Source: Pseudomonadota bacterium (GTDB taxonomy: Bacteria; Pseudomonadota; Gammaproteobacteria; Burkholderiales; Burkholderiaceae_C). Taken from it: 64,000 bases of DNA. Below, in pieces: positions 1 to 64,000 of this stretch (position 1 is the stretch's first letter; the number at the start of each line of letters is the position of its first letter). Below the pieces are notes generated by a model that did not search any database, was not told the DNA's origin, and was given only the letters and a program-made list of their open reading frames with translations. The DNA lies in assembly GCA_031119395.1 (NCBI GenBank), contig JAVHYA010000019.1:1-64000 (forward strand), written 5' to 3'. Both the position numbers and the translations under genes were made by a program.

Positions 1-2228
<2,228 letters not shown>

Positions 2229-2446
2229 GGGCGCTCGCGCAGGAGGGGCGTCGGGGCAAAACCGACGCAGTCTGCCCGAAGCGCGGCCGCGCGCGTGTCG
2301 GAGAAAGGCGCGACCGGCGAACGCTGCATGCGTGTGTGTGGGGCTCCTCCTGCAACGCGACGCTGGCTCGGCCGCCAGAGCGGGCACTCGCCGCGCGCAA
2401 AGCTGTGGCGCATCGACATTCATTCAACCCTTGAAAGGAGCTTCCC

Positions 2447-2722
2447 ATGAGCCGATGGACCGTGGAAATCGAACCGACCGACGACGGCCGCTACCAGTGG
2501 CGGCACGTGCCCGTGGGCGAGACCGGCACCGGCACCGCGCACGTCGGCGGCGAGCGCTTCGACTCGGCCGAGGCCGCCCGGGCCGCGGGCGAAGCCGCGC
2601 TGGCCGAGCATGACGAACGCCGCGCCGACGAGGCGGCGCCGGAGGTGCCCGCACACGACGCCGACACGCGCCTGGGCGAATCGCAGGCCGAGCTGGAGGC
2701 CGAGGAAGACCCCCGGCTCTGA
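2447..2722 (+). CDS. small acidic hypothetical protein
   Basis: 91 residues, no signal peptide or membrane segment. The N-terminal half (SRWTVEIEPTDDGRYQWRHV, then VGGERFDSAEAARAAGEAAL) looks like a small beta-hairpin plus helix. The C-terminal third is Glu/Ala-rich and probably disordered. The start is supported by AAAGGAGC seven bases upstream of the ATG. It is divergent from the sensor kinase and convergent with the hydrolase, so probably a single-gene unit. I do not recognise a family and assign no function. Confidence 0.7.
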   Translation: MSRWTVEIEPTDDGRYQWRHVPVGETGTGTAHVGGERFDSAEAARAAGEAALAEHDERRADEAAPEVPAHDADTRLGESQAELEAEEDPRL

Positions 2723-2738
2723 GCACCCCGCGGCGCCC

Positions 2739-3656
2739 TCAGAGCGCCAGGAAATCCTCGATCAGCCCGGCCACGCGCCCGGGCTGGTCGTGGTGCAGCA
2801 TGTGGGCCGCGTCGTCCACCTGCGCGATGCGCACGTCGCGCACCGACTTGAGCCGCTCGTGGTATTCCTCCAGCGAGTAGCGCTGGCCCCACCAGCCGCG
2901 CAGGCTGTTGTCGCTCGCCTCCACCGCCAGCACCGGCGCCTCGATCGCCGCGTACAGCGCCAGCATCTCGTCCACGCGGAACAGGTTGGCATTGATCACC
3001 TTGTGCGCCGGGTCGCCGAGGATGTTCCAGCGCGGCGCGCCGTCGCCATCGTTTGTGCAGCGCGCCCACTGGCGGGCCAGCCAGTCGGCCTTGTCCTGCG
3101 TGAGCCGCGGGTTGGTCTTCATGAGACGACGTGCCACGCCGTCGGCCGCCGGGTAGCTGGCGAGGTCCATGCCGCCGGCATGCAGGCGCTTGAGCTCGTC
3201 GATCCAGCGGCCATAGCGCGCCGGCGCCTCGTCGGCGCGATAGGCCGGCATGCCGAAGCCCTCGAGGTTGACCACGCGGCGCAGCCGCTTGGGCCGCACG
3301 CCGGCGTAGTGCATGGTCACGTTGCCGCCCATGCTGTGGCCCACGAGGTCGACGGCGCGGTCGCCCGCATAGTGGTCGAGCAGCCAGTCGAGGTCGGCCA
3401 GGTAGTCGGGCATCCAGTAGTTGTCGACGCCGCCGCCCTCGGTGAGGCCGTAGCCGCGCCAGTCGGGCGCGACGATGAAGCGTTCCTCGCGCATCGCGTC
3501 GACCACGAACTGCCACGATGCGCCCACGTCCATCCAGCCGTGCAGCAGCACCAGCGGCGGGCGCGCGTCGGCGCGGTCGCCCCAGGTCAGCACGTGGTAG
3601 CGCAGGTTGCGCACGGGAACGAACTCGGAGCGGGCAGGGCGGCGGGGGACGTACAT
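2739..3656 (-). CDS. alpha/beta hydrolase fold protein
   Basis: 305 residues with a complete alpha/beta hydrolase pattern: oxyanion-loop HGWMD at 39-43, nucleophile elbow GHSMGG with Ser108, and a likely catalytic His at 285 in DDAAHMLHHDQPG. No signal peptide, so probably cytoplasmic. Length and layout match the epoxide-hydrolase/haloalkane-dehalogenase-like branch of the fold. A lid region with many Arg/Asp residues sits between about 130 and 230. The substrate cannot be predicted. It stands alone, with a palindromic repeat just upstream of its start. Confidence 0.85.
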   Translation of the reverse strand: MYVPRRPARSEFVPVRNLRYHVLTWGDRADARPPLVLLHGWMDVGASWQFVVDAMREERFIVAPDWRGYGLTEGGGVDNYWMPDYLADLDWLLDHYAGDRAVDLVGHSMGGNVTMHYAGVRPKRLRRVVNLEGFGMPAYRADEAPARYGRWIDELKRLHAGGMDLASYPAADGVARRLMKTNPRLTQDKADWLARQWARCTNDGDGAPRWNILGDPAHKVINANLFRVDEMLALYAAIEAPVLAVEASDNSLRGWWGQRYSLEEYHERLKSVRDVRIAQVDDAAHMLHHDQPGRVAGLIEDFLAL

Positions 3657-3715
3657 GGCGGCCGATCATAGGCAGTGCCAGCCAGCCAGGCAGTCCGGCG
3701 CAGGACAGCGGCAAT

Positions 3716-3774
3716 GCTATTGAAAAGATAGCTGGTCGTGCAGGCGGGACGGGCGCTGCGGACCGATTCGGCCT
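3716..3774 (-). repeat. 58-bp palindromic repeat, copy A
   Basis: On the minus strand this reads a GC-rich arm (GCAGCGCCCGTCCCGCCTGC) followed by the 17-bp palindromic tail GCTATCTTTTCAATAGC, which lies at 3716-3732. It matches the copy at 8052-8110 in order and spacing. It sits between the hydrolase start and the ABC operon. Confidence 0.8.
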
Positions 3775-3877
3775 GGATTCGGGGTGAACCCTGTGGAGGA
3801 AATTCCTGCTGCGGCTTCTCGCCGTCGCGGGCTAGAGTCGCCGCCTTCGCACAGAACGACGGACCCAGGAGACGCCC

Positions 3878-5212
3878 ATGCCCACCCCCTTTCGCGCCGC
3901 GCGCGGCCTGCTCGCCGCGAGCCTGCTGGCCGCCCTCGGCACGCTGGCCCAGGCCGGCACCGTGACCGTGATCACCTCCTTTCCCAAGGAGTTGACCGAT
4001 GCCTACAAGAAGGCCTTCGAGGCCGCCAACGCGGGCATCAAGCTGGAGGTGCTGAACAAGAACACGACCGCCTCCATCGCCTACATCAAGGAGCTGCCGG
4101 CGGGCCAGCGGCCCGACGTGATGTGGGCCAGCGCGCCCGACGCCTTCGAGGTGCTGGCGCGCGACAAGCTGCTCACCGCCGCGCCCGAGGTGAAGAACCC
4201 GCACACGCCTGCCAGGATCGGCAACTACCCGATCAACGACCCGCAGGGCCTGTACTACGGCCAGGCGCTCGCGGGCTACGGGATGATGTGGAACACCCGC
4301 TACCTGCAGGCCAACAAGCTGCCCGCACCCAGGGAGTGGAGCGACCTGGCGCGGCCCGAGTATTTCGGCCACGTGGCCATCAGCTCGCCCTCGCGCTCGG
4401 GCACGACGCACCTCACGGTCGAGACGCTGCTGCAGGGCGAGGGCTGGGACAAGGGTTGGACCCAGCTGCTCGAGATCATGGGCAACTGCGCCGCGGTGAC
4501 CGACCGCAGCTTCGGCGTGCCCGACGGGGTGAACAGCGGGCAGTTCGGCATCGGCCTGGTGATCGACTTCTTCGGCCTGGCCGGCAAGTACTCGGGCTTC
4601 CCGGTCGAGTTCGCCTACCCCAGCGTGACGGCGGTGGTGCCGGCGAACATCGGCCTGGTGACGGGGGCGAAGAACGCCGACGAGGCGAAGAAGTTCATCG
4701 CCTTCACGCTCAGCAAGGACGGCCAGCAGCTGCTGCTGGAGCCCAAGATCAGCCGCCTGCCCGTGCTGCCCTACGCCGACCTGAAGGTGCCCGCCGGCTA
4801 CCCCGACATCCAGGCCGTGGCGAAGAAGGCCAAGGTGCAGTTCGACTCGGAGCTGTCGGAGTCGCGCTACCAGGTGGTGGTGAGCCTGTTCGACCAGATG
4901 GTGACCTTTCGCCTGAAGGAACTGCAGGCCGCGACGCAGGCCATCCACGAGGCCGAGAAGAAGCTCAAGGCGAAGCCGAACGCGCAGGGCAGCGAGCTGG
5001 TCAAGCAGGCACGGGGCTTCGCGTATGCCTCGCTGGTCGGCGCGGACACGGTGAAGAACGAACAGTTCCTGGAACTCTTCCGCAAGAACCGGCGTGACGT
5101 GGCCGTGAGCAAGCAGCTCACCGGACAGGAGGAACTCTGGGCCGGCAAGGCGAAGGCCAACTACGCCAAGGCGACCGAACTGGCCAAGCAGGCCCAGGCG
5201 CTGGCGAAGTGA
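3878..5212 (+). CDS. ABC transporter periplasmic substrate-binding protein
   Basis: 444 residues with a signal peptide cleaved after AQA (residues 24-26). The mature start TVTVITSFPKELTDAYKKAFE is typical of the iron(III)/polyamine-type binding proteins (FbpA/PotD cluster), where a domain-1 strand is followed by a helix. It is longer than the usual 330-350 residues. The extra C-terminal part (about 340-444) is helical and Lys-rich. It is the first gene of a three-gene importer and its stop overlaps the permease start (GTGA). By family the ligand could be ferric iron, a polyamine or a phosphonate; nothing here decides between these. Confidence 0.88.
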   Translation: MPTPFRAARGLLAASLLAALGTLAQAGTVTVITSFPKELTDAYKKAFEAANAGIKLEVLNKNTTASIAYIKELPAGQRPDVMWASAPDAFEVLARDKLLTAAPEVKNPHTPARIGNYPINDPQGLYYGQALAGYGMMWNTRYLQANKLPAPREWSDLARPEYFGHVAISSPSRSGTTHLTVETLLQGEGWDKGWTQLLEIMGNCAAVTDRSFGVPDGVNSGQFGIGLVIDFFGLAGKYSGFPVEFAYPSVTAVVPANIGLVTGAKNADEAKKFIAFTLSKDGQQLLLEPKISRLPVLPYADLKVPAGYPDIQAVAKKAKVQFDSELSESRYQVVVSLFDQMVTFRLKELQAATQAIHEAEKKLKAKPNAQGSELVKQARGFAYASLVGADTVKNEQFLELFRKNRRDVAVSKQLTGQEELWAGKAKANYAKATELAKQAQALAK

Positions 5213-6945
5213 CGCCCGCCACGGTCCCGGCGCCGGGCGGCTCGGTCCCGGCGCTGCGCCGCCGCGAAGGCGCGGGCTGGGGAGCCTGGGCGGTGGCCGG
5301 CGCGGTGCTGGCCTTCCTGCTGGTGTTCCTGCTGGTGCCCGTGGGGCTGGTGGTCTACACGGCCTTCGTCGACGGCGCGGGCGGCTTCACGCTGGGCCAC
5401 TTCGGCAACTTCTTCGGCCAGAGCCTGTTCACCGAGGCCTTCGTCAACAGCCTGCTGGTCGCGCTCGCGAGCGTGTTCTTCGCGTCGCTGATCGCGGTGC
5501 CGCTGGCCTACCTCACGGTGCGCTTCCAGTTCCGCGGCGCGCTGCTCGTCCAGACGCTGGGCGTGCTGCCGCTGGTGATGCCGCCCTTCGTCGGCGCGGT
5601 GGCGCTGCAGCTCATCTTCGGGCGCAACGGCAGCGTGAACCTGCTGCTGGACGAATGGTTCGGCTTCAAGGTGCCGATCATGGACGGGCTCGTGGGCGTC
5701 ACCTTCGTCGAGAGCATCCACTACTTTCCCTTCATCCTGCTGAACCTGGTGGCGGCGATGCGCAACATCGACGGCGCGATGGAGGAATCGGCGCAGAACC
5801 TGGGCGCGCGGGGGCTGCGGCTGTTTCGCCGCATCATCTTTCCGCTCGCGATGCCGGGCTTCCTGGCCGGCGCGGCGCTGGTCTTCGTGAAGGTGTTCGA
5901 CGACCTGGGCACGCCCCTGGTCATGGGCGTGACCAACATGCTGGCGCCGCAGGCGTACCTGCGCATCACCTCGGTGGGCATCGACGACCCCATGGGCTAC
6001 GTCATCAGCGTGCTGATGATCGGCTTCTCCATCTTCGCGCTGTGGCTGGCCGCGCGCATGACGCAGGGGCGCGACTACGCCACCTTGCAGAAGGGCGGCA
6101 GCAGCCTGCAGCGCCGGCGCCTCGCGGGCTGGGAATCGGTGCTGGCCTACGGGTGGATCGGGCTGGTGCTGGCGGTCGTGCTGGCGCCGCACCTGGCCAT
6201 CCTGCTGATGTCCTTCGCCAAGGTGTGGAGCTTCTCGGTGCTGCCCGATGCCTACACGCTCGACCATTACGCGGCGGTGTTCGGCGATGCGCGGCACATG
6301 ATCGGCAACACGCTGCTGTACTGCCTGCTGGCCGCGGGGCTGGACGTGCTCATCGGCACCGCGATCGCCTGGCTCATCCTGCGCACGGCGCTGCCGGCGC
6401 GGCGCTGGCTCGATGCGCTGGCCTCCATCGCGCTGGCGATTCCGGGGCTGGTGCTGGCCATCGGCTACCTGCGCCTGTTCAAGGGCGTGAACATCCCCTT
6501 CACCGATTCGCCGGTGGTCACGAGCTGGGTGCTCATCATGCTGGCGTACGCGGTGCGTCGGCTGCCCTATGCGCTGCGCGCCTGCATGGCGGCACTGCAG
6601 CAGGTGCACCTGTCGTTGGAAGAGGTGGCGCAGAGCCTGGGGGCAACGCGCTGGCGCACCGTGCGCCGCGTGATGGTGCCGCTGATGGCCGGCGGCATCC
6701 TGGCCGGCTTCGTCACCAGCTTCATCACGGCGGCGGTGGAACTGTCGGCCACCATCCTGCTCACCTCGGCCGAGAGCCAGGCGCCGATGAGCTACGGCAT
6801 CTACCTCTACATGCAGAGCGTGTCGGGGCGCGGGCCGGGCGCGGCGCTGGGCGTGCTGGCCGTGGTGGTCGTGGCGCTGGGCACCTGGGCGTCCCACCGT
6901 TTCGCCGACAGCACCCGAACACCCGAAAGGTCATCCAACGCATGA
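5209..6945 (+). CDS. ABC transporter permease with two fused membrane domains
   Basis: 578 residues containing two binding-protein-dependent permease domains in tandem (about 60-280 and 350-570), as in FbpB/SfuB-type permeases. Each half carries an EAA-like loop for contact with the ATPase: EESAQNLGARG in the first and EEVAQSLGATR in the second. About 12 membrane segments are visible, beginning with AGAVLAFLLVFLLVPVGLVVY. The GTG start overlaps the upstream stop by four bases, and its own stop overlaps the ATPase ATG (ATGA). This implies translational coupling and equal production of the subunits. Confidence 0.9.
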   Translation: MTPATVPAPGGSVPALRRREGAGWGAWAVAGAVLAFLLVFLLVPVGLVVYTAFVDGAGGFTLGHFGNFFGQSLFTEAFVNSLLVALASVFFASLIAVPLAYLTVRFQFRGALLVQTLGVLPLVMPPFVGAVALQLIFGRNGSVNLLLDEWFGFKVPIMDGLVGVTFVESIHYFPFILLNLVAAMRNIDGAMEESAQNLGARGLRLFRRIIFPLAMPGFLAGAALVFVKVFDDLGTPLVMGVTNMLAPQAYLRITSVGIDDPMGYVISVLMIGFSIFALWLAARMTQGRDYATLQKGGSSLQRRRLAGWESVLAYGWIGLVLAVVLAPHLAILLMSFAKVWSFSVLPDAYTLDHYAAVFGDARHMIGNTLLYCLLAAGLDVLIGTAIAWLILRTALPARRWLDALASIALAIPGLVLAIGYLRLFKGVNIPFTDSPVVTSWVLIMLAYAVRRLPYALRACMAALQQVHLSLEEVAQSLGATRWRTVRRVMVPLMAGGILAGFVTSFITAAVELSATILLTSAESQAPMSYGIYLYMQSVSGRGPGAALGVLAVVVVALGTWASHRFADSTRTPERSSNA

Positions 6946-8039
6946 AGAAGGCTTCTCTGCAGGCGCGCCACATCAGCCTCAGCTATGGCTCCACCGAGGT
7001 GCTGCGCGACATCAACCTCGAGATCGAGCCGGGCGAGTTCTTCGCCCTGCTGGGCCCCTCGGGTTCGGGCAAGTCCACGCTGCTGCGCCTCATTGCCGGC
7101 TTCACCCAACACCAGCGCGGCGAGCTGCTGGTCGACGGGCAGGACATCACCGGCGTGCCGCCGCATGCGCGCAACATCGGCATGGTGTTCCAGAGCTATG
7201 CGCTGTGGCCGCACATGAACGTGTGGGACAACGTGGCCTTCGGCCTGGTGGAGCGGCGCGAGACGCGCGATGCGATCCGGCGCAAGGTGGCCGCCGCGCT
7301 CGATCTGGTCGGCCTGGCCGACTATGCGAAGCGCCGGCCGGGCCAGCTTTCGGGCGGCCAGCAGCAGCGCGTGGCGCTGGCGCGCACGGTGGTGGTCGAG
7401 CCGCGGCTGCTGCTGCTGGACGAGCCGCTGTCCAACCTCGACAAGAACCTCCGGGTGCAGATGCGCGACGAGCTCAAGCGCCTGCAGCGCCAGCTGGGCC
7501 TGACGACCATCTTCGTCACCCACGACCAGGAGGAGGCCATGACCACCGCGGACCGCATGGCGGTGCTCGACGGCGGCGTGCTCCAGCAGGTCGGCTCGGC
7601 CACGGGGCTGTTCGACGAGCCGGTGAACCGCTTCGTGGCCGGCTTCGTCGGCACGGCGAACCTGCTCGAAGGCCGCGTCGAGGCGGTGGAGGAGGACGGC
7701 GCGGTCCGCTTCGACGCGCAGGGCATCGGTCCGCTGCGCCTGCCCGCGTCGACGCTGGCGGGCGCGCCGCCGGCGCCGGGGCCGGCCGCGCTGTCCTTCC
7801 GGCCGCACCAGGTGCTGCTGCAGGCGCCGGACGAGCCCACCGACGCGGCGCGCGTGTGGCTCGACGCGACGGTGGAGGGGGCCGAGTTCCTCGGCGAGTT
7901 CTCGCGTTACCGGCTGCGCGTGGGGCAGGCGGTGGTGGTCGCCGACCAGGCGCACTATGCCGGCCATCCGGTGCTCGAAGGCGGCACCTTCGTGCGCGTG
8001 GGCATCGCGCCGGCGCAGGTGCGCTTCCTCGCGGCCTGA
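6942..8039 (+). CDS. ABC transporter ATP-binding protein
   Basis: 365 residues. Walker A GPSGSGKST at 38-46, signature LSGGQ at 136-140, Walker B LLLLDE ending at 161 and a switch His in VTHDQEEA are all present, so the ATPase should be active. The C-terminal 120 residues form a TOBE-like domain (RPHQVLLQ), as in the FbpC/PotA/MalK group. Together with the two upstream genes it forms one complete importer. The operon ends at a palindromic repeat with no obvious U-tract terminator. Confidence 0.92.
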   Translation: MKKASLQARHISLSYGSTEVLRDINLEIEPGEFFALLGPSGSGKSTLLRLIAGFTQHQRGELLVDGQDITGVPPHARNIGMVFQSYALWPHMNVWDNVAFGLVERRETRDAIRRKVAAALDLVGLADYAKRRPGQLSGGQQQRVALARTVVVEPRLLLLDEPLSNLDKNLRVQMRDELKRLQRQLGLTTIFVTHDQEEAMTTADRMAVLDGGVLQQVGSATGLFDEPVNRFVAGFVGTANLLEGRVEAVEEDGAVRFDAQGIGPLRLPASTLAGAPPAPGPAALSFRPHQVLLQAPDEPTDAARVWLDATVEGAEFLGEFSRYRLRVGQAVVVADQAHYAGHPVLEGGTFVRVGIAPAQVRFLAA

Positions 8040-8051
8040 ACGGAGAACTTC

Positions 8052-8110
8052 AAGGAAAAACCGGCTGTAGCGCCCGTCCTGCCTGCACGAGCAGCTATCA
8101 ATTCGATAGC
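8052..8110 (+). repeat. 58-bp palindromic repeat, copy B
   Basis: 59 bp starting AAGGAAAAA, then TAGCGCCCGTCCTGCCTGCA, and ending in the perfect inverted pair of GCTATCAATTCGATAGC (8094-8110). It lies between the ABC ATPase stop and the aldo/keto reductase. Confidence 0.85.
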
Positions 8111-8181
8111 GACGGGCCTGCCCGCGGGGCATCGGGCCGCCGCAGGCGCACGTCCGCGTACCCGGCGGTAGCATCCGGGGC

Positions 8182-9249
8182 ATGAACCTCCCCCAAGTCA
8201 CCCTTGGCCGCAGCGAGCTGCGTGTCACCCCCATCTGCCTGGGCACCATGACCTTCGGCGAGCAGGTCGACGAGCCGACCGCGCATGCCATCCTGAGCCG
8301 TTCGCTGGAGCGCGGCGTCGACTTCATCGACACGGCCGAGATGTACGCCGTGCCGGCGCGCAAGGAAACGTACGGCGCCACCGAAACCATCATCGGCAAC
8401 TGGTTCGCGAAGAACCCCGGCGCGCGCCGCAAGCTCACGCTCGCCACCAAGGTGGCCGGCCCCTCGCGCGGCATGCCCTGGGTGCGCGAAGGCACCGGCA
8501 TGACGGCCGCGGACATCGTCGCCTCCTGCGAGGGCAGCCTGAAGCGCCTGCAGACCGACGTCATCGACCTCTACCAGATCCACTGGCCCGAGCGCAACGT
8601 GCCGGCCTTCGGCAACATCTACTACGACCCGAAGCTCGAGCGCACGCAGACCTCCATCCACGAGCAGCTGGAGGCGCTGGGCGGGCTGGTGAAGGCCGGC
8701 AAGGTGCGCGCCATCGGCCTGTCGAACGAGACGCCCTACGGCGTGCACGAGTTCGTGCGCCTGGCCGAGCAGCACGGCCTGCCGCGCGTGGCCACGGTGC
8801 AGAACGTCTACTGCCTCGTCAGCCGCGCGCTGGAGAACGGCCTGGACGAGACCATGCACCGGCTCGACGTGTCGCTGCTGGCCTACTCGCCGCTGGCCTT
8901 CGGCCTGCTGACCGGCAAGTACGACCTGGGCGGCACCACCGGCCCCGACGCGCCCCGGGGTGCCCGCATCGCCAGCTACGAATCGGTGCGCAAGCAGCGC
9001 TGGGGCCGCCCGGAGGCGCTCACCGCCGCGCGCCGCTACAACCAGCTCGCGCGCGACCACGGCCTCACGCCCACCCAACTGGCGCTGGCCTTCTGCTACA
9101 CCAAGTGGCAGGTGGCCAGCACCATCATCGGCGTGACCTCGGTGGCGCAGCTGGACGAGGACATCGACGCGTGGGGCACCACGCTGTCGCCGGAGCTGCT
9201 GGCGCAGATCGACAAGATCCGGTGGGAGCTGCGCGATCCGGCGGCCTGA
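8182..9249 (+). CDS. NADP(H)-dependent aldo/keto reductase (Tas-like)
   Basis: 355 residues. The aldo/keto reductase tetrad is visible as Asp50, Tyr55, Lys90 and His134 (FIDTAEMY, LATK, YQIHWPERN). The segment MYAVPARKETYGATE and the HWPERN motif are characteristic of the Tas branch, single-domain TIM-barrel reductases of about 345-355 residues. It should reduce carbonyl compounds with NADPH in the cytoplasm; the physiological substrate is unknown. Monocistronic; the downstream gene converges on it, leaving six bases. Confidence 0.88.
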   Translation: MNLPQVTLGRSELRVTPICLGTMTFGEQVDEPTAHAILSRSLERGVDFIDTAEMYAVPARKETYGATETIIGNWFAKNPGARRKLTLATKVAGPSRGMPWVREGTGMTAADIVASCEGSLKRLQTDVIDLYQIHWPERNVPAFGNIYYDPKLERTQTSIHEQLEALGGLVKAGKVRAIGLSNETPYGVHEFVRLAEQHGLPRVATVQNVYCLVSRALENGLDETMHRLDVSLLAYSPLAFGLLTGKYDLGGTTGPDAPRGARIASYESVRKQRWGRPEALTAARRYNQLARDHGLTPTQLALAFCYTKWQVASTIIGVTSVAQLDEDIDAWGTTLSPELLAQIDKIRWELRDPAA

Positions 9250-9254
9250 GGCGC

Positions 9255-10262
9255 TCAGCCCGGCTGCTCGATGACGATCTTGCCGAAGTGCTCGTTGGCC
9301 TGCATGCGCGCCAGCGCCTGCGGCACGGCCTCCAGCGGCAGGCGGACGTCGATCGGCAGCGCGAGCCGGCCCGCGGCCAGGGCCGGCCAGAGGTCGGCGC
9401 GCACCCGCTCGGCGATGGCCGCCACCTCGTCCACGCTGCGGGTGCGGAAGGTCACGCCCTGGTAGCGGATGCGGCGCATCGAATGGGTCTCGAAGTCGAA
9501 CACGGCGTTCTGGCCCGCCATGCGCCCGACATTCACCACGCAGCCGCCGACGGCGGTCGCCCGCAGGTTGAGGCTGGCGTACGGACCGGAGAGCTGGTCG
9601 ATGACGAGGTCGACGCCGCGGCCGTCGGTGTGGGACAGGACGGCATCCACCCAACCGGGATCGGTGGTGTCCAACGCGTGGTGGGCGCCGAAGCCGCCCA
9701 GCCGCGCGCGCCGCTCCGGCGTCGTGGACGTGCCGAGCACCAGCCCCGCGCCCAGGTGGCGAGCGACCTGCAGGCCCATGAGCCCGACCCCCGATGACGC
9801 GCCCTGGATCAGCACCGACTGCCCGGGACGCAGGCCGCCCTGCGTGACGAGGGCATCGTGCATGGTGCGCAGCGCGATGGGCAGGCAGGCGGCCCGGGCG
9901 AGGTCCATGGACGGGTCGGGCAGGGGGAAGCTGCGCCGGTAGTCGGTCACGGCGTACTCGGCGAAGGCGCCGATGCCCGAGCACATGACGCGATCGCCCG
10001 GCGCCACGCCCGTGACCTGCGGCCCCGCCGACACCACCTCGCCGGCCCACTCCAGCCCCAGCACCGTGCCGGGTCCGCCGTGCGGCCCGTGCTGGCGCCC
10101 CTGCGCCAGGCCGAGGTCGGCGCGGTTGAGCGCGCTGGCGCGCACGCGCACCAGGATGTCGGCCGGCCCCGGCCGGGGCACAGGCACGGTCTGCATGCGC
10201 ACGCCGTCGGTGCCCGCCTGGACGGCGGCGCGCATGGTGGCGGGAAGGGCGGGGGTCTGCAT
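9255..10262 (-). CDS. zinc-type alcohol dehydrogenase/quinone oxidoreductase family protein
   Basis: 335 residues of the medium-chain dehydrogenase fold. An N-terminal GroES-like domain carries ALNRADL and GLEWAGEV, and a Rossmann domain has the nucleotide loop GASSGVG at 154-160. No cysteine cluster for structural zinc is present, which fits the NADPH:quinone oxidoreductase branch. It is the last gene of a minus-strand cluster with two SDRs and a Bug binding protein, so it probably takes part in degrading the same imported compound. The substrate is unknown. Confidence 0.85.
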   Translation of the reverse strand: MQTPALPATMRAAVQAGTDGVRMQTVPVPRPGPADILVRVRASALNRADLGLAQGRQHGPHGGPGTVLGLEWAGEVVSAGPQVTGVAPGDRVMCSGIGAFAEYAVTDYRRSFPLPDPSMDLARAACLPIALRTMHDALVTQGGLRPGQSVLIQGASSGVGLMGLQVARHLGAGLVLGTSTTPERRARLGGFGAHHALDTTDPGWVDAVLSHTDGRGVDLVIDQLSGPYASLNLRATAVGGCVVNVGRMAGQNAVFDFETHSMRRIRYQGVTFRTRSVDEVAAIAERVRADLWPALAAGRLALPIDVRLPLEAVPQALARMQANEHFGKIVIEQPG

Positions 10263-10272
10263 GGTCCGGGCC

Positions 10273-11082
10273 TCAGCGCATGTGCGCCCCGCCGTTGACG
10301 TCGATCGTCGTGCCCGTCACGTACGACGACAGGTCCGACGCGAGGAAGAGGCAGGCGCCCGCGATCTCGGCCGCGTGGCCCGCGCGCGGCAGGGGCCAGC
10401 CGGCGCCACTGGCGTGCTTGTCCTCGTCGCTGCGGCCGGTGCGCGAGAAGTCGGTGAGGATGAGCCCCGGCGCGATGGCGTTGACGCGGATGCCCTCGGC
10501 GCCCAGCTCGCGCGCCATCGCGCGCGTGAGTCCCAGCACGCCGGCCTTGGCGGCGCAGTAGTGCGCACCGCCGAAGATGCCGCCGCCCTGCTGCGCGGAC
10601 ATCGACGACACGTTGACGATGCTGCCGCCGTGCCGCGCACGCAGGGCCGGCAGCGCGGCCTGCGACAGCAGCAGCGTCCCGCGCAGCACCACGTCGGTCA
10701 CGGTGTCGTAGTCGGCCTCGGTGATCTCGGCGACGCCGCGCTTTTGCGTGAGGCCCGCGTTGTTGACGAGCACGTCGAGCGCGCCGTCCGACCAGCCCAG
10801 CACGCCCTCGATGGCGGCGGCGCAGGCGCCGGCATCGGCGACGTCGCAGGCCCAGGCGCGCGCCCGGTCGCTGTCCGTGGCGTCGTTGAGGTCGGCCGCG
10901 GCGGCCTGCGCTTCCTCGCCGTTCAGGTCGAGCAGCGCCACGCGTGCGCCGTGCGCCATGAACAGCCGGGCCGTCGCCTTGCCGATGCCCTTGGGGCGAC
11001 CGGCGCCGGAGATCACGGCCACGCGGCCGGCAAGGAGCGCGCCGGTGTCGGTGCGCACCGGGTTCAGGGCCGAGGCGTCCAT
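10273..11082 (-). CDS. SDR-family oxidoreductase
   Basis: 269 residues, classical short-chain dehydrogenase. The cofactor loop SGAGRPKGIG lies at 25-34 and NNAG at 107-110. Catalytic Ser is near 159-160, with Tyr175 and Lys179 in YCAAK. Asp in LLDLN after the second strand suggests NAD(H) preference. The 11-base gap to the oxidoreductase and 7-base gap to the Bug protein indicate one transcript. Role inferred from context: oxidation of a hydroxyl intermediate in a catabolic route. Confidence 0.87.
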   Translation of the reverse strand: MDASALNPVRTDTGALLAGRVAVISGAGRPKGIGKATARLFMAHGARVALLDLNGEEAQAAAADLNDATDSDRARAWACDVADAGACAAAIEGVLGWSDGALDVLVNNAGLTQKRGVAEITEADYDTVTDVVLRGTLLLSQAALPALRARHGGSIVNVSSMSAQQGGGIFGGAHYCAAKAGVLGLTRAMARELGAEGIRVNAIAPGLILTDFSRTGRSDEDKHASGAGWPLPRAGHAAEIAGACLFLASDLSSYVTGTTIDVNGGAHMR

Positions 11083-11089
11083 CGGTGCG

Positions 11090-12067
11090 TCAATCCGTCT
11101 TGATGTTGGCGTCCGCCGCGACCTTCTTCCAGACCTGGATGTCGCGTGCGTTGATGGCGGCCTGCTGATCGCCCGGCAGGAAGTCGGCCGTGATGCCCAG
11201 CGCGAGCATCTTGTCGACCACCTCCTTGTCCTTGAGCGAGGCCTGCAGGGCGTCGGTCAGCCTGGCGAGGATGGGCTTGGGCACGTTCGCCGGTGCGTAC
11301 ATCACCCACGACAGCAGCTGGTCGAAGTCGATGCCCTGTTCCTTGTAGCTCGCCACGTCGGGCAGGCTGGGCGAGCGCTGCGTACACACGCCCAGCGCCT
11401 TGAGCTTGCCTTCCTTGACGAAGGGCGTGCCGGTGGCCATGTCGACCAGCCCCAGCTGGATGTGGCCGCCCATCATGTCGGTGACCAGCTTGTTGGTGCC
11501 GTTGAAGGGCACGTGCTGCAACTGCAGGCCGGCCTTCTGTGCCAGCACCTCGCCGCAGAAGTGGCCGGTGGATCCCATGCCCCAGCTGCCGTACTGGGTC
11601 GGATTCGGCCTCGACCTGGCCAGCGCGACGAATTCCTTGAGGTTGTTGGCGGGGAAGTCCGGCGTGGCCAGCATCACGATCGCGGAGGTGCCGATGCGAC
11701 CGACGACGCTGAAGTCCTTGACCGGGTCGTAGGCCAGCTTGCTGTACGTCACCGGCGCCAGCAGGTGGGTCGTCATGCCGCCGATCATGACCGTGTAGCC
11801 GTCCGGCGCCGAAACGGCCACGTGCTGCGTGCCGATGGTGCCGGCGGCACCCACGCGGTTCTCCACCACGATGGGCTGCTTGAGGCGCCGGCTCATCTGG
11901 TCGGCCAGCAGCCGGCCCAGCACGTCGCCGCCGCCGCCGGCGCCGAAGGGCAGGACCATCTTGATGGGCTTGCTGGGGTAGTCGGTGGCGGACTGCGCCG
12001 CGGCCGGCGCGCCGGCGACGAGCGCCACCGCGGCTGCGAATGGCAGCCAGAACGTCTTCTTCAGCAT
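11090..12067 (-). CDS. Bug/TctC-family tripartite tricarboxylate transporter binding protein
   Basis: 325 residues with a signal peptide ending near AAAQS. The mature start YPSKPIKMVLPFGAGGGGDVLGR is the hallmark of the Bug family: beta strand, then a Gly-rich carboxylate-binding loop. The start ATG at 12067 has AAGGAGA seven bases upstream; longer in-frame readings lack a signal peptide at their start. These periplasmic proteins bind small carboxylates or aromatic acids. No TctA/TctB membrane partners are in the window, which is common for this greatly expanded betaproteobacterial family. It lies inside the LacI-linked catabolic cluster. Confidence 0.9.
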   Translation of the reverse strand: MLKKTFWLPFAAAVALVAGAPAAAQSATDYPSKPIKMVLPFGAGGGGDVLGRLLADQMSRRLKQPIVVENRVGAAGTIGTQHVAVSAPDGYTVMIGGMTTHLLAPVTYSKLAYDPVKDFSVVGRIGTSAIVMLATPDFPANNLKEFVALARSRPNPTQYGSWGMGSTGHFCGEVLAQKAGLQLQHVPFNGTNKLVTDMMGGHIQLGLVDMATGTPFVKEGKLKALGVCTQRSPSLPDVASYKEQGIDFDQLLSWVMYAPANVPKPILARLTDALQASLKDKEVVDKMLALGITADFLPGDQQAAINARDIQVWKKVAADANIKTD

Positions 12068-12110
12068 GGCATGTCTCCTTCGTTGTGTCGTGATCGGTGC
12101 GCCGGCGGCC

Positions 12111-12902
12111 TCAGCCGAGCGAGACGCCGCCATCCACCACCAGTTCGACGCCGGTGACGTAGGCCGATTCGTCGCAGGCGAGGAAGACGGCGGCGTTGGC
12201 GATGTCCCAGGGCGAGCCCTGGCGGCCCATGGGGCAGCGTGCGTCGCGCTGCGCGCGGCCGGCCGCCGCGGCCTGCGGGTCGGCGTACAGCGCGGCGGCA
12301 TGCGGCGTGTCGATGAGGCCGGCGACGATCGCGTTGCAGCGCACCTGGTGCGGCGCGTACTGGCGGGCCACCACGCGGGTCATGTGGTTCAGCGCCGCCT
12401 TGGAGGTGCTGTACGACAGGAACTGCATCGGGCTCCACTTGCGGCTGGCGATCGAGGACATGTTGACGATCGAGCCGCCGCCCTGCCGGATCATGTGCGG
12501 CATGGCGGCGCGTGCGGCCAGCATGGCGCCGCGCAGGTTGACCTCGTGCACCCGGTCCCACGACGCCTCGGTGAGTTCCAGCAGGTCGCCGAAGGCCTCG
12601 ATGCCGACGTTGTTGTGCAGGATGTCGATGCGGCCGTGGCACTGCAGGGCGGTGTCGACCATGGCCTGCAGCTGCGCCGAACTGCGCACGTCGGCGACCA
12701 CGGCGCTGGCCTCGCCGCCCTCGGCCGCGATGCGGCGCACGGTCTCCTGCGCCGCATCGAGCGACAGGTCGGCGCACAGCACGCGCGCGCCCGCCCGCGC
12801 GAAGGCGATCGCACAGGCTGCGCCGTTGCTGGTGCCGTCGGCGGGCGTGCCGGCACCGACGACGATGGCCGCCTTGCCGGCCAGGCGCAGCGACGCGTTC
12901 AT
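12111..12902 (-). CDS. SDR-family oxidoreductase with altered cofactor loop
   Basis: 263 residues, short-chain dehydrogenase with Ser150, Tyr164 and Lys168 (YSTSK) as catalytic residues. Two motifs deviate from the family: the glycine loop reads [15 protein letters not shown] instead of TGxxxGIG, and NNAG is NNVG (97-100). The fold still looks complete and ends with the usual [11 protein letters not shown]. The ATG overlaps the stop of the upstream LacI gene (ATGA), so regulator and enzyme are coupled. Part of the 9-15 kb catabolic cluster. Confidence 0.87.
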
Positions 12903-13966
12903 GCGGCCTTGCGGGCGGTGCGCGGCTTCGGTGCCACGCGCGCGGGGGCGGGCGCCAGCGGGGCGCAGGATTCGCGCAGCACCATCTGCGTGGTGATGAC
13001 GATGCGCTCGGCCTCGGTCGCCGGCGCGGCGGCACCGGGCAGGCGCTTGAGCATCAGCTCGGCCACGGCGGTGCCGACGGCCTCGAAGTCCCAGGTCAGC
13101 GAGGTGATGCCGGGCGAGAAGAGCTGCGACAGGTCGGTGTCGCCGATGCTGATGACGCTGGCGTCCTCGGGCGCGGTGAGGCCGGCGTGGCGAAGCCCCT
13201 GCAGCACGCCCGAGAGGATGCGCGTGCCCAGGCACACGAAGGCCGTGGGCCGCTCGGGGCCGGAGAGCAGCGCCAGGGTCTCGCTGAAGGCGAACTGCAT
13301 GGCCGACGGCTCGGCACGCACCAGCCGCGGCTCGGGCTGCAGGCCGCGTTCGGCGTAGGCTGCACGAAAGCCTGCGATCCGCTCGCGCCCGGGCCGCACG
13401 GCCTGGCCTGGCGTCATGAGCGCGATGCGGCGATGTCCCAGGTCGAGCAGGTAGCGGGTGGCCTGCAGGGCGCCGTGGAAATGGTCCACGTGCACGCCGC
13501 TGCCGCCGGCGTGGAAATCGCGGTCCAGCGCCACGGCCGGCAGGCCCTGCGCCACGAGGCCCTCGAACAGCTCCGGCCGCTCGCTCTGGCAGGGCGCGAG
13601 GATGATGCCGTCGACGCGCCGGCGGCGGAAGAAATCGATCATCGTGCGCTCGCGCGCCGCGTCGCTGTGCGTGTTGGCCAGCAGCAGGGCGCAGCCGTCG
13701 CGCTGCAGCCGGGCCTCCACCGCGTTCACGATGCGCGCATACAGCGGGTTCGACAGGTCCGACACCAGCAGCCCGACCACGCCCGTGCTGCGCGTGCGCA
13801 TGCTCTGGGCGATGGCGTCGGGCTCGTAGCCCAGCGCATCGGCGGCGGCCTGCACGGCCGCGATGGCGGCCTGGCTCACGCGCCCGGCGCGGTTGAGCGC
13901 GCGCGAGGCGGTGCCGATGGACACGCCGGCGCGCAGCGCCACGTCGCGGATGGTGGGGCGGCTCAT
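12899..13966 (-). CDS. LacI-family transcriptional regulator
   Basis: 355 residues. The N-terminal helix-turn-helix and hinge ([21 protein letters not shown]) are classical LacI type. A periplasmic-binding-protein-like effector domain (about 60-330) follows, and the tail is Ala/Pro/Arg-rich. It is co-directional with the SDR, Bug protein, second SDR and oxidoreductase. Two LacI-type palindromes with central AACGTT at 14698 and 14803 are the obvious targets. I infer it represses both the CMD-like gene and the divergent VOC gene until a pathway intermediate binds. Confidence 0.9.
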
Positions 13967-14027
13967 TGGACAACCTCGGCGCGACGCGCTGCGGTGCGAG
14001 CCCCGTTGGCGGCGGTCGGGCGGGAGC

Positions 14028-14675
14028 TCATGCGTCGCCGTCGCCCGGCACGAAGGCCTGCACGACGCCCGGCGGAAAGCGGCGCGCGCCGTGCTCCAGC
14101 GGCACCGCCATGCTGTTGAGGAAGAAGGCGGCCATGTGATAGAAGCTGGCCGCCAGCACGAGCTCGACCACCTGGTCCTTGGGCCAGTGCGCCTGCAGGC
14201 CGGCCCAGGTGGCGTCACCCACCGTCGAATGGTGATGCAGCTCGTCGACCATGCGCACGACCAGGCGCTCCTTCTCGGTCCACAACGAGTCGCTCATCGC
14301 GGTGTTGCAGGTCAGCTCCATCACCTGCGCCTCGCTCAGGCCGCAGCGCTCGGCATAGATGCTCACGTGCATGCCCCATTCGTACTCGGAGCGGGTGAGG
14401 GCGCCGGTGCGGATGATGGCGATCTCGCGGTCGCGCTCGGACACGCTCCCCTTGAACAGCACCACGTGCGCCATCTGCTGGAAGGCCACCGCCAGCTTGG
14501 GTTCCTGCGCCAGCGTGAGGCGCAGGTTCTGCGGCGACAGCGTGCCGGAAAAGGCGGTGTTGCCGATCGCGCGGGCCGCCGCCTCGTCGTAGGGCGGGGC
14601 ACGCAGCGGCATGCGGCGCGAAACGGCGAGTTCCTGGGCGGTGCCGGGCAGCTCGGTGGGGGTGACGACGGACAT
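14028..14675 (-). CDS. carboxymuconolactone decarboxylase-like (AhpD fold) protein
   Basis: 215 residues from the ATG at 14675; an in-frame TTG at 14696 would add seven residues (PSNSSS-type leader) but overlaps the operator. The motif EYEWGMHVSIYAERCGL matches the E..W..H helix of the CMD/AhpD family, without a CxxC redox pair, so a decarboxylase/hydrolase-like role is likelier than peroxidase. It is first in the minus-strand unit running into the LacI gene (62-base gap). The palindrome 14698-14717 lies directly upstream, so expression is probably controlled by that regulator. Confidence 0.82.
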   Translation of the reverse strand: MSVVTPTELPGTAQELAVSRRMPLRAPPYDEAAARAIGNTAFSGTLSPQNLRLTLAQEPKLAVAFQQMAHVVLFKGSVSERDREIAIIRTGALTRSEYEWGMHVSIYAERCGLSEAQVMELTCNTAMSDSLWTEKERLVVRMVDELHHHSTVGDATWAGLQAHWPKDQVVELVLAASFYHMAAFFLNSMAVPLEHGARRFPPGVVQAFVPGDGDA

Positions 14676-14697
14676 GGATGAAGAATTTGATGGCAAT

Positions 14698-14717
14698 TTG
14701 TAGAAACGTTTCTACAA
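14698..14717. promoter_or_regulatory. LacI-type operator 1
   Basis: Perfect 20-bp palindrome TTGTAGAAACGTTTCTACAA with the central CG step flanked by A/T runs typical of LacI/PurR-family sites. It is 23 bases upstream of the CMD-like gene start. Confidence 0.75.
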
Positions 14718-14802
14718 CGTCGGCAAGTCTGCGCCGGTGCCTCGCGTGCTGGTATGAGTGCAAACCCGGGTGACGCGTGCCGGGCCTTTCTTTCCACAAT
14801 CA

Positions 14803-14816
14803 AGAAAACGTTTTCT
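14803..14816. promoter_or_regulatory. LacI-type operator 2
   Basis: Perfect 14-bp palindrome AGAAAACGTTTTCT sharing the GAAACGTTTC-like core with the site at 14698. It lies 15 bases before the VOC gene start, just upstream of the ribosome-binding site AGGAGC. The two sites are centred about 102 bp apart, a spacing that could allow looping. Confidence 0.72.
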
Positions 14817-14830
14817 CATCAGGAGCACGC

Positions 14831-15391
14831 ATGAGCCTTTTCTACGGCGGTGCACGGCAGGTCGGTTTCGTGGTGCGCGACATCGAGCGCGCGATGGCGC
14901 ACTGGAGCCGTGCGCTCGGCGTGGGGCCGTGGTTCTACAAGGCGGCGGTGGGCACCACCGAGTTCCGCTACTACGGCCAGGCGCAGACGCACCTGCCCGA
15001 CCTGTCGATCGCCCTGGCCAACTCGGGCGGCCTGCAGATCGAGCTGATCCAGCAGCGCAACGACGCGCCCTCGCTCTACCTCGACACCCTGCGCAAGAAC
15101 GGCGAATGCGCCCAGCACATCGCCTACTGGACCGAGGACCGCTACGACGCGATGCACGCGCAGCTCCTGGAGAGCGGGTATGTCGAGGGGCATGGCGGGC
15201 GCATGGGCACGCGCGGGCGGTTCGCGTATTTCGTGCATCCCGAGCTGCCCAGCGGCATGGTGGAGCTGTCGGAGACGACGGGCGGCAAGGGGGACTACTT
15301 CCGCCAGATCGCCGAGGCCGCGCGGACGTGGGATGGGCGCACCGATCCCATCCGCCAGATGGGTGCTTCGGCCGTGACCACCGGCGGCTGA
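14831..15391 (+). CDS. VOC (glyoxalase/bleomycin resistance) family protein
   Basis: 186 residues with a beta-alpha-beta-beta-beta VOC layout. It opens QVGFVVRDIERAMAHWSRALGVGPW, the standard first module, and a second half with GGRMGTRGRFAYFVHPELPSGMVEL. Candidate metal ligands include the His in AQHIAYW and Glu in VELSE. Strong AGGAGC site upstream of ATG 14831. It is transcribed away from the CMD/LacI/SDR unit, with a LacI-type operator between. Together they look like a small ring- or side-chain-degradation module; the reaction is not identifiable. Confidence 0.85.
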   Translation: MSLFYGGARQVGFVVRDIERAMAHWSRALGVGPWFYKAAVGTTEFRYYGQAQTHLPDLSIALANSGGLQIELIQQRNDAPSLYLDTLRKNGECAQHIAYWTEDRYDAMHAQLLESGYVEGHGGRMGTRGRFAYFVHPELPSGMVELSETTGGKGDYFRQIAEAARTWDGRTDPIRQMGASAVTTGG

Positions 15392-15449
15392 GGTCACCGG
15401 GGCCGCCACGGGCATCGCCATCGGGAGCGCGGCAGAATCGCCCGCTCCC

Positions 15450-15947
15450 ATGGCCAAGAAAGACAAGCCCCACGTCAGCGAGACCCCCGCCACCGCCGTG
15501 CTGCGCGCGGCGAAGGTCGCGTTCACCGAACATCCGTACGACTACCTGGAGCACGGCGGCGCGCAGCACAGCGCAGCCGTGCTCGGCTTCGATCCCTTCA
15601 CCGTCGTCAAGACGCTGGTGATGCAGGACCAGGACGCGAAGCCGCTGATCGTGCTGATGCACGGCAACCGCACGGTGTCGACCAAGAACCTCGCGCGCCA
15701 GATCGGCGCCAAGTCGGTCGAGCCGTGCAAGCCCGAGGTGGCGCAGCGCCATTCGGGCTACCAGGTCGGCGGCACCTCGCCCTTCGGCACGCGGCGCGAG
15801 ATGCCGGTGTTCATCGAATCGACGATCCTCGAGTTGCCGAAGATCCTCATCAACGGCGGCCGGCGCGGCTACCTCGTCGGCATCGATCCGCAGCTGTGCG
15901 TGCAGCTCCTGGGCGCCAGGCCGGTGCAGTGCGCGCTGGCAGAATGA
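15450..15947 (+). CDS. ybaK: Cys-tRNA(Pro)/Cys-tRNA(Cys) deacylase YbaK
   Basis: 165 residues matching the YbaK/EbsC trans-editing family throughout: [21 protein letters not shown], the conserved Lys in VVKTLVMQ, and [21 protein letters not shown]. It hydrolyses Cys-tRNA(Pro) made in error by prolyl-tRNA synthetase. Single-domain length is normal for stand-alone YbaK. It is 58 bases downstream of the VOC gene and 58 bases upstream of plsY, so it may share a transcript with plsY. Confidence 0.92.
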
Positions 15948-16005
15948 CCGGCTTCCCCACGAGACAACCACGCGCGGCGTCATCCAGTCCGCGACGGAGC
16001 CCGCC

Positions 16006-16647
16006 TTGAGCCTTGAACTGCCTTCCCTGATCGCCATCGTCGTCGGCTACCTGCTGGGCTCGCTGTCCTTCGCCGTGATCGTGAGCAAGCTGCTCGGCAT
16101 GGACGACCCGCGCAGCTACGGCAGCGGCAACCCGGGCGCGACCAACGTGCTGCGGTCCGGCCGCAAGGGGGCGGCGCTGGCCACGTTGGTGCTCGATGCG
16201 CTCAAGGGTTGGCTGCCGGTGTTCGTCATCAACCAGTGGGGCGCGGCCTGGGGCCTGGGCGCGGGCACGGCGGCGCTCGCCGGCCTGGCGGCCTTCCTCG
16301 GGCACCTGTACCCGGTGTTCTTCCGCTTCCAGGGCGGCAAGGGCGTCGCCACGGCGGCGGGCGTGCTCTTCGGCATCGACTGGCTGCTGGGCCTGGCGAC
16401 GGGCGCGTCGTGGCTCATCATCGCCTTCTTCTTCCGCTACTCCTCGCTCGCCTCGCTGGTGGCCGCCTTCTTCGCGCCGGCCTACTATGTGCTGGGCGGC
16501 AAGATCGCCTGGCCGCTGCACCGCACCGTGCTCGCGGCCCTCATCGTCATGAGCCTGCTGCTGGCCTGGCGCCACCGCGAGAACATCCGGCGCCTGCTCG
16601 CCGGCACCGAATCGAAGCTCGGCAACAAAGCCAAGCCCACTCCCTGA
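16006..16647 (+). CDS. plsY: glycerol-3-phosphate acyltransferase PlsY
   Basis: 213 residues, integral membrane enzyme transferring acyl groups from acyl-phosphate to glycerol 3-phosphate, the first step of phospholipid synthesis. Family motifs are clear: [24 protein letters not shown] and [17 protein letters not shown]. Five or so membrane segments. The start is TTG at 16006, preceded by GGAG at a good distance; no ATG lies in the correct region. Length is normal for bacterial PlsY. Confidence 0.93.
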
Positions 16648-16661
16648 AGGAACGAGCAACC

Positions 16662-17015
16662 ATGCCTGCCATCCAACGCTTCCACGTCGGCCCGCGACTG
16701 TCCGAGATGGCCGTGCACAACGGCACGGTCTACCTGGCCGGCCAGGTGCCCGACGACACCACGCAGGACATCCGCGGCCAGACCGCGCAGGTGCTCGCGA
16801 TGGTCGACCGCCTGCTGGCCGAGGCCGGCAGCGACAAGACCCGCATCCTCATGACGCAGATCTTCCTGACCGACATCAGCGAGATCGCCGCGATGAACGA
16901 GGTGTGGGACGCCTGGGTCCCGGCCGGCCACACGCCGCCGCGCGCCACCGTGCAGGCGCAGCTGGCCAACCCGGCCTACAAGATCGAGATCGTGGTCAGT
17001 GCCTCGCAGGCATGA
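16662..17015 (+). CDS. RidA/YjgF family protein
   Basis: 117 residues, trimeric RidA fold. It resembles the branch that starts IQRFHVGPRLSEMAVHNGTVYLAGQVP rather than classical RidA. The invariant Arg expected to bind substrate carboxylate (PPRATVQAQL) is present, so an imine/enamine deaminase-like role is possible. AAGGAACG precedes the ATG, and the gene is 14 bases after plsY, so probably co-transcribed. Confidence 0.88.
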   Translation: MPAIQRFHVGPRLSEMAVHNGTVYLAGQVPDDTTQDIRGQTAQVLAMVDRLLAEAGSDKTRILMTQIFLTDISEIAAMNEVWDAWVPAGHTPPRATVQAQLANPAYKIEIVVSASQA

Positions 17016-17062
17016 GCTGATACGCCGCCGAAGACGGGAGAGACACCTCCTGGCGTGACGGG

Positions 17063-17821
17063 GTGAGGATGCACACGGGCCAGGACCACGACGTATCGCA
17101 CACGGGCGCGGCCCAGCCGATCGACCGCCTGTGGGCCTGGATGGAAGGGCGGCCCTTGCGGCGCGCGGTGGTGGCCGCGAGCGCCTTCCTCGTGGGCTTC
17201 ACCCTCCTGTTCGCCAGTTGGATCGGGGTGGCCATGTGGAGACGGTCGACGGAGCCGAACGCGGCTGCGGTGGCCTTGCTGTACGTGATCGTGCCCTTCC
17301 TGGCGGTGGTCGTGCTCGTTGCCGTGCAGCGGATGTCCTACCGCCTGTTTTGGAATCTCGAGCAGGCGACTCGTCGTGGCGAGTGGCTGCCGGGCGATCC
17401 CGTCCCGGCGCCGGGGCCACGCGGAACGCCCCCCGCGCCGCGGGTGCCCTGGCCGTGGACATTGCGCGTGCGGCACGCCCTGCTGTACGCGTCGGCGATC
17501 GGGGGCGTGCTGTACGCATTCATGCCCTACGAACACCAGGTCGACCTGGCGCGCCTGGTCTGGGACCTGGGCTCGGGCACCGCCACGCGGCGGCAACTGC
17601 CGGTGCTTCTCTTCGGCTACCTGCCCTTGCTTGCCTTCGGCCTCCTGGCCGTGGCACTGACGCATCGGTCTCGTCGGCGGCGCGACGCGGGGCTGCTGGA
17701 TGCGCGGGAGCAACTGATCCTGCGCGGCGAGGTGCACTGGCTGTCCTCCTTCGCCCTGGCGCTCGCGATGACGATCCTGCTGGCGCAGTTCTTCGGCCAC
17801 CTCATCATCGCCAAGCTCTGA
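17063..17821 (+). CDS. hypothetical multi-pass membrane protein
   Basis: 252 residues, with four or five hydrophobic segments: VVAASAFLVGFTLLFASWIG near 35-55, VALLYVIVPFLAVVVLVAV near 70-90, HALLYASAIGGVLYAF, VLLFGYLPLLAFGLLAVAL, and a C-terminal FALALAMTILLAQFFGHLII. A Pro-rich cytoplasmic loop lies near 110-130. No recognisable domain. The start is GTG 17063 or ATG 17069; neither has an ideal ribosome-binding site. Confidence 0.7.
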   Translation: MRMHTGQDHDVSHTGAAQPIDRLWAWMEGRPLRRAVVAASAFLVGFTLLFASWIGVAMWRRSTEPNAAAVALLYVIVPFLAVVVLVAVQRMSYRLFWNLEQATRRGEWLPGDPVPAPGPRGTPPAPRVPWPWTLRVRHALLYASAIGGVLYAFMPYEHQVDLARLVWDLGSGTATRRQLPVLLFGYLPLLAFGLLAVALTHRSRRRRDAGLLDAREQLILRGEVHWLSSFALALAMTILLAQFFGHLIIAKL

Positions 17822-17853
17822 AGCCGACCAGGCAACCCGGGGCGGGCCCGGCG

Positions 17854-18492
17854 TCAGAAGCGCTTTTCCAGCACCATCTGGTCGGCGTCGCGCCGCATCG
17901 AGAAGCGGCCGATGAAGCTGTTGCCCAGCAGCACGAAGGGCATGGGCTGCTGCGACACGACGGCGTCGACGTCATAGACCTCGACATCGCCCACGCGCAC
18001 CGACGACAGCTTCACGCGCCAGCCGCCGGTCACGCCGTTGGCGGTGTTGATCTGCACCGGCTGGCCCTTGGCGTAGTCCAGGCCGATGCGCTGCGCGTCG
18101 GCCAGCGACAGGGCGACCGAGGTCGCGCCGGTGTCGAGCATGAAATTGACGCTGCGGCCGTTGATGGCGCCCTGCGTCATGAAGTGGCCGCGGCTGTCGA
18201 CCGGCAGCACGATGCGCGTGCCGCCGGCGCTGCGCGCCGCGCCGCCGATGCTCACCGGCGAATCCATGCGCAGGGTGAGCCGCTTGCCGCCCGACTCGAC
18301 CACCGCCTGGTCGCCCTGCATGGCGATGAGTTTCACGCCCTGCACCGTCTCGCCCGGCGCCACGGTGCGCGGTGCGCCGCCATCGACCATCAGGATGGCG
18401 CGGCTGCCGATGCTGCCGGTCAGGGTGACCGACTGGGCAGCCGCCGACGCGCAGGCGGCGAGGAGGGCCGCCGCGGCCAGCAGGTTCTTCAC
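17854..18492 (-). CDS. retropepsin-like aspartic protease, clan AA (periplasmic)
   Basis: 212 residues with a signal peptide (MKNLLAAAALLAACASAAAQ). The active-site triad Asp120-Thr-Gly (FMLDTGATSVALS) and a second-half FVLLGNSFIGRFSMRRD are diagnostic of the single-domain TIGR02281-like retropepsin family, which would act as a dimer. LAAC near residue 14 could alternatively be a lipobox. It lies seven bases downstream of yajQ on the same strand. The substrate is unknown. Confidence 0.85.
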   Translation of the reverse strand: MKNLLAAAALLAACASAAAQSVTLTGSIGSRAILMVDGGAPRTVAPGETVQGVKLIAMQGDQAVVESGGKRLTLRMDSPVSIGGAARSAGGTRIVLPVDSRGHFMTQGAINGRSVNFMLDTGATSVALSLADAQRIGLDYAKGQPVQINTANGVTGGWRVKLSSVRVGDVEVYDVDAVVSQQPMPFVLLGNSFIGRFSMRRDADQMVLEKRF

Positions 18493-18499
18493 GGCGGCT

Positions 18500-18985
18500 T
18501 CAGTCCCTGAAGTTGTTGAAGGACAGCGGCAGGTCGGCCACGTCCTTCTTGATCAGCGCCATGGCGGCCTGCAGGTCGTCGCGCTTGGCGCCGGTCACGC
18601 GCACCGCGTCGCCCTGGATGGCGGCTTGGACCTTGAGCTTGCTGTCCTTGAGGATGCGCTGGATCTTCTTGCCGGTCTCGGCGTCGATGCCGTTCTTGAC
18701 CTTGATGACCTGCTTGACCTTGTCGCCGCCGGCCTTCTGCACGTCGCCCTTGTCGAGGAAGCGCACGTCCACGTTGCGCTTGGTGAGCTTGCCGCGCAGG
18801 ATGTCCTCGACCTGCTGGAGCTGGAAGTCGGCGTCGCCGGTGAGGGTGATGTCCTTGTCCTTGAGCTCGATCGCGGCGGCCGTGCCCTTGAAATCGAAGC
18901 GGGTGCCGATTTCCTTGGCGGCGTTGTCGACGGCGTTGCGGACTTCGACGAGGTTCGGCTCGCAAACGGTGTCGAAAGAGGGCAT
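18500..18985 (-). CDS. yajQ: YajQ family nucleotide-binding protein
   Basis: 161 residues, matching YajQ along its length: [35 protein letters not shown] and [20 protein letters not shown]. Two tandem RNA-binding-like domains; family members bind nucleotides including cyclic di-GMP. AGGAGAA upstream of ATG 18985. Divergent from murB with 66 bases between. Confidence 0.93.
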
Positions 18986-19051
18986 GAAAAGGTTCTCCTG
19001 GGATGGCGCCCACGGCCGGAGGCGGCATGGGCCGAATGCGACAATTCTCCC

Positions 19052-20107
19052 ATGATCGTCCAGCGCAACGTCCCCCTGCAACCGCACAACAGCTTCGGCA
19101 TCGTGGCCCGTGCGCAGCAGCTGGTGCGCATCGCGAGCGAGGCCGACGTGGCGGCCGTCCTGGCCGACCCGGCGCTGCGCGAGATGCCGAAGTTCGTGCT
19201 CGGCGGCGGCAGCAACATCGTGCTCACGGGCGACGTGAAGCCGCTGGTGCTCAAGGTCGAGATCCCGGGCCGCCGTCTGGTCGACGACGGCGCCAGGGCC
19301 TGGATCGTCGAGGTCGGCGCGGGCGAGGTCTGGCACGACACGGTGCAGTGGCTGCTCGCGCAGGGCTGGCCGGGGCTGGAGAACATGGCGCTCATTCCCG
19401 GCACCGTGGGCGGGGCGCCGGTCCAGAACATCGGCGCCTATGGCGTCGAGCTGCAGGACCGTTTCGAGTCGCTGGACGGCATCGATCTCGTCACCGGCCA
19501 GCCCTTCACGCTCGATGCGGCGCAGTGCGCCTTCGGCTACCGCGATTCGGTCTTCAAGCACCCGGGCGATCCGGCCACCAACGCCTTCGGGCTGGCCGGC
19601 CGCGCGCTCATCACGCGGGTGCGCTTCCGGCTGCCCAAGCCGTGGAAGCCCGTGCTGGGCTACCTCGACCTGGAACGCAAGATGGCCGAGACCGGCGTGA
19701 CCGACCCGACGCCGATGCAGATCTTCGACTGGATCGTCGCCATCCGCCGCGCCAAGCTGCCCGACTGGCGCGTGCTGGGCAACGCCGGCAGCTTCTTCAA
19801 GAACCCGACCGTCACGCCCGAGCAGTGCGCCGACATCATCGCGCGCGACCCGAAGATCGTGCACTACCCGATGCCGGACGGCAGCATCAAGCTCGCCGCC
19901 GGCTGGCTCATCGATGCCTGCGGCTGGAAGGGCAAGTCGGTCGGCAACGCCGGCGTGTACGAGCGGCAGGCGCTGGTGCTGGTCAACCGCGGCGGCAGCG
20001 AACACCCGGCCACGGGCGGCGAGGTGATGACCCTGGCCAAGGCGATCCAGACCAGCGTCTACGAACGCTTCGGCATCCGGCTGGAGCCTGAGCCGGTCGT
20101 GGTCTGA
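19052..20107 (+). CDS. murB: UDP-N-acetylenolpyruvoylglucosamine reductase
   Basis: 351 residues. FAD-dependent reduction giving UDP-MurNAc in peptidoglycan synthesis. FAD-binding motifs [13 protein letters not shown] and [21 protein letters not shown], catalytic Ser in [11 protein letters not shown] and the C-terminal Glu in [10 protein letters not shown] mark the type I (E. coli-like) MurB. Length is normal. Starts at ATG 19052, divergent from yajQ. Confidence 0.95.
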
Positions 20108-20195
20108 CACCGGCCTGGAGGAGGAGGGCGCCGCACCGGCAGGGCGGCGCGGCCTGAACGAAGACGCTTCGACACGGGGCGCGAGGAGGAATGGG

Positions 20196-21041
20196 ATGCA
20201 CTGGCCCGAACTGAACTTTCGACGCCGCATCGCCGGCCTGGTGTGGACGCGCCGGCTGGTGTGGCTGCTGGCCATCGCCGCGGTGGCCGCCTGGCGGACC
20301 GGCTGGTCGCTGGCGGTCGCCGTGGTGGTGGCGCTCGTGCTCACGGCTGCGCTGCGGGCGTGGGAAGACAGCCTGCGCCGGCAGTTCATCCGCGAGGCCT
20401 CGCTGCCCGCCTTCCTGGTCGGCAAGCTGCGACAGGCCTTCCCGCAGCTGACGGTGCGCGACGCCGAGCTGGTGCTGCGCGGCCTGCGGCAGTTCTTCAT
20501 GGCGCACCTGCGCAGCGGCCGCAAGTTCGTGGCCATGCCCTCGAAGGTGGTCGACGAGGCCTGGCACGCGTACATCCTCCACACGCAGGGCTACCAGCGC
20601 TGGTGCCGGGGCGCCTTCGGCGCGATGCTGCACCACACGCCGGCCGAGGTGCTGGGCCGCGATGCGCGCCGCAACGACGGGTTGCGCCGCAGCTGGTACT
20701 GGGCCTGCAAGGAGGAGAGCATCGACCCGCGCAAGCCGGCGCGTCTGCCGCTGCTCTTCGCGCTCGACGCCAAGTTCGCGGTCGCCGGCGGCTTCCACTA
20801 CACGCCCGATTGCAGCGCCATCGACCGGGCCAGCGGCGGCGATGCGTACTGCGGCACCGCCTTCGCCGAGGGCGGCGGATCGTCTTCCAGCGACTCGGGC
20901 GGCTACCCGGGGGATTCGCAGGGCTTCGGGGGCAGCGAATCGTCCACGTCCGACGGCGGGGGCGGCGGCAGCGATGGTGGTGGCAGCAGCGACGGCGGAG
21001 GCGGCTGCGGCGGGGGATGCGGAGGGGGCGGCGGCGATTGA
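20196..21041 (+). CDS. membrane protein with WH-motif helical domain and Gly/Ser/Cys-rich tail
   Basis: 281 residues. Two hydrophobic segments lie at about 18-50. A helical domain then contains [20 protein letters not shown], which resembles the DExWHxHIL motif of glycine-rich-domain (GRDP-like) proteins. From about residue 225 to the end the protein is nearly all Gly, Ser, Asp and Cys, ending [11 protein letters not shown]. It has no near neighbour on its strand except murB 88 bases upstream. Function unknown; the tail suggests a surface-exposed or metal-binding terminus. Confidence 0.75.
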
Positions 21042-21069
21042 ACGGCCGTCGCCCGCCGCCCGGCGGCGA

Positions 21070-21390
21070 TCAGCCGAAGTGGCAGATGTAGCTGTACGGC
21101 GTGCCGGTCACGCGGATCTCGAACTTCGAGTTGCCGGGGATGCTGAACTTCTCGCCCGCACCGGCGGCCACCCATTCGCTGCTGCCGTCGAGCTTGTACT
21201 CGCAGCTGCCGCCCGTGCCTTCCATGACCTCGGGCGCGCCGGTGCTGAAGGTCAGCGACGAAGGCAGGATCACCCCCACCGTGCATTTGCGCCCATCGGC
21301 GAAGGTGATGCCGTGCGAGACGCACTTGCCGTCGAAGTAGACGTTGGCCTGGGTGGCGACGGACACGCCGTCGAGGGTCTGGGTGGTCAT
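21070..21390 (-). CDS. ppnP: pyrimidine/purine nucleoside phosphorylase PpnP
   Basis: 106 residues, small cupin of the former UPF0345 (YaiE) family. Typical segments are NVYFDGKCVSHGITFADGRKCTVGVILP, SEWVAAGAGEKFSIPGNSKFEI and the C-terminal YSYICHFG. The family phosphorolyses a broad range of nucleosides. A palindromic repeat begins 29 bases upstream of its start and probably lies in its leader. Confidence 0.92.
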   Translation of the reverse strand: MTTQTLDGVSVATQANVYFDGKCVSHGITFADGRKCTVGVILPSSLTFSTGAPEVMEGTGGSCEYKLDGSSEWVAAGAGEKFSIPGNSKFEIRVTGTPYSYICHFG

Positions 21391-21418
21391 GCGGAAAGAG
21401 CAGGCGCCGGGCCTGATT

Positions 21419-21476
21419 GCTATGGTTTCAATAGCGCCCCGTGCAGGTGGGGCGGGCGCTGCGGCCCGATTTCCTT
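21419..21476 (-). repeat. 58-bp palindromic repeat, copy C
   Basis: On the minus strand AAGGAAATCGGGCCGCAGCG opens the element, CGCCCGCCCCACCTGCACGG follows and GCTATTGAAACCATAGC (21419-21435) closes it. Exactly 58 bp. Intergenic, between ppnP and the Pro/Tyr-rich secreted protein. Confidence 0.85.
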
Positions 21477-21534
21477 CGAAGATCGGGTGCAGCGCCGGGC
21501 ATTCTAGGGGCGGCTGCCCGCCCGTTCGCCCCGC

Positions 21535-22107
21535 TCAGCGCCAGCCGTGGTGCCAGCCGCGCGAGTAGCCGAAGTTGAGCGAGAGGCCCACGGGCGGATA
21601 CACATAGGGCGCGGCGGGATAGGCATAGGCCGGCGCCACGTACACCGGTGCGGGATAGGCGGCCGGATACACGGGCGCAGGCGCGCCGTAGGGCACGCCG
21701 TTGCCCGACACCACGACGCCCGGCTCGGGCGTGACCGCGTAGGGTGCCGCCGGCTGGGCTGCCGGCTCCGGGTTGCTCGCGATGGCCGGCTGAGGGGCGA
21801 CCGGGTAGGTCGTCACGCCGTAGCCGCCGACCTGCACCGGGATGGTGGGGCCGGGTGGCGCGTCGGTGCGCGTGGTGTACTGCCGGCCGGCATATTCGTA
21901 GGTGACGCTGTAGCCGGCAGGCTGGCCGTTCTCTTGGATCGGGCTGGTCGAGATGACGCGTCCGACCGGCGGCGCGTCCTGCGCCGAGACGGGCAGGGCG
22001 GCGCCGAGCAGCAGCGCGAGCGCGGCGGTCGCCAGCCCGGTCCGCCGCACACGGGAGGCGCGGCGAGACGGGGCGATGGAAGCAGCGGCGGGAAGGCGAG
22101 AGGTCAT
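21535..22107 (-). CDS. secreted Pro/Ala/Tyr-rich protein of unknown function
   Basis: 190 residues. A long signal peptide ends near PVSAQD (about residue 43). The short conserved-looking core reads VGRVISTSPIQENGQPAGYSVTYEYAGRQYTTRTDAPPGPTIPVQV, a pattern also seen in small periplasmic glycine-zipper-like proteins. The C-terminal half is low-complexity Pro/Ala/Tyr. The start at 22107 is supported by TGGAGAT; longer readings lack a signal peptide at the N-terminus. No function assigned. Confidence 0.75.
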   Translation of the reverse strand: MTSRLPAAASIAPSRRASRVRRTGLATAALALLLGAALPVSAQDAPPVGRVISTSPIQENGQPAGYSVTYEYAGRQYTTRTDAPPGPTIPVQVGGYGVTTYPVAPQPAIASNPEPAAQPAAPYAVTPEPGVVVSGNGVPYGAPAPVYPAAYPAPVYVAPAYAYPAAPYVYPPVGLSLNFGYSRGWHHGWR

Positions 22108-22192
22108 CGGGGTATCTCCATTCGGATGCGCCGGCCCGGCCGTCGGCCGGCCCTGCGCGGGCAGACGTTGGAGCGCACCGGCGTGCCAAGGT

Positions 22193-22555
22193 TCACACGA
22201 GATTTTCGCGATGCGAGATCCACGTGTCGGCATCGAAGCCGACCGTCACAACGTCCGGCCGCGCCCATTCGACGACCGGCCGCTTCACGAGGCTGGGATG
22301 TGCCTGCAGCACCGCCTGGGCCGACGGCGCATCGACCACCGCGTCGCGCGAGGCCGCGTCCAGCTGCCGCCAGGTCGTCCCGCGCCGGTTGAGCAAGGCC
22401 TCCCAGCCGACGGCGGCGATCCAGCGCTGCACGGTCGCGTCGGGCAGGCCTTCCTTCTTGAAGTCGTGGAAGCGGTAGGGGAGCTGCTGCGTGTCCAGCC
22501 AGGCGCGGGCGCGCTTGACGGTGTCGCAATTCGGGATGCCGTAGAGGTCGATCAT
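22193..22555 (-). CDS. ArsC/Spx-family (YffB-like) reductase-like protein
   Basis: 120 residues with a thioredoxin-like ArsC fold: IDLYGIPNCDTVKRARAWLD, FHDFKKEGL and the LVKRPVVEW segment. Only one Cys in the active-site loop (NCDTVKRA), which fits the YffB/Spx-related branch rather than a proven arsenate reductase; no arsenic genes are near. Divergent from folC with 48 bases between. Confidence 0.88.
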   Translation of the reverse strand: MIDLYGIPNCDTVKRARAWLDTQQLPYRFHDFKKEGLPDATVQRWIAAVGWEALLNRRGTTWRQLDAASRDAVVDAPSAQAVLQAHPSLVKRPVVEWARPDVVTVGFDADTWISHRENLV

Positions 22556-22603
22556 GGGCGCGGATGATGCAGGCGGAAGGCCTGGGCGACAATCGCCGGC
22601 TCC

Positions 22604-23899
22604 ATGAAGACCCTGGCCGACTGGCTCGCGCACGCCGAGCACCTGCACGCAAAGAACATCGAACTCGGCCTGGAACGCGTGCGCGCGGTGGCCGAACGCA
22701 TGGGCCTGGCCTTCGCCTGCCCGGTCATCACCGTGGCCGGTACCAACGGCAAGGGCTCGACCTGCGCCATGCTGGAATCGATCCTCGCCGAAGCCGGCTA
22801 CAAGACGGGCGTCTACAGCTCGCCGCACCTGGTGCATTTCGAGGAGCGGCTGCGCATCGGCGGCGAGATCGTGGCGGCCGACCGGCTGCCGGCCCATTTC
22901 GAGGCGGTCGAGCAGGCGCGCGGCGAGACCTCGCTGACCTACTTCGAGTTCACGACCCTGGCCCTGTTCGCCTGCATGATCGAGGCCGGTGTCGAGGTCG
23001 CGATCCTGGAGGTGGGGCTGGGCGGACGGCTCGACGCGGTCAACATCGTCGACACCGACTGCGCCATCCTCACCAGCATCGACCTGGACCACATGGACTT
23101 CCTCGGGCCGGACCGCGAGCGCATCGGCTTCGAGAAGGCCGGGATCATGCGGCCGGGCAAGCCCGCCATCGTCAGCGACCCGATGCCCCCGGCCAGCGTG
23201 GTGGCGCATGCCGAGGCCATCGGGGCGGACCTGTGGCTGTCGGGCCGCGACTTCAACGTGTCGGGCGATCCGCAGCAGTGGTCCTGGGCCGGGCGCGGGC
23301 GGCGCTATGCGGGGCTCGCCTATCCGGCCCTGCGCGGGGCCAACCAGCTCGTCAACGCGGCCGGCGTGCTGGCCGCGCTCGAGGCGCTGCGCCCGCGCCT
23401 GCCGGTGACGGCGCAGGCGATCCGCGTCGGCCTGTCGCTGGTCGAACTGCCCGGGCGCTTCCAGATCGTGCCGGGCCAGCCCACGCTGGTGCTGGACGTG
23501 GCCCACAACCCGCACGCCGTCGCCGCGCTGACCGAGAACCTCGACGCCATGGGCTTCTACCCGGTCACGCATGCCGTCTTCGGGGTCATGGCCGACAAGG
23601 AACTGGCGCCGATCCTCGAGCGCATCGGCCCGCTGGTCGACCGCTGGTACTTCACCGACCTGCCCACGCCGCGGGCTGCCCGCGCGGCCGATCTCGAGGC
23701 CGCCTGGCAGGCGCGCAACCGGCGCCCGGAGGTGACCGCCAGCACCCACGCCGACCCGATGTCGGCGCTGCAGGCGGCGGTCGATGCGGCGGACCCCGCT
23801 GATAGAATCGTGGTCTTCGGATCCTTCTTCACGGTCGGCGGTGTGCTCGAGCACGGCATCCCCCGACTGCAGGCCAAACACCTCCAGCCCGGCGCCTGA
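22604..23899 (+). CDS. folC: bifunctional folylpolyglutamate synthase/dihydrofolate synthase
   Basis: 431 residues. Mur-ligase-type ATP loop VAGTNGKGSTCA near 45-56, the YSSPHL folate loop, and the C-terminal domain with VLDVAHNPHAVAAL. Catalyses addition of glutamate to dihydropteroate and folates. Normal length. It leads a run of same-strand genes (SPOR protein, cvpA, purF, metZ, gltX), an order conserved in many betaproteobacteria. Confidence 0.94.
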   Translation: MKTLADWLAHAEHLHAKNIELGLERVRAVAERMGLAFACPVITVAGTNGKGSTCAMLESILAEAGYKTGVYSSPHLVHFEERLRIGGEIVAADRLPAHFEAVEQARGETSLTYFEFTTLALFACMIEAGVEVAILEVGLGGRLDAVNIVDTDCAILTSIDLDHMDFLGPDRERIGFEKAGIMRPGKPAIVSDPMPPASVVAHAEAIGADLWLSGRDFNVSGDPQQWSWAGRGRRYAGLAYPALRGANQLVNAAGVLAALEALRPRLPVTAQAIRVGLSLVELPGRFQIVPGQPTLVLDVAHNPHAVAALTENLDAMGFYPVTHAVFGVMADKELAPILERIGPLVDRWYFTDLPTPRAARAADLEAAWQARNRRPEVTASTHADPMSALQAAVDAADPADRIVVFGSFFTVGGVLEHGIPRLQAKHLQPGA

Positions 23900-23974
23900 C
23901 ACTGCCCGTCCGGGCCCGGCCCCTCCGCTCTTTTTTCGCGCACGCTGCACTCCACAGTCAGGGAATCGACGTTC

Positions 23975-24871
23975 ATGGCGTTTTTCAAGTTCCGCTCGAA
24001 GGGTCCCCAAGGCAACGAGGCGCGCGGCGCCGCGGCCGCGGCACCGGCGGAAAGCGTCGAATCCATGCGCCGCCGTGCCCGGCACCGTCTGCTCGGGGCG
24101 GCCGTGCTGGTGCTGCTGGGCGTGATCGGCTTTCCCCTCCTGTTCGACACGCAGCCACGGCCGGTGGCGGTGGACATCCCGATCGAGATCCCCGACCGCA
24201 ACAAGACCAAGCCGCTTGCCGTGCCCGCGCCGCCGGCCGCGACGACGTCCAGCGCTGCCGGTGGCGCGGACGGCGGCGCCCCCCGCACGCCTTCCTCGGG
24301 CGGCATGATCACCGAGCGCGCCGACGGCACCGAGGTCGTGGCGACGGCCCCCGCCGCGCCTGCGCCGGCTGCGACGCCACCGGCGCCCGAGCCCAAGCCG
24401 GAACCGAAACCCGAACCGAAGCCGGACCCCAAGCCCGAGCCGAAGCCCGAAGTGCGGCACGAGTCCAAGCCCGAGCCGGCGCGCACGGCCGAATCCAAGC
24501 CCGAACCCAAGCCGGCGCCGGCCAGGCCCGCCGCCCGCGACGATGGCGCGCGCGCCCTGGCGCTGCTCGAGGGCAAGCCGGCGGCCAAACCGGCCGATGC
24601 CAAGCCGGTCGAGAAGCCCGCCGACAAGCCGGCGGACGCCGCCGGCCGCTTCGTCGTCCAGGTGGGCGCCTTCGCCGACGCCGACAAGGCCAAGGAAACG
24701 CGGCAGAAGCTGGAAAAGGCGGGCCTGAAGACCTACACCCATGTGGCCAAGACCGCGGACGGCGAACGCACTCGGGTGCGCGTGGGACCGTTCGGCTCGA
24801 AGGCGGAAGCGGACAAGGCGGCCGAGCGCATCAAGGGCCTGGCCCTGCCGGCCGCCGTGCTCACGCTTTGA
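23975..24871 (+). CDS. SPOR-domain cell-envelope protein (DedD-like)
   Basis: 298 residues. One membrane segment near 43-60 (LLGAAVLVLLGVIGFPLLFD) anchors the protein with most of it periplasmic. A Lys/Pro/Glu spacer (about 130-190, KPEP-type repeats) probably spans peptidoglycan. The C-terminal SPOR domain (about 222-297) starts FVVQVGAFADADKA and contains VRVGPFGSKAEAD. SPOR domains bind glycan strands lacking stem peptides at the septum. The position between folC and cvpA is the usual one for DedD. Confidence 0.9.
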   Translation: MAFFKFRSKGPQGNEARGAAAAAPAESVESMRRRARHRLLGAAVLVLLGVIGFPLLFDTQPRPVAVDIPIEIPDRNKTKPLAVPAPPAATTSSAAGGADGGAPRTPSSGGMITERADGTEVVATAPAAPAPAATPPAPEPKPEPKPEPKPDPKPEPKPEVRHESKPEPARTAESKPEPKPAPARPAARDDGARALALLEGKPAAKPADAKPVEKPADKPADAAGRFVVQVGAFADADKAKETRQKLEKAGLKTYTHVAKTADGERTRVRVGPFGSKAEADKAAERIKGLALPAAVLTL

Positions 24872-24884
24872 GCGCGCCGCAGCC

Positions 24885-25370
24885 GTGGCCCTGTTCGACT
24901 GGATCGCGGTGGGGGTGCTCGGGCTGTCGATGCTGACCGGGCTGTGGCGTGGGCTGATGTTCGAGGTCATCTCCCTCGTCGGCTGGGTCGCGGCCTTCCT
25001 GTGCGCACAGTGGTTCGCGGCGGATGTGGCGGCCTGGTTGCCTTTTGGCGAACCGGACGCATCTTGGCGCTATGCGGCAGGTTTCGTGCTTGTGTTCGTG
25101 GCCGTGGCCTTCGCGGGCGGTCTGGTGGCCGCGGTGACGCGCAGGCTGGTCAGTGCGGTGGGCCTGCGGCCCGTCGACCGGACGCTGGGCGCGCTGTTCG
25201 GCGCTGCGCGCGCCCTGGTGGCGCTGCTGGTGGTGGCCGTGGTGGTCCATGTGATGGCGCTGGGCCAGGACGGCTGGTGGCGCGAGTCGGTGAGCGCGCC
25301 GTGGTTGGATGCGGCATTGCAGGGCCTGAAGCCTGCATTGCCTGAAAAGTTGGCAAGCTACCTTCCGTAG
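24885..25370 (+). CDS. cvpA: CvpA family membrane protein
   Basis: 161 residues with four membrane helices: FDWIAVGVLGLSMLTGLWRG, the second with ISLVGWVAAFLCAQW, AGFVLVFVAVAFAGGLVAAV and ALVALLVVAVVVHVMAL. The CvpA family is needed for colicin V export and linked to envelope homeostasis and purine gene clusters. The start is GTG 24885, 13 bases after the SPOR gene stop; purF follows after 18 bases, the classic cvpA-purF arrangement. Confidence 0.92.
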   Translation: MALFDWIAVGVLGLSMLTGLWRGLMFEVISLVGWVAAFLCAQWFAADVAAWLPFGEPDASWRYAAGFVLVFVAVAFAGGLVAAVTRRLVSAVGLRPVDRTLGALFGAARALVALLVVAVVVHVMALGQDGWWRESVSAPWLDAALQGLKPALPEKLASYLP

Positions 25371-25388
25371 TTCAAGAGGAACGCTCCC

Positions 25389-26906
25389 ATGTGTGGAATC
25401 GTCGGCGTCGTCAGCAACGCTCCCGTCAACCAATTGCTCTATGACGCGATGCTGCTGCTGCAGCATCGCGGGCAGGACGCAGCCGGCATCGTCACGATGC
25501 TGGAACGCAAGTTCTTCATGCACAAGGCCAAGGGCATGGTGCGCGACGTGTTCCGCACCCGCAACATGCGTGCGCTGCCGGGCAGCGTGGGCCTGGGCCA
25601 GGTGCGCTACCCCACGGCCGGCAACGCCTACAGCGAGGAAGAGGCGCAGCCCTTCTACGTCAACGCGCCCTTCGGCATCGTGCTGGTGCACAACGGCAAC
25701 CTCACCAACGCGCACGCGCTGCGCGCCGAGCTGTTCTCCACCGATCACCGCCACACCAACACCGAGAGCGACTCGGAGGTGCTGCTCAACGTGCTCGCGC
25801 ACGAGCTGGAACGCTCCACCCGCGGCATTCCGCTGAAGGTCGACGATGTGTTCGCCGCCGTGCGCGCCGTCCACAAGCGCCTGCGCGGCTCCTACGCGGT
25901 GGTGTCGCTCATCGCCGGCCACGGCCTGCTGGTGTTCCGCGACCCGTACGGCATCCGCCCGCTGTGCCTGGGGCGCAACGCAGACGGCGCGATCATGGTG
26001 GCCAGCGAATCGGTGGCGCTGGAGGGCTCGGGCTTCGTCTTCGAGCGCAACGTGGCGCCGGGCGAGGCCGTGTTCATCGACCTGCAGGGCAACGTCCATG
26101 CCCGGCAGTGCGCCGAATCGCCCACGCTGAACCCCTGCATCTTCGAGTTCGTGTACCTGGCGCGACCGGACTCCACGCTGGATGGCATCTCGGTCTACCA
26201 GGCTCGGCTCAACCTGGGCGAGACGCTCGCGCAGCGCGTGGTGTCGACGGTGCCGCCGAGCGACATCGACGTGATCATCCCCATCCCCGAATCGAGCCGG
26301 CCGAGCGCGACGCAGCTGGCGCATCTGCTGGGCGTGCCGTACCGCGAAGGCTTCGTGAAGAACCGCTACGTCGGCCGCACCTTCATCATGCCGGGCCAGG
26401 GCGTGCGCAAGAAGTCGGTGCGCCAGAAGCTCAATGTGATCGCGAGCGAGTTCAAGGGCCGCAACGTCCTGCTGGTCGACGATTCGATCGTGCGCGGCAC
26501 CACCAGCCGGGAAATCGTGCAGATGGCGCGCGACGCAGGCGCGAACAAGGTCTACATGGCCAGCGCCGCGCCCCCGGTGCGCTTCCCCAACGTCTACGGC
26601 ATCGACATGCCGACCAAGGACGAGCTGGTGGCGCACGACCGCAGCATCGAGGAGATCCGCCAGCTGATCGGCTGCGACGCACTCATCTACCAGGACGTGG
26701 ACGCGATGAAGCGCGCCGTCATGAAGGCGGCGCCGGCGAAGGCCGATACGCTCGCCATCGCCGGTTTCGAAGCCTCCTGTTTCGACGGGGTGTATGTCAC
26801 GGGCGACATCGACATCGACGCCATCACCCGCATGAACGGCAACCGGCCGCGCATCGAGGAGACGGAGGAGGATTCCTCCCGGCTGGCGCTGCCCAACCTG
26901 AGTTGA
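25389..26906 (+). CDS. purF: amidophosphoribosyltransferase
   Basis: 505 residues. Committing step of purine synthesis: PRPP plus glutamine to phosphoribosylamine. Catalytic Cys2 follows the initiator Met (MCGIVGVV), the glutaminase domain has the GLGQVRYPTAG motif, and the PRTase domain carries the PRPP loop VLLVDDSIVRGTTSRE. Length is normal. Only two bases separate its stop from the metZ start. Confidence 0.96.
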   Translation: MCGIVGVVSNAPVNQLLYDAMLLLQHRGQDAAGIVTMLERKFFMHKAKGMVRDVFRTRNMRALPGSVGLGQVRYPTAGNAYSEEEAQPFYVNAPFGIVLVHNGNLTNAHALRAELFSTDHRHTNTESDSEVLLNVLAHELERSTRGIPLKVDDVFAAVRAVHKRLRGSYAVVSLIAGHGLLVFRDPYGIRPLCLGRNADGAIMVASESVALEGSGFVFERNVAPGEAVFIDLQGNVHARQCAESPTLNPCIFEFVYLARPDSTLDGISVYQARLNLGETLAQRVVSTVPPSDIDVIIPIPESSRPSATQLAHLLGVPYREGFVKNRYVGRTFIMPGQGVRKKSVRQKLNVIASEFKGRNVLLVDDSIVRGTTSREIVQMARDAGANKVYMASAAPPVRFPNVYGIDMPTKDELVAHDRSIEEIRQLIGCDALIYQDVDAMKRAVMKAAPAKADTLAIAGFEASCFDGVYVTGDIDIDAITRMNGNRPRIEETEEDSSRLALPNLS

Positions 26907-26908
26907 GC

Positions 26909-28123
26909 ATGACGGACCGATCCCTGCCCGAAGGCCTGCGGCCGGAGACCCTGGCGGTGCGCACCGCCGTCGAGCGCAGCCAGTACGGAGAGAACTCCGA
27001 GGCGCTGTACCTGACGACCGGCTTCGTGCAGCCGGACTCCGAGACCTCGGCCCGGCGTTTCGCCAGCGGCGACGGCTACACCTACGCCCGCACGTCGAAC
27101 CCCACCGTCACCAGCTTCGAGCAGCGCCTCGCGGCGATGGAGGGCACCGAGGCCGCGATCGGCGCCGCCAGCGGCATGGGCGCGATCCTCATGATGATCA
27201 TGGGGCTGCTGCGCTCCGGCGACCACGTCGTGCTCTCGCGCTCCATGTTCGGCTCCACGTTGAATCTCTTTGCCAAGGAGTTCGGTAAGTTCGGCGTCGA
27301 GACCACCTTCGTCTCGCAGACCGACGTCGACGAATGGCGCGCCGCCATGCGCCCCAACACCAAGCTGCTCTTCGCCGAGACACCGACCAATCCGCTGACC
27401 GAGGTCTGCGACATCGCGGCACTGGCCGAGATCGCACATGGTGCGGGTGCGCTGCTGGCGGTGGACAACTGCTTCGCCACGCCCATCCTGCAGCGGCCGA
27501 CCGAACTGGGGGCCGACATCGTCATGCATTCGGGCACCAAGTATTTGGACGGGCAGGGCCGCGTGATGGCTGGTGCGCTGTGCGCAAGCCGTCAGCTGGT
27601 CACCGAGAAGTTCGCGCCCGTGGTACGCACCGCCGGCATGGTGCTGTCGCCCTTCAACGCCTGGGTGGTGCTCAAGGGCATGGAAACGCTGGCCGTGCGT
27701 ATGAAGGCCCATTGCGAGAACGCGCTGACCGTGGCGCGTTGGCTGGAAGCGCAGCCGCAGGTGGCGCGCGTTTACTACTGCGGTCTGGCTTCGCACCCGC
27801 AGCATGAGCTCGCCATGCGCCAGCAAAGCGGTCAGGGCGGCGGCGTGCTGAGCTTCGTGCTGGCCGGCGACACGCCCGAGGCCGAGCGCGCCAAGGCCTT
27901 TCACGTCATCGACAGCTGCCGTGTGCTGTCCATCGCCACCAACCTCGGCGACACCAAGACCATCATCAGCCATCCGGCCACCACTTCGCACGGGCGCCTG
28001 ACCGAGGCGCAGCGTCAGGCCGCGGGCATCACGCAGGGCACGATCCGCGTGGCCGTCGGCCTCGAACACCCCGAAGACATCCAGGACGACCTGATGCGTG
28101 GCTTGTCCGCGCTCGGTGCCTGA
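26909..28123 (+). CDS. metZ: O-succinylhomoserine sulfhydrylase
   Basis: 404 residues, PLP enzyme of the Cys/Met metabolism family. It opens with LPEGLRPETLAVR and shows YTYARTSNPTV and the PLP-binding Lys211 in MHSGTKYLDGQGRVM. Direct sulfhydrylation of O-succinylhomoserine to homocysteine is the MetZ reaction; the purF-metZ neighbourhood is typical and supports this over cystathionine gamma-synthase. Coupled to purF. Confidence 0.92.
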   Translation: MTDRSLPEGLRPETLAVRTAVERSQYGENSEALYLTTGFVQPDSETSARRFASGDGYTYARTSNPTVTSFEQRLAAMEGTEAAIGAASGMGAILMMIMGLLRSGDHVVLSRSMFGSTLNLFAKEFGKFGVETTFVSQTDVDEWRAAMRPNTKLLFAETPTNPLTEVCDIAALAEIAHGAGALLAVDNCFATPILQRPTELGADIVMHSGTKYLDGQGRVMAGALCASRQLVTEKFAPVVRTAGMVLSPFNAWVVLKGMETLAVRMKAHCENALTVARWLEAQPQVARVYYCGLASHPQHELAMRQQSGQGGGVLSFVLAGDTPEAERAKAFHVIDSCRVLSIATNLGDTKTIISHPATTSHGRLTEAQRQAAGITQGTIRVAVGLEHPEDIQDDLMRGLSALGA

Positions 28124-28135
28124 TCCGGACCATCA

Positions 28136-29521
28136 ATGAGCAAGACCCGCACACGTTTCGCCCCATCGCCCACCGGCTTCATCCACCTGGGCAACATCCG
28201 TTCGGCCCTCTACCCCTGGGCCTTCGCCCGCTCCACCGGCGGCGACTTCATCCTGCGCATCGAGGACACCGACCTCGAACGCTCCACCCAGGCGGCGGTC
28301 GACGTCATCATCGAAGGCATGGCCTGGCTCGGCCTGGACCACGACGAGGGCCCGTTCTATCAGATGCAGCGCATGGACCGCTACAAGGCGGTGCTGGCCG
28401 AGATGCAGGCCGCGGGGCAGGTCTACCCCTGCTACATGAGCGTGGCCGAGCTCGACGCGCTGCGCGAGCGGCAGATGGCCGCCAAGCAGAAGCCGCGCTA
28501 CGACGGCACCTGGCGTCCCGAGCCGGGCAAGGTGCTGCCGCCGGTGCCCGACGGCGTGCAGCCGGTGCTGCGCTTTCGCAATCCGCAGGACGGCGTGGTG
28601 GCCTGGGACGACAAGGTCAAGGGCCGCATCGAGATCGCCAACGACGAGCTGGACGACCTCGTCATCGCCCGGCCGGACGGCACGCCGACGTACAACTTCT
28701 GCGTCGTGGTCGACGACATCGACATGGCGATCACGCACGTGATCCGCGGTGACGACCATGTGAACAACACGCCGCGCCAGATCAACATCTTCCGCGCCCT
28801 GGGCAAGGAGCCGCCGGTGTATGCGCACCTGCCCACCGTGCTCAACGAGCAGGGCGAGAAGATGAGCAAGCGCAACGGCGCCAAGCCCGTGACGCAGTAC
28901 CGCGACGAGGGCTACCTGCCGGACGCGATGGTCAACTACCTCGCGCGGCTGGGCTGGAGCCATGGCGACGACGAGATCTTCTCGCGCGCCCAGTTTCTCG
29001 AGTGGTTCGACCTCGACCACCTCGGCCGCAGCGCGGCGCAATTCGACGAGGCGAAGCTGCGCTGGGTCAACGCGCAGCACCTCAAGGCCATGGACGACCA
29101 GGCGCTGGCCCCGCTGGTGGCCGAGCAACTGGCCCGCCTCGGCATCACGGCCGACGAGCGCCTGCCCGCCATCTGCGCGCTGTTCAAGGACCGTTGCGAC
29201 ACCACGGTGGCGCTGGCCCAATGGGCGAAGGCCTTCTATGCCGACGTGCAGGCCAGCGACGCCGATCGCGCGCAGCACCTGACCGATGCCGTCCGTCCGG
29301 CCATTGCGACGCTGGCGGACAAGCTGAAGACGGTGGCCTGGGACAAGGCCTCCATCGCCGCCGCGATCAAGGAAGTGCTGGCCGCCCATGGGCTGAAGAT
29401 GCCCGCGCTGGCCATGCCCGTGCGCGTGCTCGTCATGGGCACGCCCCAGACGCCGTCGCTCGATGCGGTGCTCGCGCTTTTTTCTCGCGATGTCGCGATC
29501 GAAAGATTGAGCAAAGCTTGA
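28136..29521 (+). CDS. gltX: glutamyl-tRNA synthetase
   Basis: 461 residues, class I synthetase. HIGH-type motif FIHLGN follows RFAPSPTG at the N-terminus, and the KMSKR motif is exact ([10 protein letters not shown]). The C-terminal anticodon-binding domain is complete. It is 12 bases after metZ. The 3' end overlaps the tRNA promoter, and a tRNA-Glu gene lies less than 200 bases downstream. Confidence 0.95.
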
Positions 29522-29536
29522 AAACCGGTATATACT
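29507..29536 (+). promoter_or_regulatory. sigma-70-like promoter for the tRNA cluster
   Basis: TTGAGC (29507-29512), an 18-base spacer and TATACT (29531-29536), followed by the GC-rich discriminator GCGAGGC usual for stringently controlled stable-RNA promoters. It overlaps the last codons of gltX. Confidence 0.65.
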
Positions 29537-29597
29537 GCGAGGCTCGACACCCAGTAGGGACGAACAACAAAGGAAGGCAACTTCCAGCGGGTTCACC

Positions 29598-29673
<76 letters not shown>

Positions 29674-29707
29674 AACAAGGTGTCGAAAGTCAGTCAGTCC
29701 AGGTTTT

Positions 29708-29783
29708 GACCCTATCGTCTAGAGGCCTAGGACATCACCCTTTCACGGTGAGTACCGGGGTTCGAATCCCCGTAGGGTCGCCA
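29708..29783 (+). tRNA. tRNA-Glu(TTC)
   Basis: 76 bases with encoded CCA. Acceptor GACCCTA/TAGGGTC, anticodon arm TCACC-CTTTCAC-GGTGA giving anticodon TTC, T arm CGGGGTTCGAATCCCCG. Same orientation as the flanking tRNA genes. Confidence 0.97.
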
Positions 29784-29842
29784 AGTTTTGTGGCACTTGG
29801 CTCGAGCATTCAAGGATGCGAGAGCGAAAGTCACACCAACGC

Positions 29843-29919
29843 GGAGTGGTAGTTCAGTTGGTTAGAATACCGGCCTGTCACGCCGGGGGTCGCGGGTTCG
29901 AGTCCCGTCCACTCCGCCA
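29843..29919 (+). tRNA. tRNA-Asp(GTC)
   Basis: 77 bases with encoded CCA. Acceptor GGAGTGG/CCACTCC, anticodon arm CCGGC-CTGTCAC-GCCGG giving GTC, T arm GCGGGTTCGAGTCCCGT with standard TTCGAGT loop. Last of the three-tRNA transcript. Confidence 0.97.
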
Positions 29920-29924
29920 AGCAC

Positions 29925-29958
29925 AAAAGCCCTTGCAGTTCGCTGCAAGGGCTTTTTC
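29925..29958 (+). terminator. intrinsic terminator after the tRNA cluster
   Basis: Stem AAAGCCCTTGCAG / CTGCAAGGGCTTT with a TTCG tetraloop followed by a T run (GCTTTTTCTT). The strongest factor-independent terminator in the window. Confidence 0.9.
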
Positions 29959-29991
29959 TTTGGCCTTCCAGCGCAGGGGGTGACGGCGAGG

Positions 29992-31401
29992 ATGACGACC
30001 CTCTACGAACGCTACGCGGACGAGATCGCCGGGCTGATCCGACGCCAGGCGCTGCGCGCCGGTGACCGGCTGCCTTCGGTGCGGCAGGCCAGCGCCTCGC
30101 GCGGCATCAGCCCGTCGACGGTGTTCGAGGCCTACTACCTCCTGGAGGCCCGCGGGCTGGTCGAGGCGCGGTCCCGCTCCGGCTATTACGTCAAGGCAGC
30201 AGCCGCCACGCTGCCGCCTCCGGGATTGGCGAGGCCCGGCGACGCCACCGAGGTGGCCATCAGCGAGCTCGTGTTCCAGGTGCTCGGCAGCTCGGGCCGG
30301 CCCGACATGGTGCCGTTGGGCTCGGCCTTTCCTTCGCCTGCGCTCTTTCCACTGGCGGCACTCGCCCGGCACCTGGGGCAGGGCATGCGTGCACTGCCGC
30401 CGCAGCGGCTGGTGCAGGATCTGGCGCCGGGCAACGACGACCTGCGCCGCCAGATCGTGCGTCGCTACGGGATCGACGGCACCGCGGTGTCCGCCGAAGA
30501 GATCGTGATGACCAATGGCGCGATGGAGGCGCTGGGCCTGTGCCTGCAGGCGGTGACCCGGCCCGGCGACGTGGTGGCGGTGGAGTCGCCCACCTTCTAC
30601 GCCGCCCTGCAAGCCCTGGAACGGCTCCAACTGCGCGCCCTCGAGGTGCCGACCGATGCGCGCGAGGGCGTCGACCTCGATGCGCTCGCCGGCCTGCTCG
30701 ACCGGCACCGCGTGAAGGCCTGCTGGTTCATGCCGAGTTTCCAGAATCCCCTGGGCGCACTCATGCCGCAGGCGAAGCGCCAGGCGCTGGTCGACCTGCT
30801 GGCGCGGCACCAGGTGCCGTTGATCGAGGACGACGTCTACGCCGAGCTCCATGCCGACGCGCGCAAGCCGGTGCCCGCCAAGGCCTTCGACCGTGCGGGG
30901 CTGGTGATGCATTGCGGCTCCTTCTCCAAGTGCCTGGCGCCGGGCTACCGCGTCGGCTGGGTGGCTGCGGGGCGCTTCGCGCAGCGTGTGGAGCGCCTGC
31001 GGCTCATGAGCAGCCTGTCGCCGGCGCTGCCCTCGCAGCAGGCGGTGGCGGCCTACCTGGCCGAGGGCGGCTACGACCGGCACCTGCGTCGCTTGCGGCG
31101 CGCTCTGTCCGAATCGCGCCGCGCCATGCTCGCGGCCGTGCGGCAGCACTTCCCGGTCGGCACGCGCGTGCACGAGCCGCAGGGCGGCTACTTCCTGTGG
31201 GTCGAGCTGCCGTCCTCGGTCGATGCGCTCGAGCTGCACCGTCGCGCACGCGCGCAGGGCATCGGCCTGGCGCCGGGGCCGCTGTTCTCGCCGGCGGCGG
31301 GGTTCGCGCACTGCATCCGCCTCAACCACGGGCATGCCGACGACCCGCGCATCGACGGCGCCGTGCAGACGCTCGGCGCGTTGGCGTGGGCGATGGCGTG
31401 A
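29992..31401 (+). CDS. MocR-type GntR regulator/aminotransferase-like protein
   Basis: 469 residues from ATG 29992 (GGGGGTGA is well placed; GTG 29980 would add four residues). N-terminal GntR winged helix (about 1-70; RLPSVRQASASRGISPSTVFEAY) and a fold-type I aminotransferase domain with the PLP Lys in GSFSKCLAPGYRVGW and NPLGALMP. Such proteins act as PLP- or amino-acid-responsive regulators. The neighbouring transporter or enzyme it controls is not evident: tRNA genes lie upstream and convergent cytochromes downstream. Confidence 0.88.
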   Translation: MTTLYERYADEIAGLIRRQALRAGDRLPSVRQASASRGISPSTVFEAYYLLEARGLVEARSRSGYYVKAAAATLPPPGLARPGDATEVAISELVFQVLGSSGRPDMVPLGSAFPSPALFPLAALARHLGQGMRALPPQRLVQDLAPGNDDLRRQIVRRYGIDGTAVSAEEIVMTNGAMEALGLCLQAVTRPGDVVAVESPTFYAALQALERLQLRALEVPTDAREGVDLDALAGLLDRHRVKACWFMPSFQNPLGALMPQAKRQALVDLLARHQVPLIEDDVYAELHADARKPVPAKAFDRAGLVMHCGSFSKCLAPGYRVGWVAAGRFAQRVERLRLMSSLSPALPSQQAVAAYLAEGGYDRHLRRLRRALSESRRAMLAAVRQHFPVGTRVHEPQGGYFLWVELPSSVDALELHRRARAQGIGLAPGPLFSPAAGFAHCIRLNHGHADDPRIDGAVQTLGALAWAMA

Positions 31402-31408
31402 CGGGCGC

Positions 31409-32686
31409 TCAGCGCTGCATCGCCTCGCGCTGGGTGACCTCGGCGCCGGTGTTGCCCCAGCTGGCGCGCACATAGCTCAGCACGGCGGCGATGTCGGCGT
31501 CGTCCAGCAGGTGGCCGAAGGGCGGCATGCCGTAGGGCTGCGGGTTGCCTTCCGTCGCGGGCAGGAAGCCGCCGCGCCGCACCACCTGCACGAGGTTGCT
31601 CGCGTTGCGCATGTTGACGGCGCGGTTGCCCGCGAGCGGCGGGAAGGTGCCCGCCACGCCTTCGCCGCGCTCGCCGTGGCACCAGGCGCATTGCTGCGCG
31701 TAGATCTTCTCGCCGCGCTGGAGCACGCCCTCGTTGCGGCGACCTGCCGGCGCGGGGGGCGCGGCCGGCGCCTGCGGCAGCGCCTGCAGGTAGACGGTCA
31801 TCGCGCGCAGGTCGGCATCGCTCAGGTACTGGGTGCTGCGGTACACCACCTCGGCCATCGGTCCGAGCACCGAGGCGTGCGCGGTGCGGCCGGTCTTGAG
31901 CAGGGTCACCACCTCCTGCGGGTCCCAGTCCGCGACGCCGGCCTGCGAAGCGGCGTCGAGCGCGGGTGCGTACCAGTTCTCGCCCGGCAGCATGCCGCCG
32001 ACCAGGCCACGCGCCGTGTCGGTCGCGCCCAGCGAATTGCGGCTGCCATGGCACGCGATGCAGTGGCCCAGGCCGCCCACCAGGTACGCGCCGCGGTTCC
32101 ATTCGGCCGAGCGCTGCGCTTGCGGCTCGAAGCGCCCGGGGGTGAAGAAGATCGCGCGCCACACGGCCAGCGCGGCCTGCGTGTCGTAGGGAAAGGCCAG
32201 CGTGTGGGCTCGGTTGGCCTGCGCCGCCGGCGGCAGCGTGCGCAGCCAGGCGTAGATGGCGTCCGAGTCCTCGCGTGTCATCTGCGTGAAGCTGGTGTAC
32301 GGGAAGGCCGGGTACAGCAGGCGGCCGTCGCGCGAGCGCCCGTTGTGCATGGCGCGCCAGAAATGGTCGGCGTTCCACAGGCCGATGCCGGTGAGCGGTT
32401 CGGGCGTGAGGTTGCTGGTGTAGATCGTGCCGAAGGGCGTCTCGATGCCGCGGCCGCCGGCATACGCCGCGCCGCCGCGCGCCGTGTGGCAACCGGCGCA
32501 GTTGCCGGCCAGCGCCAGGTAGCGTCCGCGCTCCACCTGGCCGGGCGAGGCGATGAAGTCCTGCGCGCGCGCATCGCTCGGCGCGTCCTCGCCGCGCAGG
32601 TTCAGGGCGACCACGGCGGCGGCCAGAAGCACGAGCACCGCGATCAGGGCCAGCACCGTGCGCAGCAACACGCGCCGCGCCTTCAT
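31409..32686 (-). CDS. tri-haem membrane-anchored cytochrome c
   Basis: 425 residues. An N-terminal membrane anchor (about 8-30) is followed by three class I cytochrome domains with CAGCH (63-67), CIACH (209-213) and CAWCH (333-337). Layout and length match the cytochrome subunit of membrane-bound alcohol, gluconate or aldehyde dehydrogenases, which pass electrons to quinone or an oxidase. No dehydrogenase subunit is adjacent. Its ATG overlaps the stop of the di-haem gene (ATGA), so the two cytochromes are coupled. Confidence 0.9.
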   Translation of the reverse strand: MKARRVLLRTVLALIAVLVLLAAAVVALNLRGEDAPSDARAQDFIASPGQVERGRYLALAGNCAGCHTARGGAAYAGGRGIETPFGTIYTSNLTPEPLTGIGLWNADHFWRAMHNGRSRDGRLLYPAFPYTSFTQMTREDSDAIYAWLRTLPPAAQANRAHTLAFPYDTQAALAVWRAIFFTPGRFEPQAQRSAEWNRGAYLVGGLGHCIACHGSRNSLGATDTARGLVGGMLPGENWYAPALDAASQAGVADWDPQEVVTLLKTGRTAHASVLGPMAEVVYRSTQYLSDADLRAMTVYLQALPQAPAAPPAPAGRRNEGVLQRGEKIYAQQCAWCHGERGEGVAGTFPPLAGNRAVNMRNASNLVQVVRRGGFLPATEGNPQPYGMPPFGHLLDDADIAAVLSYVRASWGNTGAEVTQREAMQR

Positions 32687-33432
32687 CGGTGGGCCTCCAT
32701 GGCGCTGCAGGCCACCGGCAGGCCGCCGGGCAGCGCCGTGGCGGGCTTGGCGCCGGCGGGCACGGGCTGCGCGGCCAGCCAGCCGGCGATCGCCGTGATG
32801 TCGCGGTTGTCGAGCTTGCGGCCCACCTCCGCCATGCAGTCGGGCGCCGGGGCGCGGCGGTCGCCGGTGACCCATGCGCCGAGCTGCGAGGCGATGTACA
32901 GGCGCGGCAGGCCCAGCAGCGACGGGATGCCGGGCTGCACGCCGGTCAGCGCCTCGCCATGGCAACGCACGCAGGCGGGCAGGCCGCGCGCCGTGTCGCC
33001 GCCGAACACCAGTTCACGCCCGCGGGCCAGGGTCGCGGCCGGCAAGTCCGATGCGGCCGGCGGCGGGTAGGGGAAGTCGAGCGAGGCGAAGTACTCGGCC
33101 ATGTCGCGCAGGTAGGCGTCCGAGAGATTCGTCAGCAGGTGGCTCATGTCGGCCTGCTGGCGGCGGCCGTCGCGAAAGCTGCGCAGCTGTTCGTACAGAT
33201 AGCCGGCCGGCTTGCCCGCCAGGCGCGGGAAGTAGCCCGAGTTGGTGGCCTGGCCGTCGCGGCCATGGCAGGTGATGCAGGCTGCCATGCGGCGCGCCAT
33301 GTCCTCGGGCGGGGCTGCGTGCGCCGCAGGAGACGAGATCGCGGCGCCGATGGCCAGGGCCGTCGCAGCCAGAGGGGCGCGCCACCTGGCCCGGCATCGG
33401 TCGAAGAGCGTCGTTGTCATGGGTGCGGCCAT
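32683..33432 (-). CDS. di-haem cytochrome c (c4-like)
   Basis: 249 residues with a signal peptide ending near AHAAP (residues 37-41). It has two haem sites, CITCH (52-56) and CVRCH (154-158), each followed by a c553/c4-type domain (FPRLAGKPAGYLYEQLRSFRDGRR is typical). Periplasmic electron carrier. The start could be ATG 33432 or 33420; neither has a clear ribosome-binding site. First gene of a two-cytochrome operon. Confidence 0.88.
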   Translation of the reverse strand: MAAPMTTTLFDRCRARWRAPLAATALAIGAAISSPAAHAAPPEDMARRMAACITCHGRDGQATNSGYFPRLAGKPAGYLYEQLRSFRDGRRQQADMSHLLTNLSDAYLRDMAEYFASLDFPYPPPAASDLPAATLARGRELVFGGDTARGLPACVRCHGEALTGVQPGIPSLLGLPRLYIASQLGAWVTGDRRAPAPDCMAEVGRKLDNRDITAIAGWLAAQPVPAGAKPATALPGGLPVACSAMEAHR

Positions 33433-33524
33433 TGTCGCGGGGTGGCCGGGACGCGGGCGGATCAGTTGCCGCCCGCCGCGACCAGATCAGGCAGGCGTCC
33501 GGATCCGCACGCTACAGTCGCCCG

Positions 33525-34181
33525 ATGTCGATGCAACTGATGCGGATGGACGGCACGCAGCGGCTGGCCTATGGCGCACTGGCCGGCGTCGCCGCCACGG
33601 CGGTGGCGGCCGCGCTGGGCGCGCGCGGCATGGCGCTGGGCCTGCTCGGCTGGAGCGGCGGTGTCGCGGCGTACCTGCTGCTCGCGCTGTGGCTGGCGCA
33701 CCGCTTCGACGCGGCACAGGTCAAGCACCGCGCCCGCTCGCTCGATCCACCCGGCGCGGTGCTGCTGGCCGCCATGCTTGCGGCCATCGTCATCAGCCTG
33801 GCGGCCATCGCCATGCTGCTCGGGCAGGTGAAGCAGATGGACGGTGCCCTGCGCGCGGCGCATGTCGCGCTGGCCCTGGTGTCGCTCGCCGGCTCGTGGC
33901 TGATGATCCACACCATGTACGCGTTCCACTACGCGCACAGCTACTACCAGGACGACGCCACGCCCGACGAGGGCGGCCTGGACTTCCCCGGCAAGGACGA
34001 GCCCGACTACGCGGACTTCATGTACTACGCCTTCGTCGTGGGCATGACCTCGCAGGTGTCCGACGTGCAGGTCAGCTCGCGCGAGATGCGCCGCACCACG
34101 CTGATCCACAGCATCCTGTCCTTCGGCTTCAACATGCTGGTGCTGGCGCTGTCCATCAACGTGGTGGCCGGCATCATCTGA
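33525..34181 (+). CDS. DUF1345 family membrane protein
   Basis: 218 residues with five hydrophobic segments, beginning YGALAGVAATAVAAALG. The hallmark MYAFHYAHSYYQDD followed by LDFPGKDEPDYADFMYYAFVVGMTSQVSDVQ is that of DUF1345, an uncharacterised membrane family. The start at 33525 (MSMQLMRMDG) gives the usual length. Divergent from the cytochrome operon; its stop overlaps the convergent EamA gene by eight bases. Confidence 0.85.
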   Translation: MSMQLMRMDGTQRLAYGALAGVAATAVAAALGARGMALGLLGWSGGVAAYLLLALWLAHRFDAAQVKHRARSLDPPGAVLLAAMLAAIVISLAAIAMLLGQVKQMDGALRAAHVALALVSLAGSWLMIHTMYAFHYAHSYYQDDATPDEGGLDFPGKDEPDYADFMYYAFVVGMTSQVSDVQVSSREMRRTTLIHSILSFGFNMLVLALSINVVAGII

Positions 34182-35127
34182 CCGTCGCGCGCCTGCCCAG
34201 TCGCACGAGCCCGGTCGACAGCGCCACGCCGCACACGATCACTGCGGCGCAGCCGAGCATCCAGGGGGTGACGGCTTCGCCCAGGAACACGGCGCCGTAG
34301 AACACCGCGAACACCGGCACCAGGAAGGTCACCGTGAGTGCCTTGGCCGGGCCGGCCCGAGCGATGAGGCGGAAGAACAGGATGTACGCCAGCCCGGTGC
34401 AGGCCACGCCCAGCGCCACCAGCGACAGCCAGGCCCTGAGGCTGGGCATGCGCGCCGGCGCCAGCCACAGCGCCGGCAGCAGCAGGAACAGGGTGGCGCC
34501 CACCTGGCTGCCGGTGGCGGTCACCAGTGCCGGCACGCCCTGCAGCCAGCGCCGGGTGGCGCTGGCCGAGATGCCGTAGCACAGGCAGGCGCCCAGACAG
34601 GCCAGCACCGCCCACAGCGCCGAGCCGTCGCCGCCCGCGTGCAAGCCCGCGGAGCGGCTGGCCAGCAGCGCCACGCCCGCGAAGCCGATCACCAGGCCGG
34701 TCGATCGAGAGGCGTCGGGCCGGTCGCCGAACCAGGCCCAGGCCACCAGCGCGCCGAACATCGGCACCGTGGCGTTGAGCACGGCCGCCAGGCCGGTGTT
34801 GATGGTCAGCAGCGCGAAGCAGAAGAGCGCGAAGGGCAGCCCGGAATTGAGCACGCCGACGCCCAGCGCGGCCTTCCAGTGCTGGCGCAGCGCCCCGAAC
34901 TGGCCGCGCGACAGCAGCAGCGGCCAGAGGAAAAGCGCCGCCACCGCCACCCGCATGCCTGCGGCCGGCAGCGCGCCGAACTCCGCCGCGCCCACCCGCA
35001 TGAAGAGGAAGGAGGCACCCCACAGCGCGGCCAGCAGCACGAGGTCGACGACCCAGCCGCGGCCGGCCGCGTCGGTGGCCGGCGCGCCGGCAGCCTGCGT
35101 GGCAGCGGCCTTGCCGGCGCCGCTCAC
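34174..35127 (-). CDS. EamA (DMT) family transporter
   Basis: 317 residues, ten predicted membrane helices in two EamA repeats. It opens DLVLLAALWGASFLFMRVGA and the second half has LACLGACLCYGISASATR. Probable small-metabolite exporter. The GTG start at 35127 overlaps the stop of ogt (GTGA), tying it to the alkylation-repair genes. The substrate is unknown. Confidence 0.88.
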   Translation of the reverse strand: MSGAGKAAATQAAGAPATDAAGRGWVVDLVLLAALWGASFLFMRVGAAEFGALPAAGMRVAVAALFLWPLLLSRGQFGALRQHWKAALGVGVLNSGLPFALFCFALLTINTGLAAVLNATVPMFGALVAWAWFGDRPDASRSTGLVIGFAGVALLASRSAGLHAGGDGSALWAVLACLGACLCYGISASATRRWLQGVPALVTATGSQVGATLFLLLPALWLAPARMPSLRAWLSLVALGVACTGLAYILFFRLIARAGPAKALTVTFLVPVFAVFYGAVFLGEAVTPWMLGCAAVIVCGVALSTGLVRLGRRATVR

Positions 35128-35636
35128 GCGCCGGCCCCGCGTGCGCCTTCCAGCGCCAGCAGGGCCGTCTTGCGTGCCAGCCCGCCGGCATAGCCGGTGA
35201 GGCTGCCGTCGGCGCCCACCACGCGGTGGCAGGGCACGATCACGCTGATCGGGTTGCGGCCGACGGCCGCGCCCACGGCGCGCACGGCGGCCGGGCGGCC
35301 CACCCGGCGGCCCAGAGCGCCGTAGCTGGTCGTCTCGCCGCGCGGAATGGCCAGCAGGGCCTGCCACACCGACTGCTGGAACGCCGTGCCGTGCGACAGG
35401 TCCAGCGGCAGGTCGAAGCCGTCGCGCCGGCCCTCGAAGTAGGCGAGCAGCTGCTCGGCGGCCTGCCGGAGCACCGGGTGCAGGTCGTTGTCCTGCCAGC
35501 CGCGCGTGTCCGGGCTGTGCTGCTGGCCGTCGAACCACATGCCGGCCAGTCCGGCGTCGGTCGCAGCCAGTCGCACGCTGCCCAGGGGTGTGTCGATCCG
35601 GGTGGTATGGAGGGCGGAGGGGATCTTGAATTTCAT
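35124..35636 (-). CDS. ogt: methylated-DNA-protein cysteine methyltransferase
   Basis: 170 residues. Acceptor Cys136 in IVPCHRVVGADG with the AVGRNP and GYAGG motifs typical of Ogt/AGT. It removes O6-alkyl groups from guanine and is consumed in the reaction. The start at 35636 directly abuts a palindromic repeat, and the leader shows no Shine-Dalgarno site. It follows the Ada-AlkA gene by seven bases, so the alkylation-repair functions of enteric Ada are split over two genes here. Confidence 0.93.
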   Translation of the reverse strand: MKFKIPSALHTTRIDTPLGSVRLAATDAGLAGMWFDGQQHSPDTRGWQDNDLHPVLRQAAEQLLAYFEGRRDGFDLPLDLSHGTAFQQSVWQALLAIPRGETTSYGALGRRVGRPAAVRAVGAAVGRNPISVIVPCHRVVGADGSLTGYAGGLARKTALLALEGARGAGA

Positions 35637-35694
35637 GGTCGAATCAGGCTGCAGCGCCCGCCAGCCGGGCGCAGGCAGCTATTGAATTGATAGC
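35637..35694 (+). repeat. 58-bp palindromic repeat, copy D
   Basis: GCAGCGCCCGCCAGCCGGGC, then the palindrome GCTATTGAATTGATAGC (35678-35694). The hairpin GCGCCCG-CCAGC-CGGGCGC is perfect. It fills the whole alkA-ogt junction: read on the minus strand it encodes the last 16 residues and stop of the Ada-AlkA protein and runs up to the ogt ATG. Confidence 0.82.
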
Positions 35695-37239
35695 AGGGGG
35701 TGGCGATGCGGCCGCCGCGGCATGCCAGGCGCGCAGCACGGCATAGCTGCGCCAGGGTCGCCAGGCCTCGGACGCCTGCGCGGCGGCCCGGGCACCCGTC
35801 ACCTCCAGCGCCTTCTGCAGGGCCACGTCGCCGGCGGGGAAGGCATCGGGCCAGCGCAGCGCGCGCATGGCGATGTACTGCGCCGTCCAGTCGCCGATGC
35901 CGGGCAGTGCCTGCAGGGCGGCGCAGGTGCGGGCCACGTCCGCGCCCGGGTGCAGGGCCAGCCGGCCTTCGAGCGTTTCATGCGCCAGGGCCTGCAGGGC
36001 GGCCTGGCGCTGGCGCACGATGCCCAGGCGGCCCAGCGCATCGCCGCTCGCTGCCGCGAGCGCTGCGGGGGTGGGGAACAGCCGGTCCAGGCCCGGGATG
36101 GGCGTGGCCAGGGGCTCGCCGAAGGCCTGCACCAGCCGCGCGCCGAGCGTGCGCGCGGCGGCCACCGTCACCTGCTGGCCGAGCACGGCACGCACCGCCA
36201 GCTCGAAACCGTCCACCGCGCCCGGCACCCGTACGCCGTCACCCAGCGGGAAGGCCGCATGCAGCGCCGCGTCGATGGCGGCCGGGTCGGCGTCCAGGTC
36301 GAACAGCGCCCGCACGCGCGCGATGACCGCCGGCAGGACCGGGGCCAGCGCGTCGTCGACCGACAGTTCGAGTTCGCCGGCCGCGACGTCGAAGCGCGCG
36401 CTCAGCCAACCGGCGCGCGTCTGCGCGCCGTGGCCGACGCGCACCGTGCGGGCCAGGCGGTCGCCCGCGACCTGCTCCACGCCGGGGATCGCGCGGCGCG
36501 CGAAGAAGCCCAGCATGGCTGCCACGTCGTAGGGGGGCCGCCAGCCCAGCCGCACGCGGATGCCCTGGGTCCCGGGCGCAGGACCGGCCCGCCGCAGCGC
36601 GCTCGGATTCAGGCCGTAGTGCGAGACGAAGGCCGCGTTGAAGCGGCGCACGCTGGCGAAGCCGCTGGCCATCGCCACCTCGGTCATCGGCAGCGTCGTG
36701 TCGGCAATCAGCTGCTTGGCGGCCAGCAGTCGCCGTGTCTGCAGGTACTGCAGGGGCGAGACGCCGAACTGCGCCTCGACGATGCGCCGCAGGTGGCGCT
36801 CGCTCACCCCCAGGCGCCGGGCCACCGCGGCCACCGAGCCGCCGGTCGCGCTGCCCGCTGGATCGTCCATGAGCCGTGCGGCCTGCAGGCCGAGCAGGCG
36901 CGATGCGTCGGCCGTGCTCCAGACCGCTGCCTCGTCCGGCCGCGGCGCCAGTTCGGGCCGGCAGCGCAGGCAGGGCCGGAAACCCGCTGCCTCGGCCTGC
37001 GCCGCGTGGCGGTAGAAGCGGCAGTTCTCCCGCCGCGGCGTCTTCACGCGGCACACCGGGCGGCAGTAGATGCCGGTGGAGGTCACGGCGGTGAAGAAGC
37101 GCCCGTCGAAGCGCGCATCGTGCGTCTTCATCGCCAGGTAACAGGCGTCGCTTTCGGTAGCGTCGATGGGGGCGGGCGGGGGCGGCATGGCAGGCATCCT
37201 ACGAGGCGAAACCCGCTCGGACGCGCCATTTTCGGACAT
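35644..37239 (-). CDS. alkA: Ada-AlkA fusion: methylphosphotriester sensor and 3-methyladenine glycosylase II
   Basis: 531 residues. An N-terminal Ada zinc domain has Cys59, 63, 90 and 93 (GIYCRPVC, FRPCLRC); Cys59 is the expected methyl acceptor. An AraC helix-turn-helix follows (about 125-205), then the AlkA N-domain and HhH-GPD glycosylase (LPGIGDWTAQYIAMRAL, catalytic Asp471 in FPAGDVAL). It should sense methylated DNA, activate transcription and excise alkylated bases. The O6-methyltransferase domain is missing and supplied by ogt next door. The last 16 residues (516-531) are encoded by a palindromic repeat. An internal start (MKTHDARFDGRFF) is possible. Confidence 0.92.
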   Translation of the reverse strand: MSENGASERVSPRRMPAMPPPPAPIDATESDACYLAMKTHDARFDGRFFTAVTSTGIYCRPVCRVKTPRRENCRFYRHAAQAEAAGFRPCLRCRPELAPRPDEAAVWSTADASRLLGLQAARLMDDPAGSATGGSVAAVARRLGVSERHLRRIVEAQFGVSPLQYLQTRRLLAAKQLIADTTLPMTEVAMASGFASVRRFNAAFVSHYGLNPSALRRAGPAPGTQGIRVRLGWRPPYDVAAMLGFFARRAIPGVEQVAGDRLARTVRVGHGAQTRAGWLSARFDVAAGELELSVDDALAPVLPAVIARVRALFDLDADPAAIDAALHAAFPLGDGVRVPGAVDGFELAVRAVLGQQVTVAAARTLGARLVQAFGEPLATPIPGLDRLFPTPAALAAASGDALGRLGIVRQRQAALQALAHETLEGRLALHPGADVARTCAALQALPGIGDWTAQYIAMRALRWPDAFPAGDVALQKALEVTGARAAAQASEAWRPWRSYAVLRAWHAAAAASPPPAINSIAACARLAGAAA

Positions 37240-37298
37240 GTGAGGTACCGGGGGCGGTGCCTACAATGCGCCGCAGCAAAGAACACAGGGGCTTCCTC

Positions 37299-38681
37299 AT
37301 GCAACTCAGCGCTTCCATCTTCAAGGCCTACGACATCCGCGGCATCGTGCCCACCACGCTCGATGCCGAGGTGGCCGAGGCGCTGGGTCGCGCCTTCGGC
37401 AGTGCGGCACGCGCGGCCGGCGAGCGCGCCGTCGCCGTGGGCCGCGACGGCCGGCTGTCGGGCCCGGCCCTGGCGGATGCCCTGATCCGAGGCCTGGTGG
37501 CCACGGGCGTGGAGGTGATCGACATCGGCGCCGTCACCACGCCCATGCTGTACTTCGCGGCCAGCACGCTCGCCACCAGCGGCATCCAGGTCACGGGCAG
37601 CCACAACCCCAAGGACTACAACGGCTTCAAGATGGTGCTGGCCGGCCGCGCCATCTACGGCGACGAGATCCAGGCCCTGCGCAAGGTCATGGAAGACGGC
37701 AGCGCCGCGCTGGCCGACGGCGGCAGCGTGCGCAAGGTCGACGTGCTGCCGGCGTATGTCGAGCGCATCGTGGGCGACATCAAGCTGCAGCGGCCCCTCA
37801 AGATCGTGGTCGACTCGGGCAACGGCATCGCGGGGGCCTCGGCGCCCGCGATCTTCCGCGCCATCGGCTGCGAGGTGACCGAGCTCTACAGCGAGGTCGA
37901 CGGCAACTTCCCCAACCACCACCCCGACCCGAGCAAGCCCGAGAACCTGGCCGACCTCATCCAGGCGCTGCAAAGCGGCGATGCCGAGCTGGGCCTGGCC
38001 TTCGACGGCGACGGCGACCGCCTGGGCATCGTCACCAAGGACGGCCAGAACATCTATCCCGACCGCCAGATGATGCTGTTCGCCAAGGACGTGCTCTCGC
38101 GCGTGCCGGGCGGCACCATCGTCTACGACGTCAAGTGCTCGCAGCGCCTGGCGCCGGCCATCGAGGCCGCGGGCGGCGTGCCGATGATCTACAAGACCGG
38201 CCACTCGCTCATCAAGGCCAAGATGAAGGAGGTCGACTCCCCGCTGGGCGGCGAGATGAGCGGCCACATCTTCTTCAAGGAACGCTGGTTCGGCTTCGAC
38301 GACGGCACCTATGCCGGCTGCCGCCTGCTCGAGATCCTGTCGGCCAGCCCGAACGCCAGCGCCGTGCTCAACGCGCTGCCGACGAGCTTCTCGACGCCCG
38401 AGATCAACGTGAAGTGCGAGGAGGGCGAGCCGCACCGCCTGGTCGAGCAGCTGGTCAAGACCGCGAAGTTCGACGCGCCCGCCAAGGTCTCGACCATCGA
38501 CGGCGTGCGCGTCGACTGGCCCGACGGCTTCGGCCTCATCCGCGCCTCCAACACCACGCCGGTGCTGGTGCTGCGCTTCGAGGGGCAGACGCAGGACGCG
38601 CTGCACCGCATCGAGGACGTCATGACCCAGCTGTTGAAATCGGTCAAGCCGGACGCGGTCTTCGGCGGGGCAGCACACTGA
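37299..38681 (+). CDS. phosphomannomutase/phosphoglucomutase
   Basis: 460 residues of the alpha-D-phosphohexomutase family. N-terminal FKAYDIRG, catalytic phosphoserine Ser101 in TGSHNPKDYNG, metal loop DGDGDRLG, sugar loop GGEMSGH and phosphate loop RASNTTPVLVLRFE. Length and the AlgC/ManB-like signatures indicate a dual PMM/PGM supplying mannose 1-phosphate or glucose 1-phosphate for surface polysaccharide and LPS. It is five bases ahead of waaA, consistent with an LPS role. Confidence 0.93.
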   Translation: MQLSASIFKAYDIRGIVPTTLDAEVAEALGRAFGSAARAAGERAVAVGRDGRLSGPALADALIRGLVATGVEVIDIGAVTTPMLYFAASTLATSGIQVTGSHNPKDYNGFKMVLAGRAIYGDEIQALRKVMEDGSAALADGGSVRKVDVLPAYVERIVGDIKLQRPLKIVVDSGNGIAGASAPAIFRAIGCEVTELYSEVDGNFPNHHPDPSKPENLADLIQALQSGDAELGLAFDGDGDRLGIVTKDGQNIYPDRQMMLFAKDVLSRVPGGTIVYDVKCSQRLAPAIEAAGGVPMIYKTGHSLIKAKMKEVDSPLGGEMSGHIFFKERWFGFDDGTYAGCRLLEILSASPNASAVLNALPTSFSTPEINVKCEEGEPHRLVEQLVKTAKFDAPAKVSTIDGVRVDWPDGFGLIRASNTTPVLVLRFEGQTQDALHRIEDVMTQLLKSVKPDAVFGGAAH

Positions 38682-38686
38682 GCCAA

Positions 38687-40126
38687 GTGCGTCGTTCGCT
38701 CTCGCTTCGCCTCTACGGCCTCGTCACCCGACTCGCGCAGCCGCTGCTGCGCCGCAAGCTGCGCAAGCGCGCCGTCTCCGAGCCCGGCTATGCGGTGGCG
38801 GTGGAAGAGCGCTTCGGGCAGTACGACACCGCCTTCGCCGGTTCCGACTGGTGCTGGGTGCATGCCGTCTCGCTGGGCGAGACGCGCGCCGCCGGCATCC
38901 TGATCGCCGAGCTGCGCCGGCAGTTGCCCGGCGTGCCGATCCTGCTGACGAACGGCACCGCCACCGGCCGCGAGGAGGGCGCCAAGCTGCTCGAGGACGG
39001 CGACGTGCAGGTCTGGCAGCCCTGGGACACGCCCGAGGCCGTCGCGCGCTTCCTCGACCGGTTCCGGCCCCGCATCGGCGTGCTGATGGAAACCGAGGTC
39101 TGGCCCGAGCTCACGGCGGCCTGCGCCGAGCGCGGCATCCCGCTCACGCTGGCCAACGCGCGGCTCAACGAGAAGTCGCTGGCCTCGGCCGAGCGCCTGG
39201 CCTGGCTGTCGCGCCCGGCGTATTCGTCGCTGGCGGCCGTGTGGGCGCAGAGCGAGGCCGACGCGCACCGCCTGGTGTCGCTGGGCGCCAAGGTGGCCGG
39301 CGTGTACGGCAACCTCAAGTTCGATGCGGCGCCCGACCCGCGCCAGCTCGCCCATGCCGATGCGTTGCGGGCGCATCTGCCCAAGCCGGTGATCGTGTTC
39401 GCCAGCTCGCGCGACGGCGAGGAGCGCCAGCTGCTCGAAGTTCTCAGGCATTTCTGGGTCTCCGCGCCCGTGGAGCCTGCGCGGGGTGCTACGAAAGGCA
39501 TAGCAAAACTGCGTGCCTCCGACGTGCAGTGGATGATCGTGCCGCGCCATCCGCAGCGCTTCGACGAGGTGGCCGCGCTCATCGAATCGATGGGGTTCGC
39601 CTGTGCGCGCCGCAGCACCGCCGATGGCACGCCGCGCGACAACGAGATCTGGCTTGGCGACTCGCTGGGCGAGATGGCGCTGTACTACGGCCTGGCCGAC
39701 GTCGCGCTGCTGGGCGGCAGCTTCGAGCCGCTGGGCGGCCAGAACCTGATCGAGGCGGCGGCCTGCGGCTGCCCGGTGATCCTGGGTCCCTCGACCTTCA
39801 ACTTCGCCGAGGCGGCGGAGCTGGCCATCGCCGCGGGCGCTGCCCTGCGCGTCGACGACATGATGCAGGCGGTGGTCCATGCGCTGGCCCTGGTGGCCGA
39901 CAAGCAGCGCAGCGCCGGCATGGCGCAGGCGGCGCAGGTCTTCGCCGGCAGCCACCGCGGCGCCGCGGAGCGCACGGTGGCGGCGCTGCTGGCGCTGGCG
40001 CGCCAGGTGCCCGAGGCGCCGCCGGCGGCGCCTGGGGCCGAGCCGGCCGAACCGGTGCTCGAACCCGCGGCCCCGTCGGCGCCGCAGAACCCGCCGGACG
40101 GCCGGAGCGAGCCCCGGCTCGACTAG
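38687..40126 (+). CDS. waaA: 3-deoxy-D-manno-octulosonic acid (Kdo) transferase
   Basis: 479 residues from GTG 38687. Inner-membrane GT-B enzyme adding Kdo to lipid A precursors. N-terminal anchor, then WVHAVSLGETRAA, LMETEVWPELTAAC, VPRHPQRF and GGSFEPLGGQNLIEAAACGCP. The stretch EERQLLEVLRHF ... VQWMIVPRHP is about 17 residues longer than in E. coli WaaA. The extra piece (about 254-273, including ATKGIAKL) coincides with a palindromic repeat. A Pro/Ala/Glu-rich C-terminal tail (about 445-479) is also unusual. Confidence 0.93.
   Translation: MRRSLSLRLYGLVTRLAQPLLRRKLRKRAVSEPGYAVAVEERFGQYDTAFAGSDWCWVHAVSLGETRAAGILIAELRRQLPGVPILLTNGTATGREEGAKLLEDGDVQVWQPWDTPEAVARFLDRFRPRIGVLMETEVWPELTAACAERGIPLTLANARLNEKSLASAERLAWLSRPAYSSLAAVWAQSEADAHRLVSLGAKVAGVYGNLKFDAAPDPRQLAHADALRAHLPKPVIVFASSRDGEERQLLEVLRHFWVSAPVEPARGATKGIAKLRASDVQWMIVPRHPQRFDEVAALIESMGFACARRSTADGTPRDNEIWLGDSLGEMALYYGLADVALLGGSFEPLGGQNLIEAAACGCPVILGPSTFNFAEAAELAIAAGAALRVDDMMQAVVHALALVADKQRSAGMAQAAQVFAGSHRGAAERTVAALLALARQVPEAPPAAPGAEPAEPVLEPAAPSAPQNPPDGRSEPRLD
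39446..39504 (+). repeat. 58-bp palindromic repeat, copy G, inside waaA
   Basis: Diverged copy: CTCCGCGCCCGTGGAGCCTG carries a CCGCGC/GCGCGG hairpin, and GCTACGAAAGGCATAGC (39488-39504) is the 17-bp closing palindrome with GCTA/TAGC ends. It is read in frame in waaA. Confidence 0.65.
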
Positions 40127-40181
40127 CGAGCGGCGCCGTCGAGGCGGACCGCCCCGCCCCGGCGCACCCCACCGCCAGGGC

Positions 40182-40201
40182 GACGACGCGCGGGCGTCGT
40201 C
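40182..40201. terminator. possible hairpin between convergent genes
   Basis: GACGACGC-GCGG-GCGTCGTC, a perfect 8-bp stem between waaA and the LLM oxidoreductase, overlapping the latter's stop codon. No T run follows, so terminator activity is uncertain. Confidence 0.35.
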
Positions 40202-41240
40202 AGGAACCGGCCGCCAGCAGCGTGCGCACCCGCGGCACGACCTCGGTCGCGTACAGGCGGATGCTGTTCATGAGCAGTTCGTGCGGCAGCGGCCCGGCCG
40301 AGTACTTCATCTGGAAGCGCGAAACGCCCAACGTGCGCACGGTGGCCGCGATCTTCTTCGCCACCGTGTCCGGCGAGCCGGCGTACAGCGACCCGTGCTC
40401 GATCTCCTGCTCGAAGTCGCGCTCGGTCACGGGCGGCCAGCCGCGCTCGGCGCCGATGCGGTCGCGCCCGCGCTTGAAGTGCGGGTACAGCATCGTCTTC
40501 ACGTCGGCGTCGGATTCGCAGACGAAGCCCGGCGAGTGGATGCCGACGTCGAGCGCGGGCCGCTTCAACTGCTCGCAGGCCTGGCGAAAGTAGTCCGCGA
40601 AGGGCTTGAAGCGCGCGGGCGAGCCGCCGATGACGGCCAGCATCAGGTTCATGCCGTAGTGCGCGGCGCGCACCACCGACTCGGGGCTGCCGCCCACGCC
40701 GATCCAGGTCTTGAGCGTGCCGTGCTCGATGGGCGGGAAGATGCGCTGGTTCTTCAGCGGGGGCCGCCAGCCGCCGTTCCAGTCGACGACCTCCTGGCTC
40801 GCGATCGCCGCGAACAGCTCCAGCTTGTCGTCGAAGAGCTTCTCGTAGTCGCCCAGGTCGTGGCCGAAGAGGGGGAAGGATTCGGTGAACGAGCCGCGGC
40901 CCAGGATCACTTCCGCCCGGCCGCGCGAGATCGCGTCGACCGTCGAGAAGCGCTGGAAGACGCGGATCGGATCGTCGGAGCTGAGCACCGTCACCGCCGA
41001 GCCCAGCCGGATGCGCCGGGTGCGCGCGGCCATGGCGGCGAGCACGACCTCCGGCGCCGAGACGGCGAAGTCGGCGCGGTGGTGCTCGCCGACGCCGATG
41101 AAGTCCACACCCAGTTCGTCGGCGAGCACGGCCTCGTCGATCAGGTTGCGAATCACCTGCGCCTGCGACAGCAATGCGCCGTCCGCGCCGGCCGTCACGT
41201 CGCCGAAGGTGTCCAGTCCGAATTCCAGTGTCCCTGCCAT
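40200..41240 (-). CDS. LLM-class flavin-dependent oxidoreductase
   Basis: 346 residues, luciferase-like TIM barrel. Typical features: DELGVDFIGVGEHHRADFAVSAPEVVLAAMAART, LGSAVTVLSSDDPIRVFQRFSTVDAISRGR, VILGRGSFTESFPLFG and the late GSPDTVAKKI. It matches the branch of putative FMN/F420-like reductases with about 340 residues. Good GCAGGAGC ribosome-binding site upstream of ATG 41240. Monocistronic between convergent waaA and the esterase-like lipoprotein gene; substrate unknown. Confidence 0.88.
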   Translation of the reverse strand: MAGTLEFGLDTFGDVTAGADGALLSQAQVIRNLIDEAVLADELGVDFIGVGEHHRADFAVSAPEVVLAAMAARTRRIRLGSAVTVLSSDDPIRVFQRFSTVDAISRGRAEVILGRGSFTESFPLFGHDLGDYEKLFDDKLELFAAIASQEVVDWNGGWRPPLKNQRIFPPIEHGTLKTWIGVGGSPESVVRAAHYGMNLMLAVIGGSPARFKPFADYFRQACEQLKRPALDVGIHSPGFVCESDADVKTMLYPHFKRGRDRIGAERGWPPVTERDFEQEIEHGSLYAGSPDTVAKKIAATVRTLGVSRFQMKYSAGPLPHELLMNSIRLYATEVVPRVRTLLAAGS

Positions 41241-41365
41241 GGTGCTCCTGCAAAGAAGTGGCCCGGCCTTGCCGATGCGGCGTGCCGGGCCTCGAAGGCA
41301 CTGTAGCGGGATGGCGAAAGACGGAGGCGGCGTGCGGTCAGGGGCGCCGCACGCCGTCTGCCGGG

Positions 41366-43546
41366 TCAGCTCGGCAAGCGAAGCTCGGTGAGCGAGCGGT
41401 CGAGCCGGATCAGCCACACGCGCGTGGGCCGCTCCAGGTCGCTGCCGCGCGTGATGCGGGCCTTCACCACGCCTGCAGGGCAGCCGCTCACGATCGCGCC
41501 GGTCGCGTCCACCGTGCAGTCCTCGATGCTGCCGGGCACGACCTTGCCGTCGGCGTCGTAGAGCTTCGTCGCGAGGCCGAAGTCGTTGTCGTTGACCAGC
41601 GCCAGCGTGTGCTCGTCCACCAGGGCCAGGCCCTCGGCCTTCTCGGCCAGCCAGCCCAGGGCGTTGAGGTCGAGCAACTCCGTCTTGCGCATCGTGACCA
41701 CGCCGGCGTAGCTGACGCCGCCGGATGCGGCCTGGGTGATGCTGCTGATCTCCAGGTTCTCGTCCATGGCCGCGATGTCGGTCGCCGTGGCGGGCAGCTC
41801 GACCAGCATCAGCTTGTTCATCACCTTGCCGTCGCTCTTGCGTGCCCCCTGCTCGATGACGATGAAGCGGCCGTTGCCCAGGCTCACCACGTCGCCCAGC
41901 TTGGCGTTGCCGGTGCGGTCCTTGTCGTAGGCCGAGCCGTCGATGGGATAGGCGTAGGACTTCGAGGTCTCGCTCGCCGGGTCGAACTCCACCCAGCGCA
42001 CGAACTTCGCGATGTGGCGCACGTCGGTGTTGCTGCCGCCCGGCGGCTTGGCCTTGATCGACTTGCCGGCGCCGTCCTTCGGGTCGATGGGGCTTTGCAG
42101 GAAGCCGTGCAGGCGGCCGGTCGCCGCGTCCAGCGTCAGGCCTTCCATCCCGCGGTTGATGCGGCGCTTGGCGAAGATCGCCGGCAGGCCCGTGCCCGGC
42201 GCGTATTTCTTCTCGATCACGCCGGTGGCGATGTCGATGCGGGCCACGAAGGGGCCGTACTCGTCGCTGGTCCACAGCACGTTGCGCGCCTTGTCGTAGA
42301 CCATCGATTCCGGGTCCAGGCCGTTGGCGTCGAAGCCGGACTTCGCGGCGTCATGCACGTAGGTGTCGGTCAGCGGGATCTCGCCCGTCGAACCCACGGC
42401 GCCGGCCCGGGGCGGCAGTCCGGTGACCTTCGTCTGCGCGTTCACGCGCAGCGCGGTGCTCGAGGTCAGCACCGCGCCGCTCTTGCCGATGCGCACCAGG
42501 CCGAAGCTCGGCGCGAAGGAGGGCGCCGGGAACACCTTGCTGACGCTGGTGGCGCCGCTGCCGTCGCCGGGCACCGGCACGGTGGGCCCGTCGCCGTTGG
42601 GGCCGCGATCGGTGATGGCATAGAACTCCAGCGCCCCGTCCTCGGCCTTCGCCTTGAAGGCCATGCCGGAGCCGTAGGCGGGCAGGAAGCCCAGCGGGAA
42701 GTCCGCCTTCACGGCCGCCTGGCTGCCCTCGTAGGGCACGTAGTAGGTCGCGTCGGCCTGCAGCTGGTAGCGGGTCACGCGGGCCGTGAGGGTACCCAGG
42801 GCGTTGGTCTGGCTCGCACCGGTGCCGATCGGCGTGCCGAGCGTGGCGGCGAGCGTGTTCTCGAAGTGCTCGCGGGCCAGCAGGCGGCGGCTGTCGTCCA
42901 CCGTGCGGCCCGACCAGGGCGCCGGCAGGGCTGCGAGCACCGCCTGCAGCGCGGTGTCGAAGGCCGCGGCCTGGGCCGAGAAGTCGAGCGTGCCGGCCTT
43001 GAGCTGGGCCTTCACTTCGGACGAGAGCCGGATGCCGTTGGACGGGTCGCCGTCGTCGTCCAGGCTCTGCAGCGCGAGCAGGCGGTTGACCACCGCATCG
43101 GCCTGCAGCCCCTCGGCGGAGGCCGTGGCGCCGGCCAGCGTGAGCGGCGTCACCACGGTGCCGCAGGGGGCCGAGCCCAGCTCCAGGGCGCCGGCGCGAA
43201 AGCGCACCGTGTCGCCGGACAGGCAGTCGAACCGGCCCTGCGCATCGGTCTGCGCCACGGCCGCGCTACCGGCGAGGTAGTCCAGCCCTTCGACCGCCGC
43301 GTCCAGGAAGGTGCCGCTGACGCGGGCGGGCGTCGTGGGGGTCGTGGGTGACGTCGGCGTGTCGCCGGTGCCGGTGCCGGGGGTGCCGCCGCCGGAACCT
43401 GCGCCCGGCGTCGCGCCGCCCCCGCCGAGGATCGGCCAGCCGCCGCTTCCTCCTCCCCCGCCCCCGCAGGCCGCCAGCAGCAGGCTGGCACCGGCCATGG
43501 CGATCAGGCCCCTCGTCGTACGTCGCGCTCTCTTCGTGTTGGTCAT
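41366..43546 (-). CDS. esterase-like activity of phytase family lipoprotein
   Basis: 726 residues. The start MTNTKRARR leads into a lipoprotein signal with LLLAAC (Cys27) and a Gly/Ser/Thr/Pro-rich linker to about residue 75. A carboxypeptidase-regulatory-like segment (VSGTFLDAAVEGLDYLAG) follows. The large C-terminal part (about 265-720) is a beta-propeller of the phytase-esterase type: YAITDRGPNGDG, DPESMVYDKARNVLWTSDEYGPFVARID and NRGMEGLTLD. Outer-membrane-anchored, probably a phosphatase/phosphodiesterase-like enzyme; its real substrate is unknown. Confidence 0.85.
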   Translation of the reverse strand: MTNTKRARRTTRGLIAMAGASLLLAACGGGGGGSGGWPILGGGGATPGAGSGGGTPGTGTGDTPTSPTTPTTPARVSGTFLDAAVEGLDYLAGSAAVAQTDAQGRFDCLSGDTVRFRAGALELGSAPCGTVVTPLTLAGATASAEGLQADAVVNRLLALQSLDDDGDPSNGIRLSSEVKAQLKAGTLDFSAQAAAFDTALQAVLAALPAPWSGRTVDDSRRLLAREHFENTLAATLGTPIGTGASQTNALGTLTARVTRYQLQADATYYVPYEGSQAAVKADFPLGFLPAYGSGMAFKAKAEDGALEFYAITDRGPNGDGPTVPVPGDGSGATSVSKVFPAPSFAPSFGLVRIGKSGAVLTSSTALRVNAQTKVTGLPPRAGAVGSTGEIPLTDTYVHDAAKSGFDANGLDPESMVYDKARNVLWTSDEYGPFVARIDIATGVIEKKYAPGTGLPAIFAKRRINRGMEGLTLDAATGRLHGFLQSPIDPKDGAGKSIKAKPPGGSNTDVRHIAKFVRWVEFDPASETSKSYAYPIDGSAYDKDRTGNAKLGDVVSLGNGRFIVIEQGARKSDGKVMNKLMLVELPATATDIAAMDENLEISSITQAASGGVSYAGVVTMRKTELLDLNALGWLAEKAEGLALVDEHTLALVNDNDFGLATKLYDADGKVVPGSIEDCTVDATGAIVSGCPAGVVKARITRGSDLERPTRVWLIRLDRSLTELRLPS

Positions 43547-43616
43547 CGTCTGGTGTCGGTCAGGCCTGCGCACCGCGCGCAGGACCGCGCGATTGGCGCT
43601 CGGCGCCGTGACCGGC

Positions 43617-44564
43617 TCATGACAGCGCGGGCATCTCCGTGGGCGCGTCGCCGAGGTGTGCCGCCAGGTGGTCGACCAGCACCCGCACCTTCGGCGGCAG
43701 GAAGCGGTTGGGCGGATAGAGCAGCCAGACCGTGCCCGCGTACGCGTGGTCGTCGTGCGTCCAGCCCGGCAGCACCGGCACGAGCGCGCCGCTGCGCAGG
43801 GCCCCGGCGGCGATGAAATCCGGCAGCGTGGCGATGCCCAGGCCCTGCGAGGCGGCGTCGAGCCGCGCCACGGCGTGGTTGACGCTGTAGCGGCCCTGCA
43901 CCGCGACGGTGCTGCGCGTGCCGTCGACTGCCCGGCGCAGGCGCCAGCGCCGGTCCTGCGGCGTTTCGCCCAGCGTCACGCAAGCGTGCGCCGCGAGCTC
44001 GTCGGGCGACTGCGGCACCCCGTGCGCCTGCAGGTAGGCGGGCGATGCGCACAGCCGCCAGGTCGCGCTGCCGAGGGGCCGGCCGGCCAGGTGCGGCGGC
44101 GGGCGGTCGGTCAGGCGCAGCACCAGGTCCAGGCCGTCCGCCACCGGGTCCAGCGCCAGGTCGCTGGCGACCAGGCGCAACTGCACCTGCGGCCAGGCAG
44201 CGAGGAAGGACGGCACGAGCGGGTGCACGACGGCCTGCGCGAACTCGGTCGGCGCGCTGAGCGACACCAGGCCCTGCGGTGCGCGGCGGGTCTCGCCGGC
44301 GGCATCGAGGGCGTCGGCCGCGGCCCCGAGCATCTCGCGCGCGTGCCGCGCCACCTGCGCGCCGGCTTGCGTCACCCGCACTCGGCGTGTCGTGCGCTCG
44401 AGCAAGCGCGTGGCCAGCGCGGCTTCGAGCCGCTGCACGGTGCGGCTCACGGTCGACGGCGCCGTGCCCAGCTGGCGCGCGGCCACCGAGAAGTTGCCGG
44501 CTTCCACCACGCGGGCGAAGGTGGCCAGGTCGGGCAGGAGCGGGAGCAGGTCGGGGTCCGTCAT
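43617..44564 (-). CDS. LysR-family transcriptional regulator
   Basis: 315 residues. N-terminal helix-turn-helix (about 15-70; FARVVEAGNFSVAARQLGTAPSTVSRTVQRLE) and a LysR effector domain (about 95-300). It resembles the AaeR/DmlR-type subgroup with VSLSAPTEFAQAVVHPLVPSFL. Divergent from the EamA transporter at 44640 with 75 bases between, so it most likely controls that exporter and itself. Confidence 0.9.
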   Translation of the reverse strand: MTDPDLLPLLPDLATFARVVEAGNFSVAARQLGTAPSTVSRTVQRLEAALATRLLERTTRRVRVTQAGAQVARHAREMLGAAADALDAAGETRRAPQGLVSLSAPTEFAQAVVHPLVPSFLAAWPQVQLRLVASDLALDPVADGLDLVLRLTDRPPPHLAGRPLGSATWRLCASPAYLQAHGVPQSPDELAAHACVTLGETPQDRRWRLRRAVDGTRSTVAVQGRYSVNHAVARLDAASQGLGIATLPDFIAAGALRSGALVPVLPGWTHDDHAYAGTVWLLYPPNRFLPPKVRVLVDHLAAHLGDAPTEMPALS

Positions 44565-44639
44565 TGTTGATTCCGGCGCACAGCTGGATTGCGCGGCGGC
44601 CGGATTATCGAATCGGGCGCATCGGTGGACAGTCCCTTC

Positions 44640-45590
44640 ATGGTTTCCTCCCCTCCTGTTCGCGGCCTGCCGTGGGTGTCCGACGCGCTGCTGCTGGCCG
44701 TCGCCGCCGTCTGGGGCACCAGCTACGGCGTGATGAAGACGGCGCTGGCCTTCCATCCCGTGCTGGGCCTGCTGGCCTTGCGCTTCGGCCTGACCTTCGT
44801 GCTGCTGTTGCCGGCGCTGCGCGGACTGCGCGGCGTGCCGGCGGCGCTGCGCTGGCGCATCGCCGGGCTGGGCGGCCTGCTGCTCGCGGTCTTCCTGTGC
44901 GAGAGCTACGGCGTGCTGCACACGCAGGCAGCGCGCGCGGCCTTCCTCATCAGCCTGTGCGTGGTGTTCACGCCGCTGGTGGAGTGGGCGCTGCTGCGCC
45001 GCCGCCCGGCCGGGCGCGAATGGGCCGCCGTCGCGGTCTCGCTGCTCGGGGCCGCGCTGCTGGCGGGCGATGCCGCGGGTGGATTCGGCCTGGGCGATGC
45101 GCTGGTGCTGGGCGCGGCGTTGTTGCGGGCGCTGATGGTCTGCTGCACGCGGCGCGTGCTGGCGCCGGACGCAGGGGCGGCGGTGCCGCCAGCGCTGGCC
45201 GTCACGGCGGTGCAGTCGGGCGTGGTGGCCGTGGGTTGCGCGGTGCTCGCCACGCTGCAGGGGCCGTGGCCCGCGCTGCCGTCGCCGTCGGGCGAGCCGC
45301 TGTTCTGGGCCTGCCTGGCCTGGCTGGTGGGCGCCTGCACGCTCTTCGCCTTCTTCGCCCAGAACGCGGGGCTGCAGCGCAGCACGCCCACCCGCGTGGC
45401 GCTGCTCATGGGCAGCGAGCCGGCCTTCGGCGCGCTCTTCGCGGTGGCCGTGCTGGGCGAGCCGGTCGGGCCCAGGGCGTGGACGGGCGGCGCGCTGATC
45501 GTCGCGGCAGCGCTGCTGGCCACGGTGCGCGGTATGCCTGGCCGCGGCGGCGCGCCGGTGGTGCGGCCTGCCGGATCGTCACGTTCGTGA
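44640..45590 (+). CDS. EamA (DMT) family transporter
   Basis: 316 residues, ten membrane helices in two EamA repeats. It opens VSDALLLAVAAVWGTSYGVMKTALAF and has SLCVVFTPLVEWALLRR, a typical end of the first repeat. The start at ATG 44640 lacks a strong ribosome-binding site; an in-frame GTG/ATG further upstream would add up to 17 residues. Probably controlled by the divergent LysR protein. Confidence 0.87.
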   Translation: MVSSPPVRGLPWVSDALLLAVAAVWGTSYGVMKTALAFHPVLGLLALRFGLTFVLLLPALRGLRGVPAALRWRIAGLGGLLLAVFLCESYGVLHTQAARAAFLISLCVVFTPLVEWALLRRRPAGREWAAVAVSLLGAALLAGDAAGGFGLGDALVLGAALLRALMVCCTRRVLAPDAGAAVPPALAVTAVQSGVVAVGCAVLATLQGPWPALPSPSGEPLFWACLAWLVGACTLFAFFAQNAGLQRSTPTRVALLMGSEPAFGALFAVAVLGEPVGPRAWTGGALIVAAALLATVRGMPGRGGAPVVRPAGSSRS

Positions 45591-45649
45591 CGAATTCGGC
45601 CGCAACGCCCGCTGGGCGTGCGCTGGCGGCCGATTGCGCTTTCGGGTTT

Positions 45650-47050
45650 TCAGCGCGCCGCAGGCACCGGCACCGGGCTTTGGGTGGCGGCGGACGGCTC
45701 GGTGCCCGCCCCTGCCGACGATGCCAGCGTGGCCTCGATCGGCTGCAGGTCCTCGGGCCGCAGCGAGCCGTTGGCCTGGCGCAGCTTCAGGTTGCCCAGC
45801 AGCACGTTGTAGCGCGCCAGCGCCAGGTCGCGCTTGGTCTGGTAGAGCTGGCTCTGCGCGTTGAGCACGTCGATGTTGATGCGCACGCCCACCTGGTAGC
45901 CCAGGCGGTTGGCGTCCAGCGCGCTCTGGCTGCTGGCCTCGGCCGACTCCAGCGCCTTCACCTGGTTGGCACCGGCCAGCAGGCCGAGGTAGGCGGCGCG
46001 CGTGGCCTGCGTCACGTTGCGGCGGGTGGCGTCGAGCTGCGCGCGGGCCTGGTCTTCGAGTGCGACGGTCTCGCGCACGCGGTTCTCCACCGCGAAGCCG
46101 GCGAACAGGGGCAGCGTCATCTGCACGCCGACGTACGACTGCTTCACGCGCGTGCGCAGGGTCGAGTCGATCACGCCGTCGGGGTTGTTCTGCACGCCGT
46201 AGCTCAGGGTGGCATCGACGACGGGCTTGTGGCCGGCCTTGGCCTTGTCGATCTCCAGGCCGGCGACGTCCAGGGCCAGGCGTGCCTGCGCGATGGCGGG
46301 GTGGCCGTCCTCGGCCTGCGCGACCCAGGTCTCGGCGCCGGCCGGCGCGGGCACGGGCAGGCGCGCCGGCGCCGCCAGCGGCCAGGGGGTGGTGCCGCTG
46401 CGGCCCACGAGCTGGTCGAGCGCGATCCTCTTGACCTGCAGGTCGTTCTCGGCCGCGATCTCCTGCGCCAGCACCAGGTCGTAGCGCGCCTGCGCCTCGC
46501 GCGTGTCGGTGATCGTGGCGTTGCCGACGTCGAAGTTGCGCTGCGCGGCGGCGCGCTGCTCGGCGACGGCGGCCTTCTGGGCGCGCACCAGGGCCAGGCT
46601 GTCCTGGCTGCCCAGCACGTCGAAATAGGCCTGGCTCACGCGCACGATCAGGTCCTGCTCGGCCAGCGCGAGCTGGGCCTGCGCGATGTCGTACTGCCGC
46701 TTGCCCTGCTCGTAGGTGGCCCAGTTGGCCGGCCGGTAGATCGGCTGCGTGGCCTGCACGCCCGCCTGCTGGGTGTTGAAGTCGCGCGGGCCGGTGCCCT
46801 GGTCGGTGCGGATGCGGGCCTCGGTGCGCGAGGCCGAAGCCTGCAGCCCGACCTGCGGCAGCAGGCCCGCCTTGGCCTGCGCGGCACGCGCGTAGGTCGC
46901 CTCGTACTGGGCCCGCGCGCCCTGGAAGGTGGCGTCGAAGGCTCGCGCCGATTCGTACAGCGCGACCAGGCTCTGGCCATGGGCCGGCAGGCTGGCCGCG
47001 AGAACGAGGCCGCCAGCGGCCGCGAAAAGGGGAGGCCGCAGCCGGCGCAT
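45650..47050 (-). CDS. tolC: TolC-family outer-membrane channel protein
   Basis: 466 residues with a signal peptide ending near AHGQS. It begins LVALYESARAFDATFQGARAQYEATYARAAQAKAGLLPQVGLQAS, the type I secretion TolC pattern, and the long helical tunnel segments repeat in the second half (EIDKAKAGHKPVVDATLSYG). Outer-membrane exit duct for efflux pumps and type I secretion. It follows the rhodanese gene by 39 bases on the same strand. Confidence 0.92.
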   Translation of the reverse strand: MRRLRPPLFAAAGGLVLAASLPAHGQSLVALYESARAFDATFQGARAQYEATYARAAQAKAGLLPQVGLQASASRTEARIRTDQGTGPRDFNTQQAGVQATQPIYRPANWATYEQGKRQYDIAQAQLALAEQDLIVRVSQAYFDVLGSQDSLALVRAQKAAVAEQRAAAQRNFDVGNATITDTREAQARYDLVLAQEIAAENDLQVKRIALDQLVGRSGTTPWPLAAPARLPVPAPAGAETWVAQAEDGHPAIAQARLALDVAGLEIDKAKAGHKPVVDATLSYGVQNNPDGVIDSTLRTRVKQSYVGVQMTLPLFAGFAVENRVRETVALEDQARAQLDATRRNVTQATRAAYLGLLAGANQVKALESAEASSQSALDANRLGYQVGVRINIDVLNAQSQLYQTKRDLALARYNVLLGNLKLRQANGSLRPEDLQPIEATLASSAGAGTEPSAATQSPVPVPAAR

Positions 47051-47089
47051 GGAGGTCCTTCGGTCAGGGAGGAAAGAGCGAGGGCAGGC

Positions 47090-47428
47090 TCAGTACCGGG
47101 GCACCGCCGGGTCGTGCGTGGCCGACCAGGCGTCGATGCCGCCCGAGACGTTGGCGACCTGTTCGAAGCCCTGGTGCTCGAGGAACATGGCCACCCGCTG
47201 GCTGCGGGCGCCGTGGTGGCACAGGCAGGCGATGCGCTGGGCCGGGTCCAGCTCGGCGATGCGTGCCGGGATCTCGTTCATGGGAATGGCCACGAGCGTG
47301 AAGCCTTCGGGCGTCACGCTGGCGGTCTGGCGCTCCCAGGGCTCGCGCACGTCGACCAGCACCGCGGGCGCCGAGGGGTCCTGCGCGAACCATTGCGCCA
47401 GAGCGGCGGGAGGGACCTGGTCGATCAT
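47090..47428 (-). CDS. single-domain rhodanese-like sulfurtransferase
   Basis: 112 residues. Active-site loop CHHGARS with Cys followed by HHGAR, plus VLVDVREPWERQ and FEQVANVSGGIDAWS; this is a GlpE-type single rhodanese domain. It probably transfers sulfane sulfur or handles thiol redox in the cytoplasm. It lies between pcm-like and tolC genes, with 11 and 39 base gaps, so the three form one operon. Confidence 0.9.
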   Translation of the reverse strand: MIDQVPPAALAQWFAQDPSAPAVLVDVREPWERQTASVTPEGFTLVAIPMNEIPARIAELDPAQRIACLCHHGARSQRVAMFLEHQGFEQVANVSGGIDAWSATHDPAVPRY

Positions 47429-47439
47429 GGTGGTTCGGC

Positions 47440-48117
47440 TCAGAAGCTGAAGCGGGTCGGCTCGGGGAAGTTGAGCAGGCGCGGCACCACCATGTCCCAG
47501 GGCTGCGTGGTCTCCCACTTGCCTTCGCTCACGCGGGTGACGAAGTGGGCGCGCATCATGGGTTCGTCGCCCACGATCGCCGCCAGCCGGCCGCCGATGT
47601 TCAGCGAGCCCAGCAGGTTCTGCGGCACCTTGGCGACCGAGCCGCTGAGCACGATCACGTCGAAGGTCGGGCCGCTGGGCAGCGGCTTGGACCCGTCGGC
47701 GCAGCGCACCTCGACGTTGTGCACGCCGTTGCGGCGCAGGGTCTCGGCGGCGCGGGCGGCGATGGTCTCGTCGATCTCCAGGCTCAGCACCTTGGCGGCG
47801 CGGTAGGCCAGCAGGGCGGCCATGTAGCCCGAGCCGGCGCCGATCTCGAGCACGGTGTCGGTCTTCTTCACGTGCAGGTCCTGCAGCATCCGCGCCTCGA
47901 CCTTGGGCGAGAGCATGCACTGGCCGGGCTCCTTCGCGTTCTCGAAGGGCAGTTCCATGTCGAAGAAGGCCATCGAGCGGTGCGCGGCGGGCACGTAGTC
48001 CTCGCGGCGCACGATGGACAGCTGCTCCAGGATGTCCAGTTCGAGCACGTTCCAGGGACGGATCTGCTGCTCGATCATGTTGTAGCGAAGCGGATCGGTG
48101 TTCAGGGGGGCGGTCAT
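47440..48117 (-). CDS. protein-L-isoaspartate O-methyltransferase family protein
   Basis: 225 residues. SAM-binding motif I VLEIGAGSGYMAALLA and post-motif LSLEIDE; the N-terminus MIEQQIRPWNVLELDILEQLSIVRREDYVP is typical of the Pcm-like proteins located next to tolC in betaproteobacteria. True repair activity is uncertain, because this branch deviates from E. coli Pcm near the substrate-binding region. Operon with rhodanese and tolC. Confidence 0.88.
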   Translation of the reverse strand: MTAPLNTDPLRYNMIEQQIRPWNVLELDILEQLSIVRREDYVPAAHRSMAFFDMELPFENAKEPGQCMLSPKVEARMLQDLHVKKTDTVLEIGAGSGYMAALLAYRAAKVLSLEIDETIAARAAETLRRNGVHNVEVRCADGSKPLPSGPTFDVIVLSGSVAKVPQNLLGSLNIGGRLAAIVGDEPMMRAHFVTRVSEGKWETTQPWDMVVPRLLNFPEPTRFSF

Positions 48118-48178
48118 GCGGGGCTCCAGGCGAAAGGACTCGGAAGAAACGGTCGGTCGGGGGGACAAACTTTCGATT

Positions 48179-48919
48179 CTAGGAGGCGGGTGGCGGCTTC
48201 GCGGGCGGGGCGGGGCGCCAGGGCGCGTCGGCCGTCCGGGCGGCCGAGCGGCGGCCCTCGGGGGTGCACAGGCCCTGCAGCACGATCTCGGACTGCGCGG
48301 CGATGTAGCGCTCGGGATCCGGCGGCGCGCCGTCGCCGATGCAGGCCACCGAGGAGTGCCGGGCCAGCATCAGGAACAGCATGGGCGCGATCACGGCGTA
48401 GATGGCGTGGTCCAGGTCCAGCGGCACGAACTCGCCGCGCTCGATGCCGCGCTGCAGGATGCGGCGCACCAGGTCGTGACAGGGGCGCACCACCTCGCGC
48501 TGGTAGAAGGCCGCCAGCTCGGGGAAGTTGCCGCCCTCGGTGATCATCAGCTTGGTGATGCCCGAGGCCGGGGTCGCGCCGACGCGCTCCCACCAGGTGC
48601 GCATGCAGTAGCGCAGCATGTCGGGCGTGCTGCCGGCGAATTCCTCGTACTCGCGGTTCCACTCGGCGAATCGGCCCGAGAGGGTCTCGGTGACCACGGC
48701 CTTGAACAGCTCTTCCTTGCTCGGGAAGTAGAGGAACAGCGTGCCCTTGGAAACGCCCGCCCGCGCCGCCACCTCTTCCGAGCGTGTGGCCGCGAAGCCC
48801 TTTTCCACGAACAGGTCCAGCGCCGCCTCCAGCAGCTCGCCCGGACGCGCCTCCTTGCGCCGTTCGCGCTTGGCGCGCACGGGGCACAGGGCGTTGTCGA
48901 GGAAGCGGGAAGGGGACAT
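48179..48919 (-). CDS. TetR/AcrR-family transcriptional regulator
   Basis: 246 residues. N-terminal TetR helix-turn-helix (about 28-75; ALDLFVEKGFAATRSEEVAARAGVSKGTLFLYFPSKEELF) and a C-terminal ligand domain ending in a Pro/Ala-rich tail. It sits just upstream of the Pcm-rhodanese-TolC genes on the same strand, so regulation of efflux-related TolC expression is plausible. A near-palindrome lies directly upstream of its start. Confidence 0.9.
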   Translation of the reverse strand: MSPSRFLDNALCPVRAKRERRKEARPGELLEAALDLFVEKGFAATRSEEVAARAGVSKGTLFLYFPSKEELFKAVVTETLSGRFAEWNREYEEFAGSTPDMLRYCMRTWWERVGATPASGITKLMITEGGNFPELAAFYQREVVRPCHDLVRRILQRGIERGEFVPLDLDHAIYAVIAPMLFLMLARHSSVACIGDGAPPDPERYIAAQSEIVLQGLCTPEGRRSAARTADAPWRPAPPAKPPPAS

Positions 48920-48924
48920 CGGTA

Positions 48925-48948
48925 ATTACTGACTCGTGGGTTAGTAAT
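48925..48948. promoter_or_regulatory. probable TetR operator
   Basis: ATTACTGAC - 6 bases - GTTAGTAAT, inverted repeat with one mismatch, six bases before the TetR gene start and about 97 bases before msrA. The position suits autoregulation; the AT-rich arms stand out from the surrounding sequence. Confidence 0.65.
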
Positions 48949-49044
48949 GTAGTCAGCGTCCACGCGAGCGTCAACCGGCCACAATACCGCCCTTGCGTCT
49001 TTGCATGTGCTCCGTGTGGGGAGCGCAGCTGGAGCCTTCACGCC

Positions 49045-49620
49045 ATGTCCTCTTCCCCCGGTTCGTCGACTTCTCCGTCCTCCCTCGAAACCATCGTCCT
49101 CGGCGGTGGCTGCTTCTGGTGCACCGAAGCGGTCTTCGACCGCGTGGACGGCGTGGTGGACGTCGAGTCCGGCTACAGCAACGGCCAGGCCCGCAACCCG
49201 AGCTACGAGCAGGTGTGCACCGGCCAGACCGGCCACAACGAGGTGGTGAAGCTGCAGTTCGACCCGGCGCGCATCTCGCTGCGCGAGATCCTCGAGATCT
49301 TCTTCGTCGTGCACGACCCGACCACCCTGAACCGCCAGGGCAACGACGTCGGCACGCAGTACCGCAGCGGCATCTACACCACCACCGACGCGCAGCAGGA
49401 AACCGCGCGCGAGGTGATCGCCGAGCTGGCCGCCAACCAGGTGTACCGCGGCGCGCCGATCGTGACCGAGGTCGCACCGCTGTCCAACTACTGGCCGGCC
49501 GAGGACTACCACCAGGACTACTTCCTCAAGCACCCGAACCAGGGCTACTGCGCCTTCGTGGTCGGGCCGAAGGTGGAGAAGTTCCAGAAGACCTTCGCCT
49601 CGCGGGTGAAGAAGGACTGA
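49045..49620 (+). CDS. msrA: peptide-methionine (S)-S-oxide reductase
   Basis: 191 residues. Active-site GGCFWCTEAVFD with catalytic Cys23, then VESGYSNGQARNPSYEQVCTGQTGHNEVVKL and the EDYHQDYF motif. Repairs methionine S-sulfoxide in proteins. The N-terminal Ser-rich leader is not a signal peptide, so cytoplasmic. Divergent from the TetR gene. 16 bases precede the next gene. Confidence 0.94.
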   Translation: MSSSPGSSTSPSSLETIVLGGGCFWCTEAVFDRVDGVVDVESGYSNGQARNPSYEQVCTGQTGHNEVVKLQFDPARISLREILEIFFVVHDPTTLNRQGNDVGTQYRSGIYTTTDAQQETAREVIAELAANQVYRGAPIVTEVAPLSNYWPAEDYHQDYFLKHPNQGYCAFVVGPKVEKFQKTFASRVKKD

Positions 49621-49636
49621 CGGGACCGACGCTGCC

Positions 49637-50080
49637 GTGACGACCGTGCCGCACGCCACGCCGATGCAAGCTTTGCGCCGCCCCGCGGCGCTGCGGCCGC
49701 TGGCGTGGCTGCTGGTGGCGGCGCTGTGCCTGGCCTCGACGCTGGGGCTGCTGCACCGCACGGTCCACCTGCCGGGGGTGGCGCACGCCACGGCGCTTGC
49801 GGCGTCCAACGCGACGCCGGAGCCGGCCGCCGCCGCGGCGCATGCGCATGCCCACGGCGGCGCGCTGCACGGCCTGCTGGCCCTCTTCGGCGGCCACGAC
49901 GACGGCGACCTGCAGTGCCGCCTGTACGACCAGCTCGCGCACGGCAGCGCGCTGCCGTCGGTGGCGCTGCTGGTGCTGCCGGTGGTGCTGCCCACCGCCG
50001 TCTTCGACTTCATGCAGGGCGAGGCGCTGGCGCGCTGGGTCCTGCTCTTCGACGCGCGCGGCCCGCCCGCCGCCCGCTGA
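49637..50080 (+). CDS. His-rich small membrane/periplasmic protein
   Basis: 147 residues from GTG 49637 (ATG 49664 would remove nine). An N-terminal hydrophobic segment (AWLLVAALCLASTLGLLHRTVH) resembles a signal anchor. A His/Ala cluster (AHAHAHGGALHG) and HDDGD lie near 67-90. A second hydrophobic stretch (VALLVLPVVLPTAVF) follows near 110-125. It directly precedes a ZnuD-like TonB receptor, so metal binding or delivery is inferred. No family recognised. Confidence 0.65.
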   Translation: MTTVPHATPMQALRRPAALRPLAWLLVAALCLASTLGLLHRTVHLPGVAHATALAASNATPEPAAAAAHAHAHGGALHGLLALFGGHDDGDLQCRLYDQLAHGSALPSVALLVLPVVLPTAVFDFMQGEALARWVLLFDARGPPAAR

Positions 50081-50214
50081 ATCCCTGCGCCCGCACGTCC
50101 GGCGCCCGTCTCGCACGGGCCCGCCGGCGCTGCGCGGCATCTCCCCCTTTTCGCGACCGCACGGCGCTCCTGTGGAGCCCGGTGCGGCGCACCCCTGGAT
50201 TCAACGGGCTTTCC

Positions 50215-52371
50215 ATGCACCCCCAATTCCCCCGCCACGCCATCGGCGCGGCCACGCTTCTCGCCTTGTCCGTCCTCGCGCACGCGCAGGCAGACACCTC
50301 CGCGGCACCGTCCGCCGCCGCGGTCGCGGCACCCGCCACCGACGGCGCGGCGCCCATGCTCAGCACCGTCACGGTCACCGGCAACCCGCTCGGTGCCACG
50401 GATTCGATAGCGCCCACCGCAGCACTGGCGGGCGATTCGCTGCTCATTCGTTCGCAATCCACCCTCGGCGAGACGCTGCAGGGCCTGCCCGGCGTGAGCA
50501 GCACCTACTTCGGCCCCAACGCCAGCCGGCCCGTGATCCGCGGGCAGGACGGCGACCGCATCCGCATCCTCAACAACGGCGGCGCGGCGCCCGACGCCTC
50601 CGCCCTGAGCTACGACCACGCGGTGCCGATGGACTCGCTCGTCACCGAGCGCATCGAGGTGCTGCGCGGCCCCTCGGCGCTGCAGTACGGCGGCAGTGCC
50701 GTCGGCGGCGTGGTCAACGTGATCGACAACCGCATCCCGACCGAGCCGATGGATGCGAAGGGCGAGGTCGGCGGCCGCGCCGACGTCGGCTACGCCAGCG
50801 GCAGCAAGGAAAAGAACGGCGGCGTGGTGGTCGAGGGCGGCAACGACCGCTTCGTGCTGCATGCCGATGCCTTCAGCCGCAAGGCCGACGACGTGGCGGT
50901 GCCGACCTGGCTCGAGTGCACCCGGCCGGGCTCGCCGGTCTACCAGCGGCGCATCTGCAACTCGGCCTCGCGCAGCGATGGCGGCGCCTTCGGCGGCACC
51001 GTCTTCCTCGGCGGCGGCAACTGGATCGGCGCCTCGGTCAGCGAATACCGCAGCACCTACGGCACCGTGGCCGAGGACGACGTGACCATCGGCATGCGCT
51101 CGCGGCGCTACGCCGTCGAGGGCGAGTTCAAGCCCGGCGGCTTCTTCACCAGCGTGCACGTCAAGGCCAGCCGCACCGAGTACCGCCACACCGAGTACGA
51201 GGGTGCCGAGGCGGGCACCACCTTTTCCAACGCCGGCAACGACCTGCGCATCGAGGCGCGCCACCAGCCCATCGCCGCGCTCGGCGGGCTGCAGGGCGTG
51301 ATCGGGCTGCAGAGCGAATCGACGCGCTTCGCGGCCGATGGCGAGGAGGCCTTCGCGCCGCACAGCCGCACCCGCTCGAACGCGCTGTTCCTGTACGAGG
51401 AACTGCCGATGTCCTGGGGCCGCTTCAGCTTCGGGGCGCGCACCGAGCAGGTCCGCGTGCGCTCGCTGGGCTACCCGGACGACCCGACGGTGGACCGCTT
51501 CGCGATCGGCGAACGGCGCTTCAACCCGCACAGCGCGGCGTTCGGCGTGCTGGTCAACCTGGCGCCGCAGTGGCAGCTGACGGCCAACCTGGCCCACACC
51601 GAGCGCGCGCCCAAGGACTACGAGCTCTTCGCCAACGGCCCGCACGTCGCGACCGCCGCGTGGGAGGTGGGCGACCCGAACCTGAAGAAGGAGTCGTCCA
51701 ACGGCGCCGACGTCGGCGTGCAATGGAAGTCGGGCCCCCACCGCGCGGCCGTGAACGTCTACACCACGCGCTTTCGCAACTACATCGGGCTGACGGCCAC
51801 CGGCAACCTGCGCAACGACGAGGGCGAGGTGAACCCGGTGGACGAGGAGGGCAACCTGCAGCAGGACCTGCTGGCCGAGTACGTGTACCGCGGCGTGCGC
51901 GCGCGCTTCACCGGCGCCGAGGCCAGCGGCAACCTGCGCCTCTTCGGCAGCGAGGGCCTCGGCCAGTGGGGCTCCAACGGCACGCTCGACCTCGAGTGGC
52001 GCGGCGACGTGGTGCGCGCGACCAACACCGACACCGGCGAGCCGCTGCCGCGCATCTCGCCGGCGCGCCTGGGCGCGACGCTGGTGTGGGCCAGCGGGCC
52101 GTGGACCGCGCGCCTGGGCTTCGACCGCTACGCCGCGCAGCATCGCGTGCCGGCGATGGGCCAGCGCGAGACCGAGGGCTACACGCTGTGGAACGCCGCC
52201 CTGAGCTACCGCATGCGCTGGGAACGCGCCAACCTGCTGTGGTACGCACGCGTGGACAACCTCAGCAACGCGCTGGCCTACAGCGCCACGTCGATCCTCA
52301 CCACCACCGAGTTCCCGAAGGCGCCGCTGCCGGGACGCAGCATCAAGGTGGGGCTGCGCGTCACCTTCTGA
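50215..52371 (+). CDS. TonB-dependent outer-membrane receptor (ZnuD-like)
   Basis: 718 residues with a signal peptide ending near AHAQA. The TonB box region reads MLSTVTVTG; the plug domain has GETLQGLPGVSSTYFGPNASRPVIRGQDGDRIRILNNGG, very close to the zinc/haem receptor ZnuD plug. A 22-strand-type barrel ends in the C-terminal signature KVGLRVTF. It carries a two-Cys loop (LECTRPGSPVYQRRICN), as in ZnuD. Inferred substrate zinc; no Zur box is visible upstream. Confidence 0.85.
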   Translation: MHPQFPRHAIGAATLLALSVLAHAQADTSAAPSAAAVAAPATDGAAPMLSTVTVTGNPLGATDSIAPTAALAGDSLLIRSQSTLGETLQGLPGVSSTYFGPNASRPVIRGQDGDRIRILNNGGAAPDASALSYDHAVPMDSLVTERIEVLRGPSALQYGGSAVGGVVNVIDNRIPTEPMDAKGEVGGRADVGYASGSKEKNGGVVVEGGNDRFVLHADAFSRKADDVAVPTWLECTRPGSPVYQRRICNSASRSDGGAFGGTVFLGGGNWIGASVSEYRSTYGTVAEDDVTIGMRSRRYAVEGEFKPGGFFTSVHVKASRTEYRHTEYEGAEAGTTFSNAGNDLRIEARHQPIAALGGLQGVIGLQSESTRFAADGEEAFAPHSRTRSNALFLYEELPMSWGRFSFGARTEQVRVRSLGYPDDPTVDRFAIGERRFNPHSAAFGVLVNLAPQWQLTANLAHTERAPKDYELFANGPHVATAAWEVGDPNLKKESSNGADVGVQWKSGPHRAAVNVYTTRFRNYIGLTATGNLRNDEGEVNPVDEEGNLQQDLLAEYVYRGVRARFTGAEASGNLRLFGSEGLGQWGSNGTLDLEWRGDVVRATNTDTGEPLPRISPARLGATLVWASGPWTARLGFDRYAAQHRVPAMGQRETEGYTLWNAALSYRMRWERANLLWYARVDNLSNALAYSATSILTTTEFPKAPLPGRSIKVGLRVTF

Positions 52372-52395
52372 CACCGGGGTGAAATAGAAGAAGCC

Positions 52396-52481
52396 GTTCG
52401 GACTGAGCTCGTCGAAGTCCTGCGCAGCGCTTCGATCCTTCGACGGGCTCAGGACAGGCCCTTCGACAGGCTCAGGACAGG
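52396..52481. repeat. CTTCGACAGGCTCAGGAC-type repeat cluster
   Basis: Two direct 22-bp copies at 52437-52458 and 52460-52481 (CCTTCGACRGGCTCAGGACA) plus one inverted copy at 52396-52417. Together they form a REP/BIME-like cluster between the TonB receptor and the AEC transporter. Confidence 0.8.
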
Positions 52482-52507
52482 CCGGGGCGGGCCTGCTACC
52501 GCCCGGT

Positions 52508-53476
52508 ATGCTCGCGCCCGTGAATTCGCCCGTCGTCACCGCGCTCCTGCCCGTCGTCCTGCTCATCGCCGTCGGGTGGGTGGCGGGGCGGCGCGGCTGG
52601 ATCGGCGGGGCGGCGGTGCGGGAGCTGTCGAACCTGATCTTCCTGCTGCTGGCACCGGCGCTGCTGTTCCGCTCCATGAGCGCGGTGCAGGTGCAGCAGC
52701 TCAGCCTGCGGCCCGTGGCGGCCTACTTCATCACCGCGGGCCTGCTCTACGCGGCCACGCTGGCCCTGCGCGGCTTCAACCGCGAAGCGGCCGTGCTCGC
52801 GCTGGCCAACACCTACAGCAACACCGTGATGATCGGCATCCCGCTGATCGGCCTGGCCTATGGCGCGCCTGGCATGGTGGTGCTGCTGACGCTGGTGTCG
52901 CTGCACTCCCTGATCCTGCTGACCGGCGCCACGGTGGTGCTGGAGCTGGCCACTGCGCGCGAGGCGCAGGCCGGCGGCGGGGGCGGGCGCCGCCGCATCG
53001 CGGCCACCGTCGGGCGCGCGCTGCGCAACGCCATCCTGCATCCGGTCGTGCTGCCGGTCATCGCCGGCCTGGCCTTCGCGCAGACCGGCTGGACGCTGCC
53101 CGAGGTGATCGACAAGCCGCTGGCGCTGCTCGGCCAGGCCTTCAGCCCGATCGCGCTGGTGCTGGTGGGCATCACGCTCGCGCAGACGCCGGTGGGCCTG
53201 CACCTGCGCGGCGCCACCGTGCAGGCGCTGGTCAAGAACGTCGCCCATCCGCTGGGCGTGCTGGCCATCGGCACGCTGCTCGGCGTGCACGGGCTGCCGC
53301 TGGCGGTGATGGTCGTGGCTGCGTCGATGCCGATCGGCGCCAACGTCTTCATGTTCGCGCAGCGCTACCGGGTGGCGGAGGAGCTGGTCACGGCCAGCGT
53401 GGTGGTGTCCACGGTGCTGGCGCTGGCCACGGTGTCGCTCGCGCTGGCGGGTGCGGCCCGGCTGGCGGCGGGCTGA
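52508..53476 (+). CDS. AEC (auxin efflux carrier) family transporter
   Basis: 322 residues, about ten membrane helices. The start ALLPVVLLIAVGWVAGRRGWI and the central NTYSNTVMIGIPLIGLAYG are AEC family signatures, and a cytoplasmic loop near 155-170 is Gly/Arg-rich. It probably exports or imports small organic acids. Single gene bounded by repeats on both sides. Confidence 0.88.
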   Translation: MLAPVNSPVVTALLPVVLLIAVGWVAGRRGWIGGAAVRELSNLIFLLLAPALLFRSMSAVQVQQLSLRPVAAYFITAGLLYAATLALRGFNREAAVLALANTYSNTVMIGIPLIGLAYGAPGMVVLLTLVSLHSLILLTGATVVLELATAREAQAGGGGGRRRIAATVGRALRNAILHPVVLPVIAGLAFAQTGWTLPEVIDKPLALLGQAFSPIALVLVGITLAQTPVGLHLRGATVQALVKNVAHPLGVLAIGTLLGVHGLPLAVMVVAASMPIGANVFMFAQRYRVAEELVTASVVVSTVLALATVSLALAGAARLAAG

Positions 53477-53481
53477 GTCTC

Positions 53482-53539
53482 GAAGGAAAAGTGCCCGCAG
53501 CGCCCGCCGGACGGGCGCGGGGTGCTCTCGATTTGATAG
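53482..53539 (+). repeat. 58-bp palindromic repeat, copy E
   Basis: AAGGAAAAGTGCCCGCAGCG start, perfect hairpin GCGCCCG-CCGGA-CGGGCGC, and the closing GCTCTCGATTTGATAGC at 53523-53539. Exactly 58 bp, five bases after the AEC transporter stop. Confidence 0.85.
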
Positions 53540-53762
53540 CGAGTCATCCAGCCGGCGAGCGCAGCGAAGCCACCAGGGCACCCGCGGAACTGGCTTGGCC
53601 AGGCCGCTGGGGAGGCCTTGCAGGCCGCGCGAGGCCAGTGGCCTCGCTCTTCGCCAGTCACAAAATGTCCACCGGACATTTCTGTGTACGGGCTCAGCCC
53701 CCCTCCAAGCCGAAGGCGCCGGAGAGGGGGGAACCGCGAAGCGGCTTGAGCAGTGCTTCCTG
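53540..53762. other. non-coding, repeat-rich gap
   Basis: Together with copy E this is the longest gap in the window (about 286 bases between the AEC gene and pdxH). It holds a hairpin AAATGTCC-ACC-GGACATTT at 53663-53681 and a second perfect hairpin CCCCCCTC...GAGGGGGG (53698-53731). I see no gene in it. Confidence 0.6.
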
Positions 53763-54410
53763 TCATGGCGCCAGGCGCTCTCGGACCCATGCGCCGTCCT
53801 CGCGCCGGTAGCGCAGCCGGTCGTGCAGCCGGCTCTTGCGGCCCTGCCAGAACTCCCAGCGGTCCGGCACCAGCCGGTAGCCGCCCCAGTGCGGCGGACG
53901 TGGCGGCGCGAGCAGGAACTTCGCGGCGTGGAGGGCGGCGTTCTTGACCAGCGTCTCGCGCCCCGGGATCACCTGGCTCTGCGGACTGGCCCAGGCGCCG
54001 ATGCGCGAATCGAGCGGCCGGCTGGCGAAGTAGGCGTCGCTCTCGTCGGCGCCGGCTTTCTCGACGCGGCCTTCGATGCGCACCACGCGCTCGAGCTCGA
54101 CCCAGTGGAACTGCAGGGCCGCGAAGGGGTTGCCCGCCAGCTCCTGGCCCTTGCGGCTGTCGTAGTTGGTGTACCAGACGATGCCGCGCGCGTCGTAACC
54201 CTTGATCAGCACGATGCGCGTGGAAGGCCTCAGGTCGCTGCCCACGGTGGCCAGCGTCATGGCGTTGGGCTCGGGCACCTGGGCGCTCACGGCCTCGCCG
54301 AGCCAGCGCTCGAACTGGTCCAGCGGGTCGGCCGCGCTGTGGCTCTCGCCGAGTTCGGCGCGCTCGTAGCTCTTGCGCAGGGCGGCCAGGGAGTTCTGCA
54401 GATCGCTCAT
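53763..54410 (-). CDS. pdxH: pyridoxamine 5'-phosphate oxidase
   Basis: 215 residues. FMN-binding split-barrel enzyme making pyridoxal 5'-phosphate. Motifs: [39 protein letters not shown]-like [10 protein letters not shown], and C-terminal [17 protein letters not shown] with RLAP as the last residues, as in E. coli PdxH. Normal length. Divergent from the bestrophin gene (44 bases). Confidence 0.95.
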
Positions 54411-54454
54411 CGCCTCATTGTGCGTTCTCCCGCGGCTTAACATCCGAGCCGCCC

Positions 54455-55366
54455 ATGATCGTCCGCCCCCGCCCGCACTGGCTGCGCCTGCTCTTCGTCT
54501 GGCGCGGCTCGATCCTGTCGCAGATCCTGCCGCAGCTGGCCGTGACGCTCGCACTCGCGATCACCGTGACGCTGGTGCACGGCCAGGTGCTGCGCTGGAA
54601 GGTGCCGATGACCTTCGTGCCCTTCTCGCTGATCGGGCTCACGCTGGCGATCTTCCTGGGCTTTCGCAACAGCACCAGCTACAGCCGCTGGTGGGAAGCC
54701 CGCGTGCTCTGGGGCTCGCTGCTGATCGAATGCCGCGCGGCCGTGCGGCAGGCGCTCACCCTGGTCGAGGACGGCGGCGACGCGCGGGTGCTCGCGCTGC
54801 GCCTCATGGCGCTGGTGCATGCGCTGCGCCACCAGCTGCGCGGCACCGACCCGGCGGCGGACCTGGGGCGCCTGCTGCCGCCGGCCGAGGCCGCACGCGT
54901 GACGTCCGCGCGCTACCGGCCCGCGATGCTGCTGCAGATGGCCGGCGAGTGGCTGCGCGACCAGCGGCGGCAGGGCCGCGTCGACCCGGCCGTCGTGCCG
55001 GCGCTGGAGCGGCCGCTCGACCAGGTCGGCGTGGCCGTGGGCGGTTGCGAGCGGCTCGCCAGCACGCCGATCCCCTTCACCTACAGCGTCATCATCCACC
55101 GCACGATCTACCTGTACTGCCTGCTGCTGCCCTTCGGCCTGGTCGATTCGATCGGGCCGATGACGCCGGTGATCGTGACCCTGGTGGCCTACACCTTCTT
55201 CGCGCTGGAGGCGCTGGGCCACGAGATCGAGGAACCCTTCGGCGACTCGCCCAACGACCTCGCGCTCGATGCCATCTGCTGGACCATCGAGACCTCGCTG
55301 CGCGAGAGCCTGGGCGACACCGACTGGCCGCCGCAGCCTCAAACGCGCGACTATGTGCTGACATGA
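54455..55366 (+). CDS. bestrophin family (UPF0187) membrane protein
   Basis: 303 residues. Opening [23 protein letters not shown], then [33 protein letters not shown], the strongest signature of bacterial bestrophin homologues. C-terminal [16 protein letters not shown] matches the calcium-clasp-like region. Forms pentameric ion channels in characterised relatives. Monocistronic or ahead of the MocA-like gene across a repeat-containing gap. Confidence 0.92.
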
Positions 55367-55371
55367 AACAG

Positions 55372-55450
55372 CCCCCACGCTCCCCCGCTTCGCGCAGTGC
55401 GCTGCCCCCCCGAGGGGGCGCGTCCGTCGCTTCGGGCGGCCGAGCGCGAC
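55372..55450. repeat. CCCCC/GGGGG hairpin repeat
   Basis: CAGCCCCCACGCTCCCCCGC then the perfect hairpin GCCCCC-CCGA-GGGGGC (55404-55419) and a GTCGCTTCGGGCGGCC tail. It shares its C-run/G-run hairpin design with 53698-53731 and fills the bestrophin-transferase gap. Confidence 0.55.
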
Positions 55451-55454
55451 CGAC

Positions 55455-56018
55455 ATGACGCCCGCCCTTCCCGTCGTGCTGGTGCTGGCCTCCGGCCGGG
55501 GCGAGCGCTTTCGCGCCTCGGGCGGCACGGTGCACAAGCTGCAGGCGCTGCTGGGCGAGCGGCCGGTGCTGGCGCACACGCTGGCGGCCGTGCAGGCCAG
55601 CGGGCTGCCGTGGCATCTGGAGGATGCGGGCCACCCCGGCATGGGCGACTCCATCGCCGCGGCCGTGCGCGCGACGTCCGATGCCGCCGGCTGGCTGGTG
55701 CTGCCGGCCGACCTGCCGCTGGTCGAGCCCGCGACGCTGCGCCAGGTCGCACAGGCGCTGGCCCGTCCGGGCGTGACGGCCGCGCAACCGGTGCATGCGG
55801 GCCAGCGCGGCCACCCGGTGGGCTTCGGCCCCGCCTGCCGCGACGCCTTGCTCGCATTGGAAGGAAATCAGGGCGCAGCGCCCGTCCTGCGGGCGCAACG
55901 TGCTATGAAATCAGTAGCAGACATCGACACGGCAGACGCCGGCACGGTCACCGACATCGACACCCTGGACGATCTGGCGCGCGCCGAGCTGCTGTGGCGC
56001 GCGCGCAGCGGACGCTAG
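55455..56018 (+). CDS. MocA-like molybdenum-cofactor nucleotidyltransferase family protein
   Basis: 187 residues. Nucleotide loop LVLASGRGERFRASGG, the substrate segment GHPGMGDSIAAAVRA, the DLPLVEPATL acid patch, RGHPVGFG and the late DIDTLDDL motif are characteristic of MobA-like NTP transferases (MocA/NboR). It probably adds a nucleotide to molybdopterin. Residues about 136-155 are encoded by a palindromic repeat, yet they fall where the family has a GDxGAR-type stretch (here EGNQGAAPVL). Confidence 0.85.
   Translation: MTPALPVVLVLASGRGERFRASGGTVHKLQALLGERPVLAHTLAAVQASGLPWHLEDAGHPGMGDSIAAAVRATSDAAGWLVLPADLPLVEPATLRQVAQALARPGVTAAQPVHAGQRGHPVGFGPACRDALLALEGNQGAAPVLRAQRAMKSVADIDTADAGTVTDIDTLDDLARAELLWRARSGR
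55861..55918 (+). repeat. 58-bp palindromic repeat, copy F, inside the MocA-like gene
   Basis: AAGGAAATCAGGGCGCAGCG start, perfect hairpin GCGCCCG-TCCTG-CGGGCGC, closing GCTATGAAATCAGTAGC at 55902-55918. 58 bp, translated without a stop. Confidence 0.85.
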
Positions 56019-56025
56019 CGCGCGT

Positions 56026-57480
56026 TCAGCCGCTGCGCTGCGCCTTGAGCAACTGCGCGAGCCGGTCCAGCGCGTCGCCGATCTCGGATTCGTCGATCGC
56101 GCCATAGCCCAGGAGCAGGGCGTTCGGCACCCCGCGGCCATAGTCGGCCACGCAGGCGATCCCGAGCCCGGCCGCGCGCGCCTGCGCGGCCACGGCCCCG
56201 GCGTCGTGCCGGTCCGCCAGCTGCGCCGCCAGATGCAGCCCGGCGCTGCCGGGCAGGGGCCGCAGCCAGGGCGCCAGCTCGCCGTTGAGCCGCTCGAGCA
56301 GCAGTGCGCGGCGCCGTGCGTAGCGGTCGCCCATGCGCCGCACGTGCCGGGCCAGGTGGCCCTCGGCGATGAAGGCCGCCAGCGTCTCCTGCGACAGCAG
56401 GTTGCAGTGCCAGTCCATGCGCTCCTTGGCCGCCACCAGCGGCAGCCGCGCCCAGGCCGGCGCCACCACGTAGCCCAGCCGCAGTGCGGGGAACAGCGAC
56501 TTGGAGAAGGTGCCGACGAAGAACACCGAGGCGGCGCGGTCCAGCGTCTGCAGCGCGTCCAGCGCGCGGCCGTCGAAGCGGAACTCGCCGTCGTAGTCGT
56601 CCTCGACGATCACCGCGCCGTGGCGCTGCGCGAAGGCCAGCAGCGCACGCCGGCGCGCGGCCGACATCACCATGCCGAGCGGGAACTGGTGCGCGGGCGT
56701 GGTCAGGATCACGCGCGCCTCGGCCGGCAGGCGCTCGACGACCAGCCCCTCCTCGTCGACCGGCACCGGGACGATGCGTGCGCCCGCCGCCTCGAAGGCC
56801 ATCCGCGCAGGCGGATAGCCGGGATGCTCCACCGCCACCACCGTGCGGCCCGGCGTGACCAGCACCTGGGCGAGCAGGCTGAAGGCCTGCTGCGCGCCGG
56901 CACTGACCAGCACGTCCTCCCCGCTGCAGGCCACCGCGCGCGTGAAGGACACGTGCCGGGCGATGGCCGTTCGCAGCGCCGGCTGGCCCTGCGCCGGCCC
57001 ATAGCCCACCGCGCGCCGCGCCAGCGTGCGCAGGCTGCGCGCCGAAAGACGGCGCCAGGCGTCGAAGGCCAGCTCGGACTTGTCGGGCACGCCGACGCGG
57101 AAGTCCCAGCGCGGCACCGGCGGGGCGTCGCGATCCGGCGTGCCGGCGAGGCCGCGGTAGGCCGGGTTCAGCCACGCCGGCTCGCCGCGCGGGGCGACGG
57201 GCCGCCGGGCGGCCGGCAGGCGCGCGACGTGGTGCCCGGAGCCGGCCGCCGCCTCGATGTAGCCGTCGCCCAGCAGCAGGCCGTAGACCGCGACCACGGC
57301 GTTGCGGCTCGCGCCCAGCGCCTCGGCCAGGGCGCGCGTGGACGGCAGGCGCAGGCCGGGCGCGATGCGGCCCGAGAGGATCGCGTCCTTGAGCTGGCGG
57401 TGCAGGGCCCGCATGCGCTGGCGCGAGCCGGGCGGTGGCAGATGCAGGTCCAGCGCCGAAAGTGGATCCCCTGGATTCAT
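56026..57480 (-). CDS. MocR-type (PdxR/GabR-like) regulator
   Basis: 484 residues. GntR winged helix (about 18-85; LKDAILSGRIAPGLRLPSTRALAEALGASRNAVVAVY) and an aminotransferase-like domain (about 130-480) with PLP Lys in VGTFSKSLFPALRLGYVV, VIVEDDYDGEFRFD and ARVILTTPAHQFPLGMVMS. PLP-dependent repressor/activator. Divergent from a cupin gene with 75 bases between. Two GTGG(A)TCC direct repeats lie there (57462-57469 and 57498-57504); these are candidate binding sites. Confidence 0.9.
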   Translation of the reverse strand: MNPGDPLSALDLHLPPPGSRQRMRALHRQLKDAILSGRIAPGLRLPSTRALAEALGASRNAVVAVYGLLLGDGYIEAAAGSGHHVARLPAARRPVAPRGEPAWLNPAYRGLAGTPDRDAPPVPRWDFRVGVPDKSELAFDAWRRLSARSLRTLARRAVGYGPAQGQPALRTAIARHVSFTRAVACSGEDVLVSAGAQQAFSLLAQVLVTPGRTVVAVEHPGYPPARMAFEAAGARIVPVPVDEEGLVVERLPAEARVILTTPAHQFPLGMVMSAARRRALLAFAQRHGAVIVEDDYDGEFRFDGRALDALQTLDRAASVFFVGTFSKSLFPALRLGYVVAPAWARLPLVAAKERMDWHCNLLSQETLAAFIAEGHLARHVRRMGDRYARRRALLLERLNGELAPWLRPLPGSAGLHLAAQLADRHDAGAVAAQARAAGLGIACVADYGRGVPNALLLGYGAIDESEIGDALDRLAQLLKAQRSG

Positions 57481-57555
57481 GGAATGCGGTGCTTTTCGTG
57501 GTCCGGTGCGGCGCCTATCGTGCCAGCACGTTCCATCGACGCATCGGAGATTTCC

Positions 57556-58017
57556 ATGATCAATGCACGCCATGCCTTCCTGCCGTCCGGCCCCTGGTCC
57601 GCCGAGGGGCTGTGGATTCCGGAGGGCCCCGGCAAGTGGTCACGGCCGCTGCGCTTCCTGGCGCAGGGGCGTGGCTGGGTCGAGCTGATGCGCATGTCGC
57701 CCGGCGCGCGGCTCGGCCTGCACCGCCACACGGGCGAGATCCATGCGCTGAACCTGCAGGGCCAGCGCCGGCTGTGCACGGGCGAGGTGGTCGGCCCCGG
57801 CGGCTACGTGCACGAGTCGGGCGGCAATGTCGACTGGTGGGAGGCCGTGGGCGACGAAGAGCTGATCCTCTTCGTGGTGGTGAACGGCACCGTGGAGTAC
57901 CTGCAGCCCGGCGGCGGGGTGGCTCGCACCATCACCACCGCGGACCGCATCGCCGACCACGAGCGCCACGCCCGGGAGAGCGGGGCCGTGCCGCAGGACC
58001 TGCGGGAGCCGGCCTGA
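57556..58017 (+). CDS. cupin-domain protein (dihydroxyacetophenone-dioxygenase-like)
   Basis: 153 residues, single cupin barrel. The metal site reads GLHRHTGEIHALNLQG (two His, Glu, His) and the second motif is GGYVHESGGNVDWWEAVGDEELILFVV. Similar in layout to 2,4'-dihydroxyacetophenone dioxygenase-family cupins; the reaction is not certain. Control by the divergent MocR protein is likely. Confidence 0.82.
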   Translation: MINARHAFLPSGPWSAEGLWIPEGPGKWSRPLRFLAQGRGWVELMRMSPGARLGLHRHTGEIHALNLQGQRRLCTGEVVGPGGYVHESGGNVDWWEAVGDEELILFVVVNGTVEYLQPGGGVARTITTADRIADHERHARESGAVPQDLREPA

Positions 58018-58042
58018 ACGCGCCCCGGGGCCGTGGTGTGCT

Positions 58043-58579
58043 TCAGCGGGCGATGACCGCGCAGGCGATGCGCGGACCGGAGTTGCCGGCCGGCTGCGTC
58101 GTGTAGTCGTCGCGGTCGCGGTGCACCACCAGCGCGCGGCCCACCACGTTGTTGGCCGCACCGTCGGTGAGCGAGATCGAGTGCACCTCGACACTGAAGC
58201 GCGCCGTGCCGTCGGCACCCGCCACCAGGCTGGGCAGTTCGCCCGCATGGCTGCCGGCGGCGCCGAACTTGCCGTGCGTGCCGCCGGCCGGGTTGAAGTG
58301 GCCGCCCGAGGCGTTGCCGTTGTCGCCGCAGTCGCCCTTCTCGTGGATGTGGAAGCCGTGCTCGCCGGGGGTCAGGCCCCGCACTTCGCCGGCGACGCGC
58401 ACGCCGTGGTCCAGGGCGGTGAAGGTCACCTTGCCGGTCGTCGGATTCGGATTGATGGCGGCCGTGGGCGCGAGGTTGGCGGTGGCCGTCGGGCGGCCCA
58501 TGCCCATGCTGCCGCAGGCCGAGAGCGCGGCGCAGGCGAGGACGGCGGCGCCGGCAACGGCGAATGTGTGCTTGTTCAT
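58043..58579 (-). CDS. sodC: superoxide dismutase [Cu-Zn], lipoprotein type
   Basis: 178 residues. Lipobox ALSAC gives Cys22, so probably tethered in the periplasm. Copper/zinc ligands appear in HGFHIHEKGDCGDNG, GGHFNPAGGTHGKFG and HAGELP. A later VVHRDRDDYTTQPAGNSGPRIACAVI completes the barrel and disulfide. Dismutes periplasmic superoxide. Stop-start geometry leaves one base to the upstream cyclotransferase gene on the same strand. Confidence 0.94.
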   Translation of the reverse strand: MNKHTFAVAGAAVLACAALSACGSMGMGRPTATANLAPTAAINPNPTTGKVTFTALDHGVRVAGEVRGLTPGEHGFHIHEKGDCGDNGNASGGHFNPAGGTHGKFGAAGSHAGELPSLVAGADGTARFSVEVHSISLTDGAANNVVGRALVVHRDRDDYTTQPAGNSGPRIACAVIAR

Positions 58580-58580
58580 G

Positions 58581-59324
58581 TCAGCTTCTTCCTTCGTTGG
58601 AGGGTCGGGTGGGCGCGCGGCCATCGCCGGTCGCGGTGGGTGACAGGGTAGCGGCGGACGCGGCCGCCGCCGCGTCAGCCGAGGCCGTGATCTCGGCCAG
58701 CCGCAGCAGGCGCGCCAGGGCCGCGTCGTGGATGTGGTGGCGCTTGAGCTCCAGCAGCGTCTGCCGCGCGTAGTCGAGCGAGCTGCCGTAGCGGCCCACG
58801 GCGCTGGCGAAGATCTCGCGGTAGCGCGCCTCGGGCAGGGTGCCGGTGAAGTTGGGGCTCTTGCGCGAGAGCGTGAAGGCCAGGGCGCGCACCGGTCCGC
58901 CGGGCGTGATGCAGGTGAGCCAGCGCGGGTCGTACACGCCGGTGGGCATCTCACGCAGCCACAGGCGCCCCAGCACCTCCAGCACGTCGGCGGCCGGGAT
59001 GCGGAAGGCCATGCCCTGGCAGCTGCCGCCGGTCAGCAGGCCGAAGACCAGGCCGGGGTTCTGCACGCTGCCGCGGTTGACGCGGCTCCACATCTTGAGC
59101 GCGCGGTGCCAGCCGTGCACGCGGGCGGGGCGGCGCTCCACGAAGTCGAACTCGGGCTTCCAGATCAGCGATCCGTAGCCGAAGATCCAGAGGTCCGCGT
59201 GCCCGCCCCATTCGTGAATGACCCGGTCCAGCAGGGGCTTGGGATCGCGCAGCGGGGTGGGCAGCGGGTCCAGGCCGGGAGGGCCCAGGCCGGCGCCACC
59301 TACAATTTCGGCGTCATGGTTCAC
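58581..59324 (-). CDS. gamma-glutamylcyclotransferase (ChaC-like)
   Basis: 247 residues from GTG 59324; the start is uncertain and an internal one is possible. Signature LWIFGYGSLIWKPEF near residue 40, then RVHGWHRALKMWSRVNRG, NPGLVFGLLTGGSCQGMAFRI and AFTLSRKSPNFTG. ChaC-type enzymes degrade glutathione to 5-oxoproline and Cys-Gly. The Ala/Ser tail is low-complexity. It overlaps the 5' leader of the divergent OmpA-like gene. Confidence 0.88.
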   Translation of the reverse strand: MNHDAEIVGGAGLGPPGLDPLPTPLRDPKPLLDRVIHEWGGHADLWIFGYGSLIWKPEFDFVERRPARVHGWHRALKMWSRVNRGSVQNPGLVFGLLTGGSCQGMAFRIPAADVLEVLGRLWLREMPTGVYDPRWLTCITPGGPVRALAFTLSRKSPNFTGTLPEARYREIFASAVGRYGSSLDYARQTLLELKRHHIHDAALARLLRLAEITASADAAAAASAATLSPTATGDGRAPTRPSNEGRS

Positions 59325-59366
59325 GAACCAATTATTTACCGACCTCTTTCCCTGGGAGACCACCCG

Positions 59367-59906
59367 ATGTCCACGCGTGCGGATGACGACGATCAACAAC
59401 GTTTTGCGCTGGGTTTTCTTTTTGCGCTGATCGCCCTGGTCGTCATGACCGTGCTGGGTGTCGTCGTCTACAAGTACGGCCTGTCGCATGCACCCAAGGT
59501 GCCCCCTGCGGCGACCGCGCCGGCGGCACCGACCGTGGCGGTGGTCACCGAGACGGTGGCCGTGGTCATCCCCGACGGCGCCAGCATCCGCGTGGACCAG
59601 GGGGTGGTGAACTTCTACTTCGCCACCGGAAGTGCCGACATCGCGCCCGGTGCCGCCGAAGCGCTGGCGCTGGTGATCCAGGGCGTGCAGAACGGCCGCA
59701 AGGCGCTGGTCTCCGGTTTCCACGACACGACGGGCGACCCGGCGAAGAACGAGGAACTGGCCAAGCAGCGTGCGCAGACCGTGCGCGACGTGCTCACCGG
59801 CCTGGGCGTGCCGACCGAGAAGGTGGCGCTCGAGAAGCCGGCTGTCACCACCGGCAGCGGCAACAACGCCGAGGCACGGCGGGTCGAGGTCAAGCTGGTC
59901 GACTGA
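59367..59906 (+). CDS. OmpA-domain membrane-anchored protein
   Basis: 179 residues from ATG 59367 (GGGAG 10 bases upstream). One membrane segment near 13-37 (FALGFLFALIALVVMTVLGVVVYKYG), an Ala/Pro/Thr linker and a C-terminal OmpA-like peptidoglycan-binding domain: VNFYFATGSADIAPGAAEAL, VSGFHDTTGDPAKNEELAKQRAQTVRDVLTGLGV and ARRVEVKL. Inner-membrane anchored with a periplasmic domain. Function beyond wall binding is unknown. Confidence 0.88.
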   Translation: MSTRADDDDQQRFALGFLFALIALVVMTVLGVVVYKYGLSHAPKVPPAATAPAAPTVAVVTETVAVVIPDGASIRVDQGVVNFYFATGSADIAPGAAEALALVIQGVQNGRKALVSGFHDTTGDPAKNEELAKQRAQTVRDVLTGLGVPTEKVALEKPAVTTGSGNNAEARRVEVKLVD

Positions 59907-59945
59907 GGCCGCTGCGGCCTCCCTTCCGACCTGCTTCGGACCCTG

Positions 59946-59974
59946 ACGCCCGGCCTCGGCCGGGCGTTCTGCTT
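59946..59974 (+). terminator. terminator-like hairpin
   Basis: CGCCCGGC-CTCG-GCCGGGCG perfect 8-bp stem followed by TTCTGCTT, between the OmpA-like gene and the convergent LacI-family gene. Likely ends the OmpA transcript. Confidence 0.75.
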
Positions 59975-61017
59975 CATGGGGCGGAAGGGGGCGTCGTCGT
60001 GCTTTCGCGCACGACCAGGCTCCACGGCAGTTCCACGCACGGCCGGGGCACCGGCTCCCCGCGCATCAGGCGCAGCAGCATGCGCGCCGCCTCCTCGCCA
60101 ATGGCTTCGCGCGGGGTGCGCACACTGGTCAGGCTGGGCAGGAGCTGGTCGCTGCCCGGCAGGTCGTTGAAGCCGGCCACCGCCACCTGCCCGGGCACCG
60201 AGATGCCCAGGCGTGGCGCCACCATCAGCGCGCCCTGCGCCAGGTCGTCGTTGCAGAAGAAGATGGCCTCGGGCGCCGATTCGTCCATCAGCCGCGCGAA
60301 CATGCGGCCGCCCAGCGCGATGGAGGAGGGCTCGGGCCGCAGCATCTCCAGCGCGGGGTCGTAGCAGCCGGCTTCGCGCAGGGCGTGCCGGTAGCCTTCG
60401 GCGCGCTGCATCACCCGCGCATCGAGCTGGGCGGCGGCGAAGGCGATGCGCCGCGCGCCGCCCGCCAGCAGGTGCTGCGTCAGCGCATGCCCCGCGTCCT
60501 GCTGCGAGAAGCCGACGCAGTGCACCCCGGGCGCCCGGCTCGTCTCCATCACATGCACGCAGGGCACGCCGCTGGCCTGGATCAGCGCGCGCGTCTCCTC
60601 GCTGCGCTCGAAGCCGGTGACGACCAGGCCTGCGGGGCGGTGCGCCATCTGTTCGCGCAGCAGCTGCTCCTCCTCGCGCGGGTCGTAGTGGGTGATGCCG
60701 ATCAGCGTCTGGTAGCCGTGGAGGCGCAAGGTGCGCTGCAGGGCCTCCAGCAGGTCGACGAACAGGGTGTTGCTCAGCAGGGGGATCAGCACCGCCACGT
60801 GCGTGCTGCGGTGCGAGGCGAGGGCGCGGGCCGCCGGGTCGGGCACGTAGCCCAGCGCGTCGGCGGCGGCGCGCGCGCGGGCCGCGAGCTCGGGGGCGAC
60901 GGCGCGCTCGCCGCGCAGGGCGCGCGACACGGTGATGGGGCTCACGCCCGCTTCTCGCGCGACCTCGGCCAGGGTCACGCGCCCGCTGCGGCGGCGTCGG
61001 GGCGATTCGGTGTGCAT
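59974..61017 (-). CDS. LacI-family repressor (gluconate GntR-like)
   Basis: 347 residues. Helix-turn-helix and hinge (about 14-65; VTLAEVAREAGVSPITVSRALRGERAVAPEL) and effector domain with HVAVLIPLLSNTLFVDLLEALQ, closest in layout to GntR-type gluconate repressors. Divergent from gluconokinase; two matching GGATAGCGCTATCC-type palindromes lie in the intergenic region. Inferred to repress gntK, the MFS transporter and edd until gluconate or a derivative binds. Confidence 0.9.
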   Translation of the reverse strand: MHTESPRRRRSGRVTLAEVAREAGVSPITVSRALRGERAVAPELAARARAAADALGYVPDPAARALASHRSTHVAVLIPLLSNTLFVDLLEALQRTLRLHGYQTLIGITHYDPREEEQLLREQMAHRPAGLVVTGFERSEETRALIQASGVPCVHVMETSRAPGVHCVGFSQQDAGHALTQHLLAGGARRIAFAAAQLDARVMQRAEGYRHALREAGCYDPALEMLRPEPSSIALGGRMFARLMDESAPEAIFFCNDDLAQGALMVAPRLGISVPGQVAVAGFNDLPGSDQLLPSLTSVRTPREAIGEEAARMLLRLMRGEPVPRPCVELPWSLVVRESTTTPPSAP

Positions 61018-61065
61018 GGGGCGATGAGTGGAAACCCTAGGGTGGCGGGTCAGCAGTATCTTTTA

Positions 61066-61079
61066 GGATAGCGCTATCC
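61066..61079. promoter_or_regulatory. GntR/LacI-type operator 1
   Basis: Perfect 14-bp palindrome GGATAGCGCTATCC, 49 bases upstream of the repressor gene start. The core is shared with the site at 61185. Confidence 0.8.
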
Positions 61080-61184
61080 AAGCCCGGGGTAAGCCCCGAT
61101 TCCGCCTGGATCGCGGCATGGGTGCAAGCAGTTCGCTGGAGGATGACGCTGTCCTGCAGACGACGGCCTCATTCGCCGGAAAAA

Positions 61185-61196
61185 GATAGCGCTATC
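61185..61196. promoter_or_regulatory. GntR/LacI-type operator 2
   Basis: Perfect palindrome GATAGCGCTATC (GATAGCGCTATCC on the plus strand), 16 bases before the gluconokinase start and just ahead of AAGGAGA. About 118 bp centre to centre from operator 1, roughly 11 helical turns. Confidence 0.8.
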
Positions 61197-61211
61197 CAAG
61201 GAGACATCCGC

Positions 61212-61742
61212 ATGCAGCCCCCCGCCTCCTCGCCCCACTGGCTCGTCATCATGGGCGTGTCGGGTTGCGGCAAGTCCAGCCTGGGCCAGGCCCTGGCGGC
61301 CGACCTGGGCCTTCCGCTGATCGAGGGCGACGACTTCCACCCCGAAGCCAACATCCGCAAGATGCGCAGCGGCACGCCGCTGACGGATGCCGACCGTGCC
61401 GGCTGGCTGGCCCGGCTGGGCGAGGAGCTGGCGGCCCGCCGAGGCGGCGCGGTGCTGACCTGCTCGGCCCTCAAGCGCAGCTACCGCGAGCTGCTTCGCG
61501 CCGCGGTGCCCGGCCTGCGCTTCGTGTTCATGCAGATCGGCCGCGACGAGGCCGTGGCCCGCGTGCAGGCCCGCGAGGCGGTGCACATCTTTCCCGCCAG
61601 CCTGGTGGACAGCCAGTTCCAGACGCTCGAGTCGCCCGTGGGCGAAGCGGGCGTGGTGACGGTGCAGGCCACGGCGCCGCTGGCGGAGTCGGTGGCGCAG
61701 GTGCGCGCCTGGCTGGCGCAGGACGGAGCGCGCGGCGCCTGA
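61212..61742 (+). CDS. gntK: gluconokinase
   Basis: 176 residues. P-loop VIMGVSGCGKSSLGQALA at 14-31, EGDDFHPEANIRKMRSGTPLTDADR and CSALKRSYRELLR are all GntK signatures. Phosphorylates D-gluconate to 6-phosphogluconate. ATG 61212 is chosen for AAGGAGACATCC just upstream and normal length; an upstream in-frame start would overlap the operator. First gene of the gluconate operon. Confidence 0.95.
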   Translation: MQPPASSPHWLVIMGVSGCGKSSLGQALAADLGLPLIEGDDFHPEANIRKMRSGTPLTDADRAGWLARLGEELAARRGGAVLTCSALKRSYRELLRAAVPGLRFVFMQIGRDEAVARVQAREAVHIFPASLVDSQFQTLESPVGEAGVVTVQATAPLAESVAQVRAWLAQDGARGA

Positions 61743-61787
61743 CCTGCCTTTCTTTCCCTTCCCCTTGATCCCCTCGACGGAGACACC

Positions 61788-63116
61788 ATGACGACAACAT
61801 CCTCCTCGACCGCACCGAATGCCGCATCGGCGGCGCCGCAGGGCCGCGTGCCCGGCCGGCGCTGGCGCATCGGCGGCCTGCTGGGCGCGGGCGTGCTGGT
61901 CAACTACTTCGACCGGCTCAGCCTGTCGGTGGCGGCACCCCAGATCCAGGCGGAATTCCACCTCACCCCCGAGCAGATCGGCTTCTTCCTCTCGGCCTTC
62001 TTCTGGACCTACGCGCTGCTGCAGGTGCCCGCCGGCATGCTGCTGGACCGCTATGGCCCGACGCGCATCGGGCGCTGGGGCGCCTTCGCCTGGGGCATCG
62101 CCTCCACGCTCACGGCGCTGGCGGGCGGTTGGGCCGGCATCTTCGCGGCGCGCATGCTGCTGGGCATCGCCGAGGCGCCGGGCTTCATGGTCAGTTCCAA
62201 GGCCACCGGCTACTGGTTCCCGCGCGGCGAACGCGCGCTGGCCACGGCCATCTTCGACGCGGCGGCCAAGTTCTCGAACGTGATCGGCGTGCCGCTGGTG
62301 GCCTTCGTGGTGGTGGGCTTCGGCTGGCGCTGGGGCTTCGGCGTGTGCGCGGCGCTGAGCTTCCTGTACTTCTTCGCCTTCCTGCTGATCTACCGCGACC
62401 CGAGCCAGGACGAGAAGCTCAGCGCCGCCGAGCGCCGCCACATCGTCGAAGGGGGGGCGGCCCCCGAGGGCGCGCCGGCCGGCGGCGCCAGCGGCATGCT
62501 GGGCTACCTGCTGCGCCAGCCGAAGGTCTGGGGGCTGATGCTGGGCTTCGCGGCCTACGGCTATTCCTTCTACCTGTTCCTGACCTGGCTGCCCGGCTAC
62601 CTGGTGCAGGCCATGCACATGAGCATCCTCAAGTCGGCCGGCTTCGCGGCGATCCCGTGGATGGTGGCCACGCTGAGCGACCTGTTCGTGGGCGGCTGGC
62701 TCATCGACCACCTGATCGCCAAGGGGCACGAGGAGTCGAAGGTGCGCAAGACGGTGCTCGTGTGCGGCATGGTGCTGGGGCTGGCGGTGTTCGGCGCCAC
62801 GCAGACCACCGACCCGGTCTGGGCCATCGTGTGGATCTCCATCGCGCTGGGCGGCCTGGCCGCGGCGGCGCCGGTGAGCTGGTCGCTGCCCTCGCTGATC
62901 GCGCCCAGGGGCGGCGTCGGCACGGTGGGCGGGCTGATGAACTTCGGCAACAACCTCATGGGCGCGGCCGCCCCCATCGCCACCGGTTTCATCGTGGGGG
63001 CCACCGGCTCCTTCGTGAACGCCTTCCTGCTGGCCGGCGCGATCCTGGTGATCGGCATCTGCGCCTTCGTGTTCCTGATGGGGCGCATCGAGCCGATCGC
63101 CGAGCCCGGCGCCTGA
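61788..63116 (+). CDS. MFS transporter, anion:cation symporter family (sugar acid uptake)
   Basis: 442 residues, 12 membrane helices. N-terminal VNYFDRLSLSVAAPQIQAEFHLTPEQIGFFLSAFFWTYAL and DRYGPTRIGRWGAFAWG resemble the hexuronate/galactonate permeases (ACS family). A cytoplasmic loop (about 205-235) is Glu/Ala-rich. Gene order after gntK and before edd suggests uptake of gluconate or a related aldonate. Confidence 0.9.
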   Translation: MTTTSSSTAPNAASAAPQGRVPGRRWRIGGLLGAGVLVNYFDRLSLSVAAPQIQAEFHLTPEQIGFFLSAFFWTYALLQVPAGMLLDRYGPTRIGRWGAFAWGIASTLTALAGGWAGIFAARMLLGIAEAPGFMVSSKATGYWFPRGERALATAIFDAAAKFSNVIGVPLVAFVVVGFGWRWGFGVCAALSFLYFFAFLLIYRDPSQDEKLSAAERRHIVEGGAAPEGAPAGGASGMLGYLLRQPKVWGLMLGFAAYGYSFYLFLTWLPGYLVQAMHMSILKSAGFAAIPWMVATLSDLFVGGWLIDHLIAKGHEESKVRKTVLVCGMVLGLAVFGATQTTDPVWAIVWISIALGGLAAAAPVSWSLPSLIAPRGGVGTVGGLMNFGNNLMGAAAPIATGFIVGATGSFVNAFLLAGAILVIGICAFVFLMGRIEPIAEPGA

Positions 63117-63318
63117 ATGCGCCGGCACGGCAAGGCCTCCCGCGTCGCCGCTTGCGCCATGTCATGGAACGGGCGCAAGAAGGTATCGGCGCCGTGCGCG
63201 CGCGCTGGCATGCTTCGTGCCGTTGTCTCACACCGCCGGCCGATCGATGGCGGCCATGATGTTCCGTTCGATGCGGCGCCGAGCGCGCCGGCTTCCACCC
63301 CCACGCAACCGTCCCTGC
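63117..63318 (+). promoter_or_regulatory. 202-base gap before edd
   Basis: Non-coding; no ribosome-binding site as strong as elsewhere and no palindrome matching the 61066/61185 operators. It could hold a separate edd promoter, but no clear -35/-10 pair is visible. Confidence 0.3.
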
Positions 63319-64000
63319 CATGACCACGATCCATCCCACGCTGCTCGCCGTCACCGAGCGCATCCGTGCGCGCAGCCGTGACCTGCGCACCGACTACCTC
63401 GCGCGCCTGCAGGCCCTGCGCCGGCGCGACCGCGGCTCCGACCGCATGGGCTGCGCCAACGTGGCGCACGCCGTGGCCGGCGTGCCTGCCAACGACAAGC
63501 TGCGCATCGTGGCCGAGCGCGCACCCAACATCGGCATCGTCACGGCCTTCAACGACATGCTGTCGGCGCACGCGCCCTTCCAGGGCTACCCGGACATCAT
63601 CAAGCAGGAGGCGCGGCGCCGGGGCGCCACCGCCCAGGTGGCCGGCGGCGTGCCCGCCATGTGCGATGGCGTGACGCAGGGCACGCCGGGCATGGAGCTG
63701 TCGCTCTTCAGCCGCGACGTGATCGCGATGGGCACCGCGGTGGCGCTCACCCACGACATGTTCGACGCCGCGCTGCTGCTGGGCGTGTGCGACAAGATCG
63801 TGCCCGGTCTGCTGATCGGCGCACTGCACTTCGGCCACCTGCCGATGGTCTTCGTGCCCGCGGGGCCGATGCCCTCGGGCCTGTCGAACAGCGCCAAGTC
63901 GAAGGTGCGCGAGCAGGCCGCGCAGGGCCTGGTCGGCCGCCAGGGCCTGCTCGACGCCGAGATGGCCGCCTACCACGGCGAGGGCACCTGCACCTTCTAC
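63319..64000 (+). CDS. edd: 6-phosphogluconate dehydratase (3' end beyond window)
   Basis: 227 residues visible of about 600 expected. Edd/IlvD family: [18 protein letters not shown] at the N-terminus, [87 protein letters not shown] and [13 protein letters not shown] contain the cysteines expected for the Fe-S cluster. First step of the Entner-Doudoroff pathway after gluconokinase. The ATG at 63319 is the natural start. Confidence 0.95.

Follow-up and report, generated by a model that had tools for sequence, protein, structure and literature searches.

The waaA Gene and Its Extra Loop

The window considered here, by which we mean the whole stretch of 64,000 nucleotides that was analysed (genome G000, contig C128), comes from a Xenophilus-like genome of 5.14 Mb whose nearest named waaA relatives are Xenophilus. 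It carries a gene for the Kdo transferase WaaA, an enzyme of lipopolysaccharide, in which one copy of a dispersed repeat is read in frame as an extra surface loop, together with six further copies of that repeat:

38687-40126, + strand: waaA (Kdo transferase), 479 aa, GTG start (open reading frame, profile match and fold comparison)
39425-39541, + strand: codons of the 39-residue GEE-PRHP interval, residues 247-285
39446-39505, + strand: in-frame repeat copy, WaaA residues 254-273 (RHFWVSAPVEPARGATKGIA); model matches at 39453-39510 (CM R1) and 39464-39506 (HMM)
39488-39504, + strand: closing imperfect dyad of the waaA copy, GCTA-cgaaaggca-TAGC (= GCTACGAAAGGCATAGC), in frame
40007-40123, + strand: Pro/Ala-rich C-terminal tail of WaaA, about 40 residues past the family domain, after about residue 440
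3710-3776, - strand: repeat copy
8050-8116, + strand: repeat copy
21413-21479, - strand: repeat copy
35634-35700, + strand: repeat copy
53480-53546, + strand: repeat copy
55858-55924, + strand: repeat copy

By sequence family and predicted GT-B fold, the product is assigned to the Kdo transferase WaaA. It scores 455.5 bits (E 1.6e-136) against profile NF004386, short of the curated cut-off of 524, and the best solved fold for its AF2 model is that of Aquifex WaaA (2xci_B; Z 31.2, rmsd 4.6 over 352 residues), with the Acinetobacter C-terminal domain 4bfc matching at Z 24.0 and rmsd 2.2 over 189 residues.

The interval between GEE and PRHP measures 39 residues in the window protein and 22 in E. 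coli K-12 WaaA, which bears out the estimate of about 17 extra residues in an initial annotation of this DNA; its attribution of those residues to a repeat copy including the closing GCTACGAAAGGCATAGC holds as well, the dyad lying in frame within that copy. The annotation had also proposed looking for orthologues without the segment, which exist (38 of 180 unique waaA have intervals of 18-27 aa), and mapping it on the structure. In the AlphaFold model (pLDDT 89, pTM 0.82), a helix at residues 246-256 is followed by coil at 257-276, which is the insert, and by a strand at 281-285; the block 261-270 has a pLDDT of 74. The repeat-encoded segment is thus modelled as a loop ahead of a strand of the C-terminal domain, and it is this position, between a helix and a strand, that would let WaaA accept the element.

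A Dispersed Repeat Family

Judged from its copies, the element is about 55 bp long, with the core GGCCTCCAGCGCTTG-n5-CAAGCGCaAGCAGCTAT-n7-ATAGC and variants that are genome-specific. At least 150 copies are present in each of G000 and G109, and across 11 sampled genomes with the waaA insert each 100 kb contains between 9 and 34; two short-interval genomes had 0 copies in 100 kb. The best 150 copies of the complete G109 chromosome are evenly spread and divide between the strands as 73 plus and 77 minus. A polar signal of the segregation type was considered and rejected on that chromosome: replichore polarity is absent, and the best two-arc bias was equalled by 16 of 200 shuffles. Such an even, two-stranded spread without polarity fits an uptake-like or a mobile system better than a segregation signal. 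Of 218 sampled copies, a crude gene caller assigned 116 to intergenic DNA and 60 to the interior of genes, but it over-calls in GC-rich DNA, so that these counts are unreliable, and it puts several window copies inside doubtful ORFs.

How firmly does the waaA copy belong to this family? When the 64 kb are searched with an HMM of the six other window copies, only the six themselves score above it (39464-39506, 16.3 bits, E 3.8e-4), and the following match has 14.1 bits. A CM of the same six gives it 16.5 bits (E 0.063 in 257 kb), with one other non-training place in the window ranking higher (22.1 bits). With an HMM of 30 other G000 copies it reaches 17.7 bits, above all of 200 synonymous re-codings of itself, while 1819 control tiles of waaA genes reach at most 8.2. 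Taken by itself, the window copy is a modest match; its homologues in other genera remove the doubt (L086, CM E 3.7e-12; L152, 56.9 bits).

A weak repeat-like match was also seen at 45576-45653, inside a long ORF (R1 22.1 bits on the plus strand, 17.1 on the minus); it may be a chance dyad in GC-rich DNA. A search of the window with Rfam (E up to 1) returned three tRNAs and one sub-threshold match, none of them at the repeats.

The waaA Site across the Family

WaaA was matched in all 250 genomes sampled from the family. The genes compared comprise 100 fetched from the closer matches listed, so that distant members are under-sampled, and 95 loci partly from the same genomes, making 195 genes, of which 180 are unique. 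Among these 180 the GEE-PRHP interval is bimodal, with 38 genes at 18-27 aa, 6 at 28-31 and 136 at 32-54. We scored the intervals with repeat models trained on non-waaA copies oriented one way (30 from G000 and 50 from 400 kb of G170), whose intergenic status was not verified copy by copy. A score of at least 10 bits was obtained by 60 of the 136 long intervals and by none of the 6 intermediate intervals, the 38 short intervals or the 1819 control tiles. All 60 recognisable copies lie on one strand, at the same site and in the same frame. When each of the 60 was re-coded 200 times with its gene's own codons, the real score was never reached; the resemblance therefore lies in the DNA, beyond the peptide. 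The remaining 76 long intervals scored below 10 bits, many of them from Variovorax, other Xenophilus or Pseudacidovorax. An earlier scoring with a Xenophilus model of mixed-orientation copies (18 one way, 12 the other) had recognised 53 of the 136 long intervals, with recognisable copies in 43 rich genomes (defined below) and 0 poor ones.

In the 51 inserts classed as repeat-bearing by the mixed-orientation scoring, four-fold-site identity for pairs at 50-80% WaaA identity is 0.60-0.70 in the insert and 0.42-0.58 in the flanks, whereas amino-acid identity of the insert is only 0.36-0.48. Repeat-bearing inserts are less constrained as protein and more constrained as DNA. In the control, long intervals without a recognisable repeat, silent identity at deep divergence falls to 0.23-0.31 in the insert vs 0.45-0.50 in the flanks, a drop that comes partly from poor alignment of the insert. 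On a WaaA tree for which repeat-bearing genes were classed by the same mixed-orientation scoring, and in which 53 of 123 inner branches are open, about 18-20 changes of interval class are needed.

The waaA copies also tend to follow the repeat dialect of their own genome. When genome-specific models trained without waaA were applied to 12 waaA inserts, the genome's own model came first for 7 and ranked 2, 4, 5, 6 and 6 for the others, so that for 5 of the 12 the repeats of some other genome give the higher score; the double-centred diagonal is nonetheless 12.0 bits, vs 0 +- 2.2 in permutations, and none of 20000 permutations reached it. Single copies illustrate the pattern: the G114 waaA copy has TGCGCAGACAGCTATCAA..AGTAGCAAAC in common with another G114 copy, and AATATGCGC.AGCAGCTCCTG is common to the waaA copy of G194 and another copy in that genome.

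A further kind of long interval was observed in Pseudacidovorax (L010-L015, L024, L025, L027, L028, L030 and L076), where the 54-aa WaaA interval holds a different, Gly/Pro/Arg-rich loop with no similarity to the repeat.

Other Coding Genes with the Element

Seven Pfam-checked proteins host in-frame copies, namely PgeF (Cu-oxidase_4), HemD, Cca (PolyA_pol), an SDR reductase, SelO, a nucleotidyltransferase/hexapeptide protein resembling GlmU, and a solute-binding protein in which the repeat overlaps the signal region. Three of these were followed across genomes that are rich or poor in the element:

(i) In cca the element was found in 19 of the 20 rich genomes and in none of the 10 poor ones, nor in any of 30 reversed cca controls. 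It lies antisense there, on native TINSIA codons, while in waaA it lies sense. The Cca spacing is 11 residues in several element-bearing and element-free orthologues and 7 in three poor genomes; these spacings come from a regular-expression parse that took in 25 of the 30 loci, the element scan itself covering all 30. As several Cca proteins that carry the element are no longer than others free of it, the element can sit on native codons. Some poor genomes carry apparently ameliorated remnants at the Cca site (APLDWDGSASAV beside ADAGWTGAGAV).

(ii) Of the rich genomes, 18 of the 20 carry it in pgeF; none of the 10 poor ones does.

(iii) In the SDR reductase gene it was found in 15 of the 20 rich genomes and in none of the 10 poor ones, counts that include five rich and two poor genomes in which only a paralogue of at most 46% identity was matched. 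A scan of the whole SDR locus of G237, which is split in two matches, did not find the element.

The dialect permutation gave values reaching the real one in 0 (Cca), 0 (PgeF) and 3 (SDR) of 20000 permutations, a partly circular result, since a few of the training sets include the tested copy. Together with waaA, these orthologous coding sites are occupied in most of the sampled genomes that bear the repeat family and in no sampled genome that lacks it.

Repeat copies were also seen in frame over apparent gene starts, where they may supply start codons or signal peptides, as with MKKIPLDLAKYAQAALFFIAITLSGCAS in G110. Such overlaps occur in L286-L290 (G110, C1:500001-600000), L281-L285 (G114), L276-L280 (G109) and L291-L295 (G194). 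In G109 the overlapped start reads MKIVVIGAGAW, which we take to be gpsA-like, and in G194 the repeat overlaps the signal region of the solute-binding protein matched by Pfam. In G000 a copy at C11:29586-29652 falls inside a ComEC match (C11:29166-29975) and is a candidate in-coding copy.

Genomes Rich and Poor in the Element

With an element model built from 12 genomes (R2; up to 20 matches scored per genome), matches were found in 112 of 250 family genomes and 61 of 115 genera; 76 genomes are rich, meaning that they have at least 10 matches. Among 115 genomes sampled from the class, the window's own was the only one with a match at E 1e-5, and 19 of the 20 non-matching genomes listed belong to other families.

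In the 100 fetched genomes, long WaaA intervals occur in 54 rich and 5 poor genomes, short ones in 5 rich and 30 poor, and intermediate ones in 1 rich and 5 poor (Fisher p 2e-14, not corrected for descent). Recognisable waaA copies occur in 49 rich and 0 poor genomes of the 100 sampled. Independent rich/poor pairs number 2 on supported branches and 17 when unsupported branches are counted, so the association is not correctable for descent.

Five rich genomes have a short WaaA (G119, G067, G024, G215 and G117), G170 is rich without the element in Cca, and G083 and G016 are rich without it in PgeF; no single site is therefore indispensable. G006 is rich, yet its own waaA copy (L003) has decayed.

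G237 (genus code g70) has a single repeat match, and its WaaA, Cca, PgeF and SDR are all free of the element, while its congeners G170 and G083 are rich; these genomes would make a good pair for finding a trans-acting factor, though they lie apart in the WaaA tree.

Conserved Peptide, Drifting Codons

Five close Xenophilus genomes were compared. Their WaaA interval is 95-100% identical as protein, and three have repeat-like codons (16.4-18.1 bits) while two do not (L002 and L003, at -0.4 and 0.5 bits). In this window clade, dN/dS is 0.018 in the insert and 0.048 in the flanks, and silent divergence is 0.353 in the insert vs 0.202 in the flanks. Purifying selection acts strongly on the peptide even as its codons drift, so that here it is the peptide that has taken over. 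The initial annotation had called the copy diverged and linked this to selection on the protein or to old age, which agrees with a conserved peptide on decaying DNA. It had also considered that all close relatives might share an unrelated loop of equal length without nucleotide similarity to the repeat: L002 and L003 do have a loop of equal length that retains almost no nucleotide similarity, but the wider family points to codon amelioration and not to an unrelated loop.

Further along lies Variovorax, where dN/dS is 0.28 in the insert and 0.13 in the flanks (30 of 51 rows used) and which shows the end state of decay to ordinary codons. The genus g98, with 4-9 repeat matches in its three genomes, has a waaA of the Variovorax form (L126 and L127, for two of them). 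Where the family or its local upkeep has been lost, the codons ameliorate, and either the peptide may stay, as in Xenophilus L002/L003 and Variovorax, or the site is short.

What May Hold the Element at Its Sites

We consider it probable that the extra loop of WaaA is the translated copy of an old, dispersed, family-specific DNA recognition sequence of about 55 bp, held at its sites at the DNA level by a putative trans-acting recogniser. The element would be read as double-stranded DNA, and the recogniser's preference would shift between lineages, with the sites following as dialects. Upkeep might rest on selection acting at the sites, or else on a drive in which intact sites overwrite decayed ones. 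The leading candidate for the putative recogniser's role is a DNA-uptake-like system of self-recognition. A broader formulation, which we offer tentatively as a possibility short of an even chance, is that Comamonadaceae carry a long (about 55 bp), genome-wide self-recognition sequence in lineage dialects, preserved through the coding of WaaA, Cca, PgeF and the reductase and shaping their loops; it would form a new class comparable to the DNA uptake sequences (DUS) but distinct from them, the WaaA loop being a by-product that was afterwards retained as protein in lineages whose DNA had lost that function.

The strongest competitor, which we nevertheless regard as unlikely, is a mobile, selfish element of the REP or RPE kind that re-inserts into or converts old sites, its dialects being recent bursts and its coding copies surviving as they are often stop-free. 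Its many copies, genome-specific subfamilies, presence on both strands and even spread in G109 are what such an element would give, as are the candidate in-frame copies in many genes and the 82-119 of 194 copies that are open in each of the six frames; a Y1/RAYT-like transposase gene (PF01797) is also present in 36 of 40 genomes. That gene, however, is as common in poor as in rich genomes (18 of 20 each) and was not found in the rich genomes G128 and G241. Orthologous genes hold the same sites across genera, several Cca proteins are equally long with or without the element, and the apparently ameliorated peptides at the Cca site of some poor genomes are expected of ancestral sites. The same observations bear on the initial annotation's picture of a tolerated mobile insertion resembling the Rickettsia palindromic elements, which we do not retain: the waaA site is common to many genera, its sequence tends to follow the dialect of its own genome, and other genes behave alike. 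"Tolerates" appears too weak a word for a WaaA in which repeat DNA is apparently maintained. ComEC, taken as a marker of competence, was found in every one of 40 genomes, whether rich or poor. Neither ComEC nor the RAYT-like gene separates rich from poor genomes, so no recogniser can be named among these.

We give little credence to a single, neutral, ancient insertion into waaA, inherited and decaying, whose likeness to the repeat is residual homology. That all genera with the insert agree in its site, strand and frame, and that decay is visible in Xenophilus and Variovorax, accords with such an event, but residual homology would not track each genome's own dialect, would not leave the silent sites of different genera more similar in the insert than in the flanks, and would not be recognisable, within the sample, in repeat-rich genomes alone.

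Equally improbable, in our estimate, is a function of the folded strand, either as an RNA regulator (hairpin, terminator or small-RNA target) or as a single-stranded DNA structure, which in waaA would act on the mRNA. It draws on the dyad-symmetric blocks, on the placement of intergenic copies near gene ends (by crude gene calls; PMC5217627 likewise notes intergenic copies near genes) and on a weak Watson-Crick excess at the inner-dyad pairs 28/38, 29/37 and 30/36, equalled in 20, 47 and 73 of 1000 shuffles made within genomes. No such excess appears at the closing dyad, however (297 and 736 of 1000 shuffles at 51/61 and 52/60; Fisher p 0.29 at 51/61), the top mutual-information pairs of the element alignment are mostly neighbours, the element is antisense in cca and sense in waaA, and Rfam found in the window only the tRNAs and one sub-threshold match. 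Because the dyads are conserved, the closing one without a pairing excess and the inner one with only a weak one, we favour the recognition of double-stranded DNA.

Comparison with Known Systems

By analogy, the element is closest to the DUS dialects in behaviour and to the Rickettsia palindromic elements in anatomy, and it is a proven member of neither. The comparison may be set out as follows:

(i) REP/BIME sequences are short, dyad-bearing, present in many copies per genome and associated with the RAYT transposase. The element described here is likewise short, dyad-bearing and present in many copies per genome, but unlike REP with RAYT it is not extragenic only and has four coding sites shared across genera; a RAYT-like gene is equally frequent in rich and poor genomes (18 of 20 each).

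(ii) Rickettsia palindromic elements are families whose copies are read in frame inside protein genes, where the fold accepts them. In-frame copies inside protein genes (waaA, PgeF, HemD, Cca, SelO and SDR) are shared with the present element, whereas here, in other bacteria, the coding sites are orthologous across genera, the copies track genome dialects, and no net insertion is needed.

(iii) The DUS is 10-12 bp long, whereas the conserved blocks here span about 55 bp. In the available account of Neisseriaceae (PMC3630211), DUS are genome-wide, occur in lineage dialects with intragenic and intergenic copies, form dyad pairs in some species, and are bound by the DUS-binding protein ComP. The present element resembles them in being genome-wide, in dialects and with intragenic copies, and it occurs on both strands.

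(iv) BRE is a betaproteobacterial repeat of about 90 bp and 69% GC that forms tandem arrays and, by the threshold applied in its description, numbers no more than 29 copies in a genome (PMC3110155, Hot et al. 2011); as far as that source is available, it is usually intergenic, with some copies wholly within coding sequences, and occurs also in Polaromonas, Delftia and Acidovorax. As described there, it differs from our element in copy number and tandem arrays.

(v) Two motifs were described as potential novel motifs in PMC5217627: GCTTAT(N)5AAGCG in Acidovorax ebreus and ATAGCT(N)22CAAAAG in Polaromonas naphthalenivorans. Of the 114 copies of the former, 107 are intergenic, 5 lie in genes and 2 overlap them; of the 125 copies of the latter, 101 are intergenic, 18 lie in genes and 6 overlap them. 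The former matches the core GCGCTTATCCATCAAGCGC of the element; the latter, to judge from its motif, may be another part of it. In the available text of that paper, a family-wide element, the waaA loop, orthologous coding sites, dialects and a function do not figure in the description of these motifs (PMC5217627). Searches for this element in open-access papers on Comamonadaceae brought up PMC5217627 and PMC3110155 as the relevant sources, and none that describes dialects of the element or coding sites shared between genera.

What the Sites May Record

In this family, repeat DNA appears to be preserved at set positions within the genes of core proteins in many genera, and the protein loop would be the price. 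Living relatives, from the window clade to Variovorax, catch the hand-over from DNA-level to protein-level constraint. The element offers a concrete way of testing why short dispersed repeats persist by the hundred in bacteria, in that the putative recogniser should be findable through rich and poor sister genomes, and its coding sites may serve as a natural record of when the specificity of that recogniser changed.
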